Shown here: positions 1 to 64,000 of the stretch, one piece after another
How the letters are laid out: each line of letters opens with the position of its first letter
Numbering within the stretch: the stretch's first letter is position 1
NCBI RefSeq assembly: GCF_000830885.1
Contig: NZ_CP006951.1
Location: 1,178,001-1,242,000 of the forward strand
Source: Dehalococcoides mccartyi CG5
GTDB lineage: Bacteria > Chloroflexota > Dehalococcoidia > Dehalococcoidales > Dehalococcoidaceae
Length of the DNA stretch: 64,000 nucleotides
Direction: 5' to 3'
Position numbers and translations under genes: made by a program
Notes under the pieces: model-generated
The model's input: the letters and a program-made list of their open reading frames with translations, nothing else
Database searches by the model: none
Told to the model about the DNA's origin: nothing

Positions 1-172
1 GCACGTGTGCCAATTTGGATATTTCCGGGTAGAGAACTAGTCATCTCTCTGCTCTCTTGTTATCAGTAATGATTACTGTTATTAGTATATGACAGGGGAT
101 ACTCTCTGTCAAGCGCTAATGCATTATGCCCGGATTGTAAGCAATCTGCGTCTAGGGTATGATATAATACAT

Positions 173-637
173 ATGGCAGAATACGTAACCCTGACAACTA
201 ACCGCAAGGCATTTCACAACTATTTCCTGGAAGAAAAATACGAAGCCGGGATAATGCTGCTGGGCACGGAGATAAAATCCCTCCGAAGCGGCAGAGTAAA
301 TATGGGAGATGCCTATGTAAAGCCCCAGAGGGGCGAACTCTGGCTGGTAAATGCCCATATTTCAGCCTACGAGTGCAGCGGACATACCAGCCATGAACCA
401 ATGCGGGAACGCAAACTGCTGATGCACCGCAAGGAAATAGCCCTGCTCATGTCAAAGGTCAAAGAAAAAGGGCTGACACTGATACCGGTTCGTATTTACC
501 TAAAAAACGATATCGCCAAGGTAGAGCTGTCACTGGGGCGGGGTAAGAAGCTCTATGACAAAAGGGATACCGTAACCAAGCGGGACACCGAACGCGAACT
601 TGAGCGGGAGGTCAAATACCGCAATTTCCGCCGCTAG
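173..637 (+). CDS. smpB: SsrA-binding protein SmpB
   Basis: SmpB binds the tRNA-like part of tmRNA and delivers it to stalled ribosomes. The 154-residue product has the family's usual length. It opens with MAEYVTLTTNRKAFHNYF, contains GIMLLGTEIKSLRSGRVN and ends with the basic tail KKLYDKRDTVTKRD..., all typical of SmpB. The frame is open 28 codons further upstream, but the ATG at 173 begins the conserved family sequence. ssrA starts 14 bases downstream, so the two partners are adjacent. The assignment is secure. Confidence 0.97.
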   Translation: MAEYVTLTTNRKAFHNYFLEEKYEAGIMLLGTEIKSLRSGRVNMGDAYVKPQRGELWLVNAHISAYECSGHTSHEPMRERKLLMHRKEIALLMSKVKEKGLTLIPVRIYLKNDIAKVELSLGRGKKLYDKRDTVTKRDTERELEREVKYRNFRR

Positions 638-651
638 TTACCAATTTTTAT

Positions 652-1003
652 GGGGACGCGTGGTTTCGACAGGGAAGGTAGGCTACTGGATTGCAGGCTG
701 AGGTGCCATCCACCTCATTAAACAGGTGGCAAAAAACAACTGGCGAACGTGAACTCGTTCTTGCTGGCTAAATAAGACAGCACATCCTGCTTGGCCCCAC
801 CTCAACGGGTCAGGTTTGGGTGCCGATTAGTTGAGGTGCCGTTTCCCCAACGCCGATGAGGGGGACGAAAGAAATATCGGCTGGTTTGGCTAAATTAGGC
901 CGGCAAAAGCTAGCCAGACAAGATTAAATAGACGGATAATCCTGTAGTAGATCCTGGGTCACCTTTTCTGGACGGGGAGTTCGACCCTCCCCCGTCTCCA
1001 CCA
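652..1003 (+). ncRNA. ssrA: tmRNA (SsrA)
   Basis: tmRNA rescues stalled ribosomes and tags the unfinished protein. The 5' end GGGGACG pairs with CGTCTCC at 993-999, followed by A and CCA at 1000-1003. The T-arm with loop TTCGA is near 972-996. The tag reading frame is at 742-771 (GGC GAA CGT GAA CTC GTT CTT GCT GGC TAA), giving GERELVLAG, which I recall as the Dehalococcoides tag. The 3' end is the insertion site for the element to the right: the recombinase gene overlaps it antisense, and pieces of its T-arm recur across the window. Confidence 0.97.
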
Positions 1004-2591
1004 GAAACACGGACGAGCCGCTAGGTTCATGACTTAATGGCTCGTTTAAAATATGAATCTTAGATTCTTTCTTTGAAACTGCCACCTGAAAGATAGGCCT
1101 GAAGGGTGGCTTGGCTTTAACTGCTATTACCGAGCGATGCTCTTTCACATCCACATAGACCCCGTCCAGCATGGTAAGTAAAAGCTTTCTCTGCTCTGAC
1201 AAGTTGGCCTTGGACCAGAGCGATGACAGGTTAAGAATAAGATTCCCGGCTTCTTGAGCCACGTCATAGTCAGGTACAACCAGTGATTCCAGACTGAGTT
1301 CCAAGAGTTTCTTCTGCCTTGAGTATTCTTCTTCCGGTATAAGGCCATCCATAAATACCCTAGCCATACGATGGAGTTTGGTTATAGTCAGATCTCTTTC
1401 TTTCTTGACCCTATCTACTTCATCCTTGAGACTTATTATAGATAATACTTCCTCAAGCCATCTTGGTCCTAGCTCTATGGCCGAAACCAGTTCCCTTACC
1501 TGTTTATCTATAACTTGGCAGGCTATTGTACCGCCATGTCCCGGACATTCTTTGATGCTTCTTGAGGCTTTATGCTCTCTGTAATAGCTCTTGCCACTCT
1601 TATAGGTCTGGGCCCACATGGGCATTCCGCAATGTGAACATCTTACCAACCCTTTAAGCAAATATTCCCTGTCAGGTAATGTTTTGAGGGTTTCAGAGCG
1701 GCCGGAGTTTTTCCTCAAGGTTAGCTGGACCAAGTCAAATAATTCCTGACTGATTAAGGCCTCATGAGCACCGGGCATCAGTTTTCCCCGGTGGTTTATC
1801 TGCCCGGTATAGAATGGATTATGCAGGATACTTCTGACTGAGGAACTGGTAAAGAGTCTTGGTCCTGAAACCAGATTGCCGTTGGCATCGGGCAGGTTCT
1901 TGGTATTCCTAGTACGGAAGCCCTGTTCATTTAACCAAGCGGCCAGTTGCGATAGGGTGGTTGTACCGGCGGAATAACGCCTAAATAACCCTTCTGCAGC
2001 TTGCCCTTCTTTGGGATGGATATGGATACCACTTTGGTGTTCCGGCTCACAGCGTTGTTTCTTTTCTCCCTTTTCATTTGTCTCCCAACAGGATTCATAG
2101 CCAAAGGGGATACAGCCGTTGTGTTTGCCTTCATACGCTCTCTGGTCAAGTCCTTTCCTGACATGGGTACTCAAAGCTTCGCTGAAGTACTGGGCAAAAG
2201 CTCCCAGCATCTGAGTGAAAAGTATGCCATCCGGCTTGGAGTAATCCAGATTTTCAACAATGGATACCAGACCTATTCCATACCTGCCCAGAATCTTTAA
2301 TGATTCAAGGGTAACTGTAAGATTCCTTGACCAGCGGTCAAGGGTATGGACAACTACAACATCAAACTCATCTTTAGCCGCATCTTCTAAAAGCTTTCTG
2401 AAAACCAGGCGCTTGTGAATGCTGTCCACATGGGCAGATTTGCCTTCTTCCCGGTATATGCGAACTGACTGCCAATCCCGGTTTTTACAGAGTTCAGTAA
2501 AGAGTCTTTCCTGAGCATCCAGTGAATAACCCTCTACTTGCGAAGCTGAAGATACCCTGACATAGGCAACTGCTCTCTTGCACTCAGTCAT
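924..2591 (-). CDS. large serine recombinase, probably ssrA-specific integrase
   Basis: This 555-residue large serine recombinase probably integrates and excises the element at ssrA. The N-terminal catalytic domain has AVAYVRVSSASQ with the nucleophile Ser at about residue 14, and LDRWSRN with the catalytic arginines. A recombinase domain follows (about 165-300), then a zinc ribbon (CSHC...C, about 330-365) and a coiled coil. The ATG at 2591 is preferred because AAGGGA lies 8 bases upstream; a TTG at 2615 is also in frame. The last 26 codons lie antisense over the ssrA 3' end, so the stop codon sits inside the att region. Site-specific recombination at ssrA is known for Dehalococcoides islands; the specificity of this copy is inferred from position. 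Confidence 0.93.
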   Translation of the reverse strand: MTECKRAVAYVRVSSASQVEGYSLDAQERLFTELCKNRDWQSVRIYREEGKSAHVDSIHKRLVFRKLLEDAAKDEFDVVVVHTLDRWSRNLTVTLESLKILGRYGIGLVSIVENLDYSKPDGILFTQMLGAFAQYFSEALSTHVRKGLDQRAYEGKHNGCIPFGYESCWETNEKGEKKQRCEPEHQSGIHIHPKEGQAAEGLFRRYSAGTTTLSQLAAWLNEQGFRTRNTKNLPDANGNLVSGPRLFTSSSVRSILHNPFYTGQINHRGKLMPGAHEALISQELFDLVQLTLRKNSGRSETLKTLPDREYLLKGLVRCSHCGMPMWAQTYKSGKSYYREHKASRSIKECPGHGGTIACQVIDKQVRELVSAIELGPRWLEEVLSIISLKDEVDRVKKERDLTITKLHRMARVFMDGLIPEEEYSRQKKLLELSLESLVVPDYDVAQEAGNLILNLSSLWSKANLSEQRKLLLTMLDGVYVDVKEHRSVIAVKAKPPFRPIFQVAVSKKESKIHILNEPLSHEPSGSSVFLVETGEGRTPRPEKVTQDLLQDYPSI

Positions 2592-2763
2592 TTTGATAAT
2601 CCCTTCGGGATGCAACTGATAAGGCCACTTCGGCTAAGGCATTTAGAAATTCTTTTATCATTAACTGGTCCACCTCACTCTTGTCAGAATTGGCGGACAG
2701 TGTATAGATACAGGGTATACCCGTCAACGAGTTTTTCACCTGACCAGTTAGAGGCTCTAACAT
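2584..2763 (-). CDS. small protein between two recombinase genes
   Basis: I do not recognise this 59-residue frame (MLEPLTGQVKNSLTG...). The ATG is one base after the stop of the resolvase-like gene, and the stop overlaps the recombinase start by 8 bases. That packing matches the rest of the operon and is the main reason to call it real. No motif or membrane segment is visible. It could be an accessory factor for the recombinase, but that is only positional inference. Confidence 0.5.
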   Translation of the reverse strand: MLEPLTGQVKNSLTGIPCIYTLSANSDKSEVDQLMIKEFLNALAEVALSVASRRDYQND

Positions 2764-2764
2764 C

Positions 2765-3382
2765 TCAAAAATCCCTGAAACCCTGATAATTAGAATCAAG
2801 GAGTCTCTTTAAGGTGGCATAACCAATTCCAAGAGCCTTGGCAGCCTGCCGTCTTGAGATCTGGCCAGCTCTGAGACGCTCTAAAATGTCTCCATAAGCC
2901 TGATTGAAGCCCTGCCTTTGGGTTACCCTTGGCCGCCCTATCTGGCAGCCCATTTTACGGGCATGGGCCAAACCAGACTTAAGCTTTCGATGCTGGCGGT
3001 TCTTTTCAAGTGCTGCATAGGACAGGCTGAGCTGGTAGAGGGCTTCACCCGAAATAGAGGTTGTATCAAACCATGGTTCAGAATAAGACCGGAGTCCAAT
3101 TCTTAAGACCTTCAATTTTCCCAGAGTTTTAGCCATATCCATAACCGAAGAGAAGACTTCATCAATTTGTGGAATAAGTACCAAATCAAACTTGCTAAGT
3201 GCGGCATCTGCCAATAGTTCTTGCCAAGCGTTCCGGCGGGAGTTACCAGCAATTGAAACATTATCCTGATACTGGTTGTAAATCTCCCAGCCCTGACCAA
3301 GAGCAAAATCCCGCAAGTCTTGAAAAGAAGGAATCTGCCCTTGGTCTGACTTTAGCCTCCTCTGGTAGATGGCCACTTTCAT
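2765..3382 (-). CDS. resolvase-like protein lacking catalytic residues, with C-terminal HTH
   Basis: The 205 residues have the layout of a Tn3/Hin-type resolvase: an N-terminal fold starting MKVAIYQRRLKSDQ, a linker helix, and a C-terminal helix-turn-helix (GQISRRQAAKALGIGYATLKR, about residues 171-192). Where active enzymes have Y-x-R-V-S, this one has Y-Q-R-R-L, so the nucleophilic serine is Leu. The usual DR(x)2R segment reads IDEVFSS, so those arginines are gone too. It probably binds DNA without cutting it, perhaps as a directionality or regulatory partner of the active recombinase downstream (inference). Its start shares one base with the stop of the preceding gene (TAATG). Confidence 0.85.
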   Translation of the reverse strand: MKVAIYQRRLKSDQGQIPSFQDLRDFALGQGWEIYNQYQDNVSIAGNSRRNAWQELLADAALSKFDLVLIPQIDEVFSSVMDMAKTLGKLKVLRIGLRSYSEPWFDTTSISGEALYQLSLSYAALEKNRQHRKLKSGLAHARKMGCQIGRPRVTQRQGFNQAYGDILERLRAGQISRRQAAKALGIGYATLKRLLDSNYQGFRDF

Positions 3383-3831
3383 TACTCGCCCTGCACCTGC
3401 CGAAGTTGGATTTTAAGTTTGCGTTCTTCTCCATCCAGCTTAAGTGTTTCACGAAGCTCATTTATAAGCCCGTCAACCCTCTCTGCAATGTCCTGATATT
3501 CAGAGAGTGATTCCTCAAGCCTGTCTGAAATCTCGGTGCATTCCTGCTTCCCTACTCTAAGAATCGGTTCAATTTCGGTAGAATCAAGCACATACTTCGT
3601 CTTGCCACGAGAGATAGTCGTGGCTATACCCATGGCACTAAAGGCTTGCCCTATATTGGAGGGGCTTATCTTAAGCCCGAATTGACTGGCAGCTCTTTCC
3701 GCAACCTCGCTAGCGGTTGCCCGTTTGTTTCCTTCCTGAGACATAAGATATGCAGTCTGGAATAGAGTCATGCAGTTCTTCATTCCAATCAGGGCTACTC
3801 CGCTTTCAAAACATTCTTTCATGCTTGTCAT
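3382..3831 (-). CDS. winged-helix-like protein of the integrated element
   Basis: This 149-residue product has an N-terminal part resembling a helix-turn-helix (ATASEVAERAASQFGLKISPSNIGQAFSAMG, about residues 38-68) and a charged C-terminal coiled coil (about 105-149). I do not recognise the family. AGAGAGG lies 7 bases upstream of the ATG at 3831. It is followed by the resolvase-like gene with a one-base overlap. A likely operator lies just upstream at 3850-3865, so self-regulation is plausible. Confidence 0.7.
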   Translation of the reverse strand: MTSMKECFESGVALIGMKNCMTLFQTAYLMSQEGNKRATASEVAERAASQFGLKISPSNIGQAFSAMGIATTISRGKTKYVLDSTEIEPILRVGKQECTEISDRLEESLSEYQDIAERVDGLINELRETLKLDGEERKLKIQLRQVQGE

Positions 3832-3849
3832 GCTTTAGCCTCTCTTTCT

Positions 3850-3865
3850 GTATGTTTGTACATAC
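3850..3865. promoter_or_regulatory. inverted repeat upstream of the wHTH gene
   Basis: GTATGT-TTGT-ACATAC is a perfect 6+6 inverted repeat 18 bases upstream of the start at 3831. It resembles an operator half-site pair and could serve the HTH protein it precedes. Confidence 0.45.
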
Positions 3866-3886
3866 ATATATTCCGCCACTTGTCTG

Positions 3887-4078
3887 TTACCCCTCCCTCA
3901 TACCCTTAGCCTTCTCTTCAAGCACTTTATTGATATAAGTCTGGTCCGAGATGAAAGCCCGGAAGTGCCGTCCGTCTTTCGGACAAATGAGCATGATGAA
4001 GGGTTTATTGGAAGTTCTACCTTTGGCCATCCTGATATTTAAATGGCTTGCGCAAATCGGGCAGGCTATCTCATTCAT
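3887..4078 (-). CDS. small zinc-ribbon protein
   Basis: This 63-residue protein has CPIC near the N-terminus and CPKDGRHF near residue 33, which together suggest a zinc ribbon. The rest is basic and polar. The start overlaps the stop of the ParB-like gene as ATGA, so translation is probably coupled. The role is unknown; a nucleic-acid-binding accessory of the element is likely. Confidence 0.7.
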   Translation of the reverse strand: MNEIACPICASHLNIRMAKGRTSNKPFIMLICPKDGRHFRAFISDQTYINKVLEEKAKGMREG

Positions 4079-4710
4079 TCTGGCTGCCTCCTCTCTATAT
4101 AGAATTTACAAAGCAGAAATATAGCAGTGCTTCGGGTATTGGGATTATCTTTAGGTGAGTTTTTAGCCACTGGCATAATTAAACTGACTGCTTCCTGAAC
4201 TGTCTCAAGTTGGGGTCTGGTAAACTGAAGCTGCAAGTGGCTGAGTTTAGCTGTTTGAGCCTGTTCCCAAGCTTTTAAGTGATCAGCCAAACTCTCCTTG
4301 TTTATAGCAGCAAGCGTTTGAAGGCTGTTTGAGGTTTCAGGCAGCAGAGATAAAATTTCACTTTCAGGCATAGCTGAGAGCAACTCTTTAAGGAGTATCC
4401 CTTTCAACGCCAGATCGTCCTGCCCTTTGATTCCATTTATGGCTTGAGTGAGAAGCATGGCTTCCATATCACCCAGTTCAACAATCACACAGGGAGCGCT
4501 CTCTTTATTCATTTCACTCAAGACTTTAAGGCGCTGGTTGCCGGACAGGACTTCAAATCCATCCTCGCCACTCGGCCTGACTACTAGCGGCTCTACCAAT
4601 CCATAACGGGAAAGACTGTTTTTTAGCAGATGTTTTACCCCTTCGTCCATCTGGTTTGGATTCCATGGGGCTTCACATAACTTGCTGATGGGTATTTCAA
4701 TCACTTTCAT
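4075..4710 (-). CDS. ParB N-terminal-domain protein
   Basis: The first ~100 of 211 residues form a ParB/Srx-type domain: IPISKLCEAPWNPNQM, then GLVEPLVVRP and the signature EVLSGNQRLKVLSEM (about residues 55-70). The C-terminal half is helical, without a recognisable ParB HTH or a ParA partner nearby. Such proteins occur next to DNA-modification genes in phages and islands, so plasmid-type partition is not the only option; some ParB/Srx folds are nucleases or CTPases. The ATG overlaps the stop of the Mom-like gene (ATGA), and the stop overlaps the zinc-ribbon start. Confidence 0.82.
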   Translation of the reverse strand: MKVIEIPISKLCEAPWNPNQMDEGVKHLLKNSLSRYGLVEPLVVRPSGEDGFEVLSGNQRLKVLSEMNKESAPCVIVELGDMEAMLLTQAINGIKGQDDLALKGILLKELLSAMPESEILSLLPETSNSLQTLAAINKESLADHLKAWEQAQTAKLSHLQLQFTRPQLETVQEAVSLIMPVAKNSPKDNPNTRSTAIFLLCKFYIERRQPE

Positions 4711-5399
4711 ATTGCCTCTTTCTTAGGGTAGGCTTGAGGGAGTACCTTGAGTTTGCCTTGAAAATCAGTATCCAGAAAGTAGAAATAGCGGTGTTTCCGG
4801 CTCTGGGGTACTACCCTTACCTTTACCCCACAGGATTCAAAGTGTTTGACTGAATGGCTACCGTAGGTGTGGCTTAAACTCCGTGAGTGTCTAGGTTTGC
4901 CGTCCCCGATATCAAACATGGGCATGGCTTCAGATAGTCCGGTATAGACCCAGCCGGTTGCCTGATAGATTGTGCCAATATGACCTTGAGCAGGGTCGGC
5001 ATAGCTGACTAAAAACCTGATTTGGGTAAAGCGTTTCAAAGCCCGGAGAGCTATCCCTAAGACACGGGATTCTGAATTGGAGGGGAGTTCATCTGAAAGC
5101 CAAAGCCTTGAGAGTGTCAGACAGTCTGAGGGGTTTGCCCCCTCTACCATCCGGTAGACGTTGGCTGGTCCTGAACCAAAAGTAATCGCACCATAGAGCC
5201 TATCACCTAGAAAGACTCCAAAGGCAAGCTTGGTTCCACCGGGCATGGAGTGAAGATAGTGATATTTCTCAAGTATTGCCTTGGCTGCCACAAAGGGTAG
5301 GGGATTAACCATGATAGACTGGAGCGCCGCCGTGGGAATCGGACCCCGACCTTCACTCTGGATGAGTGGCGTGCTTACCCTTACACTAGCGGCGCTCAT
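4707..5399 (-). CDS. Mom-like DNA modification protein (GNAT-type fold)
   Basis: The conserved part contains KYHYLHSMPGGTKLAFGVF, LYGAITFGSGP, LSRLWLSDELPSNSESRVLG and FLVSYADPAQGHIGTIYQATGW. This is the pattern I associate with the phage Mu Mom family, GNAT-related proteins that modify adenine and protect DNA from restriction. Two starts compete. The ATG at 5399 has GGGAGG 7 bases upstream and an ATGA overlap with the primase stop, but its first ~29 codons run through a tRNA-like sequence. The ATG at 5312 lies just after that sequence, has no clear ribosome site, and begins the part with family similarity. Members of the family vary in target, so the exact modification is unknown. Confidence 0.72.
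   Translation of the reverse strand: MSAASVRVSTPLIQSEGRGPIPTAALQSIMVNPLPFVAAKAILEKYHYLHSMPGGTKLAFGVFLGDRLYGAITFGSGPANVYRMVEGANPSDCLTLSRLWLSDELPSNSESRVLGIALRALKRFTQIRFLVSYADPAQGHIGTIYQATGWVYTGLSEAMPMFDIGDGKPRHSRSLSHTYGSHSVKHFESCGVKVRVVPQSRKHRYFYFLDTDFQGKLKVLPQAYPKKEAI
5320..5395 (-). tRNA. tRNA-Gly(UCC)-like sequence, possibly degenerate
   Basis: The 76 bases fold as a tRNA. The acceptor stem is GCGCCGC/GCGGCGC, followed by U73 and an encoded CCA. G1-C72, C2-G71, G3-C70 and U73 match glycine tRNA identity elements. The D-arm is GTGT...GCAC, the anticodon loop CATCCAG reads UCC, and the T-arm has loop TCCGATT. Oddities are A instead of U at position 33, an outer C-A mismatch in the anticodon stem, C at 55 and a bulged A in the T stem. 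It begins one base after the primase stop codon. It may be an island-borne tRNA, a tRNA relic or a tRNA mimic; overlap with the upstream Mom start argues that only one of the two is functional. Confidence 0.5.
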
Positions 5400-7600
5400 G
5401 ACTGGACCTCCCGGTAGGCGGGGTCTTTTAAGACTTCCTGAAGCATCTTTCTTGCATATTCCTCGCGTTTTATATCCCCCTGACTGATGCTTTCTTTTAA
5501 AACCCGTCTCCAAGCCGGAATAGCTGTCTTTCTCCATGAATCTAAAACTTCACAGGAAGAATCCGATTCGGACTCATCATCCAGCTCATTTTTGTCTTTT
5601 TCTCTGATAAACAGGGTCTTATCCGTAACATCCGTAACATTACGATTGGCGTAGCTTTGGGGATTATCCGTAACATTTTGCTCTTTCGGACCATTTGTTA
5701 CGGATGAATTTGGCTCATATTTTACGATTGGCTCAAAGCTATCTGTTACGGATGTTACGGATTGAAGTCCATTTTTAGAAAGATAGCGGTTAAAAGCATC
5801 TTGAAAATCAGCGACTTGGTAACCTTTGAAAGTTCGGCTGCCTTGTCTGATTGTTTGGCTGTGGATACCATAAGTTTTAAGTAGAGCAGCCAGTCTTCTG
5901 GCATTAAGAGATCTGCCATTCAGGTCTGACCATGGAGATTCATCTACCTTGAGGAGAGCCTCGATTAAGTCAGCAGAAGATATATGCTCACTTTTATCTT
6001 TAGTTATTTCCCGTATATCAGTTAGAAGTTGGATCCCAAGTGAATCGTCTTGCCTAACTTCTCCAGTCATTAAAGCAATGGCCGCAATGCGGGCTTTTTC
6101 AGGCCATGAATTGCCTGCTGTTTCTGCAATGATTAGGAGATGTTCCCAGCAGTCAGCCGCCCGGTCATCAAGTTCAGAGGGTATGATAAGTTCAATTTCA
6201 CTTAAATCAAGTGAGGTACACTGAACTAATCTCTCTTTCAAGCTCTGAATTTCAGTTGGGATTTTTCGGGGATGGAATTTTGCAACTGTCTCATTAGCAT
6301 TCCGGCGTTTAAGCTGGATAGGGATGCTCCGGTCAGCAAGAGTGCCCGGTAGCTTACCAATGCCGGCAATTGCTTTGGGGCAGAAAGTAGATAGGTCCTT
6401 ATAGGAAATATCCGCCCCTTTGCCCACACAGACTGAGGATTTGCCGCCCCTTCGGTATCCGGTATTGAGTATCCCCCGCAAGGTTTCGGAGTATTCCTTT
6501 TCACCTTTGAAGGCAGCATCGGATTCGTCCAAAAGCAGAGTAGGGCATTCAGCATCTACCTTGCGGGCAAGTACGGCTGAGGTTACCCGTCCGGTAAACC
6601 AGGGACGGGCAACCAGTACTTCCAATACCTCAAGAAGCCTAGTCTTGCCACTTCTTTTCTCGGCTGAATAGATATTCAAGTAGGGGGTAGTGACTGCACT
6701 TTCTATGATATGGGTATGAATAACCCATAAGATTATTGCCTGCAACTGGTGCTCTGATAAGACTACATAACTCCGGATAAAGCTAGCGATGTCATCAAGC
6801 AAAGCTGGAAGGTTTATTGCCTCAGATCGGGATAGGGAAGGTTCTGTTTCAATCAATTTTAGGAGGTCTTGACTACTATGTCCTTGATTAAACCAGTCAT
6901 GAATGTCTTCTTTTTCTTTCAAACCCGTCAGCTGGATTATTTTGACTGTCTTGGCAATCTTGGATAGGCAAGTGAGTACCTGCTCGGCATGGTGCTTGCC
7001 TGGTTCATCATTATCCGGCAGGATGATCACATCCCTGTTAATAAAGGCTGAGTTATATTCCTCTCTCCACTTTCCTGCCCCCATAGGAGAACAGGTGGCA
7101 GTTAAACCCTGCTCAACCAGAGAATTAACTCCCTTTTCTCCTTCAGCTATAAAAACAACTTGGCCCTTAGGGGTAGCTGAGAGTTCGGGCAATCGATAGA
7201 GAACCGGGGTAATGCCTTTGAGGTTATAAATCCAGTCACCCTTACCATCCGGTCTTCTTTGAGTGAAAGACTTGGGCTTATAACGAACTACCTGATAGAG
7301 GAGTTTGCCGTCCTTATCTCTGTAATCGTATAGAGCATCTATACGACGTTTAGGATTGATTGGTTGGGATTCAGGTCTAAGGCCAAGTGCCTGACAGATC
7401 TGACTATAACTATGATTTCGATTCGAAAAGCATGCTAATAGGATTTTATCTCCAGCATCTGTAATAGACAGGTGATTTTGAGGAGTAGAATGACCATCCA
7501 CTGGACATGATGCAACCCAGCGGTTATCCCCCACTTTTTTAGCATCTGGTAATCGGCCTAAGAGTTCATTTAAGTTATTCTGTATTGACCCTGTTTTCAT
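5396..7600 (-). CDS. TOPRIM primase / DUF3631-type helicase-like protein
   Basis: This 734-residue replication-type protein of the island has an N-terminal zinc-finger-like region (CPVDGH...CFSNRNH, about 32-63). A TOPRIM domain follows (VVFIAEGEKGVNSL about 148-161; VIILPDNDEPGKHHA about 190-204), then a P-loop NTPase core (YSAEKRSGKTRLLEVL, about 310-325; TLLLDESDAAF about 350) and a DUF3631-like C-terminal part. The last ~120 residues are low-complexity and polar. It is the first gene of the minus-strand operon and its stop overlaps the Mom-like ATG. An excised circular form could use it for replication (inference). Confidence 0.85.
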   Translation of the reverse strand: MKTGSIQNNLNELLGRLPDAKKVGDNRWVASCPVDGHSTPQNHLSITDAGDKILLACFSNRNHSYSQICQALGLRPESQPINPKRRIDALYDYRDKDGKLLYQVVRYKPKSFTQRRPDGKGDWIYNLKGITPVLYRLPELSATPKGQVVFIAEGEKGVNSLVEQGLTATCSPMGAGKWREEYNSAFINRDVIILPDNDEPGKHHAEQVLTCLSKIAKTVKIIQLTGLKEKEDIHDWFNQGHSSQDLLKLIETEPSLSRSEAINLPALLDDIASFIRSYVVLSEHQLQAIILWVIHTHIIESAVTTPYLNIYSAEKRSGKTRLLEVLEVLVARPWFTGRVTSAVLARKVDAECPTLLLDESDAAFKGEKEYSETLRGILNTGYRRGGKSSVCVGKGADISYKDLSTFCPKAIAGIGKLPGTLADRSIPIQLKRRNANETVAKFHPRKIPTEIQSLKERLVQCTSLDLSEIELIIPSELDDRAADCWEHLLIIAETAGNSWPEKARIAAIALMTGEVRQDDSLGIQLLTDIREITKDKSEHISSADLIEALLKVDESPWSDLNGRSLNARRLAALLKTYGIHSQTIRQGSRTFKGYQVADFQDAFNRYLSKNGLQSVTSVTDSFEPIVKYEPNSSVTNGPKEQNVTDNPQSYANRNVTDVTDKTLFIREKDKNELDDESESDSSCEVLDSWRKTAIPAWRRVLKESISQGDIKREEYARKMLQEVLKDPAYREVQS

Positions 7601-7704
7601 CTACGAATAATTCCTTATCTTAACCATTCGACGATGTCAGCCCGAGTGAATTTTTATACAATAATTTAATTAGCACTCTCTGATCGTTTTTCTGACCAAA
7701 TAGT

Positions 7705-7731
7705 AAGGCCCAGATTATTCATCTGGGCCTT
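7705..7731 (-). terminator. hairpin terminator between island genes
   Basis: AAGGCCCAGA-TTATTCA-TCTGGGCCTT forms a strong stem-loop. It lies just downstream of the minus-strand gene ending at 7804 and upstream of the primase gene, so it probably separates their transcripts. Confidence 0.65.
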
Positions 7732-7803
7732 CGCCTATCTCTTTATTAACTTTCTAATTAAATTATACTGCTTCAGGGTATTGACAAGGGACACCCTTAC
7801 AAA

Positions 7804-8634
7804 TTATTTTTCATACTTGTTTTTTATTCTCTGGTAGCTCTTTTTGACTGCCTCGGGAGTTTTTCTAATGCCTATTGTTTGCAACATTTCTGATATTTCT
7901 GTGTACTCAAATCCACAGAATCTCTTAGCATAATATTCAAGTCGCTTGGGAAGTTCAATTCCAAGGTTTTCCAGTTGTTGTTGACAGCTAATCTGAATTT
8001 CAACAATCTTCCAATTACTAAAGGTTTCATATGCCTTAGCAAAATGTTCGCTGATAAACCCGAATAATTGTCTTGAACACAATGTATACCAGTTATCAAG
8101 AATAATCTCAGCTCTATCTTTGGCAGGCTTTCCCTCTGTTTCAAATACGGGCTTAAAAGATGGCCCATTCACAGGGTCGGTAAATCCAGCCTTAATTTCT
8201 GATTGATTGCCAAATTGGCCTGCAGGAATAGCAGGTGAGATGAGTAAAAATTCAGGCCAGTGGTACTCGGGTATATTTTTATATCTAAGTATGTTGCACC
8301 GAATCTGGCCGCATGCAATCTCAAGAGCGTTCTCCAAATCCTCTGGAATATTGTCATATAGAGGTGTGGGGGCTACAAAGGAATAAACACTATCCGAAGT
8401 GTAGTGAACACCATCCTCAAACCACTCTTCCAACAGATTTCTCAGCCCGGCCAGGATATAAGACCTATTAGGTACATCAATTTTAAAAAATTGTTCGCAC
8501 CCAACTAGCCATTTATTTTCGTAATCCATTATTCTTTGGATTTCTGGATCTAGCATAATCAATTCTAACGCATTTTTACCGTCAATTATAAGACCACCTG
8601 ATAAGTAAATATTGCTGCTGGTGGGAATACCCAT
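7804..8634 (-). CDS. hypothetical protein with sigma-like C-terminal HTH
   Basis: I do not recognise this 276-residue protein. The central part is rich in aromatic residues. The C-terminal ~70 residues (ELPKRLEYYAKRFCGFEYTEISEMLQTIGIRKTPEAVKKSYQRIKNKYE) look like the recognition region of a sigma-factor-like helix-turn-helix. It is transcribed in the same direction as the island operon but is separated from it by a terminator, so it is probably an independent regulator of the element. AT content is higher than in its neighbours. Confidence 0.6.
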   Translation of the reverse strand: MGIPTSSNIYLSGGLIIDGKNALELIMLDPEIQRIMDYENKWLVGCEQFFKIDVPNRSYILAGLRNLLEEWFEDGVHYTSDSVYSFVAPTPLYDNIPEDLENALEIACGQIRCNILRYKNIPEYHWPEFLLISPAIPAGQFGNQSEIKAGFTDPVNGPSFKPVFETEGKPAKDRAEIILDNWYTLCSRQLFGFISEHFAKAYETFSNWKIVEIQISCQQQLENLGIELPKRLEYYAKRFCGFEYTEISEMLQTIGIRKTPEAVKKSYQRIKNKYEK

Positions 8635-8813
8635 TTTTCTATACCAGTCGGCACTCCAATAAAATATGCCTAATATTCAGGCCAAGAGCAACAATAAGTG
8701 ACGAATACAATATCGGATATAGTGACAAAACCGTGTCTTGACAGCTTCAGCAAAACTTCATCCTACTGGGCAATCCCAAATCTTGAAGATTTCATTGATA
8801 CAATGCTTGAATC

Positions 8814-8841
8814 TTGTAACCTTATAAGTTACAATTGTAAC
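8814..8841. promoter_or_regulatory. operator of the MNT/HEPN pair
   Basis: Three copies of the half-site TTGTAAC/GTTACAA occur in 28 bases: TTGTAAC, 7 bases, GTTACAA, then directly TTGTAAC. The last two form the perfect palindrome GTTACAATTGTAAC. The sites end 4 bases before the ATG at 8846, so binding would block translation or transcription initiation. The HTH domain of the first gene product is the obvious candidate ligand. Confidence 0.65.
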
Positions 8842-8845
8842 CAGT

Positions 8846-9457
8846 ATGAGTACACTAAGAAATAAAGATATCATAGGCACTACCCTTTTCGGCAAAGCAA
8901 GGCGAGGCATTTTATCACTGCTCTACGGACATGCAGATGAAGAGTATTATCTGCGGCAGATTTCCCGCACTACAGGTATTGGGGTCGGACCGGTTCAGAG
9001 GGAACTGAAACAACTTACTGATTCTGGCATTATTCGGCGCAGAGTACATAATCAACAGGTATACTATCAGGCTAATCCGATGAACCCGGTATTTAAAGAG
9101 TTGAAAAGTCTTATAACCAAGACTTTTGGTATAACAGATATCTTGCACAGTGCGTTATTGCCATCTGCTAGCCTAATTAAGGTTGCGTTTATATTTGGCT
9201 CTATTGCCAGTGGCAATGAGGATAAAACCAGTGATATAGACATTATGGTAATTGGTGATATATCATTCGAAGATACGGTTGCCTTACTTTCAGATGCGGA
9301 AAAACAGCTCAACCGGGAAATTAACTCAGTAGTATATCAAACCTCTGAATTTCGGCAAAAAATCGGAAAGGATAATTATTTCATCAATAATGTATTAGAG
9401 GGTGAAAAAATTTTTATTATAGGCGACGTACATGGACTTGAAGAACTTACTAAATGA
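8846..9457 (+). CDS. HTH-nucleotidyltransferase protein (MNT-type antitoxin)
   Basis: The 203 residues combine an N-terminal winged helix (LSLLYGHADEEYYLRQISRTTGIGVGPVQRELKQL, about 23-57) with a minimal nucleotidyltransferase domain. The signature is FGSIASGNEDKTSDIDIMV (about 117-135), where the two Asp of DID should bind metal. In MNT/HEPN systems the MNT protein neutralises the HEPN toxin, in studied cases by adenylylating it. The downstream HEPN gene overlaps this one by 26 bases. There is no clear ribosome-binding site, so translation may be leaderless. Confidence 0.85.
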   Translation: MSTLRNKDIIGTTLFGKARRGILSLLYGHADEEYYLRQISRTTGIGVGPVQRELKQLTDSGIIRRRVHNQQVYYQANPMNPVFKELKSLITKTFGITDILHSALLPSASLIKVAFIFGSIASGNEDKTSDIDIMVIGDISFEDTVALLSDAEKQLNREINSVVYQTSEFRQKIGKDNYFINNVLEGEKIFIIGDVHGLEELTK

Positions 9458-9869
9458 CGGACGAATAAAAGAACATACACCAAGCAAACAGGAGATAAAG
9501 CAGCTTTTAGCCGTCTTTGACCGTGACATAACCGATGCCCAAATAGAGATCTTGAGTACAGACAGAAAATTTTCTACGGCGTATAATGCTGCTCTCACGA
9601 TAGCCAGAATTGCTTTGGTCAGCAGCGGTTACAGGATCACGGGTGAAGGAAGCCATTATTGGACAATTCAAGCCTCAGCTTTCATTTTACCATTAGATAC
9701 AAGCATGATAAGAAAATTTGATAAATTCCGGCAGAAACGTAATATCAGTGGATATGAGATGACAGGGATGATTTCGGAACAAGATACTAAGGAAATGATT
9801 GATTTGGCACGAGAGATTCATAGTGTGGTGCTAAAATGGTTGTCAGAAAATCACCCTGAATTCATATAG
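9432..9869 (+). CDS. HEPN-domain protein (probable toxin)
   Basis: This 145-residue all-helical protein overlaps the end of the MNT gene. The motif FRQKRNISGYE (about residues 100-110) fits the HEPN signature region, although the classical Rx4-6H spacing is not clean. HEPN toxins are usually RNases or are modified by the MNT partner. The pair sits at the border between the integrated element and the rdh region, a common place for addiction modules. Confidence 0.72.
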   Translation: MDLKNLLNDGRIKEHTPSKQEIKQLLAVFDRDITDAQIEILSTDRKFSTAYNAALTIARIALVSSGYRITGEGSHYWTIQASAFILPLDTSMIRKFDKFRQKRNISGYEMTGMISEQDTKEMIDLAREIHSVVLKWLSENHPEFI

Positions 9870-9897
9870 GTATAAAATAACAAGTGGTTTAATCTTG

Positions 9898-9995
9898 CCG
9901 CGTCACCACCAAAGCTAATAACATGGCTTGCCTTTGATAGGGCAGGCCATTTGAACGTAAAAATCCGGACGGGGAGTCCGAGGTATCTGATAAGC
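9898..9995. repeat. ssrA-derived repeat, copy B
   Basis: The block runs from CGTCACCACCAAAGCTAATA through CATGGCTTGCC..GGCAGGCCATTTGAACGTAAA to GGACGGGGAGTCCGAGGTAT. GGACGGGGAGT and the CACCA end match the ssrA T-arm and 3' end, but in swapped order. It lies just after the HEPN gene and marks the left boundary of the rdh cassettes. Confidence 0.7.
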
Positions 9996-10203
9996 CATTG
10001 TCTCTTCGTTAAATCGAAACTTTTTCCCTCTGTAACACAATAAATCTCGTGAAGCCAAGACTTGTTAAAATTTAAATTATGATGCAAAATACTATTATCT
10101 CTTCAGTCTAGATGTTTGGTTGAAAAAGACTAGAAATTTGATTACACTGCTAAATAATTGAGCAATTAAATTCCAGCAGTTTTTAACATCTCACCTCAAA
10201 TAA

Positions 10204-10692
10204 ATGTTTCTGGAGTTACTGGTGAAAGATTATGATATTTTTGATAGTGATTCATACAACCTTCTGACAGCACTGGTCAGAACAGAACGTATAGCTAACA
10301 GATATGCCGAAAAAAGTACGATTCGATCTCCCCAAATACCGCATGACCAACAATATATATGCGATATTCTGGGTATTTTTAAAACAAGTACCCGATCAGA
10401 TTTTGTACGATTTTTAATCCGTGAACCAAGCTCTGTGGCTCAAATATTGGGACGCATGGAGGAAAAGGGATATATCCGCAAGGAAACACTCCCGGGTACA
10501 CGAAAACTGGTTTTCTCTCTTATCGAACCTGAAAAACTGTTTAATATTGGTGAAACTGACCGAGTATGCAACAATATTTTTTCAGGCCTTACTCAAAGTG
10601 AACAGGACCAATTGAAGAACTTACTGGATAAATTATTTATTTCTGTCAAAGATAGACTTGAAACCGAACATTATTCCTCACCCTTCTCTTAA
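10204..10692 (+). CDS. MarR-family transcriptional regulator
   Basis: This 162-residue winged-helix protein has the MarR core (RSDFVRFLIREPSSVAQILGRMEEKGYIRKETLPGTRKLVFSLIEPEKL, about 64-115) between N- and C-terminal dimerisation helices. MarR proteins beside rdh genes act as repressors in Dehalococcoides (family knowledge). It is co-directional with and 558 bases upstream of the rdhA at 11,250, whose promoter carries a palindrome that could be its target. Confidence 0.85.
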   Translation: MFLELLVKDYDIFDSDSYNLLTALVRTERIANRYAEKSTIRSPQIPHDQQYICDILGIFKTSTRSDFVRFLIREPSSVAQILGRMEEKGYIRKETLPGTRKLVFSLIEPEKLFNIGETDRVCNNIFSGLTQSEQDQLKNLLDKLFISVKDRLETEHYSSPFS

Positions 10693-11128
10693 AAACTCCA
10701 CTTTATGAGGTTATCCAAAGCCAGAGCAAAAACTGATTTCCCAGCACTCCGTAGATTATGCAATTTTATGCCAGGGCGGAAGCTATGGCATATTTTATAT
10801 CCCTTCAAGGCTTTACCAGTTTTCATTTTAACTTTTGTCACCCAAGCCAATTGATAAATCCAAACTATTAATTGGCGATACTTTGTTGCAAAATACTAAG
10901 CTGCCTAAGTCCTGCTGAGCGATATCCTAAATTAATTTCAATAAAGTGAAGTGTGTAATTTGACTGATTGAAGAGGGGACAGGCAAATCAGTAACTAACA
11001 ACAAATCTACTCCTCTTTATGATCCTCCTTAGACCAGTTTCTTGAATTCCGGCCCAGATTATTTGGGTACTTTCTGTTTTGCCAAAACTAGATGGTTCTT
11101 TGATTTAATACCTGTTAAAACCGACCTA
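10693..11128. other. intergenic stretch without a gene
   Basis: About 430 bases between the MarR gene and the rdhA promoter. I see no coding frame, no clear hairpin and no repeat shared with other parts of the window. Confidence 0.5.
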
Positions 11129-11166
11129 TTGACAATAGTTGAATAGAATTATAGTATGTATACATA
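11129..11166 (+). promoter_or_regulatory. probable promoter and operator of rdhA at 11,250
   Basis: TTGACA at 11,129-11,134 and TATAGT at 11,150-11,155 form a sigma-70-like promoter with a short 15-base spacer. The perfect palindrome TATGTATACATA (11,155-11,166) overlaps the -10 end, where a MarR dimer would block initiation. The arrangement is inferred from sequence only. Confidence 0.45.
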
Positions 11167-11249
11167 TCTGTATATATAGGAGGAGTATGAACAGATAAAA
11201 CCTAATTCAATTTGAACTTTACAGTGCAAGAATTCAAGAGGAGGAAGGC

Positions 11250-12737
11250 ATGTCTCAATTTCACAGCATAGTTAGCCGACGGGATTTTATGAAGGGGCTG
11301 GGATTAGTCGGTGCCGGCGTTGGAGCAGCAGGTGCTGCAAATCCTGTTTTCCATGACATAGATGAAATAGCTTCATCATCCTCGTCACTCCAACACAACC
11401 CCTGGTGGGTAAAAGATGTTGACCAGCCCACCACACCCATAGACTGGGATGTTTTAAAGCCTGGCAGAGTAGCATATGTCGGTACCGGTATGTTTGGCGG
11501 CATGGGCCCTGATGTATTGAAATACTCTCGCGCCGAAACTCAGAAACTAATGATAAATTACCTGAAAAGTGAAGACCCCAATTGGCAACCAGGTGCTAAT
11601 CTACTTGGAGTGAAGTCTGCCTCCACAGACCCGGAATATCCGGATTTTGCCGGAGATATTAAGGATAATGCTCTGGCAACCGGTTCTGCCTTACTCACCG
11701 CAGGCGTATTTCCAATGGAAGTAATAATGGCAACCGGAGGTAAGTATTTTTCCTTGACTGATCATCCCGAAGGTTGGCGAGAAGTTCCTTATATAACGCA
11801 GCGCGGCGGTACCAAGTGGCAGGGCTCACCGGAAGAAGCTTTGAAAGTAGTCCGGGCAGCTGCCCGTTTTTATGGCTTTGATGATGTTCAGGCCATACCG
11901 GTAGATGAAAAATTCCTTAAGGTTATGTGGGGCACCAAGCAAATGATAATTTCAAATGCCCCTACAACCTTTGAATTTGGTGATGTGGATGATTTTGTAT
12001 GCACACCGGCAGTAAATCCCACCAATATCACCATACCTAATAAGTGCAAATGGTATCTGAACTTCACTTGCAGGCAACCCGGTGAAGTTACTCGCCACGC
12101 TCAATCAACTACTCAGAACGCTGCACAAACTTATTCGTATGCCAACTGGATCAAAACATTCAAACATGTTCAGGACTTCCTTTGGGGATTGGGCTATATC
12201 TCTTTGGACAATATCCATGGCCGTTTCATTCCCACCGGTTTTACCGGCACAATGTGCGGTGCCGGTGAGTTGTCCAGATGGAGCGGTATCTTGACTCCCA
12301 AGTTTGGCAATATGACCCGCGTTGTACACGGTGTCCTAACCGATTTACCCCTTGCGGAAACCAGTCCAGTTAACTTTGGTGCCCGCAAATTCTGCGAAAC
12401 CTGTGGTATCTGTGCGAATTCATGTCCCCAAGGCGCCATTCAGCAAGGTGAAGCAACCTGGGATGCACGCTATGCCTGGGAGAACTCGGGCTATCTTGGT
12501 TGGCGTAATGACATGACCCTGTGTAACCATTGCCCGGTCTGCCAAGGCGTTTGCCCTTTTAATGCCTTTGATAAATCCGGTATTCACGAAATCATCAAGA
12601 GTACTATCTCAGCCACTTCCCTCTTCAACGGCTTTTTTACCAGCATGGACAAGAGCTTTGATTATGGCAGGAAACCTGCTGCGGAATGGTGGGATGATCC
12701 TAACCAGCCGGTTTGGGGCATGGATACCACAGTCTAA
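11250..12737 (+). CDS. rdhA: reductive dehalogenase catalytic subunit RdhA
   Basis: RdhA is a corrinoid/Fe-S enzyme that removes halogen from organohalides as terminal electron acceptor, exported folded by Tat. The 495 residues start with SRRDFMKGLGLVGAGVGAAGA (Tat motif, RR at 10-11). The two Fe-S motifs near the C-terminus are CETCGICANSCP (about 382) and CNHCPVCQGVCP (about 425). GAGGAGG lies upstream of the ATG. It is the only plus-strand rdhA in the window and is followed after 27 bases by rdhB. Its nearest relative here is the rdhA at 58,569, next to the other copy of the duplicated rdhB block. Substrate unknown. Confidence 0.95.
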   Translation: MSQFHSIVSRRDFMKGLGLVGAGVGAAGAANPVFHDIDEIASSSSSLQHNPWWVKDVDQPTTPIDWDVLKPGRVAYVGTGMFGGMGPDVLKYSRAETQKLMINYLKSEDPNWQPGANLLGVKSASTDPEYPDFAGDIKDNALATGSALLTAGVFPMEVIMATGGKYFSLTDHPEGWREVPYITQRGGTKWQGSPEEALKVVRAAARFYGFDDVQAIPVDEKFLKVMWGTKQMIISNAPTTFEFGDVDDFVCTPAVNPTNITIPNKCKWYLNFTCRQPGEVTRHAQSTTQNAAQTYSYANWIKTFKHVQDFLWGLGYISLDNIHGRFIPTGFTGTMCGAGELSRWSGILTPKFGNMTRVVHGVLTDLPLAETSPVNFGARKFCETCGICANSCPQGAIQQGEATWDARYAWENSGYLGWRNDMTLCNHCPVCQGVCPFNAFDKSGIHEIIKSTISATSLFNGFFTSMDKSFDYGRKPAAEWWDDPNQPVWGMDTTV

Positions 12738-12764
12738 TAATAGAACTCTAAAAGGAGAGACAAA

Positions 12765-13034
12765 ATGAATTATCTGATAGGGCTGCTGATAGGAATAGTT
12801 ATAGCCTTAATAGCATACACGCTTAACCGCAAAGTCAGTTTCAAGTGGTATGACTGGGTTTTGGGTGTGGCCATACTTGGTTTACTGAGTGTGGGTACCC
12901 AGCACCTGCTTTCCTCGCTGGCAGGCTTTGAAACCAGCGCTGCCTGGTTTGGGTTTGCAATTTTTGGAGGTTTGGCAGTAGTGCTGGCACTGATAGAGTG
13001 GAGACTGCTTTCCGCCAGGAATAAAGCAGCCTAG
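12765..13034 (+). CDS. rdhB: reductive dehalogenase membrane anchor RdhB
   Basis: This 89-residue protein has three hydrophobic helices (about 2-19, 31-52, 60-80) and the conserved KWYDWVLG segment between the first two. RdhB is thought to hold RdhA at the outer face of the membrane. It follows rdhA by 27 bases with the ribosome site AAAGGAGAG. It differs from the RdhB at 58,271 by one residue (Ile for Val near the C-terminus), although the two cognate RdhA proteins differ widely. Confidence 0.93.
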   Translation: MNYLIGLLIGIVIALIAYTLNRKVSFKWYDWVLGVAILGLLSVGTQHLLSSLAGFETSAAWFGFAIFGGLAVVLALIEWRLLSARNKAA

Positions 13035-13046
13035 AAGTTAAGTTAA

Positions 13047-13092
13047 GAGCGGGCGGGAGGGCAGCTTCTTTGCATATGCCTTCCTGCCCGTC
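13047..13092. terminator. imperfect hairpin after rdhB
   Basis: CGGGCGGGAGGGCAG can pair with CTTCCTGCCCG across a loop. It has no T-run and could attenuate rather than end transcription into the next two genes. The same hairpin is in the inverted copy near 58,213-58,258. Confidence 0.4.
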
Positions 13093-13169
13093 TGAACCCG
13101 TAAGGGGAGGAAGACCGATGAAATGCCTTCATCAAATATCCGCAGTTACAAATCAGGGGATATCAGCCG

Positions 13170-13740
13170 GTGATTAACACAGAGGGAACACCGGTCTATA
13201 CCGAGCAGGAGAAAGCCTACTGGAAATCCCTTGCCCGCGAGTACGAAGCCCATCTGGCTGACATGGCAAAGAAACATCCCACCGCCGCCATGCTGGGGGT
13301 TAAAACCTGTGTGCGCTGCGGCCAGTGTTGTTACACATATGTTTGCATACCCCGGCCGGAGGAACTGCCTGCCGTAGCGGATTATCTGCATATATCCGTA
13401 AGTGAGCTGATTTCAAAATACATGGTAGCCGATACTGAAGATTGCCGGACCTTCTTCCTGCGCTGGGCAAAACACGGGGAAGAAGACATTACCGGGGGGG
13501 CGGATTCCGCCCATACGCACCTATGATCACGGGTACTGCATATTCTTTGATGAAAAAGCAGGCAGCTGCCTTATCCACCCGGTACGCCCCCAGGAGGCAA
13601 GGTACGTCAAGTGCTGGAAGACCGGTAACGGGCGTGACCGCACTAAGTGGGGCATGAGCGGCTGGACTAAAGATGATATTTACCGGTTTATACCTGATTT
13701 TGATACCCATTTGCCACAAGGCATAGGAGCAGATAAATGA
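13170..13740 (+). pseudogene. CxxCGxCC (YkgJ-type) Fe-S/Zn protein, frameshifted at a G7 run
   Basis: YkgJ-type proteins bind a metal cluster through CVRCGQCCYTYVC (about residue 47-59). The frame from the GTG at 13,170 breaks at GGGGGGG (13,494-13,500). With one G fewer it continues as GRIPPIRTYDHGYCIFF... and ends at 13,740, overlapping the next gene as ATGA. An intact homologue at 61,963-62,538 has TGARIPPRRTYDKGYCIFF at the same place and full similarity to both halves. The same 7-G run is present in the duplicate at 57.8 kb. Either the gene is dead in both copies or slippage at the run restores the frame. Confidence 0.75.
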
Positions 13741-14471
13741 CAGAAGTAATAGTCTCCTGGAGCGGGGGCAAAGACTGCACTCTGGCCTGTTATAAAGCTA
13801 TCAAGAGTGGTCTTAAGGTCAGATATCTGGCCAGTATCATCACCCGAAGCACCGGCAAACTCTGGCCGCACCTGCTTACACCGGAAGTGCTCAGGATGCA
13901 GGCTGAGGCTATAGGCATACCCCTTCTGGAGTGGCCTTCAGCCACGGAAGGGTACGATGACAACTACCGCCGAATGCTCGGTCAACTTAAAACAGAGGGA
14001 ATAGAGGGGGTAGTCTTCGGGGACGTCAATATAGGCAACAGTTTTGCCGTAAAGCACCTTAACTGGATAAAGAGCGTCTGCGAGCCTACCGGTATGGACT
14101 ACCACCTGCCGCTCTGGCAGGACAACCGGGCCACCCTGCTCTCCGAGCTTATAGACTTGGGGTTTGAAGTAAGGATTTTAGCGGCAGACAGCACCGAACT
14201 GGGTGAAAGCTGGCTGGGACGGAAACTGGATAAGGACATGCTCACAGAGCTTAAGATACGCCACAGCCTGTCTCCGAACGGGAATGTGGGGTATTACCAT
14301 ACCTTTGTCACCGACGGGCCTCTATTTAAATCACGGCTGGTCATAGAGGAATGGGACAGGGTATTTGATGAGCAGGCCCAATTCGGGGGTATGGGTGTCT
14401 GGTATATGGATATCAAACGCTGCCGTCTGGAAAGCAAGGCCAAACCTCAATTTATATTTTGCCCCAATTAA
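13737..14471 (+). CDS. Dph6-like ATP-pyrophosphatase (DUF71)
   Basis: This 244-residue PP-loop protein has VSWSGGKDCTLACY (P-loop, residues 5-18) and the DUF71 motifs EGIEGVVFGDV, PLWQ and a SWLGRKLD segment. Relatives are diphthine-ammonia ligase in eukaryotes and archaea; bacterial members have unknown amide-forming roles, and some are linked to cobalamin. Its ATG overlaps the stop of the shifted frame of the upstream gene. The last ~10 codons lie outside the duplicated block and differ from the copy at 56,831. Confidence 0.82.
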   Translation: MTEVIVSWSGGKDCTLACYKAIKSGLKVRYLASIITRSTGKLWPHLLTPEVLRMQAEAIGIPLLEWPSATEGYDDNYRRMLGQLKTEGIEGVVFGDVNIGNSFAVKHLNWIKSVCEPTGMDYHLPLWQDNRATLLSELIDLGFEVRILAADSTELGESWLGRKLDKDMLTELKIRHSLSPNGNVGYYHTFVTDGPLFKSRLVIEEWDRVFDEQAQFGGMGVWYMDIKRCRLESKAKPQFIFCPN

Positions 14472-14580
14472 TCTATAGAATCTGTGGTTACAGATAAAAA
14501 TTACTGCACAAGGGAACCGCCTATGGGAGGGCAATACAATGTCTGTTCTTATTGATAATTATCTAAATAATAAACTCTCA

Positions 14581-14622
14581 GTTTCCGCGTTTCAGGCAGA
14601 GACCAACCCTCCCCCGTCTGAC
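14581..14622. repeat. ssrA-derived repeat, copy C (half)
   Basis: GTTTCCGCGTTTCAGGCAGA then GACCAACCCTCCCCCGTCTG. The CCCTCCCCCGTCT part equals the ssrA T-arm 3' half. The rest of the repeat is missing because an IS fragment follows directly. Confidence 0.65.
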
Positions 14623-14624
14623 CT

Positions 14625-14700
14625 CACAGCTAGCTTGGTTATCGTCCTCCGGCGCCGGAGACAATAATAACAACGGTAACTACTTAAAAAGTGGTATCAC
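14625..14700 (+). mobile_element. IS3-type right-end fragment
   Basis: Matches, in the opposite orientation, the 3' part of the transposase relic at 48,560-48,632: AGCTAGCTTGGTTATCGTCC, CGGAGACAATAATAAC and AAAAGTGGTATCAC are shared with few changes. The terminal repeat itself is missing. It joins the end of the dph6-like unit to the repeat of the next cassette. Confidence 0.7.
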
Positions 14701-14735
14701 GGATGAGGGCAGGTCACTCATTAATTGTATTAATA

Positions 14736-14762
14736 AAAAGGGGGAGTAATTACTCCCCCTTT
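14736..14762. terminator. terminator of rdhAB at 15-16 kb
   Basis: AAAGGGGGAGTAATTACTCCCCCTTT is a near-perfect palindrome, so it can end transcription from both sides. It follows the minus-strand rdhB at 14,781. Confidence 0.75.
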
Positions 14763-14780
14763 GCAGAGTTGATTATTGGT

Positions 14781-15062
14781 TTAGGCCGAGTTACGACGCC
14801 GCACAAGTTGTACAACTATTCCCAGGATAACTATTGCTGAGAAGCCCACAATAAGAGATGAGCGCATGACCGCTCCATATTCTGATTCCTGAGCGAAAGG
14901 ATATATTAAAAAAATAATACCAATACCTACAACCAATGTAAAAAGGGATATCCATAAATAATCTGTCCATTTTAAGTGGATATTCTTTTCTTTTTTAACA
15001 TTCCATAATATCATCCCAACAATACCTAAAATCAAACCGCATAAAAATACTACTAACGACAT
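14781..15062 (-). CDS. rdhB: divergent RdhB-like membrane protein
   Basis: The 93 residues contain three hydrophobic helices (about 3-20, 33-54, 65-87) separated by KKEKNIHLKWTDYLW, which keeps the W-x-D/E-x-x-W pattern of RdhB. Otherwise it is unlike the other RdhB proteins here, with the second helix lacking the GAM/GSL-type loop. It follows the equally divergent rdhA by 48 bases, a wider gap than usual. Confidence 0.78.
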   Translation of the reverse strand: MSLVVFLCGLILGIVGMILWNVKKEKNIHLKWTDYLWISLFTLVVGIGIIFLIYPFAQESEYGAVMRSSLIVGFSAIVILGIVVQLVRRRNSA

Positions 15063-15110
15063 TGCTTTAAGCCTTTCTCTCTGAGATTACAAAGTATACG
15101 CTCACTTGAT

Positions 15111-16493
15111 TTATCTCCATGGAGCATAATCCGCAGCACTATGACCTTCGGGGAATCTGTTATAAAAGAAATCATCTACTTTGACTAAAAATGAGGCCAA
15201 AGCGGGATTTTGCCCTATCATACGTCCAATTTCATGCATCAGAGTATCTGGTTTTGACCAAGGACATACACTTTGGCATTTGGCACAGCCATAGGCTAAT
15301 CTTCGTGCCAAACATTTTTTCTCATCTTGCAGCCAACGGATAGATTTTACGGTAGTTATTACTTCGCTAGGTTCATCATCCATTGAAATAGCTTGAGAAG
15401 GACAATTTTCAGCGCACTTTTTACAGACTTTACAAAACTCTTGAAGTCCAAAATCTATAGGCATATCTGGTACTAATGGCATGTTGGTGAACACCTCAAG
15501 CAGTCTGAGTTGAGCGCCCCAAGGTGATACCAACAAACCACTTCGCCCGAGTTCACCGAGACCGGCTTTAACGGCAAAGGGAGCTTCAATTATATCCGTG
15601 TCACTGAAGGGATTTGCCTTTGCATCATATCCTAATGCTCTTATTATTGATTCAAGGTAATGTGGGAGAAAATCACAGATAGAACATGAGACTCTAGCAC
15701 TAGCTTCAACGAGAGGGCCTTCTAAGGCACTCAGAGTGTCCGTATCACATTTATCTGCCAAGACGATGCAGTATTTATATGGATAAGGCCACGGTATTTC
15801 TCGGCCTTCATCTTCTTCATAATTTGCAACAGGCCCTGAATAATTTCCGTGTTTTCTGCCAATACTATAAAAGAATGGTTTCATGTCTTCAGTCACTTCA
15901 CAGATTCCGACTTGCTCGGCACCAAGCCAACGAGCCATTTTTTTTATCTTGGCAGTAGCTTCCGCTGGTGACATTTCCACTTTTGTTGCACTTATGGGGG
16001 CAGGTTCAAATTTCCCCGGAGCAAGATTTATATGCCATCTATCCATTGCAACTTGTAAGGTAGAGCTCCAAGTATAATCTAATCTTTCTATGTCGGATAT
16101 CTCTGCTAAGTGTTTATTCTTTTCTTTCACTGCAGCAAGTAAAACTGGTCCCCAATCACCCGGTTCACCAGACCAGTCTCCTGTGGAAGACCTGCGTACA
16201 ATTTGTGCGAATCCATGTTCCCTGGCGTCCATTCTTTCACCAGATGAAACAATTTGAGTGGTTCCTATGTAACCAGGTCTATGTTCTATCTTTTTGTAAA
16301 AATTCTCCGGAAGCTCCCTTTTGATAGATGCATTACCAAGCGGGTCCATTGCTTTTATACCCGGTTTTACAAATTCGTCGGCGATTATACCAGTGGTATT
16401 TACTGCAACAACAGCCGTTGCTGCCACAGAAGCAAGCCCGGTTTTTTTAATGAAATCTCTACGGTTTAAATCCCATTTTTGGGGGTCTACCAT
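15111..16493 (-). CDS. rdhA: divergent reductive dehalogenase RdhA
   Basis: The 460 residues begin MVDPQKWDLNRRDFIKKTGLASVAATAVVAV, a Tat signal with RR at 11-12. Instead of the usual PVFHDLDE after the signal it has GIIADEFVKPG. The Fe-S motifs are CKVCKKCAENCP and GCAKCQSVCPWS, with an earlier Cys (CLARR) eight residues before. It carries an internal CSICDFLP segment not seen in the other RdhA here. It is the outlier of the set and may be closer to RdhA of other Dehalococcoidia. Start: ATG at 16,493; the ribosome site is weak (AAAAAATATG). Confidence 0.9.
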   Translation of the reverse strand: MVDPQKWDLNRRDFIKKTGLASVAATAVVAVNTTGIIADEFVKPGIKAMDPLGNASIKRELPENFYKKIEHRPGYIGTTQIVSSGERMDAREHGFAQIVRRSSTGDWSGEPGDWGPVLLAAVKEKNKHLAEISDIERLDYTWSSTLQVAMDRWHINLAPGKFEPAPISATKVEMSPAEATAKIKKMARWLGAEQVGICEVTEDMKPFFYSIGRKHGNYSGPVANYEEDEGREIPWPYPYKYCIVLADKCDTDTLSALEGPLVEASARVSCSICDFLPHYLESIIRALGYDAKANPFSDTDIIEAPFAVKAGLGELGRSGLLVSPWGAQLRLLEVFTNMPLVPDMPIDFGLQEFCKVCKKCAENCPSQAISMDDEPSEVITTVKSIRWLQDEKKCLARRLAYGCAKCQSVCPWSKPDTLMHEIGRMIGQNPALASFLVKVDDFFYNRFPEGHSAADYAPWR

Positions 16494-16530
16494 ATTTTTT
16501 AACCTTCCTGTCTTATTATTTCCCTTCGAC

Positions 16531-16608
16531 AGAATGACCTAGGGTGTCATTCTGTTTTGTGTGTAAATGACATTCTCAATATCGTTTACACTTAATTACA
16601 CAACGAAA
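16531..16608. promoter_or_regulatory. inverted and direct repeats upstream of rdhA at 15.1-16.5 kb
   Basis: AGAATGAC...GTCATTCT (16,531-16,553) and GTGTAAA...TTTACAC (16,561-16,591) are inverted repeats; the latter continues as TTTACACTTAATTACACAA, two TTACAC units 11 bases apart. The 11-base direct repeat is what OmpR-type regulators usually bind, and the same GTGTAAT element recurs at 19,231. Confidence 0.45.
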
Positions 16609-16629
16609 ACACTCTATGCTTTTAATTCA

Positions 16630-16840
16630 GCGTTGCATCAATCGCCCGTCAATTCCAATAGTTAAATCACCCGCCTGTTTTACCCACCAAATACATTCTC
16701 TATCGGTTTGGGATGCTGATTTGATATCATCCAAGTCATTGAACACAGAAAAAGTTACGGCAACAGCACCCGACCCCAATTAATCCCAGAACCTTCATAT
16801 GGTCCCGATGGGTTACAGTAGGATATTATTCCCTCCTTTC
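16630..16840 (-). pseudogene. relic of an rdhA 5' end
   Basis: Read on the minus strand, pieces translate as a decayed RdhA N-terminus: HRDHMKVLGLIGVG, then VFNDLDDIKSASQTD and WWVKQAGDLTIGIDGRLMQR, with frameshifts and a stop after it. The closest intact match is the rdhA at 17,619 (VFNDLDDVKAASQAD; WWVKQVDKPTIEIDW). A ribosome site GGAGGG precedes it. It is therefore a remnant of a deleted rdhA of that subgroup. Confidence 0.8.
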
Positions 16841-17164
16841 ATTTGGACAACCAAACAGTCTTGATTTTAATGACCATTCCCCTTTATGGGCAGAATTTCA
16901 CTTTCACTATAATGCCCTTGTATGTGAATAATCAGTTAATTGTTGTTAAATTAATTAACACTTCGATACAATTTGCGAAAAATAATGATTTAAAAAATAG
17001 ATGGTATTCATACGTTTGAGATACGATGATTCAACTAAGGATAAAGGTGTAATTGACCATCCGGATAGAATTTATTCAACACAAATTTAATACAAATCCA
17101 GAGAACTATTAAATGTGAAATTGTCAGAGATATAGGTAATCTGCCAACAGATTTATTGTAAGTC

Positions 17165-17262
17165 ACACACCAGAAATATGGCTTGCCTTTAATAGGGTCG
17201 GCCATTTGAGCGTAATAATCAGAACGAGGAGTTTGCTTATTGGATAAAACCTGGTCTTCCAA
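17165..17262. repeat. ssrA-derived repeat, copy D (degenerate)
   Basis: Contains ATGGCTTGCCTTTAATAGGG, GGCCATTTGAGCGTAA and GAACGAGGAGTTTG, which align with the other copies; the ssrA-like upstream part is eroded. It lies 25 bases before the terminator of the next rdhBA unit. Confidence 0.6.
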
Positions 17263-17286
17263 ACCAAGCAAATCGCCGAAATGATA

Positions 17287-17312
17287 AAGCGGGGGAATTA
17301 ACTCCCCCGCTT
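17287..17312 (-). terminator. terminator of rdhAB at 17-19 kb
   Basis: AAGCGGGGGAATTAACTCCCCCGCTT forms a strong stem-loop 23 bases downstream of the minus-strand rdhB stop. Confidence 0.8.
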
Positions 17313-17334
17313 CAGCGCATCAAGAAAACTTAGC

Positions 17335-17607
17335 TTAGGCTTTCTTTACCCTTCTAGCAGCCAACTGCCAGCTAAGTGCCAGCAATACCACAGCCGGCAA
17401 ACCGGTAACTAACAGGAACATGTAAGCAGCTTTACTCTCTACTTCCGCCAAACTACCAAAGAAGTTCTGGACAGTAAATAACAGCAAAACAAGACCTGCA
17501 AAACCAATCAGCCATTCATACCAAGTACCAGATATATTTTTATTTCGCATCCATTGTATTAAACTCAGTACGATGGCGCCAATAATGATACCTATTATAA
17601 ACCACAT
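17335..17607 (-). CDS. rdhB: RdhB membrane anchor
   Basis: This 90-residue protein has three hydrophobic helices and the GTWYEWLIG segment. It follows its rdhA by 11 bases. Its C-terminus (WQLAARRVKKA) equals that of the RdhB at 36,921, whose RdhA belongs to the same subgroup. Confidence 0.92.
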   Translation of the reverse strand: MWFIIGIIIGAIVLSLIQWMRNKNISGTWYEWLIGFAGLVLLLFTVQNFFGSLAEVESKAAYMFLLVTGLPAVVLLALSWQLAARRVKKA

Positions 17608-17618
17608 ATATTAACCTC

Positions 17619-19082
17619 CTACTTTTTGTACCCGCCATTATTTGCATAGATAGTAGAATCAAACCCATATTGAGGAAGAGATAAACCCCACCAGTCATTC
17701 GGATCCTTGAGTCCATAACCAAAAGCACTATCTGCTTTCCAAAGGAAGCTGTTAAGGAGACCGGTAGTGCTTACTGTTGCCTTTACTACATGATGTATTG
17801 ATGCTACATCATTAACGTTAAATGTACATACTGCCATACAGATACCGCAGCCTGCAAAACCCTGCACATTTGAATAGTAATTGCAATTAAGGTCATTCTT
17901 GAAGAATGCCTTGTGTCCAGGGCTTTGATAAGGCGCACAATCCCATTTTGGTTCTGCTTCAAGCATAATAGACTCAGACGGGCAAGTCTCAGCACATTTG
18001 CGGCAAGAATGGCAAAAACGGAATAGACCCGCGTCTATCGGTTTATCAGGTGCTAAAGGCAGATCAGTAATTATCATATAGGGTCCGCCTGCAGTACTGC
18101 CTTCTTCCGGAGTTATAAATTGATTTATCCGATTCGCTTCACCAATACCGGATAGAATCAACGCGGCTGGAGCAGGGCAAATACCATTGGGATTACCCTT
18201 TGGAGCACCCAAAGCTTGGTACCCCAAACTTGCCAAAAACTTCTGAGTACCTGTTTGAATATTCCCCTGTATTCTATACCTGCTCATATTGGCAGCATCC
18301 CTTATGGCTGTGGGTGCACAACGCCAAGCTTCTTTAGCCATAGGTACGGTGTACGAAATTACATATTTACAATTATTCGCAATAACATATTTACTGTCTG
18401 TCTCGTATGATTTTTCAACATCCTCAAATACATACGGTTTGCAAGATGAGCCGTACGTACCATAAGGCAATCCCCATAGGGTTCCCCTATCCCAAGCATA
18501 GATCAACTTTTTCGTAGTGCTTTCTTCTAACTGCCAAACACTTACTTGCCCTGCACCAAAAAACCTCATTGCAGCCCGCATCATTCGGGTATTTTCTTCA
18601 GGAGTGCCCTGGTACTTGGGAAGTCCTTGTTCTTCGGGAGTTATCACTTTGAGAGGCAGATAGTTAATAAAAGATAAAAGATCAAAGTTTGATGTCAATC
18701 CTATAGCGCCTGTAGAAAGTGCCTGATCTTTCAGACTATAACCGGGTGTACCATCTTGCATGCGTTGTAGTTTTTTTGCGGTTCCTTCTATGGAAGCTCT
18801 TGCCATAGCTCCTTCCCCAAGGTATTTATCCATATTATGGGGGAAATGCAGGTTAGTGCGCTGATCCCAGCGTTGCAGCATCTGCCAATCAATTTCAATA
18901 GTAGGCTTATCAACCTGTTTTACCCACCAGGGGCGTTTCCAATCTGCTTGAGAAGCGGCCTTTACATCATCTAAGTCATTAAATACGGGGGTAGTCGCAG
19001 CAGCCACACCCAGCCCTGCCCCAGTTAGTCCAAGGGCTTTCATAAAATCCCGACGAGTTACAGTAGAATGCAATTTACTCAT
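17619..19082 (-). CDS. rdhA: RdhA of the CTF subgroup
   Basis: This 487-residue protein has Tat motif TRRDFMKALGL. The first Fe-S motif is CHSCRKCAETCP. The second has an unusual layout: CNYYSNVQGFAGCGICMAVCTF, that is C-x11-CxxC-x3-C with Thr instead of Pro. The rdhA genes at 34,628 and 37,257 share this pattern. GGAGG precedes the ATG. It is divergent from the kinase/regulator pair at 19,334-21,639, which probably controls it. Confidence 0.94.
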   Translation of the reverse strand: MSKLHSTVTRRDFMKALGLTGAGLGVAAATTPVFNDLDDVKAASQADWKRPWWVKQVDKPTIEIDWQMLQRWDQRTNLHFPHNMDKYLGEGAMARASIEGTAKKLQRMQDGTPGYSLKDQALSTGAIGLTSNFDLLSFINYLPLKVITPEEQGLPKYQGTPEENTRMMRAAMRFFGAGQVSVWQLEESTTKKLIYAWDRGTLWGLPYGTYGSSCKPYVFEDVEKSYETDSKYVIANNCKYVISYTVPMAKEAWRCAPTAIRDAANMSRYRIQGNIQTGTQKFLASLGYQALGAPKGNPNGICPAPAALILSGIGEANRINQFITPEEGSTAGGPYMIITDLPLAPDKPIDAGLFRFCHSCRKCAETCPSESIMLEAEPKWDCAPYQSPGHKAFFKNDLNCNYYSNVQGFAGCGICMAVCTFNVNDVASIHHVVKATVSTTGLLNSFLWKADSAFGYGLKDPNDWWGLSLPQYGFDSTIYANNGGYKK

Positions 19083-19230
19083 AGAATTCCTCCTTTTTAC
19101 TTTAGTCTCTCACGTGCAGTTGTTCTAGTCGTTACCTCCTCCGACTAACGATAGTTATTGCCGCAGTAAACCAATAATAATCCTCATGCGTATTATCAAT
19201 CAGTTAATTACTGTTAACTTCTTTAACCGA

Positions 19231-19244
19231 TGTGTAATTACACA
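19231..19244. promoter_or_regulatory. palindrome between rdhA and the divergent kinase gene
   Basis: TGTGTAATTACACA is a perfect 14-base palindrome in the 251-base divergent promoter region. Another GTGTAAT occurs at about 19,320, just before the kinase ATG. The response regulator encoded at 20,959 is the likely ligand. Confidence 0.5.
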
Positions 19245-19333
19245 GAATAAATTGCTAGTGACATTTATTAGCTTGTAAGTCTATAATTCAATAAACAAGT
19301 AGGTATATTGCGTAATTTTTGGTGTAATTTATT

Positions 19334-20947
19334 ATGACTGGCATTTCTAATTCTTTTTTCCGACTAATATTAGATAATTCGACTACTGCCGTTTGCCTGT
19401 TAAATGAGCAGGGCAAACTCGTATATTCAAATAAAGCCCTTTCAGACCTCACCGGATATAACCTGACAGAACTAGCGAATATGAATGTAAATCAAATATG
19501 CACCACGTTACCTATACCTCAATGGCATAGCCATTGGGACAAACTAAAAATATACGGAACGGCAATCCGAATATCAGTATTCCTATCAAAAAGAGGAATA
19601 CGCATACCAGTTGAAATAACTGACACTTATTTAAAATACCTTGATATTGAATGCATCTGCTTGTTTATAAGGAATATCAATCTCATACAGAAGAATTCTA
19701 GTACAATCACAGCACACCAAAATCATTTAACATGTAATTGCAGATACGGCGAGACTCTATCAGAAAAACCCGAAATATTGCCGAAAATGGCACATACACA
19801 GACCAAAAATACATTTTCGCTTAAAGATGATAAACGCATTTTCAACGTAATCTTTAACAATGCCAGTGATGCCATCATACTTTGGGAAGCATACCGCAAC
19901 AAAAGAGACTCTGTGGTTCTAGAAGTAAACGATAAAGCTTGCCAACGTTTTGAATATACCAGAGAGGAGATGATTGGCAAGCCTATTCCGTTTTTCCAGC
20001 CTCATTCTGACGCCAGTGAATCCATGCTGTCACGAGCAATGGACGCTGATTTAGGCGGAGAAGGTGCTACTTATGAATTACAACACAAATCTAAATCCGG
20101 TAAAATTTTGCAACATGAAGTAAATGCACATCAGTTTGAGATAAATGGCAAGATGGTTTTTTTATCCATAATCAGGGACATTTCTTTGCGGAAAGAATTT
20201 GAAACCAAACTGCAAGATATGTATGAGAAGGAAAAAGCACTCAATCTCCAACTTGAAAATGAATTCAAGAAACGGACAGAATTCACACGAATATTAATAC
20301 ATGAATTAAAAACTCCGCTTACTCCAATTGTAGCCGCCAGTGACATGCTATTAAAAATATTGCCTTCTGATGATACCCACGCACTAGCTTATCAAATCAA
20401 CAAGGGCGCAGAAGAACTTGAAAATCGCATGAACGATTTATTTGATTTAGTCCGGGGAGAATTAGGGATTCTCACATTAAATACTGAAAAAGTGGATTGC
20501 GGAAAACTATTATCCAATATTGTTGAGTACGTACAACCGCAAGTACAAAGTAAAAATCAATCTCTTGAATTTGTTGTGCAACACAATTTGCCTGCGATTG
20601 AAGCAGACCCTCTTCGCCTCAAACAGATTATTATGAATGTTTTAGGTAATTCCCTGAAATTCACACCCCGGAATGGCACCATTAAATTGAACGCATTCAG
20701 TGAAGAGAATTCGCTAATTATCCGTATAGAGGATACCGGTTTAGGGATATCGAAAGACAAACAGAAACGATTGTTGATGGCATATAATGATAAACTAACA
20801 GCTATAGAAAGTTCCGGAGGGCTTGGACTCGGATTAGCCCTTTCAAAAACATTTGTAGACCTCCACCATGGACAGATTAAAATAAGTAGCCAAGAAGGCT
20901 ACGGCACAATTTGTGATATTATCTTACCACTAAATAGAAACTTTTAG
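19334..20947 (+). CDS. cytoplasmic PAS sensor histidine kinase
   Basis: The 537 residues contain two PAS-like domains (about 5-115 and 165-285), a HisKA helix with ILIHELKTPLTP (phospho-His about 323) and an HATPase domain with NVLGNSLKF, EDTGLGIS and GGLGLGLALS. There are no membrane segments, so it senses an intracellular signal. Such soluble PAS kinases beside rdh genes are typical of Dehalococcoides. The response regulator gene starts 11 bases downstream. The ATG follows a GGTGTAATTT element and has no clear ribosome site. Confidence 0.92.
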   Translation: MTGISNSFFRLILDNSTTAVCLLNEQGKLVYSNKALSDLTGYNLTELANMNVNQICTTLPIPQWHSHWDKLKIYGTAIRISVFLSKRGIRIPVEITDTYLKYLDIECICLFIRNINLIQKNSSTITAHQNHLTCNCRYGETLSEKPEILPKMAHTQTKNTFSLKDDKRIFNVIFNNASDAIILWEAYRNKRDSVVLEVNDKACQRFEYTREEMIGKPIPFFQPHSDASESMLSRAMDADLGGEGATYELQHKSKSGKILQHEVNAHQFEINGKMVFLSIIRDISLRKEFETKLQDMYEKEKALNLQLENEFKKRTEFTRILIHELKTPLTPIVAASDMLLKILPSDDTHALAYQINKGAEELENRMNDLFDLVRGELGILTLNTEKVDCGKLLSNIVEYVQPQVQSKNQSLEFVVQHNLPAIEADPLRLKQIIMNVLGNSLKFTPRNGTIKLNAFSEENSLIIRIEDTGLGISKDKQKRLLMAYNDKLTAIESSGGLGLGLALSKTFVDLHHGQIKISSQEGYGTICDIILPLNRNF

Positions 20948-20958
20948 GCTGAGTGTAT

Positions 20959-21639
20959 ATGAAAATTCTAATCATTGAAGATGATGCCCAAACAATTGAG
21001 ATTGTGCGGTTAGCATTTAAACTTGGATGGCCTGACTTGCACCTTATAGAAGCTGACTTCGGTGAATATGGGCTCGAAATGATTGAAACCGAAAAACCGG
21101 ATGTAGTTATTCTTGACATTGGCTTGCCTGACATAAATGGTTATGAAGTACTAAGGAGAATTAGATTATTCTCTGAAACCCCTGTGATTGTTCTTACTGT
21201 TAGAAGTGACGAGGTTGATATTGTCAAAGCGCTCTCTCTTGGAGCCGATGACTATTTGGTCAAACCATTCCGCCAAATGGAACTGCTAGCCCGTGTCAAG
21301 GCAATCAGCCGACGGTTGCGCCCCCCAGAAGTTAACTTAGAAATTGAATGCGGTCCATTCCGCTTTGGGCGGTCAATTACTCAGCTCTACAAAAAAGAGG
21401 AAATTATCAGATTAACAAACATAGAAGGGCAAATTCTATACCACCTAATGCGTTCTAACGGACGATGTGTCAGCAATGAGATATTAGCTCAGAAAGTTTG
21501 GGGCGAAAAGGTCTATGAAAGAATCCGGGTAAATATCAGGCATCTGCGTGAAAAAATAGAAGATGACCCATCTCATCCAAAGTATCTCCTTAATGTTGCA
21601 GGTAAAGGATACATGTTTTCTTATCAGGATTCTCCCTAA
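20959..21639 (+). CDS. OmpR-type response regulator
   Basis: This 226-residue protein has receiver motifs LIIEDDAQ, VVILDIGLPD (phospho-Asp), VLTVRSDE and DYLVKPFRQ, all canonical. The C-terminal winged helix ends LLNVAGKGYMF. It follows the kinase gene as an operon. A GTG at 20,953 is an alternative start. It probably binds the GTGTAAT elements at 16.6 and 19.2 kb (inference). Confidence 0.92.
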   Translation: MKILIIEDDAQTIEIVRLAFKLGWPDLHLIEADFGEYGLEMIETEKPDVVILDIGLPDINGYEVLRRIRLFSETPVIVLTVRSDEVDIVKALSLGADDYLVKPFRQMELLARVKAISRRLRPPEVNLEIECGPFRFGRSITQLYKKEEIIRLTNIEGQILYHLMRSNGRCVSNEILAQKVWGEKVYERIRVNIRHLREKIEDDPSHPKYLLNVAGKGYMFSYQDSP

Positions 21640-21799
21640 AGTTTGCTTTTCTGGCAGGTACACAACTCCCTTGGCCTACTCTTACCAGTGATACCATTTT
21701 ATTCTATCTTTACCACGACTTAGCTTAACCATAAGACTAGGGTGTTCGAACAAGAACCCCTTCAAAAGAAAGTTATGCTCATACTACTGCAATACACAA

Positions 21800-21945
21800 T
21801 AAACTCCAGATTCCGTGTTTCAAGCCGCGCCGACCTTTCCCCGTCTCTACCAAAGCTAATAACATGGCTTGTCCTTGCTAGGGCAGGGCACTTGAACGTA
21901 AGAATTCGGACGGGGAATATAGATTATCTAAAAACTCCTTATCTC
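21800..21945. repeat. ssrA-derived repeat, copy E
   Basis: Includes AAACTCCAGATTCCGTGTTT, CCCCGTCTCTACCAAAGCTA, AACATGGCTTG, CACTTGAACGTAAGAATTCG and GGACGGGGAATATAGATTAT. It sits between the regulator gene and the terminator of the next rdhBA unit. Confidence 0.7.
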
Positions 21946-21974
21946 TACGTAGAATTAAAACCATGGAAACAAAA

Positions 21975-22000
21975 GAAGGGGGGAGCAAGCTCCCCCCTCT
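21975..22000 (-). terminator. terminator of rdhAB at 22-24 kb
   Basis: GAAGGGGGGAGCAAGCTCCCCCCTCT forms a strong stem-loop just downstream of the minus-strand rdhB stop. Confidence 0.8.
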
Positions 22001-22026
22001 CTAAATACCTATGGCTATTTCCTAAC

Positions 22027-22314
22027 CTAAGACTGTTTTGCTCTCCTAGCTATTAACTGCCAGGCAACCAGCATAAGTATCAAGGCTGGTACACCTATAA
22101 TCGTAAGTCCCATCCAAGCCGCAAAATAGAAAAGCTCAGACATAGCTCCAAAGAAGTGCTGGATACCCAATAAAAGCAGCACCAGACCAACAGCCCCCAT
22201 CAGCCATTCATACCAAATCGCCTTTATGCCATTGCGTCGCAACCACTTAACGAATTCGTATATGCCGATGGCTACAACTGCTCCAATTAGTGCAAAGGGA
22301 ATGAAGTACTGCAT
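22027..22314 (-). CDS. rdhB: RdhB membrane anchor
   Basis: This 95-residue, three-helix protein has IWYEWLMG. It is very close to the RdhB at 51,871 (shared LIIGVPALILMLVAWQL...ARRAKQS tail), matching the relationship of their RdhA partners. It follows rdhA by 20 bases. Confidence 0.92.
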   Translation of the reverse strand: MQYFIPFALIGAVVAIGIYEFVKWLRRNGIKAIWYEWLMGAVGLVLLLLGIQHFFGAMSELFYFAAWMGLTIIGVPALILMLVAWQLIARRAKQS

Positions 22315-22334
22315 AAAATTCTCTCCTCCTATTA

Positions 22335-23852
22335 TTATTGGCGTAGGTTATTCGGATTGGTACCATAAATATGCCATGCTTCAGGATTATTCCACCATTT
22401 TTCCGGGTCCTTATCCTGTTTACCGTAGTGCAGAATACCCTCCATACTGGTGAAAAAACTGTTAAAAACAGGGGTTGTAGCCACAGTTGATTTTACTATG
22501 CTATGAATAAAGCTGCCGTCAGCTATTGTATTGAACGGACAGGCACCTTTACATGCGCTGCCGCAAGGTGAAAAAGCACAAGCGAACGAATTACAGCGCC
22601 AACCCTTAAAGCCCGGCATGTTATACATTACCTGAGTGCCTCCGGCCTGCTTGTCATTCACCCAATCTTGACCAGTATTGGAATCCCAGTTTCGGTCAAC
22701 ACCGCGCGGAGATATAGCACCTACGGGGCAGGTATCAGCACAAGTTCCGCAGGTCTCACAAAATTTAGCGAAACCGGCATCTATAGGTTTGGTCAACTCC
22801 AGAGGCAAGTCCGTGTAAAAGACAGCGTGGGTGCGCAGTAAACCGCCCAACTCAGGCGACCCGGTAATCTGACCCATGCGGCAATGTTCACCGACTCCGC
22901 TCCAGATATCCCAGGCGGTGGCTGCCTGAAGATCATGCCCATAAGCTACGTTGTACCCCAAGCCACGGATAAATTGTTCAACTACACTCTTTGCATATGC
23001 CACCCGAACATAAGACATTTCTTCAGTGCCATAAGCACCTGAACCTGAAAGACCTGTACGCAAAAATTCGTCACAAGACAGGTTATGGGTAGCAATCACG
23101 TACTTATGCGAAGTAGGTATACGGAAAGTAGTATCATCGCTGTATGCTTCGGAGATATTAGGGTCAAAGATAATGTGTTTGTTCCCATACTTGGCGTCTC
23201 CGCCTGTTACGCCTTTGCCGTTGTATTCCCAAACGAAGTTTTCAGACTTTTCATCCAGCATGGTGGTACCTATCATCGGGCCCAACCCTACTAAACTGAA
23301 AACTGCCCGTATCATAGCCGTATTTTCTTCCGGTGTTCCCTGCCAGACAGGCATACCAATATCCTGAGGGCGGGGGGCAGGGGCTATCGTTTTCATGCCG
23401 AATTGATTGGCATTAAGGACATACCCGGAGTTGCTGTACGCTGAAGCAGCGAAGGCATTTGATAAGGCATAAGTCCTGGTAGAAGGTCCTGTATATTCAG
23501 GCCAAATCTCCTTTGCTTTTGCAGTCACGGCAGTACCTTGGTCGTGTAAATGCTTCTGAAAGGCCTCAGGTCCGCCCGGGTAGGTGAACATCAGGGTGGG
23601 AAAGTCCCAATTGGAGTACCCACGCAAATCGCGGCGTTTCATAAGGCTCCAATCGATTTCTATCGTGGGGTCGCCATAATCTCTTTCTTTTACATACCAG
23701 CCACGATGTAAAACAGCTTTAGGTGAGCTGGCCACTTCATCTAAATCACGGAATACAGGGGTTGTGGCGCTTACTGCCCCGATTCCTGCCACACCAAGGC
23801 CCAGAGCTTTCATAAAGTCCCGCCTGTTTACTGTGCAATGAAATTTTGACAT
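22335..23852 (-). CDS. rdhA: RdhA of the DLR subgroup
   Basis: The 505 residues run from the ATG at 23,852, which has AAGGAGG upstream; the frame is open 12 codons further. Tat motif: NRRDFMKALGL. A short signature SLMKRRDLRGYSNWDF follows the mature N-terminus, shared with the rdhA at 52,186 and partly 55,124. First Fe-S motif CETCGTCADTCP; the second reads CGSACKGACP with three residues instead of two between the first cysteines. It is divergent from the kinase/regulator pair at 24,105. Confidence 0.94.
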   Translation of the reverse strand: MSKFHCTVNRRDFMKALGLGVAGIGAVSATTPVFRDLDEVASSPKAVLHRGWYVKERDYGDPTIEIDWSLMKRRDLRGYSNWDFPTLMFTYPGGPEAFQKHLHDQGTAVTAKAKEIWPEYTGPSTRTYALSNAFAASAYSNSGYVLNANQFGMKTIAPAPRPQDIGMPVWQGTPEENTAMIRAVFSLVGLGPMIGTTMLDEKSENFVWEYNGKGVTGGDAKYGNKHIIFDPNISEAYSDDTTFRIPTSHKYVIATHNLSCDEFLRTGLSGSGAYGTEEMSYVRVAYAKSVVEQFIRGLGYNVAYGHDLQAATAWDIWSGVGEHCRMGQITGSPELGGLLRTHAVFYTDLPLELTKPIDAGFAKFCETCGTCADTCPVGAISPRGVDRNWDSNTGQDWVNDKQAGGTQVMYNMPGFKGWRCNSFACAFSPCGSACKGACPFNTIADGSFIHSIVKSTVATTPVFNSFFTSMEGILHYGKQDKDPEKWWNNPEAWHIYGTNPNNLRQ

Positions 23853-24104
23853 ATAAACCTCCTTAACTATTTTTGATTTACCGAACATTCCCGGTCTCTC
23901 CCGAATGTCAAAGCCATGTATTCTCCTTCTTCAAGGACAGTTTAAAATGAAAGTATATAAGGGTTAGAATAACATCTTAGTTTTTCCCCGGCATCGGCCT
24001 TAATGCTTAAAATTACTAGGCAATAGGTTACGAAATAGGTATCTAAAGTAGATATCACTCATGTATAATTGAAAGATAAAATGGTAATAGAGCGAGGTGT
24101 CACC

Positions 24105-25238
24105 ATGGAAGATACTTCAATAATGAAAGAATGCGAATTTGACCAAAGTAACGGAATATATCGCATGTTATTTGAGACTTCGGCTGATGCCATTGTCCTG
24201 ATAGATGCCTTAACCGGTCAAATTGTTAACTGCAACAAGGAATATGAGCTATTAACCGGATTTAAGTTTGAAGATCTGATAAAAATGGAAATATGGGATA
24301 CCCACCCTGCAAACCAGCGAAAAAAATGCACATCTATTATGCGAAAAACACTCAAGCAGGGCTATGGCAAAGTAGAATTTGACGATGTGAGAGCTAAAGG
24401 TGCGGTTATTCATTCTGAGGGAAAGGGACGAGCATTCACCTTTAACGGCAAGGCTTACATCCAGATTGTAGTAAGGAACAGTACCGAAGAGGTGCAAAGA
24501 AATCAAGAACTGGAGCTAAAAGTTAAAGAGCGCACAAGCGAACTCAGGGATACAATGCGCAAACTAAAAGTTTACAACCAGAAACTGCGTAAACTTACCA
24601 GTGAATACTTAAGAGCTCAGGAAAAAGAAAGAAAACGGATTGCAATTGAGCTGCATGACCGGGTAACTCAAGACCTGATTAATCTCTGCCATTTGGCAAA
24701 TGAACTAAAAGAACAAAGCGATGAATCCATCAGAATACCCGTTGAAAATGTACTTAGCAGAGCTAAAAATGCTCTGGCCGAGACCAGAAACATTATGAGA
24801 ACACTCTACCCCTCAACCCTTGCACGTTACGGGCTGATTGAGATGATGAGACAAGAATTGGGTAATTTAGAGAGCAAAGCAGGCATCAGCACACAGTTAA
24901 AGGATAACCAGCCGATTAAACTTGACCCCATTATTGAAACAACGCTCTACCGGATTTTTCACGAGGCTCTGCTAAATATAGAAAACCATAGTTGCAGCAC
25001 TAAAAATATATGGGTAAATATCGGATATCAAAGCGGATTTGTAAAAATGGATATCAAAGACAATGGGGTAGGCTTTGATATAAAATCTGTTCAAACTAAA
25101 GACCCCGGCGGTCTTGAGGGTATGCGACAAAGAGCTGAACTGGTAGATGGTCATTTTGATTTGGAAAGCAATCCCGGTAAAGGTACAAAAATATCCGTGA
25201 AGATTCCAATCCATACATCAGATGAGATAATCCGATAA
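24105..25238 (+). CDS. PAS sensor histidine kinase, NarX/LiaS type
   Basis: The 377 residues have one PAS domain (about 20-125), a coiled coil (about 130-175), a HisKA_3 motif RIAIELHDRVTQDL (phospho-His about 186) and an HATPase domain with DNGVGFD and GGLEGMRQRAEL. No membrane segments. The ATG at 24,105 has CGAGGTG upstream; a TTG at 24,069 is in frame. It is paired with the NarL-type regulator 13 bases downstream and divergent from rdhA at 22,335. Confidence 0.9.
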   Translation: MEDTSIMKECEFDQSNGIYRMLFETSADAIVLIDALTGQIVNCNKEYELLTGFKFEDLIKMEIWDTHPANQRKKCTSIMRKTLKQGYGKVEFDDVRAKGAVIHSEGKGRAFTFNGKAYIQIVVRNSTEEVQRNQELELKVKERTSELRDTMRKLKVYNQKLRKLTSEYLRAQEKERKRIAIELHDRVTQDLINLCHLANELKEQSDESIRIPVENVLSRAKNALAETRNIMRTLYPSTLARYGLIEMMRQELGNLESKAGISTQLKDNQPIKLDPIIETTLYRIFHEALLNIENHSCSTKNIWVNIGYQSGFVKMDIKDNGVGFDIKSVQTKDPGGLEGMRQRAELVDGHFDLESNPGKGTKISVKIPIHTSDEIIR

Positions 25239-25251
25239 TAGGGGTGAACTT

Positions 25252-25968
25252 ATGCATAACCAGGATAATATAAACAATGAACCCACTACGAAATCAAATG
25301 GCCAAATAATTAAGGTCGTACTGATTGATGATCATGAGATAGTCAGGCAGGGGCTTGCCACTATGCTCCAAAAGGAACCTGATATCCGTCTTGTAGGCGA
25401 TGCCCCTGACTCGGTTAGCGGTTTGGATATTATTGAAAAGACCAATCCGGATGTGGTATTGCTGGATGTTCAATTAGGTAACACAGATATTGATGGATTC
25501 ACTCTGGCTAAAAAAATCAAGAATAAATATCCAGACAAGATGGTAATCATGCTCACCGGATTTGACTCCGAGCTGTATTTGACTGAGGCCGTAAGGAGCA
25601 AGGTTGACGGGTTTATACTTAAAGAGCACCCTCGGTTAATCTTAGCCTGCGCAATAAGGATGGCATATTCCGGCATAAGTATATGGGATACCAAAATTCT
25701 GTATAGAGCTCTAACCAATATTTCAAGATCCAAAGAAAATATTGAAACTACTCCGCTGGTACATGATAAATTCGGAGTAGATTTAAATGAAAAGGAAAAA
25801 ATTATTCTGCATCTGCTGGCAAAGGGTTATTCTAATAAGGATATCGGGCATAAGCTAGAATATACTCCAAGTACTGTTAAAAAATATGTTTATAATTGCA
25901 TGAAAAAATTGGGCGTTTCAAACAGAACCCAACTGGCTATCTTAGCTAATAATAATGGCTTAAAATGA
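25252..25968 (+). CDS. NarL/LuxR-type response regulator
   Basis: The 238-residue protein has receiver motifs VVLIDDHEIVRQGL, VVLLDVQLG (phospho-Asp), MLTGFDS and GFILKEH. The C-terminal LuxR HTH is LNEKEKIILHLLAKGYSNKDIGHKLEYTPSTVKKYV. It forms an operon with the kinase and is the only NarL-type two-component regulator here; the others are OmpR type. Confidence 0.92.
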   Translation: MHNQDNINNEPTTKSNGQIIKVVLIDDHEIVRQGLATMLQKEPDIRLVGDAPDSVSGLDIIEKTNPDVVLLDVQLGNTDIDGFTLAKKIKNKYPDKMVIMLTGFDSELYLTEAVRSKVDGFILKEHPRLILACAIRMAYSGISIWDTKILYRALTNISRSKENIETTPLVHDKFGVDLNEKEKIILHLLAKGYSNKDIGHKLEYTPSTVKKYVYNCMKKLGVSNRTQLAILANNNGLK

Positions 25969-26015
25969 ATCTTCATTCATCTGCATTAAAGAGCCGGATA
26001 CTAATAAGAATAAAC

Positions 26016-26165
26016 TATGCAATACACCCAAGTTTTTGCGCTCAGGGAGAGACCGGCCTTATCCCGTCTCCACCAAAGTTAATAATGTGGCTTGCCTTTA
26101 ATAGGACAGGCCATTTGTACGTAAATAGTTAGACGGGGAGTTCGAGGTATCTGATAAACTCTTGC
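26016..26165. repeat. ssrA-derived repeat, copy F
   Basis: CCCGTCTCCACCAAAGTTAA, GTGGCTTGCCTTTAATAGG, GCCATTTGTACGTAAATAG and AGACGGGGAGTTCGAGGTAT. The CCCGTCTCCACCA and GACGGGGAGTTCGA parts are exact ssrA 3'-end pieces in swapped order, 65-70 bases apart. This is the best-preserved copy. Confidence 0.75.
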
Positions 26166-26196
26166 CTCAGTGTCTAAGCTACATTTTTTACAAATA

Positions 26197-26228
26197 AATA
26201 AGCGGGGGGATTAAATCCCCCGCTTATT
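26197..26228 (-). terminator. terminator of rdhAB at 26-28 kb
   Basis: AATAAGCGGGGGG-ATTAAAT-CCCCCGCTTATT forms a strong stem-loop 20 bases past the rdhB stop. An almost identical one is at 45,964. Confidence 0.82.
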
Positions 26229-26247
26229 GAACCTGAAAGACTTTTGA

Positions 26248-26517
26248 TTAAACTTTTTCTTTGTTTCCGGCTATCAGACGCCAGTCAACCACTCCTAAAA
26301 TCACTGCAATAATGCCAAAGATACCCATGCCTACCCAAGCAGCTTTGGTATCATTTTCGGCCAGCGAGCCGTAGAAGTGCTGGACAGCCGCAAAAAGAGC
26401 AATCGTAGCGATTAGGGCAATCAGCCATTGCCACCAGGTAATCTTCTTATTTTGCTTGATGAGCCAGTAAATAGACAGGGCAAATACAGCTCCAACAGCT
26501 AAACCTATAAAATACAT
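26248..26517 (-). CDS. rdhB: RdhB membrane anchor
   Basis: This 89-residue, three-helix protein has ITWWQWLIA (Trp-Gln replacing the common Tyr-Glu). The protein is identical to the RdhB at 46,014, while the RdhA partners differ at many positions. It follows rdhA by 20 bases. Confidence 0.92.
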   Translation of the reverse strand: MYFIGLAVGAVFALSIYWLIKQNKKITWWQWLIALIATIALFAAVQHFYGSLAENDTKAAWVGMGIFGIIAVILGVVDWRLIAGNKEKV

Positions 26518-26537
26518 ATTCTTATCCTTTCACTTTA

Positions 26538-28064
26538 CTAGGCCGTGGTATCAAAACCATAGGTGGGTTGTTCTATATCCCAGAACTCCCACTGCGGTTT
26601 ACGGCCATATTCCATAAACCTTTCCATGTTGGCAAAGAACCCGTTAAACAGGGGAAGATTGGTAGTAGTAACTTTGACCATATCATGGATAAAGGACTCC
26701 GATGTGGAGTTAAAGGGACAGGTACCCTGACAGGTGGGACAATGCGGACATTTTACATTGTCAGTACGCCAACCTCTAAACTGACCCTGCGCCAAACCGT
26801 TACCGGCAGCATCAGGGTTTTCCCAAGTAGAAGGCCCCTTCTGGATAATGCCAAAGGGACAGGAATCTGCACAGATACCGCAGGTCTCACAGAATTTGTA
26901 TGCCCCAAAGTCTATGGGCTTGGTGGGAGCTATAGGCATATCGGTAAGGAAGGCCCAACCATTGGCCCGGTTAGTAGTGCCGTTTTTGGGGTGAATAGTC
27001 GGAGAAGACATCCGCCCATGCTCACCCAAACCGGTTATGGCTGACAGAGGATTTGAGAAACACAAACCGCTCATATTCAGACAATCGTAACCAAGGCCAC
27101 GAATAAACTCCTGCATATGGCACATCATCTTTATATAGCGGGCATAAGAATACCAGACCGCAAAACCTTCTGTAATGCCGGCCTGACGGCGGGTACCTTC
27201 AAAACTCTGGCGGGCAGTAAAGGTAATAATATATTTGCATTTGTTGGGTATGGCATACTCGTCGCCTGTTTCGTAGGGTACATCTATGTCTTTGAACGCA
27301 ACCTGTTTACCGCCTGCATCTCCCTGCCCGGCAAACATGCCACTGGCACCGCCTTTGGCCCTGTGGAAGAATTTAACAGTATCGCTGTCTATTTCAGCAC
27401 AGCCTACATCCTGGGCACCCAGGAAACGGAAGGCATTCCGCACGGTTTTGTAGTTCTCTTCCGGCGTACCCTGCCAACGGGAAGCACCCACATCCTGCGG
27501 GCGGATTGAGAAACACTGCGGCCCCAGGAATGAACTGTAAGAACCGGTACCGCCGGCGGCGATGATAGCATTGCGAACGTTTATGCGTTTGCCGCCCTGA
27601 TACATATCTCCCGGCCACATACCCATCATCATAAATTTGCAGGCATTATCCAAAGCGGTAGTGCGAACATCTCCTGAACCGCCCCAACCTTTGTCCCAGC
27701 CGGGGAATTCTTTTTCACAATAGTCATAGAGGATCAAGGCTTCTGCAGGTGTTTCCAGGTCGTACATATAGCGACCAACCACACCAGCCGCATCATAATC
27801 AGCCGGGGTAGGCTTGGCATGGGATTTAAAATTGTTGGCGTTTTGACGAGACAGCACGTTCCAATCAATTTCTACTGTCGGATTCTTAAATTCCCTCTCT
27901 TTAACATACCAAGGGTATCTATTAACATTTGAACCCAGGGATGTTAATTCATCCACGTCATGAAATACCGGTGCTGATGCGGCAACCGCGCCCAGTCCGG
28001 CTCCGGCCAGACCCAGGCCTTTCATAAAGTCACGTCGTGATAGTGTACTGTGAAGCTTTGACAT
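26538..28064 (-). CDS. rdhA: RdhA, paralogue of the one at 46.3 kb
   Basis: This 508-residue protein has Tat motif SRRDFMKGLGL and Fe-S motifs CETCGICADSCP and CPHCPTCQGTCP. AAGGAGA precedes the ATG. The rdhA at 46,304 aligns over its full length with short differences, and the last ~130 coding bases are nearly identical, as part of a direct duplication that continues through rdhB. Two orphan response regulator genes lie upstream on the same strand. Confidence 0.95.
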   Translation of the reverse strand: MSKLHSTLSRRDFMKGLGLAGAGLGAVAASAPVFHDVDELTSLGSNVNRYPWYVKEREFKNPTVEIDWNVLSRQNANNFKSHAKPTPADYDAAGVVGRYMYDLETPAEALILYDYCEKEFPGWDKGWGGSGDVRTTALDNACKFMMMGMWPGDMYQGGKRINVRNAIIAAGGTGSYSSFLGPQCFSIRPQDVGASRWQGTPEENYKTVRNAFRFLGAQDVGCAEIDSDTVKFFHRAKGGASGMFAGQGDAGGKQVAFKDIDVPYETGDEYAIPNKCKYIITFTARQSFEGTRRQAGITEGFAVWYSYARYIKMMCHMQEFIRGLGYDCLNMSGLCFSNPLSAITGLGEHGRMSSPTIHPKNGTTNRANGWAFLTDMPIAPTKPIDFGAYKFCETCGICADSCPFGIIQKGPSTWENPDAAGNGLAQGQFRGWRTDNVKCPHCPTCQGTCPFNSTSESFIHDMVKVTTTNLPLFNGFFANMERFMEYGRKPQWEFWDIEQPTYGFDTTA

Positions 28065-28161
28065 ACAGACTTCTCCTTATTTTACTTGTTTTTAGCTGGC
28101 TCTAGGGTATTTTCCGGTCTCTCCCGAACGTCATTTTTAAGTTCACCTCCTAACATACAAA

Positions 28162-28803
28162 CTAACTTCTATCGAGCAGATAACCTATACCCCTTTGTTG
28201 AATAATCCGGGGAAAAGATACTTTAGACTTAAGCCGTCGCATATAATAGTGCAGTGTATCCAGCCTAATCTTATCTTCACCCCATATTGCATTTATAAGG
28301 CTTTGGTATTCTATTAAGTGCCCTTGATTTTGTTTTAAGCAAGAATCAAGCCGGTTTTCGGTAGGAGTGAGCTTATATGAGGTTTTGAGATTAAGCGTAT
28401 TGCTATTACTTTCGTTATTGCTGCCATCTATCTTATGTGGTGGTAATTTACGTTTAGGTCGGAGAATAGAATTTATCCTGGCTTTTAGCTCTCTTGGATT
28501 AGGGGGTGAAGATATAAATGAATCTGCTCCAAGTTCAAGAATTTCAGCAGCTTCATTTTGGCTCCCCAGTACCAGTATTGGCATATAGGATAATTGCCTT
28601 ATCAGAAGTGATAATTCGTGTTGAAGTAATTTGATATGAGTCTGATTTACTATTACTAAATCCGCATGAAATTGAGAAGCTTTTTTAAGCCCGTCAGTTT
28701 CATTTTTGGCCAGAATAATTTGATACTCAGCGGCTTTTAGCAAAGAAACAATAGCAGTTGTGTCAGTTATATCATCTATTAAAAGGATACATTCTTTTGC
28801 CAT
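28162..28803 (-). CDS. OmpR-type regulator with a degenerate receiver
   Basis: The C-terminal winged helix (about 135-213; YKLTPTENRLDSCLKQNQG, IQQRGIGYLLDR) is normal. In the receiver the acidic pair DD is kept, but the phospho-acceptor Asp is Asn (DLVIVNQTHIK), the Thr/Ser is Gly (ILVLGSQNE) and the Lys is Ser (FISSPPNPREL). It therefore cannot be switched by normal phosphorylation and may act constitutively or sense another way. GGAG lies 8 bases before the ATG at 28,803; a TTG at 28,809 is in frame. No kinase gene is adjacent. Confidence 0.88.
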   Translation of the reverse strand: MAKECILLIDDITDTTAIVSLLKAAEYQIILAKNETDGLKKASQFHADLVIVNQTHIKLLQHELSLLIRQLSYMPILVLGSQNEAAEILELGADSFISSPPNPRELKARINSILRPKRKLPPHKIDGSNNESNSNTLNLKTSYKLTPTENRLDSCLKQNQGHLIEYQSLINAIWGEDKIRLDTLHYYMRRLKSKVSFPRIIQQRGIGYLLDRS

Positions 28804-28980
28804 CTTCAAACTCCAACCTATTTCAAAACCATATCACGCCAAGGTATCGAAACAGGTGGAGACTATACTTTTTGTGAGTATATTTAATGAAGATTCGGTT
28901 TAATTTAGTGAACTTATGACGATATAATTTAGGTATCAATCAATAATTCACCTACTTGATCCAATGGGAAATATACCAGA

Positions 28981-29673
28981 TTAGAATTGCCTTATCAGGC
29001 TGTAACCTAATCCTCTTTCAGTAACAATAATTTTAGGATATTCCGGGTTTACCTCTATTTTAGCTCTCAGATTATGGATATGCTTTTTCAAGAGATTCAA
29101 ATCTCCGCTATATTCTGTTCCCCATACCTTTTCTAATAGCATCCTGTAGGTGAGCACCTGCCCGCTGTTTCTAGCAAGCAGGGCTAATAAGCTAAATTCA
29201 ATAGGTGTCAGATGAACAGGGATACCGGATTGAGTAAGTTCCCGCCTGTTAAAATTTACTTCCAGACCATTGCTGATAGGAATGGTGCTTTCAGCTTTAA
29301 ATCCCAGATTCATATTACGACGTAAAAGCGCATTGGTAACCGCTTGACACTCAATACCGTTAATTGGCTTTTCTATACATTCATCTGCCCCATCTTCCAA
29401 AAACTGGACTTTGCTACCGATTTCTCCAATCGTATTAAGGATAATAATGGGTATATCAGAGAATTCACGAATACTAATAATTATATTTTGGGTTGTTGAA
29501 TCCAATAAATAGGAATCCAGAATGATAAGGTCAGGCGATAGTGTTTCAATTAACCCTGTCCCTTCGGTAATATTGTCAGATACTGTGTATTCCAGATTTT
29601 GGTAACGGATTTTGAGGCACAACACCAGGTCTTTTAATACTTGGGGATCACCGCACATTATTAATATTTTCAT
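28981..29673 (-). CDS. OmpR-type response regulator, orphan
   Basis: The 230 residues combine a receiver and a winged helix (LTPIEFSLLALLARNSGQVLTYRMLLEKVWG; VTERGLGYSLIRQF). The phospho-Asp (LIILDSYLLD) and Lys (CIEKPIN) are present, but the acidic pocket reads MCGD instead of EDD and the Thr is Asn (IIILNTIGE), so phosphorylation may be weak. It precedes the degenerate regulator at 28,162 by about 180 bases. No cognate kinase is nearby. Confidence 0.87.
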   Translation of the reverse strand: MKILIMCGDPQVLKDLVLCLKIRYQNLEYTVSDNITEGTGLIETLSPDLIILDSYLLDSTTQNIIISIREFSDIPIIILNTIGEIGSKVQFLEDGADECIEKPINGIECQAVTNALLRRNMNLGFKAESTIPISNGLEVNFNRRELTQSGIPVHLTPIEFSLLALLARNSGQVLTYRMLLEKVWGTEYSGDLNLLKKHIHNLRAKIEVNPEYPKIIVTERGLGYSLIRQF

Positions 29674-30337
29674 TGCATGCTGATTTTCCTTATCTCAGAT
29701 TAATCTCCAATACGGAATAAGCAAAGCTATCAGTCCGTATGTCGGGGGGATACATAAAATTAGCATGTAGTCATTAGCTTTATTTTGTCGTCCACATGAT
29801 TATCTGGTACTCCTTCCTGTTATCCCAATATTAGTTTTGAAAATGCCGGGAAGATTCAAGATTTTTAATAATTAAATTTAACATACAAAAGTGTAGAAAC
29901 AGGTTAATATTGTGCTTAAAAAGGTTTATTCTACTGGAAATCTAGTTTAATATTGTGAATGTTTAACGATACATTGTCAGTTTGCTATTTTAATTTTCCC
30001 ACCTCCGGTATTTATAATCAGCTATTAATAGTATATAATGAGATTATCTACTAAGACTATCTTTATATTGATAGTTTATGGCCTGCAAATACGGATGTCA
30101 ATACCTTTTAAATTTGGTACGGTGAATATTAATGAGTATGCTTTCGGATTAATCTAACAAAGACCCCCCGAAGACGAAGGATTCACCTGACCCAAGATAT
30201 CAGACTGGATTAGATGAAATAAAACAGTTTCAATCTCAACTTGGTCTCATATCTGGGCTAGACACGCACAAATAAGTGAGCAAAAGTTATATAAAATGTA
30301 TGTTCTATGATAATATATAGCGGTTAGGAATTATCAG
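29674..30337. other. AT-rich intergenic region with a short ORF relic
   Basis: No full gene is visible in about 660 bases. On the plus strand near 30,150-30,272 a frame reads SNKDPPKTKDSPDPRYQT..., then GLDEIKQFQSQLGLISGLDTHK and a stop. It has coding-like composition, but an in-frame stop separates it from the nearest ATG. It may be a gene remnant. Confidence 0.35.
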
Positions 30338-30850
30338 ATGATTAAAATTCATTGGGAAGATAACATGGATAAATCCAGTCATTTAACGAAGCATCATCTG
30401 CTCTGGATAATGATAACCCAGATTGAACATATAGTAGGGCAATCATTTTCTCAAGAACTCAGGAAAATCGGTTTGACCCGGGAAAAATGGGCAGTTATCC
30501 ATGAGTTAGTATATCTGGGCGGAGAATCTACTCCATACAGGCTCTCAAAGCGATTCGTATATGAACCCCATTCCATTTCGGCACTGCTTAGCCGTATGGA
30601 ACGTGAAGGGTTCATATTAAAAACAAAGGATTTAGCTAAAAAAAATATGGTAAGGGTTTCTCTGACTGATAAATCAAGGGAACTCTACCCAAAGGCTATT
30701 AAGATCTGCCAAGAATTATTTAAGGACATTATGGGAGATATCCCTGAAGAAGATGGGATTGGGTTGTTAGAATCGATATCCCGGTTACGTGATTATTCAA
30801 TTGTTTCTGCAGCGAAGAGAAAAAATCTAACACCCTTTAAATACGAATAA
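30338..30850 (+). CDS. MarR-family transcriptional regulator
   Basis: This 170-residue winged-helix protein has the core TPYRLSKRFVYEPHSISALLSRMEREGFILKTKDLAKKNMVRVSLTDKSR (about 67-115). It closely resembles the MarR at 48,032 (KKNMVR, YEP..S). An internal ATG at 30,365 is an alternative start. No rdhA is directly adjacent on this side; the nearest are 2.3 kb upstream on the other strand and 3.8 kb downstream. Confidence 0.88.
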   Translation: MIKIHWEDNMDKSSHLTKHHLLWIMITQIEHIVGQSFSQELRKIGLTREKWAVIHELVYLGGESTPYRLSKRFVYEPHSISALLSRMEREGFILKTKDLAKKNMVRVSLTDKSRELYPKAIKICQELFKDIMGDIPEEDGIGLLESISRLRDYSIVSAAKRKNLTPFKYE

Positions 30851-30982
30851 CAGATATAATTGAGTATCCATTTCAATTCAAATGACCTCTGATAAATTCT
30901 GCTTGTTTATACCCTGGCTTTACCAACTGGTGTTCTATAGTGATAGCAAAACTCTGATTTTCACATTCGCTAGCCCACTCCT

Positions 30983-31600
30983 TTAGTACCCCCAGCAGTT
31001 CCTGATAGCCTGTTTGACGGCTCTGGTGATCGCTCTGGCCATCATCTCACCCAGTTTGGTATGCCCGCCTACATAAGTGTATTTGCCCCCTGTACCTGAT
31101 ACAGTAATTATTTGGTCTGTACCCGTGCCGGTTGCCTGCCAGTCAGGGTGGACTGCACTCCGTATATCCAGCTCCTGCAAGGCTACGTTCTTGGCCTCGG
31201 TCAGGGTTATATACGAAGATGCAAGGGTGGGTGTCTCAAGGCTTGAGCCGGTCAGCAGGATAACATTAATCGTGCCTATCTTCTCAAACTTGCCGTTACG
31301 CTCTATGCCGCTGGCTTCGTCACAGCCTATCCGCATGGCATTGGTCTTAACCCCGGCGGTGGCAAAGGCCAGCACCCAGAATTCCTCATAGGTTTCTTCC
31401 GCCCAGGCTATATTATCCTGGTCTACCCCGGTGGACAGGAATGAGACATTATCCAGGTCTGTATCGTATCTTTTGAGGACTTCTTCCAGTACTACCGAGT
31501 AGGCTGTTTGCCAGTCTGCCGAGTTGTCATGCATAAAGTCCCAGAGTTCGGGGGGAATATGAGTATTGAGTATATACCTGGCCTTGCCCAGCCCGGTAGC
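30983..31600 (-). pseudogene. cbiZ: adenosylcobinamide amidohydrolase CbiZ, 5'-truncated
   Basis: CbiZ removes the side chain of adenosylcobinamides so that corrinoids can be salvaged, which matters for RdhA cofactors. Visible parts are GLGKARYILNTHIPPEL, VSFLSTGVDQDNIAW, FATAGVKTNAMRIG and KIGTINVILLTGSSLETPTLASSYITLTEAKN, as in the family. The N-terminal part is replaced at about 31,600 by an IS3 orfA fragment on the other strand; the frame continues through it but without similarity to CbiZ. The product is probably inactive or altered. Confidence 0.75.
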
Positions 31601-31718
31601 CTTCGCCATGAGGCAGGCTGAAACGGGGACGCCAGTTCTTGAGATCTGCCGTAAGATGGGCATTGCCAAACAGACTTTCTATAGTTGGAATAAGAAGTAT
31701 ACCGACATAGGTGTGGCT
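31599..31718 (+). mobile_element. IS3-family OrfA fragment
   Basis: The plus strand encodes AFAMRQAETGTPVLEICRKM followed by GIAKQTFYSWNKKYTDIGVA, the N-terminal HTH of IS3-type OrfA. Both ends are missing. It replaces the 5' end of cbiZ. The 80 bases beyond it (31,719-31,800) encode a short frame, VIVFIDVRCFKGDGGLGKNN, on the minus strand that I cannot assign. Confidence 0.8.
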
Positions 31719-31923
31719 AAGGTGTGGAGATGGTAATATTATTTTTACCGAGGCCGCCATCACCTTTAAAACAGCGTACATCAATAAACACAATTACTTT
31801 TCTGACTGACCACTCTTCAGAATAAAGGCCGCTTTTGCAGTTAGAATTTGCCTTTGCCTTACCGCAGCAAGCGGCCTTTTAATTTTGCAAAACTGAAGAG
31901 GGCAATCTGTATGTAAACCAGTA

Positions 31924-31963
31924 CCGTTTCCATCCTGTAGCTATAGCTACAGGATGGAAACGG
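31924..31963. repeat. perfect 40-bp palindrome
   Basis: The arm CCGTTTCCATCCTGTAGCTA is followed directly by its exact reverse complement. There is no loop and no T-run. It lies downstream of the radical SAM genes (minus strand) and could be a terminator or cruciform, or the scar of a deleted element. Confidence 0.85.
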
Positions 31964-32005
31964 AGAAATAAAGAACCGGAAGGATATTAATACCGCGTAT
32001 TTATC

Positions 32006-32863
32006 CTATACTACTCCTTGAATCAGCACCTTCTCCTGTAAATCAGGCCTCCACCCATGTTTGTATCCCAAACTTCCAACTAAAGGCGTCGGCTTGCCAA
32101 AGGTTAGGCTGCCTTCTTCCGGAAAGACACTTAATACCTCTTGCTTTATTTCTTCATCACCCCGAAAGTGGTATACATTGCTCATGTATTTTTTGGCCAC
32201 TTCAGCAGCATTTTCCATCTCCATAGGGGTAGGCCGCCGCCAGACATTATTGCCCGCTTTAAAATACGGCAGCAGAACATATGGTATGTCTTTGTTTATG
32301 CTGCTAAGGAATTTGGCCATGTTTTCTGTTTCGTGATAGTCAATATAGCCAGGTATATAAATGGATTCAACTACCAAGTCTATACCGCTCTTGTATACAT
32401 CATAGAAATTTTGCAAAATCTGCTGGTTGGGAACATCGGTGTAATCCAGATGCAACTCCGGGCTGACAGCTTTGATACCAAAGGCTACTTTGTCCGTATC
32501 CTTCAAATCCGGTAGTTCATAACAATTCGTCAAGAGCACATTGTAAGTCCCATACCGTTTGTGGAGCATTTCGGTTATTGCCGCATACTCAGGATCCAAT
32601 GAGGCTTCCTGCCCTTCCAGCAGTACCCTTTCAAAATCCAGTTTATCCAGTTCCTGCATAACCTCGTGTAGACTCAGGAATCTTTCCGGGGGAGCGGCCA
32701 GACCAGGATCATCATTTACATGCTGTCCAACAAAATCCTTGAGCATAGGGCTGTATATTCTCCTTTTGCAGTAACAGCCCCGGCAACGTATATTGCAGCC
32801 CCAAAACATCAGGGATACTTCTTTGGATTCAGGCGTATAGTAAATATGATATATGTTCGTCAA
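32006..32863 (-). CDS. radical SAM protein, rdh-associated (copy 2)
   Basis: This 285-residue protein has the radical SAM cluster motif CNIRCRGCYCK (Cx3Cx2C, about residue 23) after a FWG lead, as in activating-enzyme-type members. Later motifs are RVLLEGQEASLDPEY and VAFGIKAVSPELH. It overlaps the preceding paralogue gene by 4 bases. It is about 30 residues longer at the C-terminus than its paralogue. The substrate is unknown; a role in protein activation or cofactor modification beside rdh genes is possible. Confidence 0.85.
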   Translation of the reverse strand: MTNIYHIYYTPESKEVSLMFWGCNIRCRGCYCKRRIYSPMLKDFVGQHVNDDPGLAAPPERFLSLHEVMQELDKLDFERVLLEGQEASLDPEYAAITEMLHKRYGTYNVLLTNCYELPDLKDTDKVAFGIKAVSPELHLDYTDVPNQQILQNFYDVYKSGIDLVVESIYIPGYIDYHETENMAKFLSSINKDIPYVLLPYFKAGNNVWRRPTPMEMENAAEVAKKYMSNVYHFRGDEEIKQEVLSVFPEEGSLTFGKPTPLVGSLGYKHGWRPDLQEKVLIQGVV

Positions 32864-33603
32864 AATATCTTTACCACCTCATATTTCATTTCCTCGTCTC
32901 CTTTCCAACTATGGACTTTCCCAAGATGTTTCCGGGCTGTCTTCTCAGCAGCTTCCATTTCCTCATGGGTAGGGTGCCGCCACGGATTAAAACCAGACTT
33001 GAAATATGGAAGTATGTGATAGGGAATATCCTTATTTACCTGAGCAATAAATTCTGCAATGTTCTCAGTTTCAGCAATATCTATAAAACCTGGAATAAAT
33101 ACCGAAGCCACTGATGATTTTAGACCGGCCTGATTAAGACTGATAAAATTTGCCAAAACCTGTCTGTTTGATTTACCGGTATACTCTTTATGAATGCTGT
33201 CTGTTACAGCTTTGAGACCGATGGCTATTTCATCAGTATCCTTTAGTGAAGGCAGGCTATAAATATTGCTGCACAGGGTATTGTAACTACTATATCTTTT
33301 GTGAAGGGCTTGGGTAATTTGAGGATACAGCGGGTCAAGCGAGGCTTCCTGCCCTTCCAGCAAAACTTTCTTTATTTCCAGTTTATCCAGCGTTTTTATG
33401 AGATCTTCAAAGCTGATAAATTGTTCAGGGGAATCTGCAATCACGGTTGGTTCTTCAAATGGCAGATGTAAGTGTTCTGACAGCAGAAAATTGTGGGTTT
33501 CTTTTTTGCACAAACAACCAAGACAATTAAAATTACACCCCCAGAAGAACAGGGATATCTCCTTGGTTTCCGGTGTATAAGAAATATGATAAATATTCGT
33601 CAT
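32860..33603 (-). CDS. radical SAM protein, rdh-associated (copy 1)
   Basis: This 247-residue paralogue of the next gene has the cluster motif CNFNCLGCLCK. Shared segments include KVLLEGQEASLDPLYPQI, IAIGLKAVTDSIHKEYTGK and IPYHILPYFKSG. The ATG at 33,603 has AGG at good distance; an ATG at 33,618 is in frame but too close to its ribosome site. Downstream of the CxxCGxCC gene at 33,648 in one likely transcript. Confidence 0.85.
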   Translation of the reverse strand: MTNIYHISYTPETKEISLFFWGCNFNCLGCLCKKETHNFLLSEHLHLPFEEPTVIADSPEQFISFEDLIKTLDKLEIKKVLLEGQEASLDPLYPQITQALHKRYSSYNTLCSNIYSLPSLKDTDEIAIGLKAVTDSIHKEYTGKSNRQVLANFISLNQAGLKSSVASVFIPGFIDIAETENIAEFIAQVNKDIPYHILPYFKSGFNPWRHPTHEEMEAAEKTARKHLGKVHSWKGDEEMKYEVVKIF

Positions 33604-33647
33604 CACTTTTACCTGCATTCCTCAACTATGAAATCAAGCCCATCGTG

Positions 33648-34220
33648 CTAGATATAAACCATCTCAAGTTTTCCATTTTGATTCACTACATACAGGCCGC
33701 CACAATCAGGATTAAAATTCGGCAAAACGGCTCTTACTTGCTCAAGCGTCCAGTTTGCATTAAAATCTTTTTTCTTCTTTTCCCAGCATTTGGTGTCTTT
33801 GGCAGTTCTGGGACGTACATCATGTATCATGCAAGCGTGGATATCCTTATCAAAGAATATGCAGTACCCCCGGTCATAAGTACGGTGGAAAGGTAAATAT
33901 TTGCCTACCATATCAGCTTGGGTTTCCCTGGCCCATAACATATAAAAACCTTTTTCACTTTCGTTTACTACGGCATACCTGCTGGCAAGCTCCAAAGGGG
34001 TCATATTCAAATAACTAGCAACCTTGTTAAATTCGTTAGGGGTAGGTACGCAGGGCTGTCTAAGGCAACAAAACCCGCACTGCTTACAGACCTTCTGACT
34101 ACCAACTATGTTGCCCTTGTGTTTGTGTTCTTCTTCAGTCAGATACTTTTTCAGCTCTGACTTAAGAATGCCAATATCAATTCCTCTATCCATCCGTAGA
34201 GGTTTATTCATTGTGTACAT
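33648..34220 (-). CDS. CxxCGxCC (YkgJ-type) cluster-binding protein
   Basis: This 190-residue protein has CKQCGFCCLRQPC (about 47-59) and, further on, TYDRGYCIFFDKDIHACMIHDVRPRTAKDTKCW, so all cluster cysteines are present. It is intact, unlike the duplicated relatives at 13.2 and 57.8 kb. It lies between rdhB at 34,338 and the radical SAM genes on the same strand. Function unknown; family members bind Fe-S or Zn. Confidence 0.82.
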   Translation of the reverse strand: MYTMNKPLRMDRGIDIGILKSELKKYLTEEEHKHKGNIVGSQKVCKQCGFCCLRQPCVPTPNEFNKVASYLNMTPLELASRYAVVNESEKGFYMLWARETQADMVGKYLPFHRTYDRGYCIFFDKDIHACMIHDVRPRTAKDTKCWEKKKKDFNANWTLEQVRAVLPNFNPDCGGLYVVNQNGKLEMVYI

Positions 34221-34286
34221 ATTCCCTCACTGATTTTATATGAAGATCTAAATCTGATTGCCATATCATTTTGTGTGTTACCCAGT

Positions 34287-34324
34287 GTCTCCCCTGAGGC
34301 TTTTTAACGGCTTCAGGGGAGACT
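34287..34324 (-). terminator. terminator of rdhAB at 34-36 kb
   Basis: GTCTCCCCTGAGG and CTTCAGGGGAGAC pair across a 12-base loop, just past the rdhB stop. No ssrA-like repeat follows here, unlike most other units. Confidence 0.75.
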
Positions 34325-34337
34325 GTTAAACACCCGT

Positions 34338-34610
34338 TTAAGTGGCTGAGCGTCTGCGCCAAGCCAAAGACCAGGCCAGTGCCAGTAGCACAACTGCGGG
34401 CAAACCCAGTACCAGCAGGAACATATTGGCCGCTTCCTGCTCATATTCGGCCACAGAACCGAAATAGTTTTGAATGGTCATAAGCACCAGGAAAAAGCCC
34501 ACAATGCCCAAAAGCCATTCATACCAGGTGAGTTTGACGCCTTTGATTTTCAGCAACCAGGCCAAACCCATAATTCCAGCGCCAGCAATCAGGGCGATGA
34601 AAAACCACAT
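34338..34610 (-). CDS. rdhB: RdhB membrane anchor
   Basis: This 90-residue, three-helix protein has LTWYEWLLG and EYEQEAANMFLLVLGLPAVVLLALAW. The C-terminus is basic (RRRSAT). It follows rdhA by 17 bases. Confidence 0.92.
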   Translation of the reverse strand: MWFFIALIAGAGIMGLAWLLKIKGVKLTWYEWLLGIVGFFLVLMTIQNYFGSVAEYEQEAANMFLLVLGLPAVVLLALAWSLAWRRRSAT

Positions 34611-34627
34611 ATCTAATTACCTCCCGT

Positions 34628-36169
34628 TTATTTGCTGTAACCGCCCTTGGCGGCACCAATAGTACTATCAAAGCCATAGGCCGGTAGGGACATATCCCAC
34701 CATACCTCTGGTGATTCATAAGGTCCGTAACCAAAGGTGTTACTCATACTGGAGAAGAAGCCATTGAACAAACTGGTGGTAGAGACAGTACCGCGGATAA
34801 TGTTATGCATCATGGCGGCTTTGTCTTCACTGAAGGTGCAGTTGGCATAGCACACCCAGCAGCCGCTGGTACCGCCACCCTTGGAGTAGTAGTTACAACC
34901 CGCCATGTCAGGCCAGAAGCCTTTGTGACCGGGATTGCAGAATACTCTGGGTTTGCCGTCTACGTCTGGTACATCCCAAGAAGGTTCATCTGCATGAGAG
35001 ATGGACTGTGACGGACAGGCATCTGCACACTTCTTGCAGGAGTGGCAGAAGCGGAACAGACCGGCATCAATGGGCTTAGTAGGTACTAAGGGGAAATCGG
35101 TCAGCATGGTAAAGGGAATATGGTTAGGACCGGTTTCAGGAGTAAGACAATAGTTGCCCTGACGTGAATTTTCAGCTAGACCGGTTAAGATCATGGCAGC
35201 ACTGAAGTTGGATTCGGAAGTCTGGTGACCGCCGTCTCCGAAAGCTCTCCAACCACCCAGAGCCCGCACAAAGTTAAAGGTGCGTACCTTTAGGGCTTCA
35301 TGCCCATTATCAGCGGTACTGCTGTTGGATTTACTTATAGTGGAATCAAGTGTCTTGGTAGCTTCCATACAAGCACCGGTGGCAATGGTTATCAGCCAAA
35401 GAGGTTTAGAAGGAATAACATGTTTGCCGGCACTTCTGCCGGTACTTCCTTTTCGCAGTTCGGAATAAGGCTGATCAACATTTTCATAGACATAGCGTAA
35501 TTCATCAGATTCCGGCGGATCAGGATTCTGGGGGGTCCATGTCCAATTTCGTACAGCATCAGTGGTTGTTTTCACGAAAAGTTTATTCCGCCATTTGTCT
35601 TCCACTTCGGCATAACCGATAAACATGGCACCGTAATACCGCAAGGCGGCGTACAGCAACCGGGAATTTTCCTCCGGAGTACCCGACCATTTGGGCATAC
35701 CCAGTTCCTCAGGGGTCTTGGCCCAGTCAGCCTCATCTACGATACCAGGATAAGCCCAGGCAGGTGATTCCGTACTGCCGCTGTATCCGGCTTTAAGAGC
35801 CTGATATTTAGTATCAAAACCAGGGGTTTGTTTGGCTATACGATCTGCATCTATCTTTTTCTGGGTAACTGCGGCCGCATCAATAGTTTCAACAGACCTG
35901 TACATGGTAGCAATACGGCGGGAATGAGCCTCATTCTTCCTGTCAAAGCGCTGCATCAAGTCCCAATCAATTTCAGAGGTAGGGTTAAAAAGCTCACGCT
36001 CCTTGACCCACCAGGGACGCTTGGCCGGTGTTACCGAAGAGGATGACATAAGCTCGTCCAAATCATGGAAGACGGGAGTAGTGGCTGCTACAGCACCAAC
36101 ACCTGCTCCAGCCATACCAATGGCTTTCATGAAATCACGGCGGCTTACCATTGAGTGAAACTTACTCAT
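34628..36169 (-). CDS. rdhA: RdhA of the CTF subgroup
   Basis: This 513-residue protein has Tat motif SRRDFMKAIGM and AAAGGAGA upstream. Fe-S motifs: CHSCKKCADACP and a second with C-x11-CWVCYANCTF. The RdhA at 17,619 has the same pattern. No regulator gene is adjacent; the nearest upstream gene is another rdhB on the same strand. Confidence 0.95.
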   Translation of the reverse strand: MSKFHSMVSRRDFMKAIGMAGAGVGAVAATTPVFHDLDELMSSSSVTPAKRPWWVKERELFNPTSEIDWDLMQRFDRKNEAHSRRIATMYRSVETIDAAAVTQKKIDADRIAKQTPGFDTKYQALKAGYSGSTESPAWAYPGIVDEADWAKTPEELGMPKWSGTPEENSRLLYAALRYYGAMFIGYAEVEDKWRNKLFVKTTTDAVRNWTWTPQNPDPPESDELRYVYENVDQPYSELRKGSTGRSAGKHVIPSKPLWLITIATGACMEATKTLDSTISKSNSSTADNGHEALKVRTFNFVRALGGWRAFGDGGHQTSESNFSAAMILTGLAENSRQGNYCLTPETGPNHIPFTMLTDFPLVPTKPIDAGLFRFCHSCKKCADACPSQSISHADEPSWDVPDVDGKPRVFCNPGHKGFWPDMAGCNYYSKGGGTSGCWVCYANCTFSEDKAAMMHNIIRGTVSTTSLFNGFFSSMSNTFGYGPYESPEVWWDMSLPAYGFDSTIGAAKGGYSK

Positions 36170-36873
36170 TTGGTTCTCCTTTTTAAATATGGTTCCAAGG
36201 TCTTTCTAAAGAGCCATTCGGTCTTTCCCGAACGCCAATTGCCAGATGATCACCTCCTCACTTCAGTTATATCTATCAGACCTTTTATTAAGGGATATGG
36301 CTGTATATGTGTGTATAATCGTTAACTAATCTCTTTGTTAAATATTTGCTTAATCAGAAACAAACCAAGGCGTAAGCTGTTTTTTGATTTTCCGCATGAC
36401 TGAAAAATAAGCAAGGGGGAATACTTGCCTACTATAGGCAAAATCCATATTGACTAAGAGTTTTCAGATTTTACTCAAACCTACTAATCAACCACCACAA
36501 CCAAAGGTCCTGTACAAAAACCAAATACCAACTTGACCTCTCTAGCAGTAGAATCTCAAATATCCCTGTATACTATCCAGTGAAATCTTTTTTGTACCTG
36601 TGTTCAACCTATTATTTCTTTAGTATTATGTAGTTGTTTACTATCTTTATTATAATGACTTTATTCTATTACTATATCAGCCAAATAGCGTATTTTAACT
36701 AAGCCATTATGCTTAGAATTTTAGACAAATATGTACTATTTTTAACTAATAAGTATTTAGTGACACATGCAATATAAGCTCAAGGGAGGAATATTGGGGT
36801 GCATTTAACCGAAGGTACACTGCAATTACGTTAAAAATCCATGGGCGTTTTACTAAGCCTGAAGAAAATAAAA
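36170..36873. other. long AT-rich intergenic region upstream of rdhA at 34.6 kb
   Basis: About 700 bases without a gene or ssrA-like repeat. It must hold the promoter for rdhA at 34,628 (minus strand). Long A/T tracts occur near 36,600-36,760. I see no clear operator. Confidence 0.5.
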
Positions 36874-36898
36874 AAGCGGAGGACATAATCCTCCGCTT
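36874..36898 (-). terminator. terminator of rdhAB at 37-39 kb
   Basis: AAGCGGAGGACATAATCCTCCGCTT forms a stem-loop 22 bases past the rdhB stop. Confidence 0.78.
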
Positions 36899-36920
36899 CA
36901 GCATGATTTATAAACTCTGC

Positions 36921-37193
36921 TTAGGCTTTCTTTACCCTTCTAGCAGCCAACTGCCAGGCTACTCCCAGCAGAACAAGTGATGGTAATCCGGTAACCAACA
37001 GGAACATATAAGCCGCTCTAGGTTCATATTCCAGAAAGCTTCCTATAAAATTCTGAACAGTAAGCAGCATCAGTGCAAAGCCTGCTATTCCGATTACCCA
37101 TTCATACCAGGTAAGAGATAGGTTATTCCGTTTTATTAACCAAAACAAACCCAGTATTACGATACCGACAACGGTCCCCATGATAAACCACAT
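36921..37193 (-). CDS. rdhB: RdhB membrane anchor
   Basis: This 90-residue, three-helix protein has LTWYEWVIG. The ATG at 37,193 has GAGGAG 8 bases upstream and gives the same MWFI start as its relatives; the frame is open five codons further. It follows rdhA by 63 bases, wider than usual. Confidence 0.9.
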   Translation of the reverse strand: MWFIMGTVVGIVILGLFWLIKRNNLSLTWYEWVIGIAGFALMLLTVQNFIGSFLEYEPRAAYMFLLVTGLPSLVLLGVAWQLAARRVKKA

Positions 37194-37256
37194 ATAATCA
37201 CTCCTCATTTTGTACTAATATTATATTAGCAAATCAATCGAACTAAACTCCTAAGA

Positions 37257-38654
37257 TTAGTACCTTGAATCAATACCAAACATAGGCTCACCATTTATAT
37301 CCCACCAAGATTCCGGATCTCTGTTGGAATACTTGTAACCAAAGGCCTGATCCATAGTTCTGAAGAACGAATTGAAGGCCGGTGTTACGGCAGTTGTAGC
37401 TTTAATAATGTCATGAATACCTGCTTTGTTTTTCTTTGCAAAGACACAGCTAGCAACACATATGGAACAAAGGCTGGTCAGGTCATACCAGTAACCGCGA
37501 CAATTCATACCGTCACAATGGTAAACTTTCTTACCGGGGTGATTACCGGAGTATTTCACATCCCAGGAAGGAACATCATCCGGATTAAGAGCACCCGAAG
37601 GGCAATGAGAAGCGCAAAGTTTACATGTTTTGCAGAAATTCCAGACACCGGAATCAATCGGTTTATCCGGCACCAATGGCAAATCTGTGATGACACTTCC
37701 CAACCTAGCCATAGTGCCATATTCAGGGAAAACACACTGTCCCAGACGCCCCTGCTCACCCATACCGCTTATAACAGCCAATGCAGGGTTAATACTGGTG
37801 TTATTTACATAGGTGAAACTGCCAAGACCCTGATAGCCTAACATACGGAAAAATCTTTGAGCTCGTATTTGAAACAGCGTGCTCAATGAATAGGAAAGTG
37901 CGGTTGTTGCATCACCCAGCAATGTAGGAGCACGTTTGTTCATCTCCTCTGACATGGGCATAGAAAACACAACTGCATACCTGCATTTCTCAGGTATCAC
38001 ACGTTTTTTATCCGTCTCGTAAGCTTTTTCCACGTTTTCAAAAACAATAGCTTTACCGTCCCAATCTACGCCGTAAACCAGTTTCCTATTATTCTCATTC
38101 AGTTCTACTATGGAAATAGTGCCTGTGCCAAGAAAACGGAAGGCCTGACGAATCATAGCGGTAGTCTCTTCGGGACTGCCATTCCAAGCAGGCAAACCGA
38201 GATCAGATGGGCTGCCCATGCCATAAGGAGTAACTGTAGTATCCCCGAGAAAGTCATGTGAAAAACCTGCCTGCCAGCCATAAGCAGCCGCATCAAAGAG
38301 TGCATAATCACGCAGGGTATAACCAGATTTATCTTCTGCGATCCATTGTTTACGGTCTGCTTTCTGTTTTGCTCCCTGAGCAGCAGCCACATCTTTCCCT
38401 ACAAAACTGGCATACGCAACTTGAGGTATAGTAGTGGCATCATGGCGTTTCAGCATATCCCAATCAATTTCGATGGTAGGAGTATCAACCTCTTTAATCC
38501 ACCATGCCCTCTTATTACTGGAACCTGCAGAGGCCATTTCGTCCAAATCCTTGAAGACAGGGCTACCAGCTGACAATGCCCCAACTCCTGCTCCAACAAA
38601 GCCCAAAGCTTTCATGAAGTCGCGGCGGTTCAGTGTTGAATGACTTTTTACCAT
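37257..38654 (-). CDS. rdhA: RdhA of the CTF subgroup (variant)
   Basis: This 465-residue protein has Tat motif NRRDFMKALGF. The ATG at 38,654 follows GGAGGGTGTA. First Fe-S motif CKTCKLCASHCP; second C-x10-CSICVASCVF, with Val where Pro is usual. It is shorter than the other members. Upstream on the same strand are a response regulator, a DUF1638 kinase and a B12-domain-like protein that probably regulate it. Confidence 0.94.
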   Translation of the reverse strand: MVKSHSTLNRRDFMKALGFVGAGVGALSAGSPVFKDLDEMASAGSSNKRAWWIKEVDTPTIEIDWDMLKRHDATTIPQVAYASFVGKDVAAAQGAKQKADRKQWIAEDKSGYTLRDYALFDAAAYGWQAGFSHDFLGDTTVTPYGMGSPSDLGLPAWNGSPEETTAMIRQAFRFLGTGTISIVELNENNRKLVYGVDWDGKAIVFENVEKAYETDKKRVIPEKCRYAVVFSMPMSEEMNKRAPTLLGDATTALSYSLSTLFQIRAQRFFRMLGYQGLGSFTYVNNTSINPALAVISGMGEQGRLGQCVFPEYGTMARLGSVITDLPLVPDKPIDSGVWNFCKTCKLCASHCPSGALNPDDVPSWDVKYSGNHPGKKVYHCDGMNCRGYWYDLTSLCSICVASCVFAKKNKAGIHDIIKATTAVTPAFNSFFRTMDQAFGYKYSNRDPESWWDINGEPMFGIDSRY

Positions 38655-38787
38655 TACACCCTCCATTAGATTTTTAGTACTCTAATGATATAAAACAGGG
38701 CGTAACGCAAGGGGTAGAAATACATACCAGTTAAGTATTTAATAGTAACTGTTTAGTAAACAGGGGGATATATGCGGAGATTCAAAT

Positions 38788-39465
38788 TTAAACGGGAATA
38801 GAGTACCCGATACCATGATGGTTCAGTATTATTTTAGGATTGGCAGGATCTTCTTCCATCTTTCGCCGAAGACGGCAGATATAATTTTTGATATTATCAG
38901 AAGCACCGGGTATATAATCTCCCCAAAGCACCTCCGATAGTTCGGTTACGGTTATAACCTTGCCTACTTTGGAAACAAGCTGATACAAAAGTCTTCCTTC
39001 AGTCTGGGTTAAAAACAGCCTTTTATTGTTCACATATACTTCCTGAACAGTTCTTCCAAAATGTATATTGGCAGAGGTTACAGATAAATCTTCTTCCATA
39101 AAACGGCGCTTTTTCATAGAGGCCTTCAAACGGGCAATCAATTCCAACTGACGGAATGGTTTTACCAGATAATCATTCGCATCCAGCTCAAAGGCTTTTA
39201 CTAAAATGTTTTCATCTTCACAAACCGTTATGATAATTATCGGGACTAAAGAAAATGCCCGTATTTGCCTTAACACATCAAACCCGTCTATATCCGGCAA
39301 TCCCAGATCCAATAAAACCGCATCCGGATTCTGAGATTCAACTAACTCAATTCCCCCTTTCCCGCTGGTACTAGATAAAACACGGATATTTGACCAAACT
39401 ATCTTCAGGACACTGGAAATAGCATCTATTATCTGGGGATCGTCTTCAATTATCAGTAATTTCAT
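38788..39465 (-). CDS. OmpR-type response regulator
   Basis: This 225-residue protein has canonical receiver motifs LLIIEDDPQ, AVLLDLGLPD, IIITVCEDE and DYLVKPFRQ, and a winged helix ending ILNHHGIGYSI. A GTG at 39,480, right after the kinase stop, is an alternative start. It closely resembles the regulator at 20,959. It lies 134 bases upstream of rdhA at 37,257. Confidence 0.92.
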   Translation of the reverse strand: MKLLIIEDDPQIIDAISSVLKIVWSNIRVLSSTSGKGGIELVESQNPDAVLLDLGLPDIDGFDVLRQIRAFSLVPIIIITVCEDENILVKAFELDANDYLVKPFRQLELIARLKASMKKRRFMEEDLSVTSANIHFGRTVQEVYVNNKRLFLTQTEGRLLYQLVSKVGKVITVTELSEVLWGDYIPGASDNIKNYICRLRRKMEEDPANPKIILNHHGIGYSIPV

Positions 39466-39480
39466 ATTAATTAATGACAC

Positions 39481-41226
39481 TCATACTTTCGGTAAGGTAA
39501 ATGAGAACGAACAGCCGCTATTTTTTACACTGCTAACCCATATCTTCCCTGAATGTTTCTCAATTATCATCTTTGAAAGGGCAAGCCCCAAACCTAATCC
39601 GCTTGGATGCAGTTCGTTGCCGCATCTGTAAGGATCAAAAATATTTTCAAGCTTATCCTCAGGTATACCAGGACCTGAATCTGAAATGGTAAACAAAAAT
39701 TCCTGCCCCGCTAAAGCTGTTTGTATGTTTATTTCAGATCCATTACCAGAGTATTTAATAGCATTTTCAAGCAAATTGGAAACTACCTGTTTAATCCGGC
39801 CTCTGTCTCCCGATACTTCCGGTAATCCGGATTCCAATTTAACTGAAAACTTCTGTTCGTGCAACCTGATTTCAGGCATGAAAAACTCGCTAATTTCGCG
39901 GATAACAGCATTAAAATCAAATGACTCATGAACAAATTTTAAAATACCCACTTCACCCCGAGCCAAATCCAGTAACTCACTTATACGGGTATTAAGTTCG
40001 CTGGCACCGTTATTGATATTATTTACCAGTGATTTGAGTTTATTATCCACTGCAACACTGTGCAATGCATCACTGGCCAAAATTATAGGGGTAAGTGGTG
40101 TTCTTAATTCATGGACAAGTGCCCATGTAAAATAAATCCGCTTCTGGGCTTCTTTTTCGAGCGCTACCCTAAGTTGAAGCTCTTTTTCATAAGATTTTTG
40201 AAGATGGTCCTCGGCTTCCTTCCAAACAGTTATATTCTCCAGCTTACCTGTGAAGTAAGGAACAAATGTTCCGTCATCATCGTATTTGGGCTGGAAACTT
40301 TCCCTCAGCCACAATTTTGTCTGATTTTTATGTCTGACCTGATATTCAATAGAAGCCGGCTGCTGAATACCACGCATCAAGCACTTGGAAAAATATGTAA
40401 ACCTTTCTTCGGATACCCGCAGATAGGTTTCCTTATCTGCATACATAGTGCCTTCGTGGTCTGACATATACAAATATTCAAACTCAGCAGGTGTATATCC
40501 TAATAAATGGGTTATCTGAGGACTGATAAAGAGCAGTTCATTACTGACAACATCCAATTTAAAATATGCTTCGCTTACGGCAGATTCCTTAAGCTCGTTT
40601 CTGGCAAGTATTCGCTTGTCGCCGATGGTTATATCTCTAGATATCAACTCTTTGACACTATCTAATCCATGGAGCAATGTATCATTGAAACTTGAAATAT
40701 CCCCTTCTTTAATCTCAAAGGGCACATCAAACGCTTTTGCAAACGAAGCCACTTCCTCTTCTCTGGGGCTATCAGGTTCAAATTTGTATGCGATTATCTT
40801 TTTCGTGTGGCAGTTATGAATCAAGTTGCCTTCGGCTCTGTTGGCTCCATAAGATGCAAATACTTCTTTTCTAAGAGATGTACAGAGTGTATTCTTGACT
40901 AGCCATTCGCCCTTTGCCAGATAATCCTGAGCAATCTCTGCACCCAACATCATTTCCCAGCAATTATCACCCTTAAGTTTAATGATACGATCTTCATATC
41001 CTGCTAATATCTGCTGTAATTTGGGGTGACAGTTCCCATAAATAAGCAACGCCCCGTCATTATTAAGGCAAGCCTCATTAAAAATATGTTTTAGAAGATC
41101 CGGGGAGATGGAAAACAGGCAGCAGGGTGCCAGAGGATATATTTTATGTTCGCTGGTTACAGGACAAGCCTTGACCTGGTCAAGAATCGAAGCACAGGTG
41201 ATTATTCCGATTTTTTGCTTTTGCAT
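39481..41226 (-). CDS. DUF1638-PAS sensor histidine kinase
   Basis: The 581 residues begin with a DUF1638-like domain (about 1-190; CCLFSISPDLLKHI, ALLIYGNCHPKLQQIL, IIKLKGDNCWEMMLGAEI). A PAS domain (about 220-330) follows, then HisKA with ALVHELRTPLTP (phospho-His about 369) and HATPase (NLLENAIKYS, SDSGPGIPED, GLGLGLALSK). No membrane segments. DUF1638 proteins commonly occur with corrinoid methyltransferase systems, so this kinase may sense a corrinoid-related state. Its start overlaps the B12-domain-like gene by 25 bases. Confidence 0.88.
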   Translation of the reverse strand: MQKQKIGIITCASILDQVKACPVTSEHKIYPLAPCCLFSISPDLLKHIFNEACLNNDGALLIYGNCHPKLQQILAGYEDRIIKLKGDNCWEMMLGAEIAQDYLAKGEWLVKNTLCTSLRKEVFASYGANRAEGNLIHNCHTKKIIAYKFEPDSPREEEVASFAKAFDVPFEIKEGDISSFNDTLLHGLDSVKELISRDITIGDKRILARNELKESAVSEAYFKLDVVSNELLFISPQITHLLGYTPAEFEYLYMSDHEGTMYADKETYLRVSEERFTYFSKCLMRGIQQPASIEYQVRHKNQTKLWLRESFQPKYDDDGTFVPYFTGKLENITVWKEAEDHLQKSYEKELQLRVALEKEAQKRIYFTWALVHELRTPLTPIILASDALHSVAVDNKLKSLVNNINNGASELNTRISELLDLARGEVGILKFVHESFDFNAVIREISEFFMPEIRLHEQKFSVKLESGLPEVSGDRGRIKQVVSNLLENAIKYSGNGSEINIQTALAGQEFLFTISDSGPGIPEDKLENIFDPYRCGNELHPSGLGLGLALSKMIIEKHSGKIWVSSVKNSGCSFSFTLPKV

Positions 41227-41813
41227 AAATATCTGCCATCAATCAATTTCGCCAAATCAGTTAAATCCGCGGGAAAAACAAACCTGGGTAGAAGATCCTT
41301 TAAAGATTCGTCCAAATTAAAAACTACTCCGCCTGCGAATATATCGTCGGTTATTTTCAATAATTCATCTGAATAGGATTGAATGCTGTAAATAAACTGA
41401 AATGCAGAAAAACTAAAAACTATGCTATCCGGCTTTTTACAATTCCATTTATTAATGAGCAATTCCAAATCGGTATTGGCGGTTATACCGTGAAGTTCAG
41501 TTTTAAATCCTTTTGTCTCCAGATATGTCTGAACCAGTAAAGCTCCTACAGTTTGAAGTGCTGAAAAATAGCACACCGAAACCGGTTCGGCATTCAAATA
41601 CGCCTTATCAAGAGTTCCCAACCTTTGGTTAACATGCTCTATAATATATAAAATATGTGACGGGCGAATTTCCCGGTGATTCCATGAGTATATCGTATTA
41701 TCAAGTAAAGAAACCAGCTCCGGCTGGCTCATTTGAGATATCAAATATCCTTGATCATTTGCTGCAGAATGGCAAAGGCCCTTCAAATTATCAGAATTCA
41801 CGGTTTCCACCAT
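41202..41813 (-). CDS. B12-binding-domain-like protein lacking the cobalt-ligand His
   Basis: The 203-residue layout is that of a small corrinoid protein: a helical N-terminal half (about 25-85) and a Rossmann-like half (VCYFSALQTVGALLVQTYLETKGFKTELHGITANTDLELL, about 95-134). The DxHxxG motif that places a His on cobalt is absent (SALQTVG). GGAGG lies 5 bases before the ATG at 41,813. Translational overlap with the DUF1638 kinase suggests a joint sensor. The assignment rests on fold-like pattern, so it is moderate. Confidence 0.6.
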   Translation of the reverse strand: MVETVNSDNLKGLCHSAANDQGYLISQMSQPELVSLLDNTIYSWNHREIRPSHILYIIEHVNQRLGTLDKAYLNAEPVSVCYFSALQTVGALLVQTYLETKGFKTELHGITANTDLELLINKWNCKKPDSIVFSFSAFQFIYSIQSYSDELLKITDDIFAGGVVFNLDESLKDLLPRFVFPADLTDLAKLIDGRYLCKSKKSE

Positions 41814-41989
41814 GGTTGCCTCCAATTCCCTCTTATTTTATCACAATCTCATTACAAATTATGTGGAAATATAAAACAGACGAGGTATAAAATCTATCCC
41901 ACCATGTCTATACTGAAAGTGTCAGCAAATAGAGCGCAAATAGCTTACAGATTTCACATTCAAAAAGCCATATAGCCCTCAAGAATAAC

Positions 41990-42125
41990 AAACTCCATCC
42001 GCAGTTCAGGCCGCAGCCAACCCTCCCCCCGTCTCCACCAAAGCTAAAAACGTGACTTGGCCTTAATAGGCGAGGGCATTCGAACGTAAATATCAGGACG
42101 GGGAGTATAGATGTCCGAGAGACCT
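41990..42125. repeat. ssrA-derived repeat, copy G
   Basis: AACCCTCCCCCCGTCTCCAC, CAAAGCTAAAAACGTGACTT, GGGCATTCGAACGTAAATAT and CAGGACGGGGAGTATAGATG. Very like copy H at 45.8 kb. It lies beside an rdhB relic instead of an intact rdhBA pair. Confidence 0.75.
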
Positions 42126-42144
42126 CTATCTCTATATCTGAGTA

Positions 42145-42300
42145 AAAACGGGGTAATAATAGCGGGTATACTCGGTATCATAAGCCCAACCCATACAGCA
42201 AAGGAGAAAAGCCCGTAAGGTCTCCGAAGAAATACTGTATGACCAGAAGCAGAGGTACCAGTCAAGTTAAACACCCCAAGTGTAGCTACAAAACTATATA
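42145..42300 (-). pseudogene. relic of an rdhB gene
   Basis: The minus strand encodes LVPLLLVIQYFFGDLTGF and, in the next frame, FSFAVWVGLMIPSIPAII. These match LLLLAIQHFFGAM...IFPFAAWMGLAIIGVPALIL of intact RdhB with a frameshift between them. The N-terminal helix and the rdhA are gone. It sits next to repeat copy G exactly as an intact rdhB would. Confidence 0.78.
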
Positions 42301-42413
42301 TCCTGCTAAGGATTTGGTTTCGAGTAATCCTTATCTTCAAAACTGATTAGACAATACTATAGACCCGTAACCGTTAAGAACAACCTAAACCAGAAGAATA
42401 GCTATAATATCAG

Positions 42414-43388
42414 TTATTCCAAAATATTCAGATTAGACTGCAAAAAAGTCGACAGATTGACACTTTGATTGATAATTTTAAACTTGCGCCTGATATTCTC
42501 ACGATGACGGTTTATGGTAGCGGCCGAAACACCCCTCAAACTGGCAATTTCTTTGGTAGTTAGCCCGTTTTTGATCATATTGGAAACAGCAATCTCTACG
42601 GGTGACAGGCAGTTACAAACTCCAGTTAGGCTTGTCACAAAGGAGGAACTTATTCCCTCCAAATTCGAAAGAATCAGCTGGGTATAGATCTTCTGTGAAG
42701 GAGGAAGTTGAGCCTCCAATGACAGGAGAATAGGTTTTAATATCTTGTCAACGTTCTGGTTGATATCATTATATATGTCTTGCCGAGCAGCTTCACCCCG
42801 AGACAAAATAACCTTCAAAGCCGTATTTGCTTCCTGTAACGCCTGTCGCTCCAGTTTAAGCTGGCGGTTAATCTCCTCCAATTCCTCATCTATGGCAATA
42901 CGTCCAGCTAAATTGCCAATCTGCACGGCAACGTTATTGAGCAAAATCCGTTCCTCTTTAAGGAATGGGCCTTCGTAAATAACAGGGCGCTCCTCGGTGT
43001 AGTAAATAGTACACTCACCCATCAGTTCGCCATTTAACAAAACCGGAGAGGATTGGTTCCATTTGCTAATCTGAAAACCGGTGGATAAAAAGGAGTGTCC
43101 TCTAAAAACTATTTTAGCTTTGGTGATATCAGGATACTGCCAGGCATTAGGTAGAAAATTGGAAAGCTCAAACAGGAATCGGTTTAAAGAGGAATGGTGG
43201 CGCTCTGCCAGCTGAAAAATGCCATACAGGCAGTTCAGTTCTTTAACCCGCTCCCGCAAAGCTATTTCAACTTCATCAGTTTGACCTTCAACAGTTAGCG
43301 GAATCGGCTTCAGACAAGAACCAGTATCCTGAGGCTTGCCCGATACAGGGTAAACTGCCGGAGAATTATTATTCTCTTGAAGATTCAT
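42414..43388 (-). CDS. LuxR-type regulator with a GAF-like sensor half
   Basis: This 324-residue protein has an N-terminal ligand-sensing-like region (about 45-170), a coiled coil (about 170-215) and a C-terminal LuxR HTH (LSPVEIAVSNMIKNGLTTKEIASLRGVSAATINRHRENIRRKF, about 262-304). No receiver and no kinase partner. It is downstream of nothing obvious and may once have controlled the vanished rdh pair at 42.2 kb. Confidence 0.78.
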   Translation of the reverse strand: MNLQENNNSPAVYPVSGKPQDTGSCLKPIPLTVEGQTDEVEIALRERVKELNCLYGIFQLAERHHSSLNRFLFELSNFLPNAWQYPDITKAKIVFRGHSFLSTGFQISKWNQSSPVLLNGELMGECTIYYTEERPVIYEGPFLKEERILLNNVAVQIGNLAGRIAIDEELEEINRQLKLERQALQEANTALKVILSRGEAARQDIYNDINQNVDKILKPILLSLEAQLPPSQKIYTQLILSNLEGISSSFVTSLTGVCNCLSPVEIAVSNMIKNGLTTKEIASLRGVSAATINRHRENIRRKFKIINQSVNLSTFLQSNLNILE

Positions 43389-43955
43389 TCAATATTACTC
43401 ATATATTATAGGCATTATATAGGTATTATTCCAGTATTTTCAATAAGGAGAATACCAGATACTCTTAACAGAGTCAATTTAAAGATGGAGAGTGACTGGC
43501 GCCCGAAACCAATAAAATACGTCTTGGAACAAATTTCGGCTTATCCCCACCTTGCTTGGCCACAAAGGCAGCCTGACTGTTTTCCTCTTCCAAAGGTTCT
43601 GAACTCTCCTGCCGGTGCAGGCATGATGGGTAAATGTACATGTATAAAAGAGAGGAACAGGGAATTCTTCCTATTCCTTATCCTTCTTCTAATTTCATAT
43701 ACCGTATGCCATAAGTTTACATAAATCAGGCTCAAGACCAATAGAGCGAATTATTGACACTTCAGAATCAGCTCTTGAGATTAAGATTTCTATTATGCAC
43801 CTGAGTGACAATGCTTATCTAAGGGGGTATTAAAAGAGCAAAAACACATGCACCCAGCGCGAAGTTTGTAAAAAATAGGCAAACCCTTTATTGTCAATTT
43901 TACTGGCTGTACTAAACATTTTATCCTGCCGAGACAAATTCCAAAGGAGAAACGT
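43389..43955. other. intergenic region upstream of the glutamine synthetase unit
   Basis: About 570 bases. A plus-strand frame at 43,485-43,724 (MESDWRPKPIKYVLEQISAY...) has no ribosome site and no recognisable family; I do not call it. The promoter for the two genes that follow should lie near its right end. Confidence 0.4.
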
Positions 43956-44156
43956 ATGACTAAACTTGGGTTAGATCGGTTTGAAGTTCAAGCACTGTTC
44001 AAAAGGTCATTATCAAGCCGGCAAATTGCTGAAAGTGATATATACAACTCCTTATCGGATTTAATAGGAGATGTGATAGAAGAGAACAATAATAAAATTT
44101 CACAGCAATTATCATTAAAATTATCTGAAAAGGAACAATGGAAATATGGTAAATGA
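43956..44156 (+). CDS. small protein upstream of glutamine synthetase
   Basis: The 66 residues (MTKLGLDRFEVQALFKRSL...) are mostly helical and polar. AAAGGAGA lies 5-6 bases before the ATG, a strong site, and the stop overlaps the next start by 11 bases. I do not recognise it; translational coupling suggests a partner of the synthetase. Confidence 0.65.
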   Translation: MTKLGLDRFEVQALFKRSLSSRQIAESDIYNSLSDLIGDVIEENNNKISQQLSLKLSEKEQWKYGK

Positions 44157-45651
44157 TAGCATAGCCCTAAACCCAAACCCGGTAATTCAGCATTTAGGAA
44201 AACCTCCCGAAGAATTCACTAAAAAAGACCTGATAAAATTTATAGAAGACAATAACATTAAAGCTGTTAATTTTCGGCACCTGGGTGGTGACGGTCGCTT
44301 AAAAACCTTAAATTTTGTAATAAGTAGCAAGCCGCAACTGGACAGGGTATTGTCCGCCGGCGAAAGAGTTGACGGTTCAAGCCTCTTTTCGTACATTGAT
44401 TCAGCTTCAAGTGACCTGTATATTGTTCCTCGCTACAAAACTGCTTTTGTTAACCCGTTCTCGACTACACCGACACTCGAACTGTTATGTTCGTACTATA
44501 CGAAAGACGGCACTCCTCTGCCGAGTTCCCCTGAGAATATTCTTAAAAAAGCCAACCAGTCGTTGCTGAAAAGCACCGGCCTGACTTTTCAAGCTATGGG
44601 TGAACTGGAATACTACGTGATAGCAAATAAACAAAACCAGTATCCCGCTACAACCCAAAAGGGCTACCAGGAATCAGCCCCTTTCTGCAAGTGGGAAACC
44701 TTAAGATACGAGGCAATGCAGGCAATAGCCAAGGCGGGAGGCCGTATAAAATACGGCCATTCTGAGGTTGGTCACATATTTAACGAAGAGCACGAGATGG
44801 AACAGAATGAGATAGAATTTCTGCCTGTGCCAGTTGAAGACGCCGCCGACCAGCTGGTTATTGCCAAGTGGATACTGCGGATGATGGGGCACAAACACGG
44901 GGTTGTGGTAACATTTGCACCAAAAATTCTGGTTGGCCACGCTGGAAGCGGCCTGCATGTACATACCAAATTGATGAATAATGGCACAAATGCACTGATT
45001 AACGGTGGTGGTCTCAGCGAAACAGCACGCAAGGCCATTGCCGGTTACCTAAGACTGGCTCCGTCACTAACTGCCCTTGGAAACACTGTCCCGCTCTCAT
45101 TCCTCAGACTGGTACCCCACCAGGAATCTCCTACCAATATATGCTGGGGTGACCGCAACCGCTCTGTTCTGGTGCGTGTGCCTCTAGGCTGGTTAAACGT
45201 GGGAAATATGGCAAAGGATGCCAATCCGCAGGAAACAGACGAGCCCACCGCCTTCAGCGACAGCCAAACAGTAGAATTCCGTTGCCCGGATGGATCGGCG
45301 AATATTCACCTGCTTATGGCAGGGCTAGCCGTTGCCGCCCGGCATGGGCTTGAGATGGAAAATGCCTTAGAGTTAGCCAAAAAACTTTATGTTGATGTTA
45401 ATATTTTCGCTGACGAAAATAACCAAATCCAGCAGGCGCTCCCCCAATTGCCTTCTTCTTGCTGGGATTCGGCGGAATGCCTTATAAAAGACCGCCAGAT
45501 ATACGAGAAGGACAACGTATTCCCGCCGACTGTAATTGATGGCTTGGCAAAAATTCTGAAGTCATACAATGACAATGACCTTAGTCAGAGGTTCTACGGT
45601 AAAAATGATGAAATCCAGAAGCTGGTAGACCGATATTTGCATTTTGCATAA
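44146..45651 (+). CDS. glutamine synthetase-like protein
   Basis: This 501-residue protein has the active-site motifs GELEYYVIA, GSGLHVHTKL, LRLVPHQESPTNICWGDRNRSVLVRVP and VEFRCPDGSANIHLLMAGL. They are clear but diverge from housekeeping GlnA (EF to EYY; PDPSAN to PDGSAN), and the region after 340 has an insertion (PLGWLNVGNMAKDANPQETDE). It may make glutamine or act on another amine as gamma-glutamyl ligase. It is unusual among rdh genes. Confidence 0.82.
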   Translation: MVNDSIALNPNPVIQHLGKPPEEFTKKDLIKFIEDNNIKAVNFRHLGGDGRLKTLNFVISSKPQLDRVLSAGERVDGSSLFSYIDSASSDLYIVPRYKTAFVNPFSTTPTLELLCSYYTKDGTPLPSSPENILKKANQSLLKSTGLTFQAMGELEYYVIANKQNQYPATTQKGYQESAPFCKWETLRYEAMQAIAKAGGRIKYGHSEVGHIFNEEHEMEQNEIEFLPVPVEDAADQLVIAKWILRMMGHKHGVVVTFAPKILVGHAGSGLHVHTKLMNNGTNALINGGGLSETARKAIAGYLRLAPSLTALGNTVPLSFLRLVPHQESPTNICWGDRNRSVLVRVPLGWLNVGNMAKDANPQETDEPTAFSDSQTVEFRCPDGSANIHLLMAGLAVAARHGLEMENALELAKKLYVDVNIFADENNQIQQALPQLPSSCWDSAECLIKDRQIYEKDNVFPPTVIDGLAKILKSYNDNDLSQRFYGKNDEIQKLVDRYLHFA

Positions 45652-45696
45652 ACCAGACTGTTAATCCTTGCCTGATGTTTGTTTAAAAACGTATAA

Positions 45697-45724
45697 AAAG
45701 GGTGCGGCTTAAGCCGCACCCTTT
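45697..45724 (+). terminator. terminator of the glutamine synthetase unit
   Basis: A perfect 28-base palindrome, AAAGGGTGCGGCTT plus its complement, 45 bases past the stop. Confidence 0.85.
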
Positions 45725-45779
45725 AGTTTAATTAAATACCCCGCAACTTAAACTGTTTAAATTTTATTGAGGGAATACG

Positions 45780-45945
45780 ACTAGCCAAACTCCAGTCCCC
45801 GTGTGTTTCTGACCGCAGCCAACCCTCCCCCCGTCTCTAACAAAGCTAAAAACGTGACTTGGCCTTAATAGGCGAGGCCATTTGAACGTAAATATTTGGA
45901 CAGAGAGTTCGAGGTATCTGATAAACTCTTGCCTCAGTGTCTAAG
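45780..45945. repeat. ssrA-derived repeat, copy H
   Basis: AACCCTCCCCCCGTCTCTAA, CAAAGCTAAAAACGTGACTT, GGCCATTTGAACGTAAATAT and GGACAGAGAGTTCGAGGTAT. The left half matches copy G; from GAGTTCGAGG on it matches copy F, so this copy looks like a recombinant of the two. Confidence 0.75.
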
Positions 45946-45963
45946 CTACGTTTTCCACAAATA

Positions 45964-45994
45964 AATAAGCGGGGGATTAAATCCCCCGCTTATT
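45964..45994 (-). terminator. terminator of rdhAB at 46-48 kb
   Basis: AATAAGCGGGGG-ATTAAAT-CCCCCGCTTATT; one G-C pair shorter than the copy at 26,197. Confidence 0.82.
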
Positions 45995-46013
45995 GAACCT
46001 GAAAGACTTTTGA

Positions 46014-46283
46014 TTAAACTTTTTCTTTGTTTCCGGCTATCAGACGCCAGTCAACCACTCCTAAAATCACTGCAATAATGCCAAAGATACCCATGCCTAC
46101 CCAAGCAGCTTTGGTATCATTTTCGGCCAGCGAGCCGTAGAAGTGCTGGACAGCCGCAAAAAGAGCAATCGTAGCGATTAGGGCAATCAGCCATTGCCAC
46201 CAGGTAATCTTCTTATTTTGCTTGATGAGCCAGTAAATAGACAGGGCAAATACAGCTCCAACAGCTAAACCTATAAAATACAT
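46014..46283 (-). CDS. rdhB: RdhB membrane anchor
   Basis: 89 residues, identical in sequence to the RdhB at 26,248. Three hydrophobic helices and ITWWQWLIA. It follows rdhA by 20 bases. Identity at DNA level extends on both sides, so gene conversion or recent duplication is likely. Confidence 0.92.
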   Translation of the reverse strand: MYFIGLAVGAVFALSIYWLIKQNKKITWWQWLIALIATIALFAAVQHFYGSLAENDTKAAWVGMGIFGIIAVILGVVDWRLIAGNKEKV

Positions 46284-46303
46284 ATTCTTATCCTTTCACT
46301 TTA

Positions 46304-47827
46304 CTAGGCCGTGGTATCAAAACCATAGGTGGGTTGTTCTATATCCCGGAACTCCCACTGCGGTTTACGGCCATATTCCATAAACCTTTCCATGTTGGCA
46401 AAGAACCCGTTAAACATGGGAAGATTGGTAGTAGTAGCTTTTACCATATCATGGATAAAAGATTGCGAGGTAGAGTTAAAGGGGCAGGTACCCTGACAAG
46501 TGGGGCAGTGGGGACAATCTGTATTATTGGTCCGCCAACCCTTAAACTGGCCTTGTGCCAATCCATTTTTAGCCGCAGCAGGGTTCTCCCAAGTTGACTC
46601 ACCCTTCTGGATAAGACCAAACGGACAGGCATCAGCACAAATACCGCAGGTCTCACAGAATTTGTATGCCCCAAAATCAATGGGGTTAGTGGGTGCTACA
46701 GGCAAATCTGTTAAAAGTGCCCAGCCATTAGCCCTATTGGTAGTGCCATTCTTGGGGTGAATGGCAGGGGAAGACCTCCTCCCATGTTCGCCGAGACCGG
46801 TAATAACCGATAAGGGATTTGAAAAGTACAAGCCGCTCATATTCAAGCACTGGTAGCCCAAACCGCGGATAAATTCCTGCATGTGGCAGATCATCTTGAC
46901 ATAACGGGCGTAACAGTACCAAACAGAAAAACTCTCGGTAATACCGGCTTGACGGCGGGTACCCTCAAAGCTTTGGCGGGCAGTAAAAGTAATAATATAT
47001 TTGCATTTGTTAGGTATGGCATACTCATCTGCCGTTTCATAGGCTTCATCTATATCCTTAAATGCAATCTGTTTGCCGCCTGCTTCCCCGGTATTGAAGC
47101 CGCTGCCGGCGCCCTTTATTTTGTGGAAGAATTTAACAGTATCGTTGTCAATTTCGGCACAACCAACATCCTGACAGCCTAAGAAACGGAAGGCATTACG
47201 CAGAGTTTTAAAGTTCTCCTCCGGTGTACCCTGCCATTTAGCAGCACCAAAGTCCTGAGGACGAATGGTAGTGGCAGCCTGAGGGCCTAAAAATGAGCTG
47301 AAAGTGGCGGTACCACCGGCTGCTAATATAGCATTGCGCACGTTTATGCGTTTGCCGCCCTGATATATTTCGGCAGGCCATTGCCCCATCATCATAAATT
47401 TACAAGCATTATCAAGCGCAGTAGAACGGATATCGCCTGCACCGGCATAACCCTTGTCCCAGCCGGGAAATTCTTTTTCACAATAATCATAAAGCGCTAA
47501 TGCTTCGGCAGGGGTTTCCAGGTCTGTCATATTGCCGCCAACCACGCCTGCTGCTGTAAAATCAGCGGCACTAGGTCTGGGGTGAGATTTGAAATTGTTG
47601 GCATTAGGGCGTTCCAGAGTATCCCAATCAATTTCTACTGTGGGATTTTTAAAATCCCTCTCTTTAACATACCACGGATATTTATTAACATTTGAACCCA
47701 AGGACGTTAATTCATCCACGTCATGAAATACCGGTGCTGATGCGGCAACCGCACCCAGTCCGGCTCCGGCCAGACCAAGGCCTTTCATAAAGTCACGCCT
47801 AGATAATGTTGAATGAGATATATTCAC
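46304..47827 (-). CDS. rdhA: RdhA, paralogue of the one at 26.5 kb
   Basis: This 507-residue protein has Tat motif SRRDFMKGLGL and Fe-S motifs CETCGICADACP and CPHCPTCQGTCP. The start is GTG (AAAGGAGG 7-8 bases upstream), while its paralogue uses ATG and reads MSKLHS. A MarR gene (48,032) is divergent from it across a 204-base gap and is the likely regulator. Confidence 0.95.
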   Translation of the reverse strand: MNISHSTLSRRDFMKGLGLAGAGLGAVAASAPVFHDVDELTSLGSNVNKYPWYVKERDFKNPTVEIDWDTLERPNANNFKSHPRPSAADFTAAGVVGGNMTDLETPAEALALYDYCEKEFPGWDKGYAGAGDIRSTALDNACKFMMMGQWPAEIYQGGKRINVRNAILAAGGTATFSSFLGPQAATTIRPQDFGAAKWQGTPEENFKTLRNAFRFLGCQDVGCAEIDNDTVKFFHKIKGAGSGFNTGEAGGKQIAFKDIDEAYETADEYAIPNKCKYIITFTARQSFEGTRRQAGITESFSVWYCYARYVKMICHMQEFIRGLGYQCLNMSGLYFSNPLSVITGLGEHGRRSSPAIHPKNGTTNRANGWALLTDLPVAPTNPIDFGAYKFCETCGICADACPFGLIQKGESTWENPAAAKNGLAQGQFKGWRTNNTDCPHCPTCQGTCPFNSTSQSFIHDMVKATTTNLPMFNGFFANMERFMEYGRKPQWEFRDIEQPTYGFDTTA

Positions 47828-48031
47828 TTGGCAATCCTCCTTTTATGATTTGTTTTACTACACAATCAGAGATCTAAAAAGTGCTATTTCCTATATGCTG
47901 CAACACCTCGCTATAGTTAGGATATTTCATCGTCCAAATGGCGTAGTACTTTGTGCTTAATTTTTGACTAAATACATGCCTATCTGATATCCTCGTATAT
48001 ATCAAGAAAATTAGATACTCGGATAATAAAT

Positions 48032-48538
48032 ATGTCACCTAAATCAACAATAGAATCTAATTGGTACTTGAAAGTCTTACTCTTTCAATCTCACCATCTG
48101 CTTTCCAAACTATGGACACGCGAATTAAGGAAATCTAAAATCACTCTGGAAAAATTCGCAATCCTGCATGAGATAAGCAATTTTAACGGTAATCCGACAC
48201 CTCATGCCATCGCCAAGGCTACTGTCTATGAGCCAGCAGCTGTTTCGGCAATAATAGGCCGGTTGGAAAAAGATGGTTTTATTACCAAACATAAAGATCT
48301 TAAGCAAAAAAACATGGTCAGAATTGAAATTACCCAGCAGGGCAGAGATGTATTTACCCGTGCAAGCAGGGACGTTGTTCAACTAAACCAAACCCTGCTA
48401 AGCGTTTTACCAAACGAAGAAAAAGATTATATAATTCATTCCCTTTCAATTTTCAGAGATCACCTTCTACCGTTAGCTTTTGATAAATCTAAAAAGTTAA
48501 CAAATTATAAATCAACATCCAAAAAGCAAGTAGATTAA
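48032..48538 (+). CDS. MarR-family transcriptional regulator
   Basis: This 168-residue winged-helix protein has TPHAIAKATVYEPAAVSAIIGRLEKDGFITKHKDLKQKNMVRIEIT (about 53-98). It is divergent from rdhA at 46,304. The gene ends 5 bases before an IS3-type relic, so its 3' end may have been affected by the insertion. Confidence 0.9.
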   Translation: MSPKSTIESNWYLKVLLFQSHHLLSKLWTRELRKSKITLEKFAILHEISNFNGNPTPHAIAKATVYEPAAVSAIIGRLEKDGFITKHKDLKQKNMVRIEITQQGRDVFTRASRDVVQLNQTLLSVLPNEEKDYIIHSLSIFRDHLLPLAFDKSKKLTNYKSTSKKQVD

Positions 48539-48542
48539 ACTT

Positions 48543-49072
48543 TGGCCTACCCCCCAAATAGTGATACCACTTTTAAAGTAGTGACCGCTGTCATTATTGT
48601 CTCCGGTGCCGGAGGACGATAACCAAGCGAGCTGTGAGCCCGGACTTGATTGTACTGCATCCTCCAGTCGGTAATGAATACCTGAGCTTCGGCAAGCGTA
48701 GTAAAGATCTCCAAGTTCAACAGCCCATCCCGCAGTTTGCCGTTAAATGATTCAATGTAGCCATTCTCCCAACGAGAGCCGGGTTCTATGAAAAGAGTCT
48801 TGAAGCCAAGTCGGACCAGCCACTTCCGTATCGCTTTGGCGGTAAATTCGGGCCCGTTGTCCGACCGGGTATGTTCCGGGATACCCCTCAGGACAAATAG
48901 GTTAAAGAGTTGGTCTATGACATCTTCTGAAATCAACTGCCGGTTGATTGTTATGGCTGATACTCACGAGTATATTTATCGATGATATTAAGTATCCGGA
49001 AAGCCCGGCCATCCCCTTTCTTATTTCCCCGTCTAACATGAAACTGAACTCATTCTTGGAAGGGGCAGGTCA
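48543..49072 (-). mobile_element. internally deleted IS3-type element
   Basis: Both ends are present: TGGCCTACCCCCCAAATAGT inward from 48,543 and, from the other side, TGACCTGCCCCTTCC starting at 49,072. Between them only the C-terminal transposase part is coded (48,547-48,936: SDNGPEF, IEPGSRWENGYIESFNGKLRD, the DDE-domain D and E), with a frameshift near 48,955-48,965 (IDKYTREY/ITINRQLISED). orfA and the first half of orfB are missing, so the element cannot move by itself. Confidence 0.85.
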
Positions 49073-49319
49073 TCTCTGCCATCAGAAATTTTTTCGGTAT
49101 GTTTGCATAATTTAACTCTATATAGCTTGCATTACCCCGTAGTTGCCGGTTTTCCCCACCTATTTTGCCCTAGTACCTAAGCCGCACTCTTTAAAACCGA
49201 GAGGTGACAAACGCATATGGGTATCCGGTTAAATTATTAAGGGCTATGGATAACGAACCGGGCAGGATATAGCAGTGGTAATGTATAGTAATGATAATAT
49301 AGTATCAGTTATATTGACT

Positions 49320-49460
49320 TTGCATCTTTTGCAGGCCAATAATGGTATTGGAATCAGCAAAATTAAGGGGAAGCGTTGAGCCGCTACCCATATGTGGTTC
49401 ACTCGGATAGCGGGGAGCTAATAGTGAAACCGGCCCTTTAGGGGTCGGTTTTGTTTTTGG
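49320..49460 (+). promoter_or_regulatory. structured leader with terminator upstream of the secreted protein
   Basis: CCGCTA (49,381) pairs with TAGCGG (49,408), GAGCC pairs with GGTTC inside the same region, and AAACCGGCCCTTTAGGGGTC with GGTTTTGTTTTT (49,427-49,460) is a classical intrinsic terminator. An RNA of ~140 bases ending in a terminator before a gene is what a riboswitch or attenuator looks like. I could not match it to a known class. Confidence 0.45.
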
Positions 49461-49553
49461 TCAAATTATAGAGATGCTTATAAGGAGGTGCTCTGAATTA
49501 AGTGAGATTGCCGGTAGTACATAGATAGCAATTCAAAGGAGGGAGAGCTTATT

Positions 49554-51515
49554 ATGAAAAGAGCACTATCAATATTGCTTTCACTTTCAATTCTGGTAAG
49601 CTTGGGATTGTTTTCCGCTGTGCCTGTAAGCGCGGCGATAGTAAATGTATCTATCAGCAGCGGCACTTCAACTGAGATTGTAGGCGTATACAATAAGGCT
49701 GGAGGGGGATCAGTATACGTTGACCTAAGCGGTTCACCTCTCAGTGCGGTGCTCGCTCAGGAACCTAAACCATATCCTACCGGTTATGTGACCGAACCGC
49801 CTGATATTTTGGGCTCGGTTTGGGATACCGGAACCAGTCTGTATTTTCAATCCACTAATCCCGGAGCTGACTGGATATGGGAAACCCAGAGAGCCGAAGG
49901 TACAAGCGGCTATGATGTCAGCAACCCCCTGTATGATGCAGCCGCCTATACCAACGGACGGGTAGTGGTATTTGAACAGCACTTTACCCTTGACGGCACA
50001 CCTCAAGCAGGTACTTTGCATATAACGGCAGATAACTGCTGGGAAGTATTTATAAACGGCGTCTTTTTGGCACGTTCTTCTGCCGCCAAAGTAGCCGGAT
50101 GGGAGCTTACGAACCTGCATGAAGCCTATGTGGCTACCACCGGGTGGCAAACTGTAGGGCATATTGCGGTGCCGGATACCATGCTGGTAAATGGTGAAAA
50201 TACCATTACAATTCTGGCGGCCAATGAATACTTTTGGTCAGACGACGGCAACAGCCCGTCTCCCGCCTTCAGACTTAGCCCATATTATCAATATAATCCG
50301 GGTGGGTTAATCTTTAAACTGGATGTGGGCTATGAGGAATTTGTAGCTGACCCCGGTATTCAGGTAGAGAAAGAGGGTTTACCCGTTTCTACTACTGAAA
50401 ATACAACTATAGATTACACCTATACCGTCACCAATACCGGCAATGTGCCGCTTTCATCTGTGGCTGTAGTGGATAATCTGGTTTCTCCGGTTACCTACCA
50501 GAGCGGTGATGACAATACCGACGGTCTGCTGGACTTGACTGAAGTATGGGTATTTACCGGCAGCTATCTGGTACCATGGTTCACTGCCGGGCCGGTAGAT
50601 AATACTGCAACGGCCGAGGGATACTGGGATACCACCAAAGTCACTGACGAAGACACCTTTAGTGTTCCAATACTGCATACCCCGAACATAGAGGTGGACA
50701 AGACAGGACCGGCTAATACGGGTTACTTTGAGCAACTGGATGCCGACTATACCTATACTCTGACAAATATCGGCAACTGTTCGCTGGATGTTGACCTGAC
50801 TGATGACCAGATTGCCGGGCTGGTATTTACCGGTGGCGATACTAACGGCAACGGGTATCTGGAGCCGGGTGAAATATGGACATTCACTGGTTCAGACCTG
50901 ATTGTCTGTGAAGGTATTACGGAGCTATTCTTTACCAATATAGCTACCGCTGTAGGTACTGATGCCACCGGTGCCGCTGACAGGGATACCGACGATTGGA
51001 CGGTAACTATCTTCCAGTGGCAACCGCGTACCATAGGCTACTGGGGAAACTGGGATAACCACTGGTCAACTGACTGTATTACAGATATTGTTAACAGGGT
51101 TAATGCTGATTCCGCCTATTTCAGCACCCTAACCGCAGAGCAGATAAATACCCTGTTATTGTCAGCTGACCAAAAAGGTAAAATGACTCAGGAAAAAGCC
51201 CGCATACTGGTGCAGAAGCAGCTTTTGGCTGCCTGGCTAAGTCTTGAGTCATACATAGGTGCAACTGACGGTGATTCAGAGACCTGTGGTGCACTTGATG
51301 CGGCCATGAGGCCGGGTGCAACAGTGTATCTAAGTAAGTTTGCCGGTGCCGAGACCTTGTTTGGGGCATCCAGGCTCACAGTGGCACAGCTACTGGCGTT
51401 GGTAGATACCGGAATGAGCACCTGGACTCAGAATCAGCTGCTTATTGCCAAGGATGTACTGGATATGATGAATAATGCCGAGAACAACGGCTACTTCATG
51501 TTCATGGCACCCTGA
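49554..51515 (+). CDS. secreted repeat protein (DUF11-like), surface component
   Basis: This 653-residue protein has a signal peptide (MKRALSILLSLSILVSLGLF, cut after about VSA). A beta-sandwich-like region follows (about 100-245), then two related repeats: DYTYTVTNTGNVPLSSVAVVDN (about 283) and DYTYTLTNIGNCSLDVDLTDD (about 400), as in DUF11-type surface proteins. The C-terminal ~165 residues start WQPRTIGYWGNWDNHW and are helical. No LPxTG or C-terminal membrane anchor is visible, so it may be secreted or held non-covalently. AAGGAGGGAG precedes the ATG. Not obviously linked to dehalogenation. Confidence 0.8.
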   Translation: MKRALSILLSLSILVSLGLFSAVPVSAAIVNVSISSGTSTEIVGVYNKAGGGSVYVDLSGSPLSAVLAQEPKPYPTGYVTEPPDILGSVWDTGTSLYFQSTNPGADWIWETQRAEGTSGYDVSNPLYDAAAYTNGRVVVFEQHFTLDGTPQAGTLHITADNCWEVFINGVFLARSSAAKVAGWELTNLHEAYVATTGWQTVGHIAVPDTMLVNGENTITILAANEYFWSDDGNSPSPAFRLSPYYQYNPGGLIFKLDVGYEEFVADPGIQVEKEGLPVSTTENTTIDYTYTVTNTGNVPLSSVAVVDNLVSPVTYQSGDDNTDGLLDLTEVWVFTGSYLVPWFTAGPVDNTATAEGYWDTTKVTDEDTFSVPILHTPNIEVDKTGPANTGYFEQLDADYTYTLTNIGNCSLDVDLTDDQIAGLVFTGGDTNGNGYLEPGEIWTFTGSDLIVCEGITELFFTNIATAVGTDATGAADRDTDDWTVTIFQWQPRTIGYWGNWDNHWSTDCITDIVNRVNADSAYFSTLTAEQINTLLLSADQKGKMTQEKARILVQKQLLAAWLSLESYIGATDGDSETCGALDAAMRPGATVYLSKFAGAETLFGASRLTVAQLLALVDTGMSTWTQNQLLIAKDVLDMMNNAENNGYFMFMAP

Positions 51516-51602
51516 CATAGATTTGCTGGTGCAACGAAATACCGGGTGGCTGGCAGCCGAAAGGGCTGAGAAAGCCTAATCCAAAATGTCTTGTATATCT
51601 GG

Positions 51603-51631
51603 AAGAGAGGGGGAGATATCTCCCCCTCTTT
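51603..51631 (+). terminator. terminator of the secreted protein gene
   Basis: AAGAGAGGGGGAGATA with TCTCCCCCTCTTTATAT forms a stem followed by T-rich sequence, about 90 bases past the stop. Confidence 0.75.
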
Positions 51632-51664
51632 ATATATGCCATTTTGCTTATAAACGAGATAAAG

Positions 51665-51790
51665 ATTTATCAGATACCGCGAACTTCCCGTCCGAATATC
51701 GACATTCATATACCCTCGCTTATTAAGCCAGCCCATTTGTACGTAAATATCAGGATGGTGAGTTCAACTTGTTATAAACCCCCATTTCTG
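51665..51790. repeat. ssrA-derived repeat, copy J (degenerate)
   Basis: AACTTCCCGTCC, GCCAGCCCATTTGTACGTAA, ATATCAGGATGGTGAGTTCA. Only the right half is well kept; the ssrA-like left part is eroded. Confidence 0.6.
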
Positions 51791-51817
51791 GCTTCGAATA
51801 AACTTTGGGACAATAAA

Positions 51818-51845
51818 ACAAGGAGGGAGTAAACTCCCTCCTTGT
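51818..51845 (-). terminator. terminator of rdhAB at 52-54 kb
   Basis: ACAAGGAGGGAG-TAAA-CTCCCTCCTTGT stem-loop, 26 bases past the rdhB stop. Confidence 0.82.
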
Positions 51846-51870
51846 AAAATGCCTGTTCCTACTCGTTAGC

Positions 51871-52158
51871 TTAGGATTGTTTAGCTCTTCTGGCTACCAG
51901 CTGCCAGGCAACCAGCATAAGTATCAAGGCTGGTACACCTATAATCGCAAGCCCCATCCAAGCTGCAAACGGGAAGATCTCTTCCATAGCTCCAAAAAAG
52001 TGCTGGATAGCCAGTAGAAGCAGAGCAAATCCTATGCCGCCTATCAGCCATTCGTACCAGCTTACCTTTAGATTCCGATTACGCAGCCAGTTGGTAATAC
52101 CGAAAAGAGCCGCTGCAACAACAGCCCCGACCAGCATAAGGGGTATGAAATACTCCAT
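51871..52158 (-). CDS. rdhB: RdhB membrane anchor
   Basis: This 95-residue, three-helix protein has VSWYEWLIG and QHFFGAMEEIFPFAAWMGLAIIGVPALIL. It is close to the RdhB at 22,027. It follows rdhA by 27 bases. Confidence 0.92.
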   Translation of the reverse strand: MEYFIPLMLVGAVVAAALFGITNWLRNRNLKVSWYEWLIGGIGFALLLLAIQHFFGAMEEIFPFAAWMGLAIIGVPALILMLVAWQLVARRAKQS

Positions 52159-52185
52159 ATCAATTTTCTCCTTTTTTTAAGTAGC

Positions 52186-53703
52186 TTACTGTCTCAACAG
52201 ATTAGGATGAGTGCCATAGATAAACCATTCATCAGGGCTATTCCACCATGATGCGGGATCTTTATCCTGCTTGCCATAGTGCAGAACACCCTCCATGCTG
52301 GTAAAGAAGCTATTAAATATCGGGCTGGTGGCAACAGTTGATTTTACTATGCTGTGTACAAAGCTTCCGTCGCCTATGGCGTTGAACGGGCAGTTACTCT
52401 TACAGGCGCTGGCACAAGGCGTAAATGCACAGCTGAACAGGTTGCAACGCCAGCCTTTATAACCGGGAATGTTATACATTACCTTGCTGCCGCCGGCCTG
52501 TTTGTCATCAGCCCAGCTCTGGCCGCAATTATTATCCCAGCTACGATCAATACCGCGTTCCTGTATTGCACCTACAGGGCAGGTTTCAGCACAGATACCG
52601 CAGGTTTCGCAGAATTTGACGAACCCGGCATCTATCGGATTGGTTACCGGCAACGGCAAATCAGTATAAAAAACAGCGTGGGTGCGCAGCAAACCGCCAT
52701 ACTCAGGAGAACCGATAACCTGACCCATACGGCAATGTTCACCAACACCGCTCCACATATCCCAAGCCACAGCTGATTGCAGATCATGCCCGTAGGTTAC
52801 GTTGTACCCTAACCCGCGGATAAACTGCTCCACAATACTCTTTGCATAGGCAACCCGGACATAAGACATTTCTTCGGTGCTGGAAAAACCTGCGCCCGCC
52901 ATAGAGCGGCGCAGAAACCCGTCACATGAAATATTGTGAGTTGCGATGACGTACTTTTGCGAAGTGGGGATGTGGAAACTGGTCGCATCCACATAGGATT
53001 CGGTTATACCTGAATCCAAAACAATATGCTTATTGCCTGGAACGGATTCATCACCTGTCCAGCTTACACCGGAATACTCCCAGATAAAGTTTTGGGATTT
53101 TTCGTCCAGCATAGTAGTGCCTATTACCGGCCCCAACCCGACAAGACTGAAAACAGCCCTGAGCATGGCTGCATTTTCTTCAGGTGTTCCCTCCCATGCA
53201 GGTGTGTTTATTGCACTGGGACGGGGTGCAGGTATTTCCGTTGGCATACCGTGCTGATTTTGACTGCGGCAATATCCGGAATGACCGTAGGCGGATGCCC
53301 AAAAAGAACTTGATAAAGCCTTATCCCGGATAGTCGGACCTGCATAGTCAGGCCAGATTTCCTTTGCTTTTGCGGTTACAGCGGCTGCCTGTTTCGGAGT
53401 GTTTGCTTTAAACGCCGGCGGGCCTCCGGGAAAGGCCATCATCAAACTTGCATAATCCCAGTTTGAAAAACCGCGTAAATCACGGCGTTTCATCAAGTTC
53501 CAGTCTATTTCTATGGTGGGATTGCCGTAGTCTCTTTCCTTGACCCACCAACCACGTTTGTTAACTACCTTAGCTGAGTTCGCAAGTTCATCCAGATCAC
53601 GAAATTGAGGACTTAAGGCACTGGCAGAACCCAAGGTTACCCCTGTAAGACCAAGGCCCTTCATGAAGTCACGTCTGCTTACTGTGCTATGGAATTGATT
53701 CAT
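52186..53703 (-). CDS. rdhA: RdhA of the DLR subgroup
   Basis: This 505-residue protein has Tat motif SRRDFMKGLGL and signature NLMKRRDLRGFSNWDY. Fe-S motifs: CETCGICAETCP and CASACKSNCP (three residues between the first two cysteines). It is the closest relative of the RdhA at 22,335. A MarR gene at 53,935 is divergent; GGAGTG precedes the ATG. Confidence 0.95.
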   Translation of the reverse strand: MNQFHSTVSRRDFMKGLGLTGVTLGSASALSPQFRDLDELANSAKVVNKRGWWVKERDYGNPTIEIDWNLMKRRDLRGFSNWDYASLMMAFPGGPPAFKANTPKQAAAVTAKAKEIWPDYAGPTIRDKALSSSFWASAYGHSGYCRSQNQHGMPTEIPAPRPSAINTPAWEGTPEENAAMLRAVFSLVGLGPVIGTTMLDEKSQNFIWEYSGVSWTGDESVPGNKHIVLDSGITESYVDATSFHIPTSQKYVIATHNISCDGFLRRSMAGAGFSSTEEMSYVRVAYAKSIVEQFIRGLGYNVTYGHDLQSAVAWDMWSGVGEHCRMGQVIGSPEYGGLLRTHAVFYTDLPLPVTNPIDAGFVKFCETCGICAETCPVGAIQERGIDRSWDNNCGQSWADDKQAGGSKVMYNIPGYKGWRCNLFSCAFTPCASACKSNCPFNAIGDGSFVHSIVKSTVATSPIFNSFFTSMEGVLHYGKQDKDPASWWNSPDEWFIYGTHPNLLRQ

Positions 53704-53821
53704 ATTTACACTCCATTCATATTATTTAGGTAGGAAATACCAAACTGATTTGGCTTATTTTCACCTCCTTATCTGCATCGGCAGTTACAAATTTGGCTGC
53801 CGGTAAGACCTTTGAAGCAGT

Positions 53822-53850
53822 TTATCTATGTGGTTTTACTATATAGATAA
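53822..53850. promoter_or_regulatory. inverted repeat between rdhA and divergent marR
   Basis: TTATCTAT...ATAGATAA, 8-base arms 13 apart, in the middle of the 231-base divergent region. A plausible MarR operator shared by both promoters. Confidence 0.45.
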
Positions 53851-53934
53851 ATTATATCACCTTAGTCAATAGGATAGTGAGTTTGAATATAAGAAAATTA
53901 ACAGTTAAAATTAGAATCATAAGGAGTTAAGAAT

Positions 53935-54411
53935 ATGTCTAATTTTTTCCTTTTTGATTTTGAAGATAAAAATATTGAGTTGTTCGGCATAATCATGCGA
54001 ACCAGAAATATTCTCTACAAACTCTCTAAGCGAAACCTGCATCGTTTGGATATAAGCCCGGAACAGTCAACTATTCTTATGGTTGTAAAAAATAGTCCCG
54101 TAGCTCCAACTCCAATCCAGATATCCCGCCAGCTCCTTAGAGAACCGCACACCATTGCTGTAAATTTGAAACGAATGCAAAGCAGGGGGCTGGTTACTCT
54201 GGAGCAGGATTCAGAATGGAAAAACAGAATAAGAGTTAATCTGACTGACAAAGGCCGGCAAATTTGTGAGGAATCTTTTAACCCTGAATTTTTCCAAGAA
54301 GTATTTCAGGATCTGAACGAAAAGGAAATTGACCAGTTTAAGGGTATTTTGGAGAAACTTTTGGTATCAGGTATGAAAAAATTAAAGATAAAAGACACAA
54401 TTGATTTGTAG
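53935..54411 (+). CDS. MarR-family transcriptional regulator
   Basis: This 158-residue winged-helix protein has TPIQISRQLLREPHTIAVNLKRMQSRGLVTLEQDSEWKNRIRVNLTDKGR (about 62-110). Divergent from rdhA at 52,186, its probable target. AAGGAG precedes the ATG. Confidence 0.9.
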   Translation: MSNFFLFDFEDKNIELFGIIMRTRNILYKLSKRNLHRLDISPEQSTILMVVKNSPVAPTPIQISRQLLREPHTIAVNLKRMQSRGLVTLEQDSEWKNRIRVNLTDKGRQICEESFNPEFFQEVFQDLNEKEIDQFKGILEKLLVSGMKKLKIKDTIDL

Positions 54412-54498
54412 TATTTCCCTTATACTCGTTTTTGATTACAGAATTGAATTGTATCGCCTATTTAAGACAAGATATGACTAATCAGCAGAAGCAGCCCT

Positions 54499-54545
54499 TG
54501 ACCTGCCCCCCTAAAATGAGTCCCGTTTCATGTTAGACTGGAAAA
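54499..54545 (+). mobile_element. solo IS3-type left end
   Basis: TGACCTGCCCCCCTAAAATG followed by AGTCCCGTTTCATGTTAGAC matches the left end of the relic at 49,072 (TGACCTGCCCC...GTTTCATGTTAGAC). No transposase follows, so only the end remains. Confidence 0.7.
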
Positions 54546-54589
54546 GGAGCGGGGTAAATCATTCGGACTTAATCGGCTTATTAACAAAC

Positions 54590-54735
54590 CCTAGTTTCCG
54601 TGTTTCGACAGAGACCAACCCTCCCCCCGATCTTCGCCAAAGCAACTAATGTGACTTGAAATTGATAGGGCGGGCTACTCAGGCATATATAACTGGCTGG
54701 GAAATTCGAGTTCTGATAGACCCTCGTTTATAGGT
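54590..54735. repeat. ssrA-derived repeat, copy K
   Basis: CCCTAGTTTCCGTGTTTCGA, CAGAGACCAACCCTCCCCCC, CAAAGCAACTAATGTGACTT, GGGAAATTCGAGTTCTGATA. The centre (TCTTCGCCAAAGCAACTAAT) is shared only with copy L, so K and L form a subfamily. Confidence 0.7.
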
Positions 54736-54761
54736 CCGGGTAAAATCAGGCAAAATAAAAA

Positions 54762-54790
54762 GAGGAGGGGAATATAGCTTCCCCTCCCTC
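54762..54790 (-). terminator. terminator of rdhAB at 55-56.6 kb
   Basis: AGAGGAGGGGAA and TTCCCCTCCCTC pair across a short loop, 25 bases past the rdhB stop. Confidence 0.75.
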
Positions 54791-54814
54791 AATGTGTACT
54801 GATAAGGACTAAAC

Positions 54815-55102
54815 CTAGGCTTTCTTGGTTTTCCTAACAACTAATTGCCAAGCAATTGCCAGCAGGATAAGAGCCGGTATGCCTATAATCGCAAATCCCA
54901 TCCAGGCTGCATAGGAAAACAACTCTGACATAGCGCCGAAAAGGTGTTGGACTGCCAGCAAAAGAAGCCCCAGACCAACAATACCTATCAGCCACTCGTA
55001 CCAGCTGACTTTTATATTGCTCTTACGTAGCCAGGAGATAACTCCGAACAGGCCAGCAGTAACAACAGCCCCAATCAGCATGAAAGGTATAAAATTCTCC
55101 AT
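54815..55102 (-). CDS. rdhB: RdhB membrane anchor
   Basis: This 95-residue, three-helix protein has VSWYEWLIG and VQHLFGAMSELFSYAAWMGFAIIGIPALIL. It belongs with the RdhB at 22,027 and 51,871. It follows rdhA by 21 bases. Confidence 0.92.
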   Translation of the reverse strand: MENFIPFMLIGAVVTAGLFGVISWLRKSNIKVSWYEWLIGIVGLGLLLLAVQHLFGAMSELFSYAAWMGFAIIGIPALILLAIAWQLVVRKTKKA

Positions 55103-55123
55103 TACGGTTTCCCTCCTTTTTTG

Positions 55124-56641
55124 TTACTGGCGTAAAGAATTCGGGTTAGTGCCATAAACGTACCAGGCCTCAGGTGTCTCCCACCAGGATGACGGCTCTT
55201 TAGCCATATAACCATACTTCAGGGTTTCTTCCATGTTCCTGAAGAAACCGTTGAACAATGAAGTATTTGATACGGTTGCTTTAACTATACTGTGCATAAA
55301 GCTGCCGTTGCGGAGAGCATTGAAGGGGCAGCTAAACTTGCAGGCAGCACCGCAAGCCGCTTTGGTTGTCATGCAACTAAAGGTATTGCACCTCCACCCC
55401 TTGTATCCGGGGATATTGTACATAGTTTCTGCGCCGCCGTTCTGAATGTCATTTGCCCAGTCCTGACCGCAAGCGTTATCCCAATTGCGATCGGTACCTA
55501 CCGGGGATATGGAACCTACGGGACAAGCATCAGCGCATATACCGCAAGTTTCACAGAACTTAGTTAAGCCCGCATCAGTGGGGTTGGTGAATGCCAAAGG
55601 CAGGTCGGTATAAAAAGTAGCATGAGCCCGCATCATGCCACCATATTCAGGCGAAACAGCGTTCTGACCCATGCGGGAATGTTCGGCAACACCACTCAAA
55701 AAGTCCCAGACAAGCGCCGGCTGCAGAGCATGCCCATAAACCACATGGTAACCTAACCCGCGTATAAACTCTTCAACAAAGTTTTTGGCTATGGCAACAC
55801 GGCTGTAGGAAATGGCTTCGGCCGGTGTGCCAAGCGGTGAATAGGTACGGCGGGTAAGCTCGTCTAAAGACAAGTTATGGGTTGAGATTACATATTTGTG
55901 AGAAGAGGGTATGTGGAGCGTATTGGGATTTTGAGTTCGGTAAAATTCACTGATATTATCATCAAAGATAATATGCTCACTCGGCTGACCCTGAGGTAAC
56001 CAGGTCCAGGAATCACCGGTATATTCATAGACAAAGTTCTTGGTCTTTTCATTCAGCTCGGATACACCTACCATCGGGCCCAGACCCATTACGCTGAAAG
56101 CCGCCCTTATCATCATAAGGTTTTCTTCCGGAGTGCCTTCCCATTTGGGGATGCCCAGTTCTTCGGGAGTAGGAGCCGGATCTACTTTCCATCCTCCCTG
56201 AGTAGTATTTAAGGCGTAAGTACCAAATGTACCAACTGAACCTAATGCGTTTGCCAAAGCAAGATCTCTGGTGCTTGCTTTATAATCAGGCCACAATTCC
56301 TTTAGCCTGTCGCTATTTTTCTGGGCAGCGCTTTCCATACCCTGCATAAAAGCAGGCGGGCCACCGGGATACTGGAACGGCAAATACTTCATAGTAAAGT
56401 TGTCATATTGCCTCAAATCTCTGCGTTTGATAAGATTCCAGTCAAGCTCTATACCGATATCCCCGAATTCCCTGTTCTTTATATACCAGGGGCGACTAAG
56501 TGTTGCCTGAGATGAAGACATAAGTTCATCCAAGTCATGAAAAACAGGAGTAACCGCCGCAGCTGCGCCGATTCCTGCCCCAGCCAGACCCAGTCCCTTC
56601 ATGAAATCCCTACGGGAAACTGTGGAGTGTTTCTTAATCAT
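55124..56641 (-). CDS. rdhA: RdhA of the DLR subgroup (third member)
   Basis: The 505 residues run from the ATG at 56,641 (GGAAGGGA upstream); the frame is open 30 codons further without a Tat-like sequence. Tat motif SRRDFMKGLGL, signature NLIKRRDLRQYDNF. Fe-S motifs CETCGICADACP and CGAACKFSCP. The nearest upstream gene is the Dph6-like gene of the inverted duplication on the same strand; no regulator is adjacent. Confidence 0.94.
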   Translation of the reverse strand: MIKKHSTVSRRDFMKGLGLAGAGIGAAAAVTPVFHDLDELMSSSQATLSRPWYIKNREFGDIGIELDWNLIKRRDLRQYDNFTMKYLPFQYPGGPPAFMQGMESAAQKNSDRLKELWPDYKASTRDLALANALGSVGTFGTYALNTTQGGWKVDPAPTPEELGIPKWEGTPEENLMMIRAAFSVMGLGPMVGVSELNEKTKNFVYEYTGDSWTWLPQGQPSEHIIFDDNISEFYRTQNPNTLHIPSSHKYVISTHNLSLDELTRRTYSPLGTPAEAISYSRVAIAKNFVEEFIRGLGYHVVYGHALQPALVWDFLSGVAEHSRMGQNAVSPEYGGMMRAHATFYTDLPLAFTNPTDAGLTKFCETCGICADACPVGSISPVGTDRNWDNACGQDWANDIQNGGAETMYNIPGYKGWRCNTFSCMTTKAACGAACKFSCPFNALRNGSFMHSIVKATVSNTSLFNGFFRNMEETLKYGYMAKEPSSWWETPEAWYVYGTNPNSLRQ

Positions 56642-56830
56642 AAACGATCCCTTCCAGTTTAATTTTGACAAAACCTGCTGCTTATAAATAAACGTGTATC
56701 CTCTTTTACACCACCTCCTTCCCTCACCCAAAATACAGCTCGGATTGTGTACTCCCGTACACCTTAAAAGCTCTGCCGTATTCCTGAATGAAAGTGATTC
56801 AAATTCGGATAAATGTAACCCGCTTTGAAA

Positions 56831-57568
56831 TCATCTGACAGAGTAAGTATTGCTTGCTTCTGCTTTCTTGCTTTCCAGACGGCAGCGTTTGATGTCCATA
56901 TACCAGACACCCATACCCCCGAATTGAGCCTGCTCATCAAATACCCTGTCCCATTCCTCTATGACCAGCCGTGACTTAAATAGAGGCCCGTCAGTCACAA
57001 AGGTATGGTAATACCCCACATTCCCATTCGGAGACAGGCTGTGGCGTATCGTAAGCTCTGTGAGCATGCCCTTATCCAGCTTCCGTCCCAGCCAGCTTTC
57101 ACCCAGCTCGGTGCTGTCTGCCGCCAGTATCCTTACTTCAAACCCCAAGTCTATAAGCTCGGAGAGCAGGGTGGCCCGGTTGTCCTGCCAGAGCGGCAGG
57201 TGGTAGTCCATACCGGTAGGCTCGCAGACGCTCTTTATCCAGTTAAGGTGCTTTACGGCAAAACTGTTGCCTATATTGACGTCCCCGAAGACTACCCCCT
57301 CTATTCCCTCTGTTTTAAGTTGACCGAGCATTCGGCGGTAGTTGTCATCGTACCCTTCCGTGGCTGAAGGCCACTCCAGAAGGGGTATGCCTATAGCCTC
57401 AGCCTGCATCCTGAGCACTTCCGGTGTAAGCAGGTGCGGCCAGAGTTTGCCGGTGCTTCGGGTGATGATACTGGCCAGATATTTGACCTTAAGACCACTC
57501 TTTATAGCTTTATAACAGGCCAGAGTGCAGTCTTTGCCCCCGCTCCAGGAGACTATTACTTCTGTCAT
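56831..57568 (-). CDS. Dph6-like ATP-pyrophosphatase (DUF71), second copy
   Basis: 245 residues, nearly identical to the copy at 13,737 (differences such as Lys/Arg at 29 and TELT/TELK), with P-loop SWSGGKDC. The last ~13 residues (ESKKAEASNTYSVR) differ because the duplication ends at 56,867. It overlaps the shifted frame of the upstream gene as ATGA. Confidence 0.82.
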   Translation of the reverse strand: MTEVIVSWSGGKDCTLACYKAIKSGLKVKYLASIITRSTGKLWPHLLTPEVLRMQAEAIGIPLLEWPSATEGYDDNYRRMLGQLKTEGIEGVVFGDVNIGNSFAVKHLNWIKSVCEPTGMDYHLPLWQDNRATLLSELIDLGFEVRILAADSTELGESWLGRKLDKGMLTELTIRHSLSPNGNVGYYHTFVTDGPLFKSRLVIEEWDRVFDEQAQFGGMGVWYMDIKRCRLESKKAEASNTYSVR

Positions 57569-58135
57569 TTATCTGCTCCTATGCCTTGAGGCAAATGGGA
57601 ATCAAAATCAGGTATAAACCGGTAAATATCATCTTTAGTCCAGCCGCTCATGCCCCACTGGCTCCGATCACGCCCGTTACCGGTCTTCCAGCACTTGACG
57701 TACCTTGCCTCCTGGGGGCGTACCGGGTGGATAAGGCAGCTGCCTGCTTTTTCATCAAAGAATATGCAGTACCCGTGATCATAGGTGCGTATGGGCGGAA
57801 TCCGCCCCCCCGGTAATGTCTTCTTCCCCGTGTTTTGCCCAGCGCAGGAAGAAGGTCCGGCAATCTTCAGTATCGGCTACCATGTATTTGGAAATCAGCT
57901 CACTTACGGATATATGCAGATAATCCGCTACGGCAGGCAGTTCCTCCGGCCGGGGTATGCAAACATATGTGTAACAACACTGGCCGCAGCGCACACAGGT
58001 TTTAACCCCCAGCATGGCGGCGGTGGGATGTTTCTTTGCCATGTCAGCCAGATGGGCTTCGTACTCGCGGGCAAGGGATTTCCAGTAGGCTTTCTCCTGC
58101 TCGGTATAGACCGGTGTTCCCTCTGTGTTAATCAC
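57565..58135 (-). pseudogene. CxxCGxCC (YkgJ-type) protein, frameshifted (second copy)
   Basis: Same gene as at 13,170, with the same 7-base G run (on the minus strand; CCCCCCC at 57,805-57,811) and the same break after ITGG. The shifted frame continues to the ATGA overlap with the dph6-like gene. A cluster of substitutions near 57,655-57,670 distinguishes the copies (WGMSGWT region is kept). Confidence 0.75.
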
Positions 58136-58270
58136 CGGCTGATATCCCCTGATTTGTAACTGCGGATATTTGATGAAGGCATTTCATCGGTCTTCCTCCC
58201 CTTACGGGTTCAGACGGGCAGGAAGGCATATTCAAAGAAGCTGCCCTCCCGCCCGCTCTTAACTTAACTT

Positions 58271-58540
58271 CTAGGCTGCTTTATTCCTGGCGGAAAGCAG
58301 TCTCCACTCTACCAGTGCCAGCACTACTGCCAAACCTCCAAAAATTGCAAACCCAAACCAGGCAGCGCTGGTTTCAAAGCCTGCCAGCGAGGAAAGCAGG
58401 TGCTGGGTACCCACACTCAGTAAACCAAGTATGGCCACACCCAAAACCCAGTCATACCACTTGAAACTGACTTTGCGGTTAAGCGTGTATGCTATTAAGG
58501 CTATAACTATTCCTATCAGCAGCCCTATCAGATAATTCAT
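58271..58540 (-). CDS. rdhB: RdhB membrane anchor
   Basis: 89 residues, one residue different from the RdhB at 12,765 (Val for Ile before EWRLL). Three helices, KWYDWVLG. It follows rdhA by 28 bases. Confidence 0.93.
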   Translation of the reverse strand: MNYLIGLLIGIVIALIAYTLNRKVSFKWYDWVLGVAILGLLSVGTQHLLSSLAGFETSAAWFGFAIFGGLAVVLALVEWRLLSARNKAA

Positions 58541-58568
58541 TTTGTCTCTCCTTTTCGGATTATTGCCC

Positions 58569-60044
58569 TTAAATTGAGGTGTCTATGCCGGTTACCGGCT
58601 GTTCGGAATTCCACCATTCTTCAGGCGGCTTTCTCCCATAATCAAAGCTCTTGTCCATGCTGGTAAAAAAGCCGTTGAAGATTGAGGTATTTGCAACAGT
58701 GCCTTTAACCAGTTCATGTACGCCTGATTTATCAAAGGCATTGAACGGACAGGTACCCTGACAGACCGGACAATGAGAACAAACTGCCATATCGGTGCGC
58801 CAGGTCAGGTAACCGCCGTACTGGTACGGCTTAGCCGCATCCCAGGTGGGCTCATCCTTGCTGATAGCTCCCATCGGGCAGGCATCTGCACAGATACCGC
58901 AGGTCTCACAGAACTTGCGTCCGCCAAAATCTATAGGTTTGCATTCTTCCAGAGGAAGGTCGGTAAGTACCCCGTGCATTACCCGTACAGAGATACCGTA
59001 TTTGGGAGTCATAACACCGCCCCAGCGGGCCAGTTCGCCGGCACCAGCCAAAATACCGGTAGCACCGGTAGGTGCAAAACGACCATTACAGTTGTCCAGC
59101 GAGATATATCCCAGACCCCACAGGAAGTCCTGTATGCTCTTAACTATCTTTACCCAGCTGGTGTAGTAATATGCCTGGCCGGCATTCTGGGTTGTCCCAA
59201 GGGCATGACGGGTGACTTCGCCGGGCTGACGGGATGAAAATTGCAGAAACCATTTCATCCTGCGAGGCAGAACAATCTTGGTGGGGCGTATGGCAGGCGT
59301 GCAGACGATATCATCTACATCACCAAATTCAAAGGTGGTGGGTGCGCCATGAGTTATCAGCCATTTCTCACCATACATTACCTTAAGGAAATGGTCATCT
59401 ACCGGTATGGCAGTAACATCATCAAAGCCGTAAAAGCGGACCGCCGCCCTTACTATCTTCAAAGCTTCTTCGGGAGTTCCCTGCCACTTGGTGCCGCCAC
59501 GCTGCTCTACTGCAGGCATTATCCTCCAGCCTTCGGGGTGGTCAGTCAGACCCATATACGCACCATGGGTTGCCATGATTAACTCTTTGGGGAACATTCC
59601 CATGTTAAGCAAGGCAGCTCCCATAACCAGAGCATTGTCTTTTATATCCCCTACATAATCAGGATATTCAGGATCGCTGGAGGCACCGGGAAATCCCAGT
59701 GTATTTGCGCCCTTATCCCAATTCGGATATTTTTCCAGAATGCGGTCCATCTTCATCCGGAAAATCTCTGATTCCGGATAGGCGGGCGGGATTAAACCCA
59801 TAGGGGGAGGGCCTTTATAAGCAGGCCCCAAAGTTGGGAGCACATCCCAATCAATAGGGGTGGTGGTCTCGTTTACCTGCTTAACCCACCAGGGCATGTT
59901 AACCCGTGCCGAGGGTGCTGAAGCCATTTCATCCAAATCACGGAAAACCGGACTGACCGCAGCTGCGGCTCCTACTCCCGCGCCTGCTAACCCTAGGCCT
60001 TTCATAAAATCACGTCTGCTCAGAACACTATGAAACTGGGCCAT
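58569..60044 (-). CDS. rdhA: RdhA, relative of the one at 11.25 kb
   Basis: This 491-residue protein has Tat motif SRRDFMKGLGL and Fe-S motifs CETCGICADACP and CSHCPVCQGTCP. AAAAGGAGG precedes the ATG. It shares many blocks with RdhA at 11,250 (TDHPEGWR, FYGFDDV.AIPVD, PTTFEFGDVDD) but is clearly not part of the recent duplication. A MarR gene lies upstream on the same strand. Confidence 0.95.
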   Translation of the reverse strand: MAQFHSVLSRRDFMKGLGLAGAGVGAAAAVSPVFRDLDEMASAPSARVNMPWWVKQVNETTTPIDWDVLPTLGPAYKGPPPMGLIPPAYPESEIFRMKMDRILEKYPNWDKGANTLGFPGASSDPEYPDYVGDIKDNALVMGAALLNMGMFPKELIMATHGAYMGLTDHPEGWRIMPAVEQRGGTKWQGTPEEALKIVRAAVRFYGFDDVTAIPVDDHFLKVMYGEKWLITHGAPTTFEFGDVDDIVCTPAIRPTKIVLPRRMKWFLQFSSRQPGEVTRHALGTTQNAGQAYYYTSWVKIVKSIQDFLWGLGYISLDNCNGRFAPTGATGILAGAGELARWGGVMTPKYGISVRVMHGVLTDLPLEECKPIDFGGRKFCETCGICADACPMGAISKDEPTWDAAKPYQYGGYLTWRTDMAVCSHCPVCQGTCPFNAFDKSGVHELVKGTVANTSIFNGFFTSMDKSFDYGRKPPEEWWNSEQPVTGIDTSI

Positions 60045-60473
60045 CTTAGCCTCCTTTTACTAAATCACCTTTAATACTTTTACGCATCACACGTTAACCA
60101 ATTTTGGATTTTCCTATATCTGCACCTCCTATATTTCTATATTGGCAATCATCTTATTCACTCGTTTATTCGGCCGGGCAACAGCTTAATTCTTTAAAAC
60201 CCGCAACAGAAAATAATAAATGCACCGATAAACCCAGCCGCCAGAAAATCCTTATAGAAACCCTAAACCCGAAGAGACATTTCCAAAGGCAAAGTATTGC
60301 TCCCAACAGACCATATCTCTTAATAAAAACCCAGTAGACGGAAAAACAGCCCCTTGAGGCCATACTCTGTGAATCAGGCAACTTGCCAGTTTGTCTTTGC
60401 TAAACATACCGAATCTGTATACGAAAGATTCCCATATCTTTTCCCGGCTTTTTATTTGCCTTAGGGTATATGT
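60045..60473. other. intergenic region upstream of rdhA at 58.6 kb
   Basis: About 430 bases without a gene or repeat that I recognise. The promoter for rdhA should lie here or next to the inverted repeat at its right end. Confidence 0.45.
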
Positions 60474-60510
60474 TGTCGTGTAAAGTTATATATGACAAGT
60501 TTACATGACA
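60474..60510. promoter_or_regulatory. inverted repeat between marR and rdhA
   Basis: TGTCGTGTAAA and TTTACATGACA are 11-base arms with one mismatch, 15 bases apart. A smaller palindrome GTACTAAAGTAC is at 60,529. Either could be the operator of the MarR protein encoded just to the right. Confidence 0.45.
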
Positions 60511-60563
60511 AATACTAATAAATACATCGTACTAAAGTACTAGTACCTCTGGGAAATAAAAAA

Positions 60564-60580
60564 GAGCGACAATGTCGCTC
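60564..60580 (-). terminator. hairpin after marR at 60.6 kb
   Basis: GAGCGACAATGTCGCTC; the minus-strand readout ends in TTTTTTAT, as an intrinsic terminator should. It separates marR from rdhA. Confidence 0.75.
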
Positions 60581-60604
60581 TCCAAGCCAGAATGAGATAA
60601 TTAT

Positions 60605-61126
60605 TTATAAATCAGATTTAAATTTCATATGCCTAAGGACATCTGATGCAACTTTGTTAATCTTTTCCAGCATCACAAGAAATGAATCTACCTCGGTTTC
60701 GCTTAAAACCTTAAACAGTACGGCGTGCTGGGATTTTATTATTTTCTCAACACCTTCACAAATTTCCGTACCTTTTGGGGTAAGTTCAATCCGTATCAGG
60801 TTTTTATATTCCAAATCTTTCATCAGGAGTATGGTGCCGTTTTTTTGCATACGACTGAGTATCCGGGAGATCGCCGCCGCGTCACGCCTGATTATCTTGC
60901 CCAGTCTGGTGGGGGTCATTGGGGCTGAAGAATTGTGGACTTCCACCAGAATAATAGCCTGCTCCGGTGTAATACCGAGAGGTTGAAAACTCTTTGTAAT
61001 AACCCGATATACCAAAATCCGGACTTGTTCCAACCTAAGGCCGGCTACTATATTTTTATCCCCTGCGCCAAAGGAAACCCAATACTGGTCGGCTTCTTTT
61101 TGCTTTCTACCCGGTACCTCAGCCAT
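60605..61126 (-). CDS. MarR-family transcriptional regulator
   Basis: This 173-residue winged-helix protein has TPTRLGKIIRRDAAAISRILSRMQKNGTILLMKDLEYKNLIRIELTPKG (about 75-123). It is co-directional with rdhA at 58,569, whereas most other MarR genes here are divergent from their rdhA. GAGGAT precedes the ATG. Confidence 0.9.
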   Translation of the reverse strand: MAEVPGRKQKEADQYWVSFGAGDKNIVAGLRLEQVRILVYRVITKSFQPLGITPEQAIILVEVHNSSAPMTPTRLGKIIRRDAAAISRILSRMQKNGTILLMKDLEYKNLIRIELTPKGTEICEGVEKIIKSQHAVLFKVLSETEVDSFLVMLEKINKVASDVLRHMKFKSDL

Positions 61127-61379
61127 AAACTGATCCTCTTTTTACTACAATTTCGTCAACGATAATCAAACTGGATGATATATTGTAGGATTATATGCCA
61201 TCTGCTATACCTAAGACAAATATAACCTCATCGTAATCATACCAAAAATAAATTGAACCTGCCCTTGAAACATGACTTTGCCTAAAACCGAAAGAAAATA
61301 TTACTGCTGCCAACCAGTCTACAAACCCCTTGGTATCTTCTTTTTGCACACACGGTTACCCAGAGCACATAAATTCCAG

Positions 61380-61490
61380 CCGTGTTTCAGATGGCAGCTA
61401 CCTCTCCCGATCTTCGCCAAAGCAACTAATGTGACTTGAAATTGATAGGGCGGGGCATTTGAACGTAGAAATTTGGAGGGGAGATTAAAC
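61380..61490. repeat. ssrA-derived repeat, copy L
   Basis: CGTGTTTCAGATGGCAGCTA, CCCGATCTTCGCCAAAGCAA, CTAATGTGACTTGAAATTGA, GGGCATTTGAACGTAGAAAT, TTGGAGGGGAGATTAAACGC. Same subfamily as copy K. Confidence 0.68.
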
Positions 61491-61508
61491 GCAATTAAAT
61501 CCACTAAA

Positions 61509-61958
61509 CTACATCACTGTAAAGTCCAGCTTAAAGTATTCGCTTATGCCTATGTAAAGCACTACCTGATAATTACCTTTTAAAAATCCGCCTTCGGGTC
61601 TTTCCAGAGAGGCCGTATGCACACAGGTAGAGGAATCAATAAGCGATATACTTGATATCTCCTCTCCCTCAAAAAACCAGACCACACTGGTTGCGGCACA
61701 ACACACATCCAGTGAACGCGGCTGCCAGCTGAAATATATAACCGGTATATCGGAAGTAAACGTATCACAGCGGTCTGCTGCTATGCCTTCACCATCTATG
61801 GCAGATGAAGTATAGGCATTAAATATCTTGGCGTAATCCAGTGTGTAGGGAACTGTCTCGGTATCTTTAGCTGTATCACCGCAGCCACTTCCAAACAGCA
61901 TTATCCCGCTAAGTAGTACCGGCATTAACCCTATATTTATAAACCTGACAGATTTCAT
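61509..61958 (-). CDS. probable lipoprotein
   Basis: The 149 residues from the ATG at 61,958 start MKSVRFINIGLMPVLLSGIM, a signal peptide ending in LFGSGCGD, a possible lipobox (weak at -3). The mature part is beta-rich with paired cysteines (CC, DRCD, CVH). I do not recognise the family. It follows the CxxCGxCC gene by 4 bases, so they share a transcript with rdhB and rdhA further upstream. Confidence 0.7.
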   Translation of the reverse strand: MKSVRFINIGLMPVLLSGIMLFGSGCGDTAKDTETVPYTLDYAKIFNAYTSSAIDGEGIAADRCDTFTSDIPVIYFSWQPRSLDVCCAATSVVWFFEGEEISSISLIDSSTCVHTASLERPEGGFLKGNYQVVLYIGISEYFKLDFTVM

Positions 61959-61962
61959 ATAT

Positions 61963-62538
61963 CTATATCCTGGTATCACCGGAATTCCTGAAGTATTCTT
62001 TGCTGAAGTCCGGTAAAAACCGGTAGATATCATCTTGTGTCCAGGCACTCATGCCCCAGAGTTTCTTATCCCGGCTCTGGCGGTCATCCCAGCATTTTAT
62101 TATCTTGGCTTCGTCCGGTCTGGCCGGGTGAATCCGGCAGCCTTTCTTCTCTTTATCAAAGAAAATACAGTAACCCTTATCATAAGTGCGCCTGGGCGGT
62201 ATGCGGGCACCGGTTATATCTTCCTGCCCTTCCTTAGCCCACCTGAGAAAAAAGGTCTGGCAGTCTGCCGTATCTGCCACCATATACCTGTCAATCAGCT
62301 CTTTCAGCGAAATAGCCAGATATTTGGCTACCGGGGGTATCTCATCCGGGCGGGGCATACACGGATAACACATACAGCAATATCCGCAGCACTGGCACTT
62401 TTTGAAGTTGAACTTGGAAGCCATGAAGTGCTTGGCAATCTGCTCACGGCAATACTTTTCATATTCAGCCGTCAGGGCACGGTAATTTGAAACATCGCTG
62501 GAAGAAAGACCATGTATAAATGAGCGAGGCTCTTGCAT
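61963..62538 (-). CDS. CxxCGxCC (YkgJ-type) cluster-binding protein, intact
   Basis: This 191-residue protein has CQCCGYCCMCYPC (about 50-62), with an extra Cys, and TYDKGYCIFFDKEKKGCRIHPARPDEAKIIKCW. It is the intact homologue of the two frameshifted copies and shows what their frame should be. It lies 75 bases downstream of rdhB at 62,613 and carries no G run at the corresponding site. Confidence 0.83.
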   Translation of the reverse strand: MQEPRSFIHGLSSSDVSNYRALTAEYEKYCREQIAKHFMASKFNFKKCQCCGYCCMCYPCMPRPDEIPPVAKYLAISLKELIDRYMVADTADCQTFFLRWAKEGQEDITGARIPPRRTYDKGYCIFFDKEKKGCRIHPARPDEAKIIKCWDDRQSRDKKLWGMSAWTQDDIYRFLPDFSKEYFRNSGDTRI

Positions 62539-62565
62539 ATTTCTTCTCCGGGTCAGATATTAAAC

Positions 62566-62597
62566 TAAGGGGGGATACCCTAAAGTATCCCCCCTTA
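62566..62597 (-). terminator. terminator of rdhAB at 62.6-64 kb
   Basis: TAAGGGGGGATA-CCCTAAAG-TATCCCCCCTTA stem-loop between rdhB and the CxxCGxCC gene, so the downstream genes may need read-through or their own promoter. Confidence 0.78.
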
Positions 62598-62612
62598 TCA
62601 CAAATAATGGCA

Positions 62613-62882
62613 TTAACCAGATTGCGGGTGACGCCTTAACAGCGCCCAGGAGGTAGCCAATAAGACTACGGCCAGGATGAAAAACACCAGGAAGCCCATC
62701 CAGGCTGATTCGGGTTCATTTTCAACCAGAGACCCGAAGTAATGCTGGATTGCACCAATACCTGACAGCAATCCCAGTGCACCTATCAGCCATTCATACC
62801 ACCTGACGGCTGTCTTTTTCTTGAGCCAGTTTACCAAAAGGGCTAAACCTACGCCCGAAAGCACGCCAATCCAATAAATCAT
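62613..62882 (-). CDS. rdhB: RdhB membrane anchor
   Basis: This 89-residue, three-helix protein has VRWYEWLIG and IQHYFGSLVENEPESAWMGF. It follows the partial rdhA by 29 bases. Confidence 0.92.
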   Translation of the reverse strand: MIYWIGVLSGVGLALLVNWLKKKTAVRWYEWLIGALGLLSGIGAIQHYFGSLVENEPESAWMGFLVFFILAVVLLATSWALLRRHPQSG

Positions 62883-62911
62883 TTTATTTATCTCCTATAC
62901 CAAAGTTGTTC

Positions 62912-64000
62912 TTAGTAACTGGTATCGACCCCGTAAGGATAGTCATCCACTTCATCCCACCAAGTAGCAGGGTTCTTCCGTCCGTACTTGAAGGACTTCT
63001 CCATATTCTTGAAAAAGCTGTTAAATACAGGTGTGGTGGAAACAGTCCCCTTGACTATGTCGTGTATGAACGAACCGGGGTGGGAATTGAAGGGACAGGT
63101 ACCCTGGCAGATGGGGCAGTGGGGGCACTTGGTATAGTCACAGCGCCAGCCCAGGAAACCAGCATTGCCGAAAGCATTATCATCTTTCCAGGTGGGCTCA
63201 CCGGGGTTGATAGCACCGAAAGGACAAGCCTCGGCACAGATACCGCAGGTTTCACAGAACTTGCGGGCACCAAAATCAATGGGGCGGCTGGGAGGAAGTG
63301 GCATATCGGTCAGAAAACCCCAGGTAACTCTGACAGTAATACCATAAAGCGGGTGGTTTACATATGAAGCACGGGACAGTTCACCCAAGCCGCCCAGAAC
63401 TGCCCAGGCACCCGCTGGAGAAAGGCTGTTGTTGCCGGCACTTATCATCTGGTAACCCAAACCGCGGGCAAAATCCTGGAAGTGGGCTTTGGTATTGTAG
63501 GCCCGTTCGTAACTGGTTTCGGTAGCCGCACCTTCAAACCTGCCGGACTGGCGGCGGGTCCATTCGTATGGCTGACGCATAGTCCACAGGAAAATATATT
63601 TGCACTTGTTAGGAATGATAACCTGCCGGGGAGTCTCTACACATTCCTCAACGTCCCCGAATTCAAGGGTTTTCCCGTACTGGTCAACGGTAAAGATTAA
63701 TTTCTTAAGGTTGTCATCAAGTTCCAGAGCACCTACGTCTTCACCGCCGAAGTAGCGGATACCGGCTTTCAGGGTTCGGAGGTTATCTTCGGGAGTACCC
63801 TGATACTTGGTGCCGCCCATTTCTTCCGGAGTATGAACTATTTTAGGGCCGGCATAACTGTCTGTACTACCCAGATATCCGCCTGCGGCTCTGATTGCAG
63901 GTACCAGATCTACCATATTGCCACCCAGATTCATCTTTTGAGGAAACTGCCCGAAGGCAAACATTTCAGATGCATGGGTGAGAGCAGTGGTTCTGAGATC
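62912..64000 (-). CDS. rdhA: RdhA, N-terminus beyond the window
   Basis: The frame is open to the window edge (DLRTTALTHASEMFAFG...), so the Tat signal and about 120-140 residues are missing. The Fe-S motifs are CETCGICAEACP and CPHCPICQGTCP. An internal ATG at 63,964 is not the start. The closest relatives in the window are the RdhA at 26,538 and 46,304. Confidence 0.94.
   Translation of the reverse strand, partial: DLRTTALTHASEMFAFGQFPQKMNLGGNMVDLVPAIRAAGGYLGSTDSYAGPKIVHTPEEMGGTKYQGTPEDNLRTLKAGIRYFGGEDVGALELDDNLKKLIFTVDQYGKTLEFGDVEECVETPRQVIIPNKCKYIFLWTMRQPYEWTRRQSGRFEGAATETSYERAYNTKAHFQDFARGLGYQMISAGNNSLSPAGAWAVLGGLGELSRASYVNHPLYGITVRVTWGFLTDMPLPPSRPIDFGARKFCETCGICAEACPFGAINPGEPTWKDDNAFGNAGFLGWRCDYTKCPHCPICQGTCPFNSHPGSFIHDIVKGTVSTTPVFNSFFKNMEKSFKYGRKNPATWWDEVDDYPYGVDTSY

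What the first reader, a model, noticed from the sequence alone, without database searches (positions are those of the whole stretch)
37257..41813. Possible corrinoid-state sensor: B12-domain-like protein, DUF1638 kinase and regulator upstream of rdhA
A protein with a B12-domain-like layout but no cobalt-ligand His overlaps a cytoplasmic kinase with an N-terminal DUF1638 domain, followed by an OmpR regulator and rdhAB. DUF1638 is usually found with corrinoid methyltransferases. The set could sense corrinoid or methyl-group supply and gate dehalogenase synthesis. The fusion of DUF1638 to a histidine kinase looks unusual.
Basis: partly seen in the sequence, partly recalled or inferred. Interest (0 to 1): 0.7.

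Follow-up and report, generated by a model that had tools for sequence, protein, structure and literature searches.

The report
Vitamin-B12-derived sensor controlling dehalogenase genes
Bacteria that breathe chlorinated pollutants appear to switch on individual dehalogenase genes with a cytoplasmic sensor built from two vitamin-B12-enzyme parts: a B12-carrier protein that has lost its cobalt-binding histidine, and a four-cysteine domain fused to a signalling kinase. This gives a concrete, testable candidate for how they detect the pollutants.

Summary
Window 41813-41202 (-) encodes a protein with the cobalamin-domain fold and no cobalt-ligand His. It overlaps a soluble DUF1638-PAS-HisKA-HATPase kinase, followed by an OmpR-type regulator and rdhAB. 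It is a recurrent cassette: three copies in this genome and 17 across nine Dehalococcoidaceae genomes. The B12-like gene and the DUF1638 gene are paired one to one, and the 14 cassettes I read lie beside rdhA. One copy lies in what appears to be the published dcpA island of Dehalogenimonas NSZ-14. In other Chloroflexota, DUF1638 kinases or GGDEF cyclases sit in operons with an intact corrinoid protein (DxHxxG present) and a URO-D protein. This suggests the dehalogenase sensors derive from a corrinoid-methyltransferase signalling module that lost URO-D and the His. DUF1638 carries three invariant Cys. The fourth conserved position is Cys in all 15 signalling fusions aligned and His in all 14 stand-alone proteins. 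The B12-like subunit evolves fastest and has no conserved metal ligand. I favour a cytosolic two-protein receptor (an RdhS variant), with specificity in the B12-like subunit and probably an organohalide signal. Corrinoid supply is less likely but not excluded. New variant of a known kind; the ligand is unproven.

The parts
41202..41813 (-). B12-like subunit: corrinoid-protein homologue (helical cap plus Rossmann domain) without the DxHxxG cobalt ligand
   Evidence: PF02310 E 1.6e-4; AF2 pLDDT 86.8 and Foldseek hits to cobalamin-binding proteins; hhalign E 1.3e-6
41544..41561 (-). residues 85-90 ALQTVG in place of the cobalt-binding loop DxHxxG
   Evidence: column comparison of 14 His-less and 3 intact proteins
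41319..41333 (-). retained GGxxF motif (residues 161-165), invariant in all 17 proteins aligned
39481..41226 (-). soluble sensor histidine kinase (RdhS type): DUF1638-PAS-HisKA-HATPase_c
   Evidence: Pfam hits
40678..41226 (-). DUF1638 input domain; Cys11, Cys36, Cys66 and Cys89 each follow a beta strand in the model
   Evidence: alignments A7, A8, A11; AF2 pLDDT 91.9; Cys/His pattern
40267..40533 (-). PAS domain of the kinase
   Evidence: PF08447 E 1.6e-7
39487..40131 (-). HisKA and HATPase_c catalytic core (H-box LVHELRTPLTP)
38788..39480 (-). OmpR-type response regulator (RdhP type)
   Evidence: PF00072 1.7e-25, PF00486 2.9e-16
38667..38787 (-). 121-bp gap upstream of rdhA; candidate target of the regulator
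   Evidence: partly conserved with L061 and L067; no operator demonstrated
37257..38666 (-). rdhA, reductive dehalogenase catalytic subunit; 72-74% identical orthologues also sit next to the same cassette in two other genomes
   Evidence: PF13486 7.9e-34, TIGR02486 3.2e-83
36921..37208 (-). rdhB, membrane anchor
   Evidence: size, hydrophobicity and position behind rdhA; no Pfam family above cut-off

Best explanation
The cassette encodes a cytosolic two-component system (an RdhS/RdhP variant) that controls the adjacent rdhAB genes. Its receptor has two parts. One is a corrinoid-carrier protein that no longer has a cobalt ligand, and the other is a kinase with an N-terminal DUF1638 domain holding a four-cysteine site. 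Shown here: anatomy, fold, pairing, linkage to rdhA, kinship with corrinoid-protein/URO-D/DUF1638 signalling operons, loss of the His, and retention of the Cys site. Inferred: the B12-like subunit docks on the DUF1638-PAS input of the kinase. It receives a small ligand in its former corrinoid cleft, most likely the organohalide used by the linked dehalogenase. Ligand binding changes kinase activity, and the OmpR-type regulator then turns on rdhAB.
For: Pairing is one to one in 17 of 17 places in nine genomes; none of the other 147 genomes of the order has the B12-like gene. In the 14 cassettes read, an rdhA lies within a few kb of the kinase module, usually abutting or divergent. Three of the eight rdhA-linked HisKA kinases of this genome are of this type and the other five were read as PAS-type. 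The B12-like and DUF1638 distance matrices correlate (Mantel r 0.95, or 0.89 on a thinned set). Sensor clades follow RdhA clades across genera. The B12-like subunit is the least conserved member of the cassette: mean identity within orthologous cassettes 57%, against 69% DUF1638, 77% regulator and 85% RdhA. It has no conserved His, Cys or Met ligand. One copy lies within the published coordinates of the dcpA (1,2-dichloropropane dehalogenase) island, with matching gene content. Precedent: the His-shifted B12-fold SCHIC domain of AppA binds heme and docks on a linker helix of the PAS regulator PpsR (PMC9144470).
Against: No ligand, complex or phosphotransfer has been shown for any member. Fast change of the B12-like subunit could reflect relaxed constraint rather than specificity. 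Sensor-RdhA congruence is partly expected from plain linkage. The Desulfobacterales pair (L105) has no rdhA on its short contig, so the pair is not strictly tied to dehalogenation. The Ser/Thr and GlyGly motifs that hold the nucleotide tail of cobalamin are kept, so a cobalamin ligand is not excluded.
Confidence: 0.55

Rival explanations
1. Corrinoid-supply sensor: the B12-like protein binds cobamide base-on or without a protein ligand, and the kinase allows rdhAB expression only when cobamide is available.
For: B12 fold; Ser/Thr and GlyGly tail motifs kept in 14 of 14; close operon kinship with true corrinoid proteins; Dehalogenimonas are generally corrinoid auxotrophs and RDases need cobamides (PMC13390414).
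Against: Asp and His lost in all 14; up to three diverged copies per genome, each with its own rdhA; other rdhA genes of the same genome use PAS-type kinases.
Confidence: 0.22
2. Redox or metal sensor in DUF1638: the four-cysteine site binds Zn or an Fe-S cluster and reports redox state (for example Co(I)/Co(II) or low-potential electron supply). The B12-like protein is only an adaptor.
For: Cys11, Cys66 and Cys89 invariant in 29 diverse proteins and a fourth Cys in all signalling fusions; stand-alone DUF1638 is genetically tied to RamA-like B12 reactivation.
Against: A general redox cue would not need gene-specific paralogues; the adaptor would not need to be the fastest-changing part.
Confidence: 0.18
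3. Vestigial module: the B12-like protein is a decaying remnant, and the PAS domain alone senses.
For: High divergence; one kinase copy in this genome is interrupted by a stop codon and one Dehalogenimonas copy is truncated after DUF1638.
Against: Open frames beside or overlapping the kinase and a confident fold are kept in nearly all copies across two genera and in a Desulfobacterales MAG.
Confidence: 0.05

Closest known systems
RdhS/RdhP two-component systems of Dehalococcoides and Dehalogenimonas (PMC13390414)
   Same: soluble histidine kinase plus OmpR-type regulator beside rdhAB
   Different: input is DUF1638 plus PAS, with an obligate B12-like partner gene; the paper reports no sensory domain or partner in the passages read and calls the cue unknown
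Corrinoid proteins of methyltransferase systems (MttC type; 4jgi from Desulfitobacterium hafniense)
   Same: helical cap plus Rossmann domain; GlyGly motif; operon kinship in other Chloroflexota
   Different: no Asp-x-His-x-x-Gly, no methyltransferase partner, encoded with a kinase
[quoted passage not shown]
   Same: B12-fold proteins acting as sensory partners of PAS-containing regulators; SCHIC has lost cobalamin binding
   Different: SCHIC keeps a shifted His and binds heme; partners are transcription factors, not DUF1638 kinases
Stand-alone DUF1638 proteins (PF07796), for example Phaeobacter PGA1_c13340 (PMC5764234)
   Same: same domain with three invariant Cys; link to B12-dependent methyl transfer
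   Different: fourth position is His in all 14 stand-alone proteins aligned and Cys in all signalling fusions; no kinase
mec cassette of dichloromethane degraders (MecA kinase plus MecB corrinoid protein; PMC9768040)
   Same: histidine kinase encoded next to a corrinoid protein in a halocarbon gene cluster
   Different: MecA is reported to use a PocR domain; MecB is annotated as a corrinoid protein of the methyltransferase set

Membership tests
RdhS/RdhP two-component system | HisKA/HATPase kinase plus OmpR-type regulator next to rdhAB | tested here: met
RdhS/RdhP two-component system | controls transcription of the adjacent rdhA | not testable with these tools
   needs DNA binding or expression data
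DUF1638 (PF07796) | profile match above curated cut-off | tested here: met
   40.8 bits, cut-off 27
DUF1638 (PF07796) | three invariant cysteines | tested here: met
   C11, C66, C89 in 29 of 29
DUF1638 (PF07796) | fourth conserved position His, as in the stand-alone proteins (a subgroup trait, not a requirement of the family) | tested here: not met
   Cys in 15 of 15 fusions, His in 14 of 14 stand-alone proteins
Cobalamin-binding corrinoid protein (B12-binding PF02310 / B12-binding_2) | fold: helical cap plus Rossmann domain | tested here: met
Cobalamin-binding corrinoid protein (B12-binding PF02310 / B12-binding_2) | profile match above curated cut-off | tested here: not met
   21.9 bits, cut-off 32.1
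Cobalamin-binding corrinoid protein (B12-binding PF02310 / B12-binding_2) | DxHxxG cobalt ligand motif | tested here: not met
   0 of 14
Cobalamin-binding corrinoid protein (B12-binding PF02310 / B12-binding_2) | Ser/Thr and GlyGly motifs near the nucleotide tail | tested here: met
   14 of 14 each
Cobalamin-binding corrinoid protein (B12-binding PF02310 / B12-binding_2) | binds cobalamin | not testable with these tools
   needs purified protein
Corrinoid methyltransferase system | methyltransferase (MtxB, URO-D or similar) partner in the operon | tested here: not met
   no such gene in the window cassette or between the genes of the other cassettes read
SCHIC-type sensor | binds heme through a shifted His | tested here: not met
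   no conserved His anywhere in the 14 proteins; heme binding itself not testable

The most novel reading that the evidence does not exclude
DUF1638 with a corrinoid-carrier partner is a previously undescribed signalling input module ('corrinoid signalling module'). It is coupled to histidine kinases in Dehalococcoidia and to GGDEF cyclases in other Chloroflexota. In organohalide-respiring bacteria the carrier lost its cobalt ligand and became a direct, gene-specific organohalide receptor.
Probability: 0.4. Interest if true: 0.85.

Novelty: new variant of a known kind. Interest (0 to 1): 0.62.

Why it matters
How organohalide-respiring Chloroflexota sense their substrates is open: a 2026 survey states that the kinases lack membrane helices and that the cue is unknown (PMC13390414). 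This work gives a defined receptor candidate, a named partner subunit and a four-cysteine site. It also points to a cassette beside what appears to be the characterised 1,2-dichloropropane dehalogenase gene, so the question becomes directly testable. It would show a B12-enzyme part reused as a pollutant receptor, and could yield biosensors for chlorinated solvents.

Tried and rejected
PDB sequence search with the B12-like protein: no hit. Foldseek with the DUF1638 model against PDB and viral models: no convincing relative, TM about 0.3, so its fold class stays open. Search for relatives of that Desulfobacterales MAG was not possible. Upstream DNA alignments: partial conservation before rdhA, little before the B12-like gene, a 40-bp identical run in the divergent promoter of a sister cassette; no operator proven. 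My check for corrinoid genes near stand-alone DUF1638 found them in only 9 of 52 loci with about 1.5 kb flanks and narrow profiles, so 'usually found with corrinoid methyltransferases' was not confirmed here. Considered and rejected: assembly artefact (17 copies in nine genomes), chance overlap of unrelated genes (one-to-one pairing).
Full report
OBSERVATION. The window is G000:C1:1178001-1242000 of a 1,362,151-base, single-contig genome. Its many rdhA genes and gene content fit Dehalococcoides; the exact strain is not shown by the tools. On the minus strand lie, in order, a 203-aa protein (41202-41813), a 581-aa kinase (39481-41226), a 230-aa OmpR-type regulator (38788-39480), rdhA (37257-38666) and rdhB (36921-37208). 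The first two genes overlap by 25 nt and the next two abut, which suggests coupled translation. Pfam assigns DUF1638-PAS_3-HisKA-HATPase_c to the kinase, and a sub-threshold B12-binding match to the small protein.

FOLD. An AlphaFold2 model of the small protein built on 17 homologues is confident (pLDDT 86.8, pTM 0.82). Foldseek against the PDB returns cobalamin-binding proteins at the top: 4jgi from Desulfitobacterium hafniense, photocobilins, MttC, AerR, MetH and CarH. TM-scores are near 0.5 over the whole chain. HHalign against true corrinoid proteins from related genomes gives E 1.3e-6 and is collinear across cap and Rossmann domain. The DUF1638 model is also confident (pLDDT 91.9) but has no convincing structural relative.

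RECURRENCE. The genome has two more cassettes of the same kind, at C1:147.7k and C1:190.8k. In 156 genomes of the order, the B12-like protein occurs 17 times in nine genomes, all in the window's family, and each time directly next to a DUF1638 signalling gene. The 14 cassettes that I read in full have rdhA nearby, co-directional or divergent. Of 17 HisKA kinases in this genome, eight lie near rdhA by my reading of the coordinates; three of these carry DUF1638 and the other five were read as PAS-type.

ORIGIN. Outside this family the picture is different and informative. In G121, G122 and G086 (same order) the DUF1638-kinase is preceded by a corrinoid protein with both B12 domains and by a URO-D protein. 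In G061 corrinoid and URO-D homologues are also detected beside the kinase by profile search, in broken frames. In another Chloroflexota family (G365, G166, G518, G211) the same three-gene order ends in a DUF1638-GAF-GGDEF diguanylate cyclase. The corrinoid proteins there keep the cobalt-binding motif, for example DYHxLG. The URO-D proteins do not show the H-x-C motif of zinc-thiol methyltransferases at the matching place; that motif is recalled from general knowledge, and the sequences are. A Desulfobacterales MAG holds the His-less pair without URO-D. The simplest reading is that a corrinoid-protein/URO-D/DUF1638 signalling module gave rise to a reduced His-less pair, which Dehalococcoidaceae use beside rdhA.

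RESIDUES. At the DxHxxG positions all 14 His-less proteins lack Asp and His, while 10 of 14 keep the Gly. The Ser/Thr of the next motif and the GlyGly are kept in 14 of 14. No His or Cys is conserved across the whole family, nor any Met outside the start region. In DUF1638, Cys11, Cys66, Cys89 and Gly64 are invariant in 29 diverse proteins. A fourth residue, after strand 2, is Cys in all 15 fusions (at one of two neighbouring columns) and His in all 14 stand-alone proteins. In the model the four residues each follow one of four successive strands, so they probably meet at one edge of the sheet.

CO-EVOLUTION. Distance matrices of the B12-like protein and DUF1638 correlate at r 0.95 (0.89 on a thinned set); B12-like against RdhA gives 0.80 (0.49 thinned). 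Sensor clades match RdhA clades across two genera: window with L061 and L067; L059 with L062 and L066; L004 with L068; L005 with L069 and L070. The B12-like subunit is the fastest-changing of the cassette's proteins compared. This fits a specificity-bearing receptor but could also reflect weak constraint.

LINK TO A KNOWN ENZYME. L062 is G031:C1:1391000-1405000. G031 is 2,092,789 bp. The 2026 Dehalogenimonas survey gives NSZ-14 a size of 2.09 Mb, the only genome in its table of that size, and places the dcpA island at 1,384,297-1,407,259 bp. It lists dcpA, dcpB, rdhP, rdhS and RNR in the island, the bile-acid cotransporter in the figure of these clusters, and dcpA lengths of 1,449-1,464 bp (PMC13390414). 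L062 contains the B12-like gene, the DUF1638 kinase, the regulator, RNR, a multi-span membrane protein that I take for the cotransporter (the neighbouring cassette L059 has a Pfam SBF match) and an rdhA of 482 codons plus stop (1,449 bp). So the kinase of the dcpA island is very probably of this type. The identification of G031 rests on size and coordinates, not on a name.

MECHANISM. Shown: a conserved, linked, soluble two-protein input with an intact kinase and regulator. Inferred: the B12-like protein binds the DUF1638-PAS part, as the B12-fold SCHIC domain of AppA binds a linker helix of the PAS regulator PpsR (PMC9144470). Loss of the cobalt ligand together with gene-specific copies points to a new ligand in the old cleft, most likely the organohalide. 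Cobamide without a protein ligand remains possible because the tail motifs are kept. The four-cysteine site may hold Zn or an Fe-S cluster and tune or carry the signal.

LITERATURE. Only three held papers mention DUF1638; the two I read do not describe it in signalling. In Phaeobacter a DUF1638 gene is needed for B12-dependent methionine synthesis and co-occurs with a RamA-like reactivase; its function was left open. A 2025 paper repeats the reactivation idea. The library is incomplete, so absence there is weak evidence of novelty.

VERDICT. A real, recurrent and undescribed (in the held literature) receptor arrangement within a known kind of system, the RdhS/RdhP two-component systems. Its kinship is established, its pairing is strong, and its ligand is unproven.

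Noticed in passing
L108-L111 (Chloroflexota family f71): Three-gene operons: intact corrinoid protein, URO-D protein, DUF1638-GAF-GGDEF diguanylate cyclase; suggests corrinoid state feeding c-di-GMP signalling.
   Followed up: partly
L004:6572-8413: The kinase of the second cassette of this genome is split by one in-frame TAA, while the same gene is intact in the congener (L068); this copy is probably inactive.
   Followed up: partly
L005/L069/L070 between the B12-like gene and rdhA: A 40-bp run identical in three species in the divergent promoter; candidate operator of the OmpR-type regulator.
   Followed up: partly
window 42414-43388 (-): LuxR/GerE-type regulator with an unassigned N-terminal region, just upstream of the cassette.
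   Followed up: no
window 32006-34220 (-): Two tandem radical SAM proteins resembling glycyl-radical activases and a CxxCxxCC protein beside a second rdhAB (34338-36169); possible maturation genes.
   Followed up: no
L105 (Desulfobacterales MAG): His-less B12-like gene overlapping a DUF1638-PAS-GAF sensor outside Chloroflexota, no rdhA on the short contig.
   Followed up: partly
L063 (G029): Cassette in which DUF1638 ends at 203 aa without a kinase and next to rdhA; apparently decayed.
   Followed up: no
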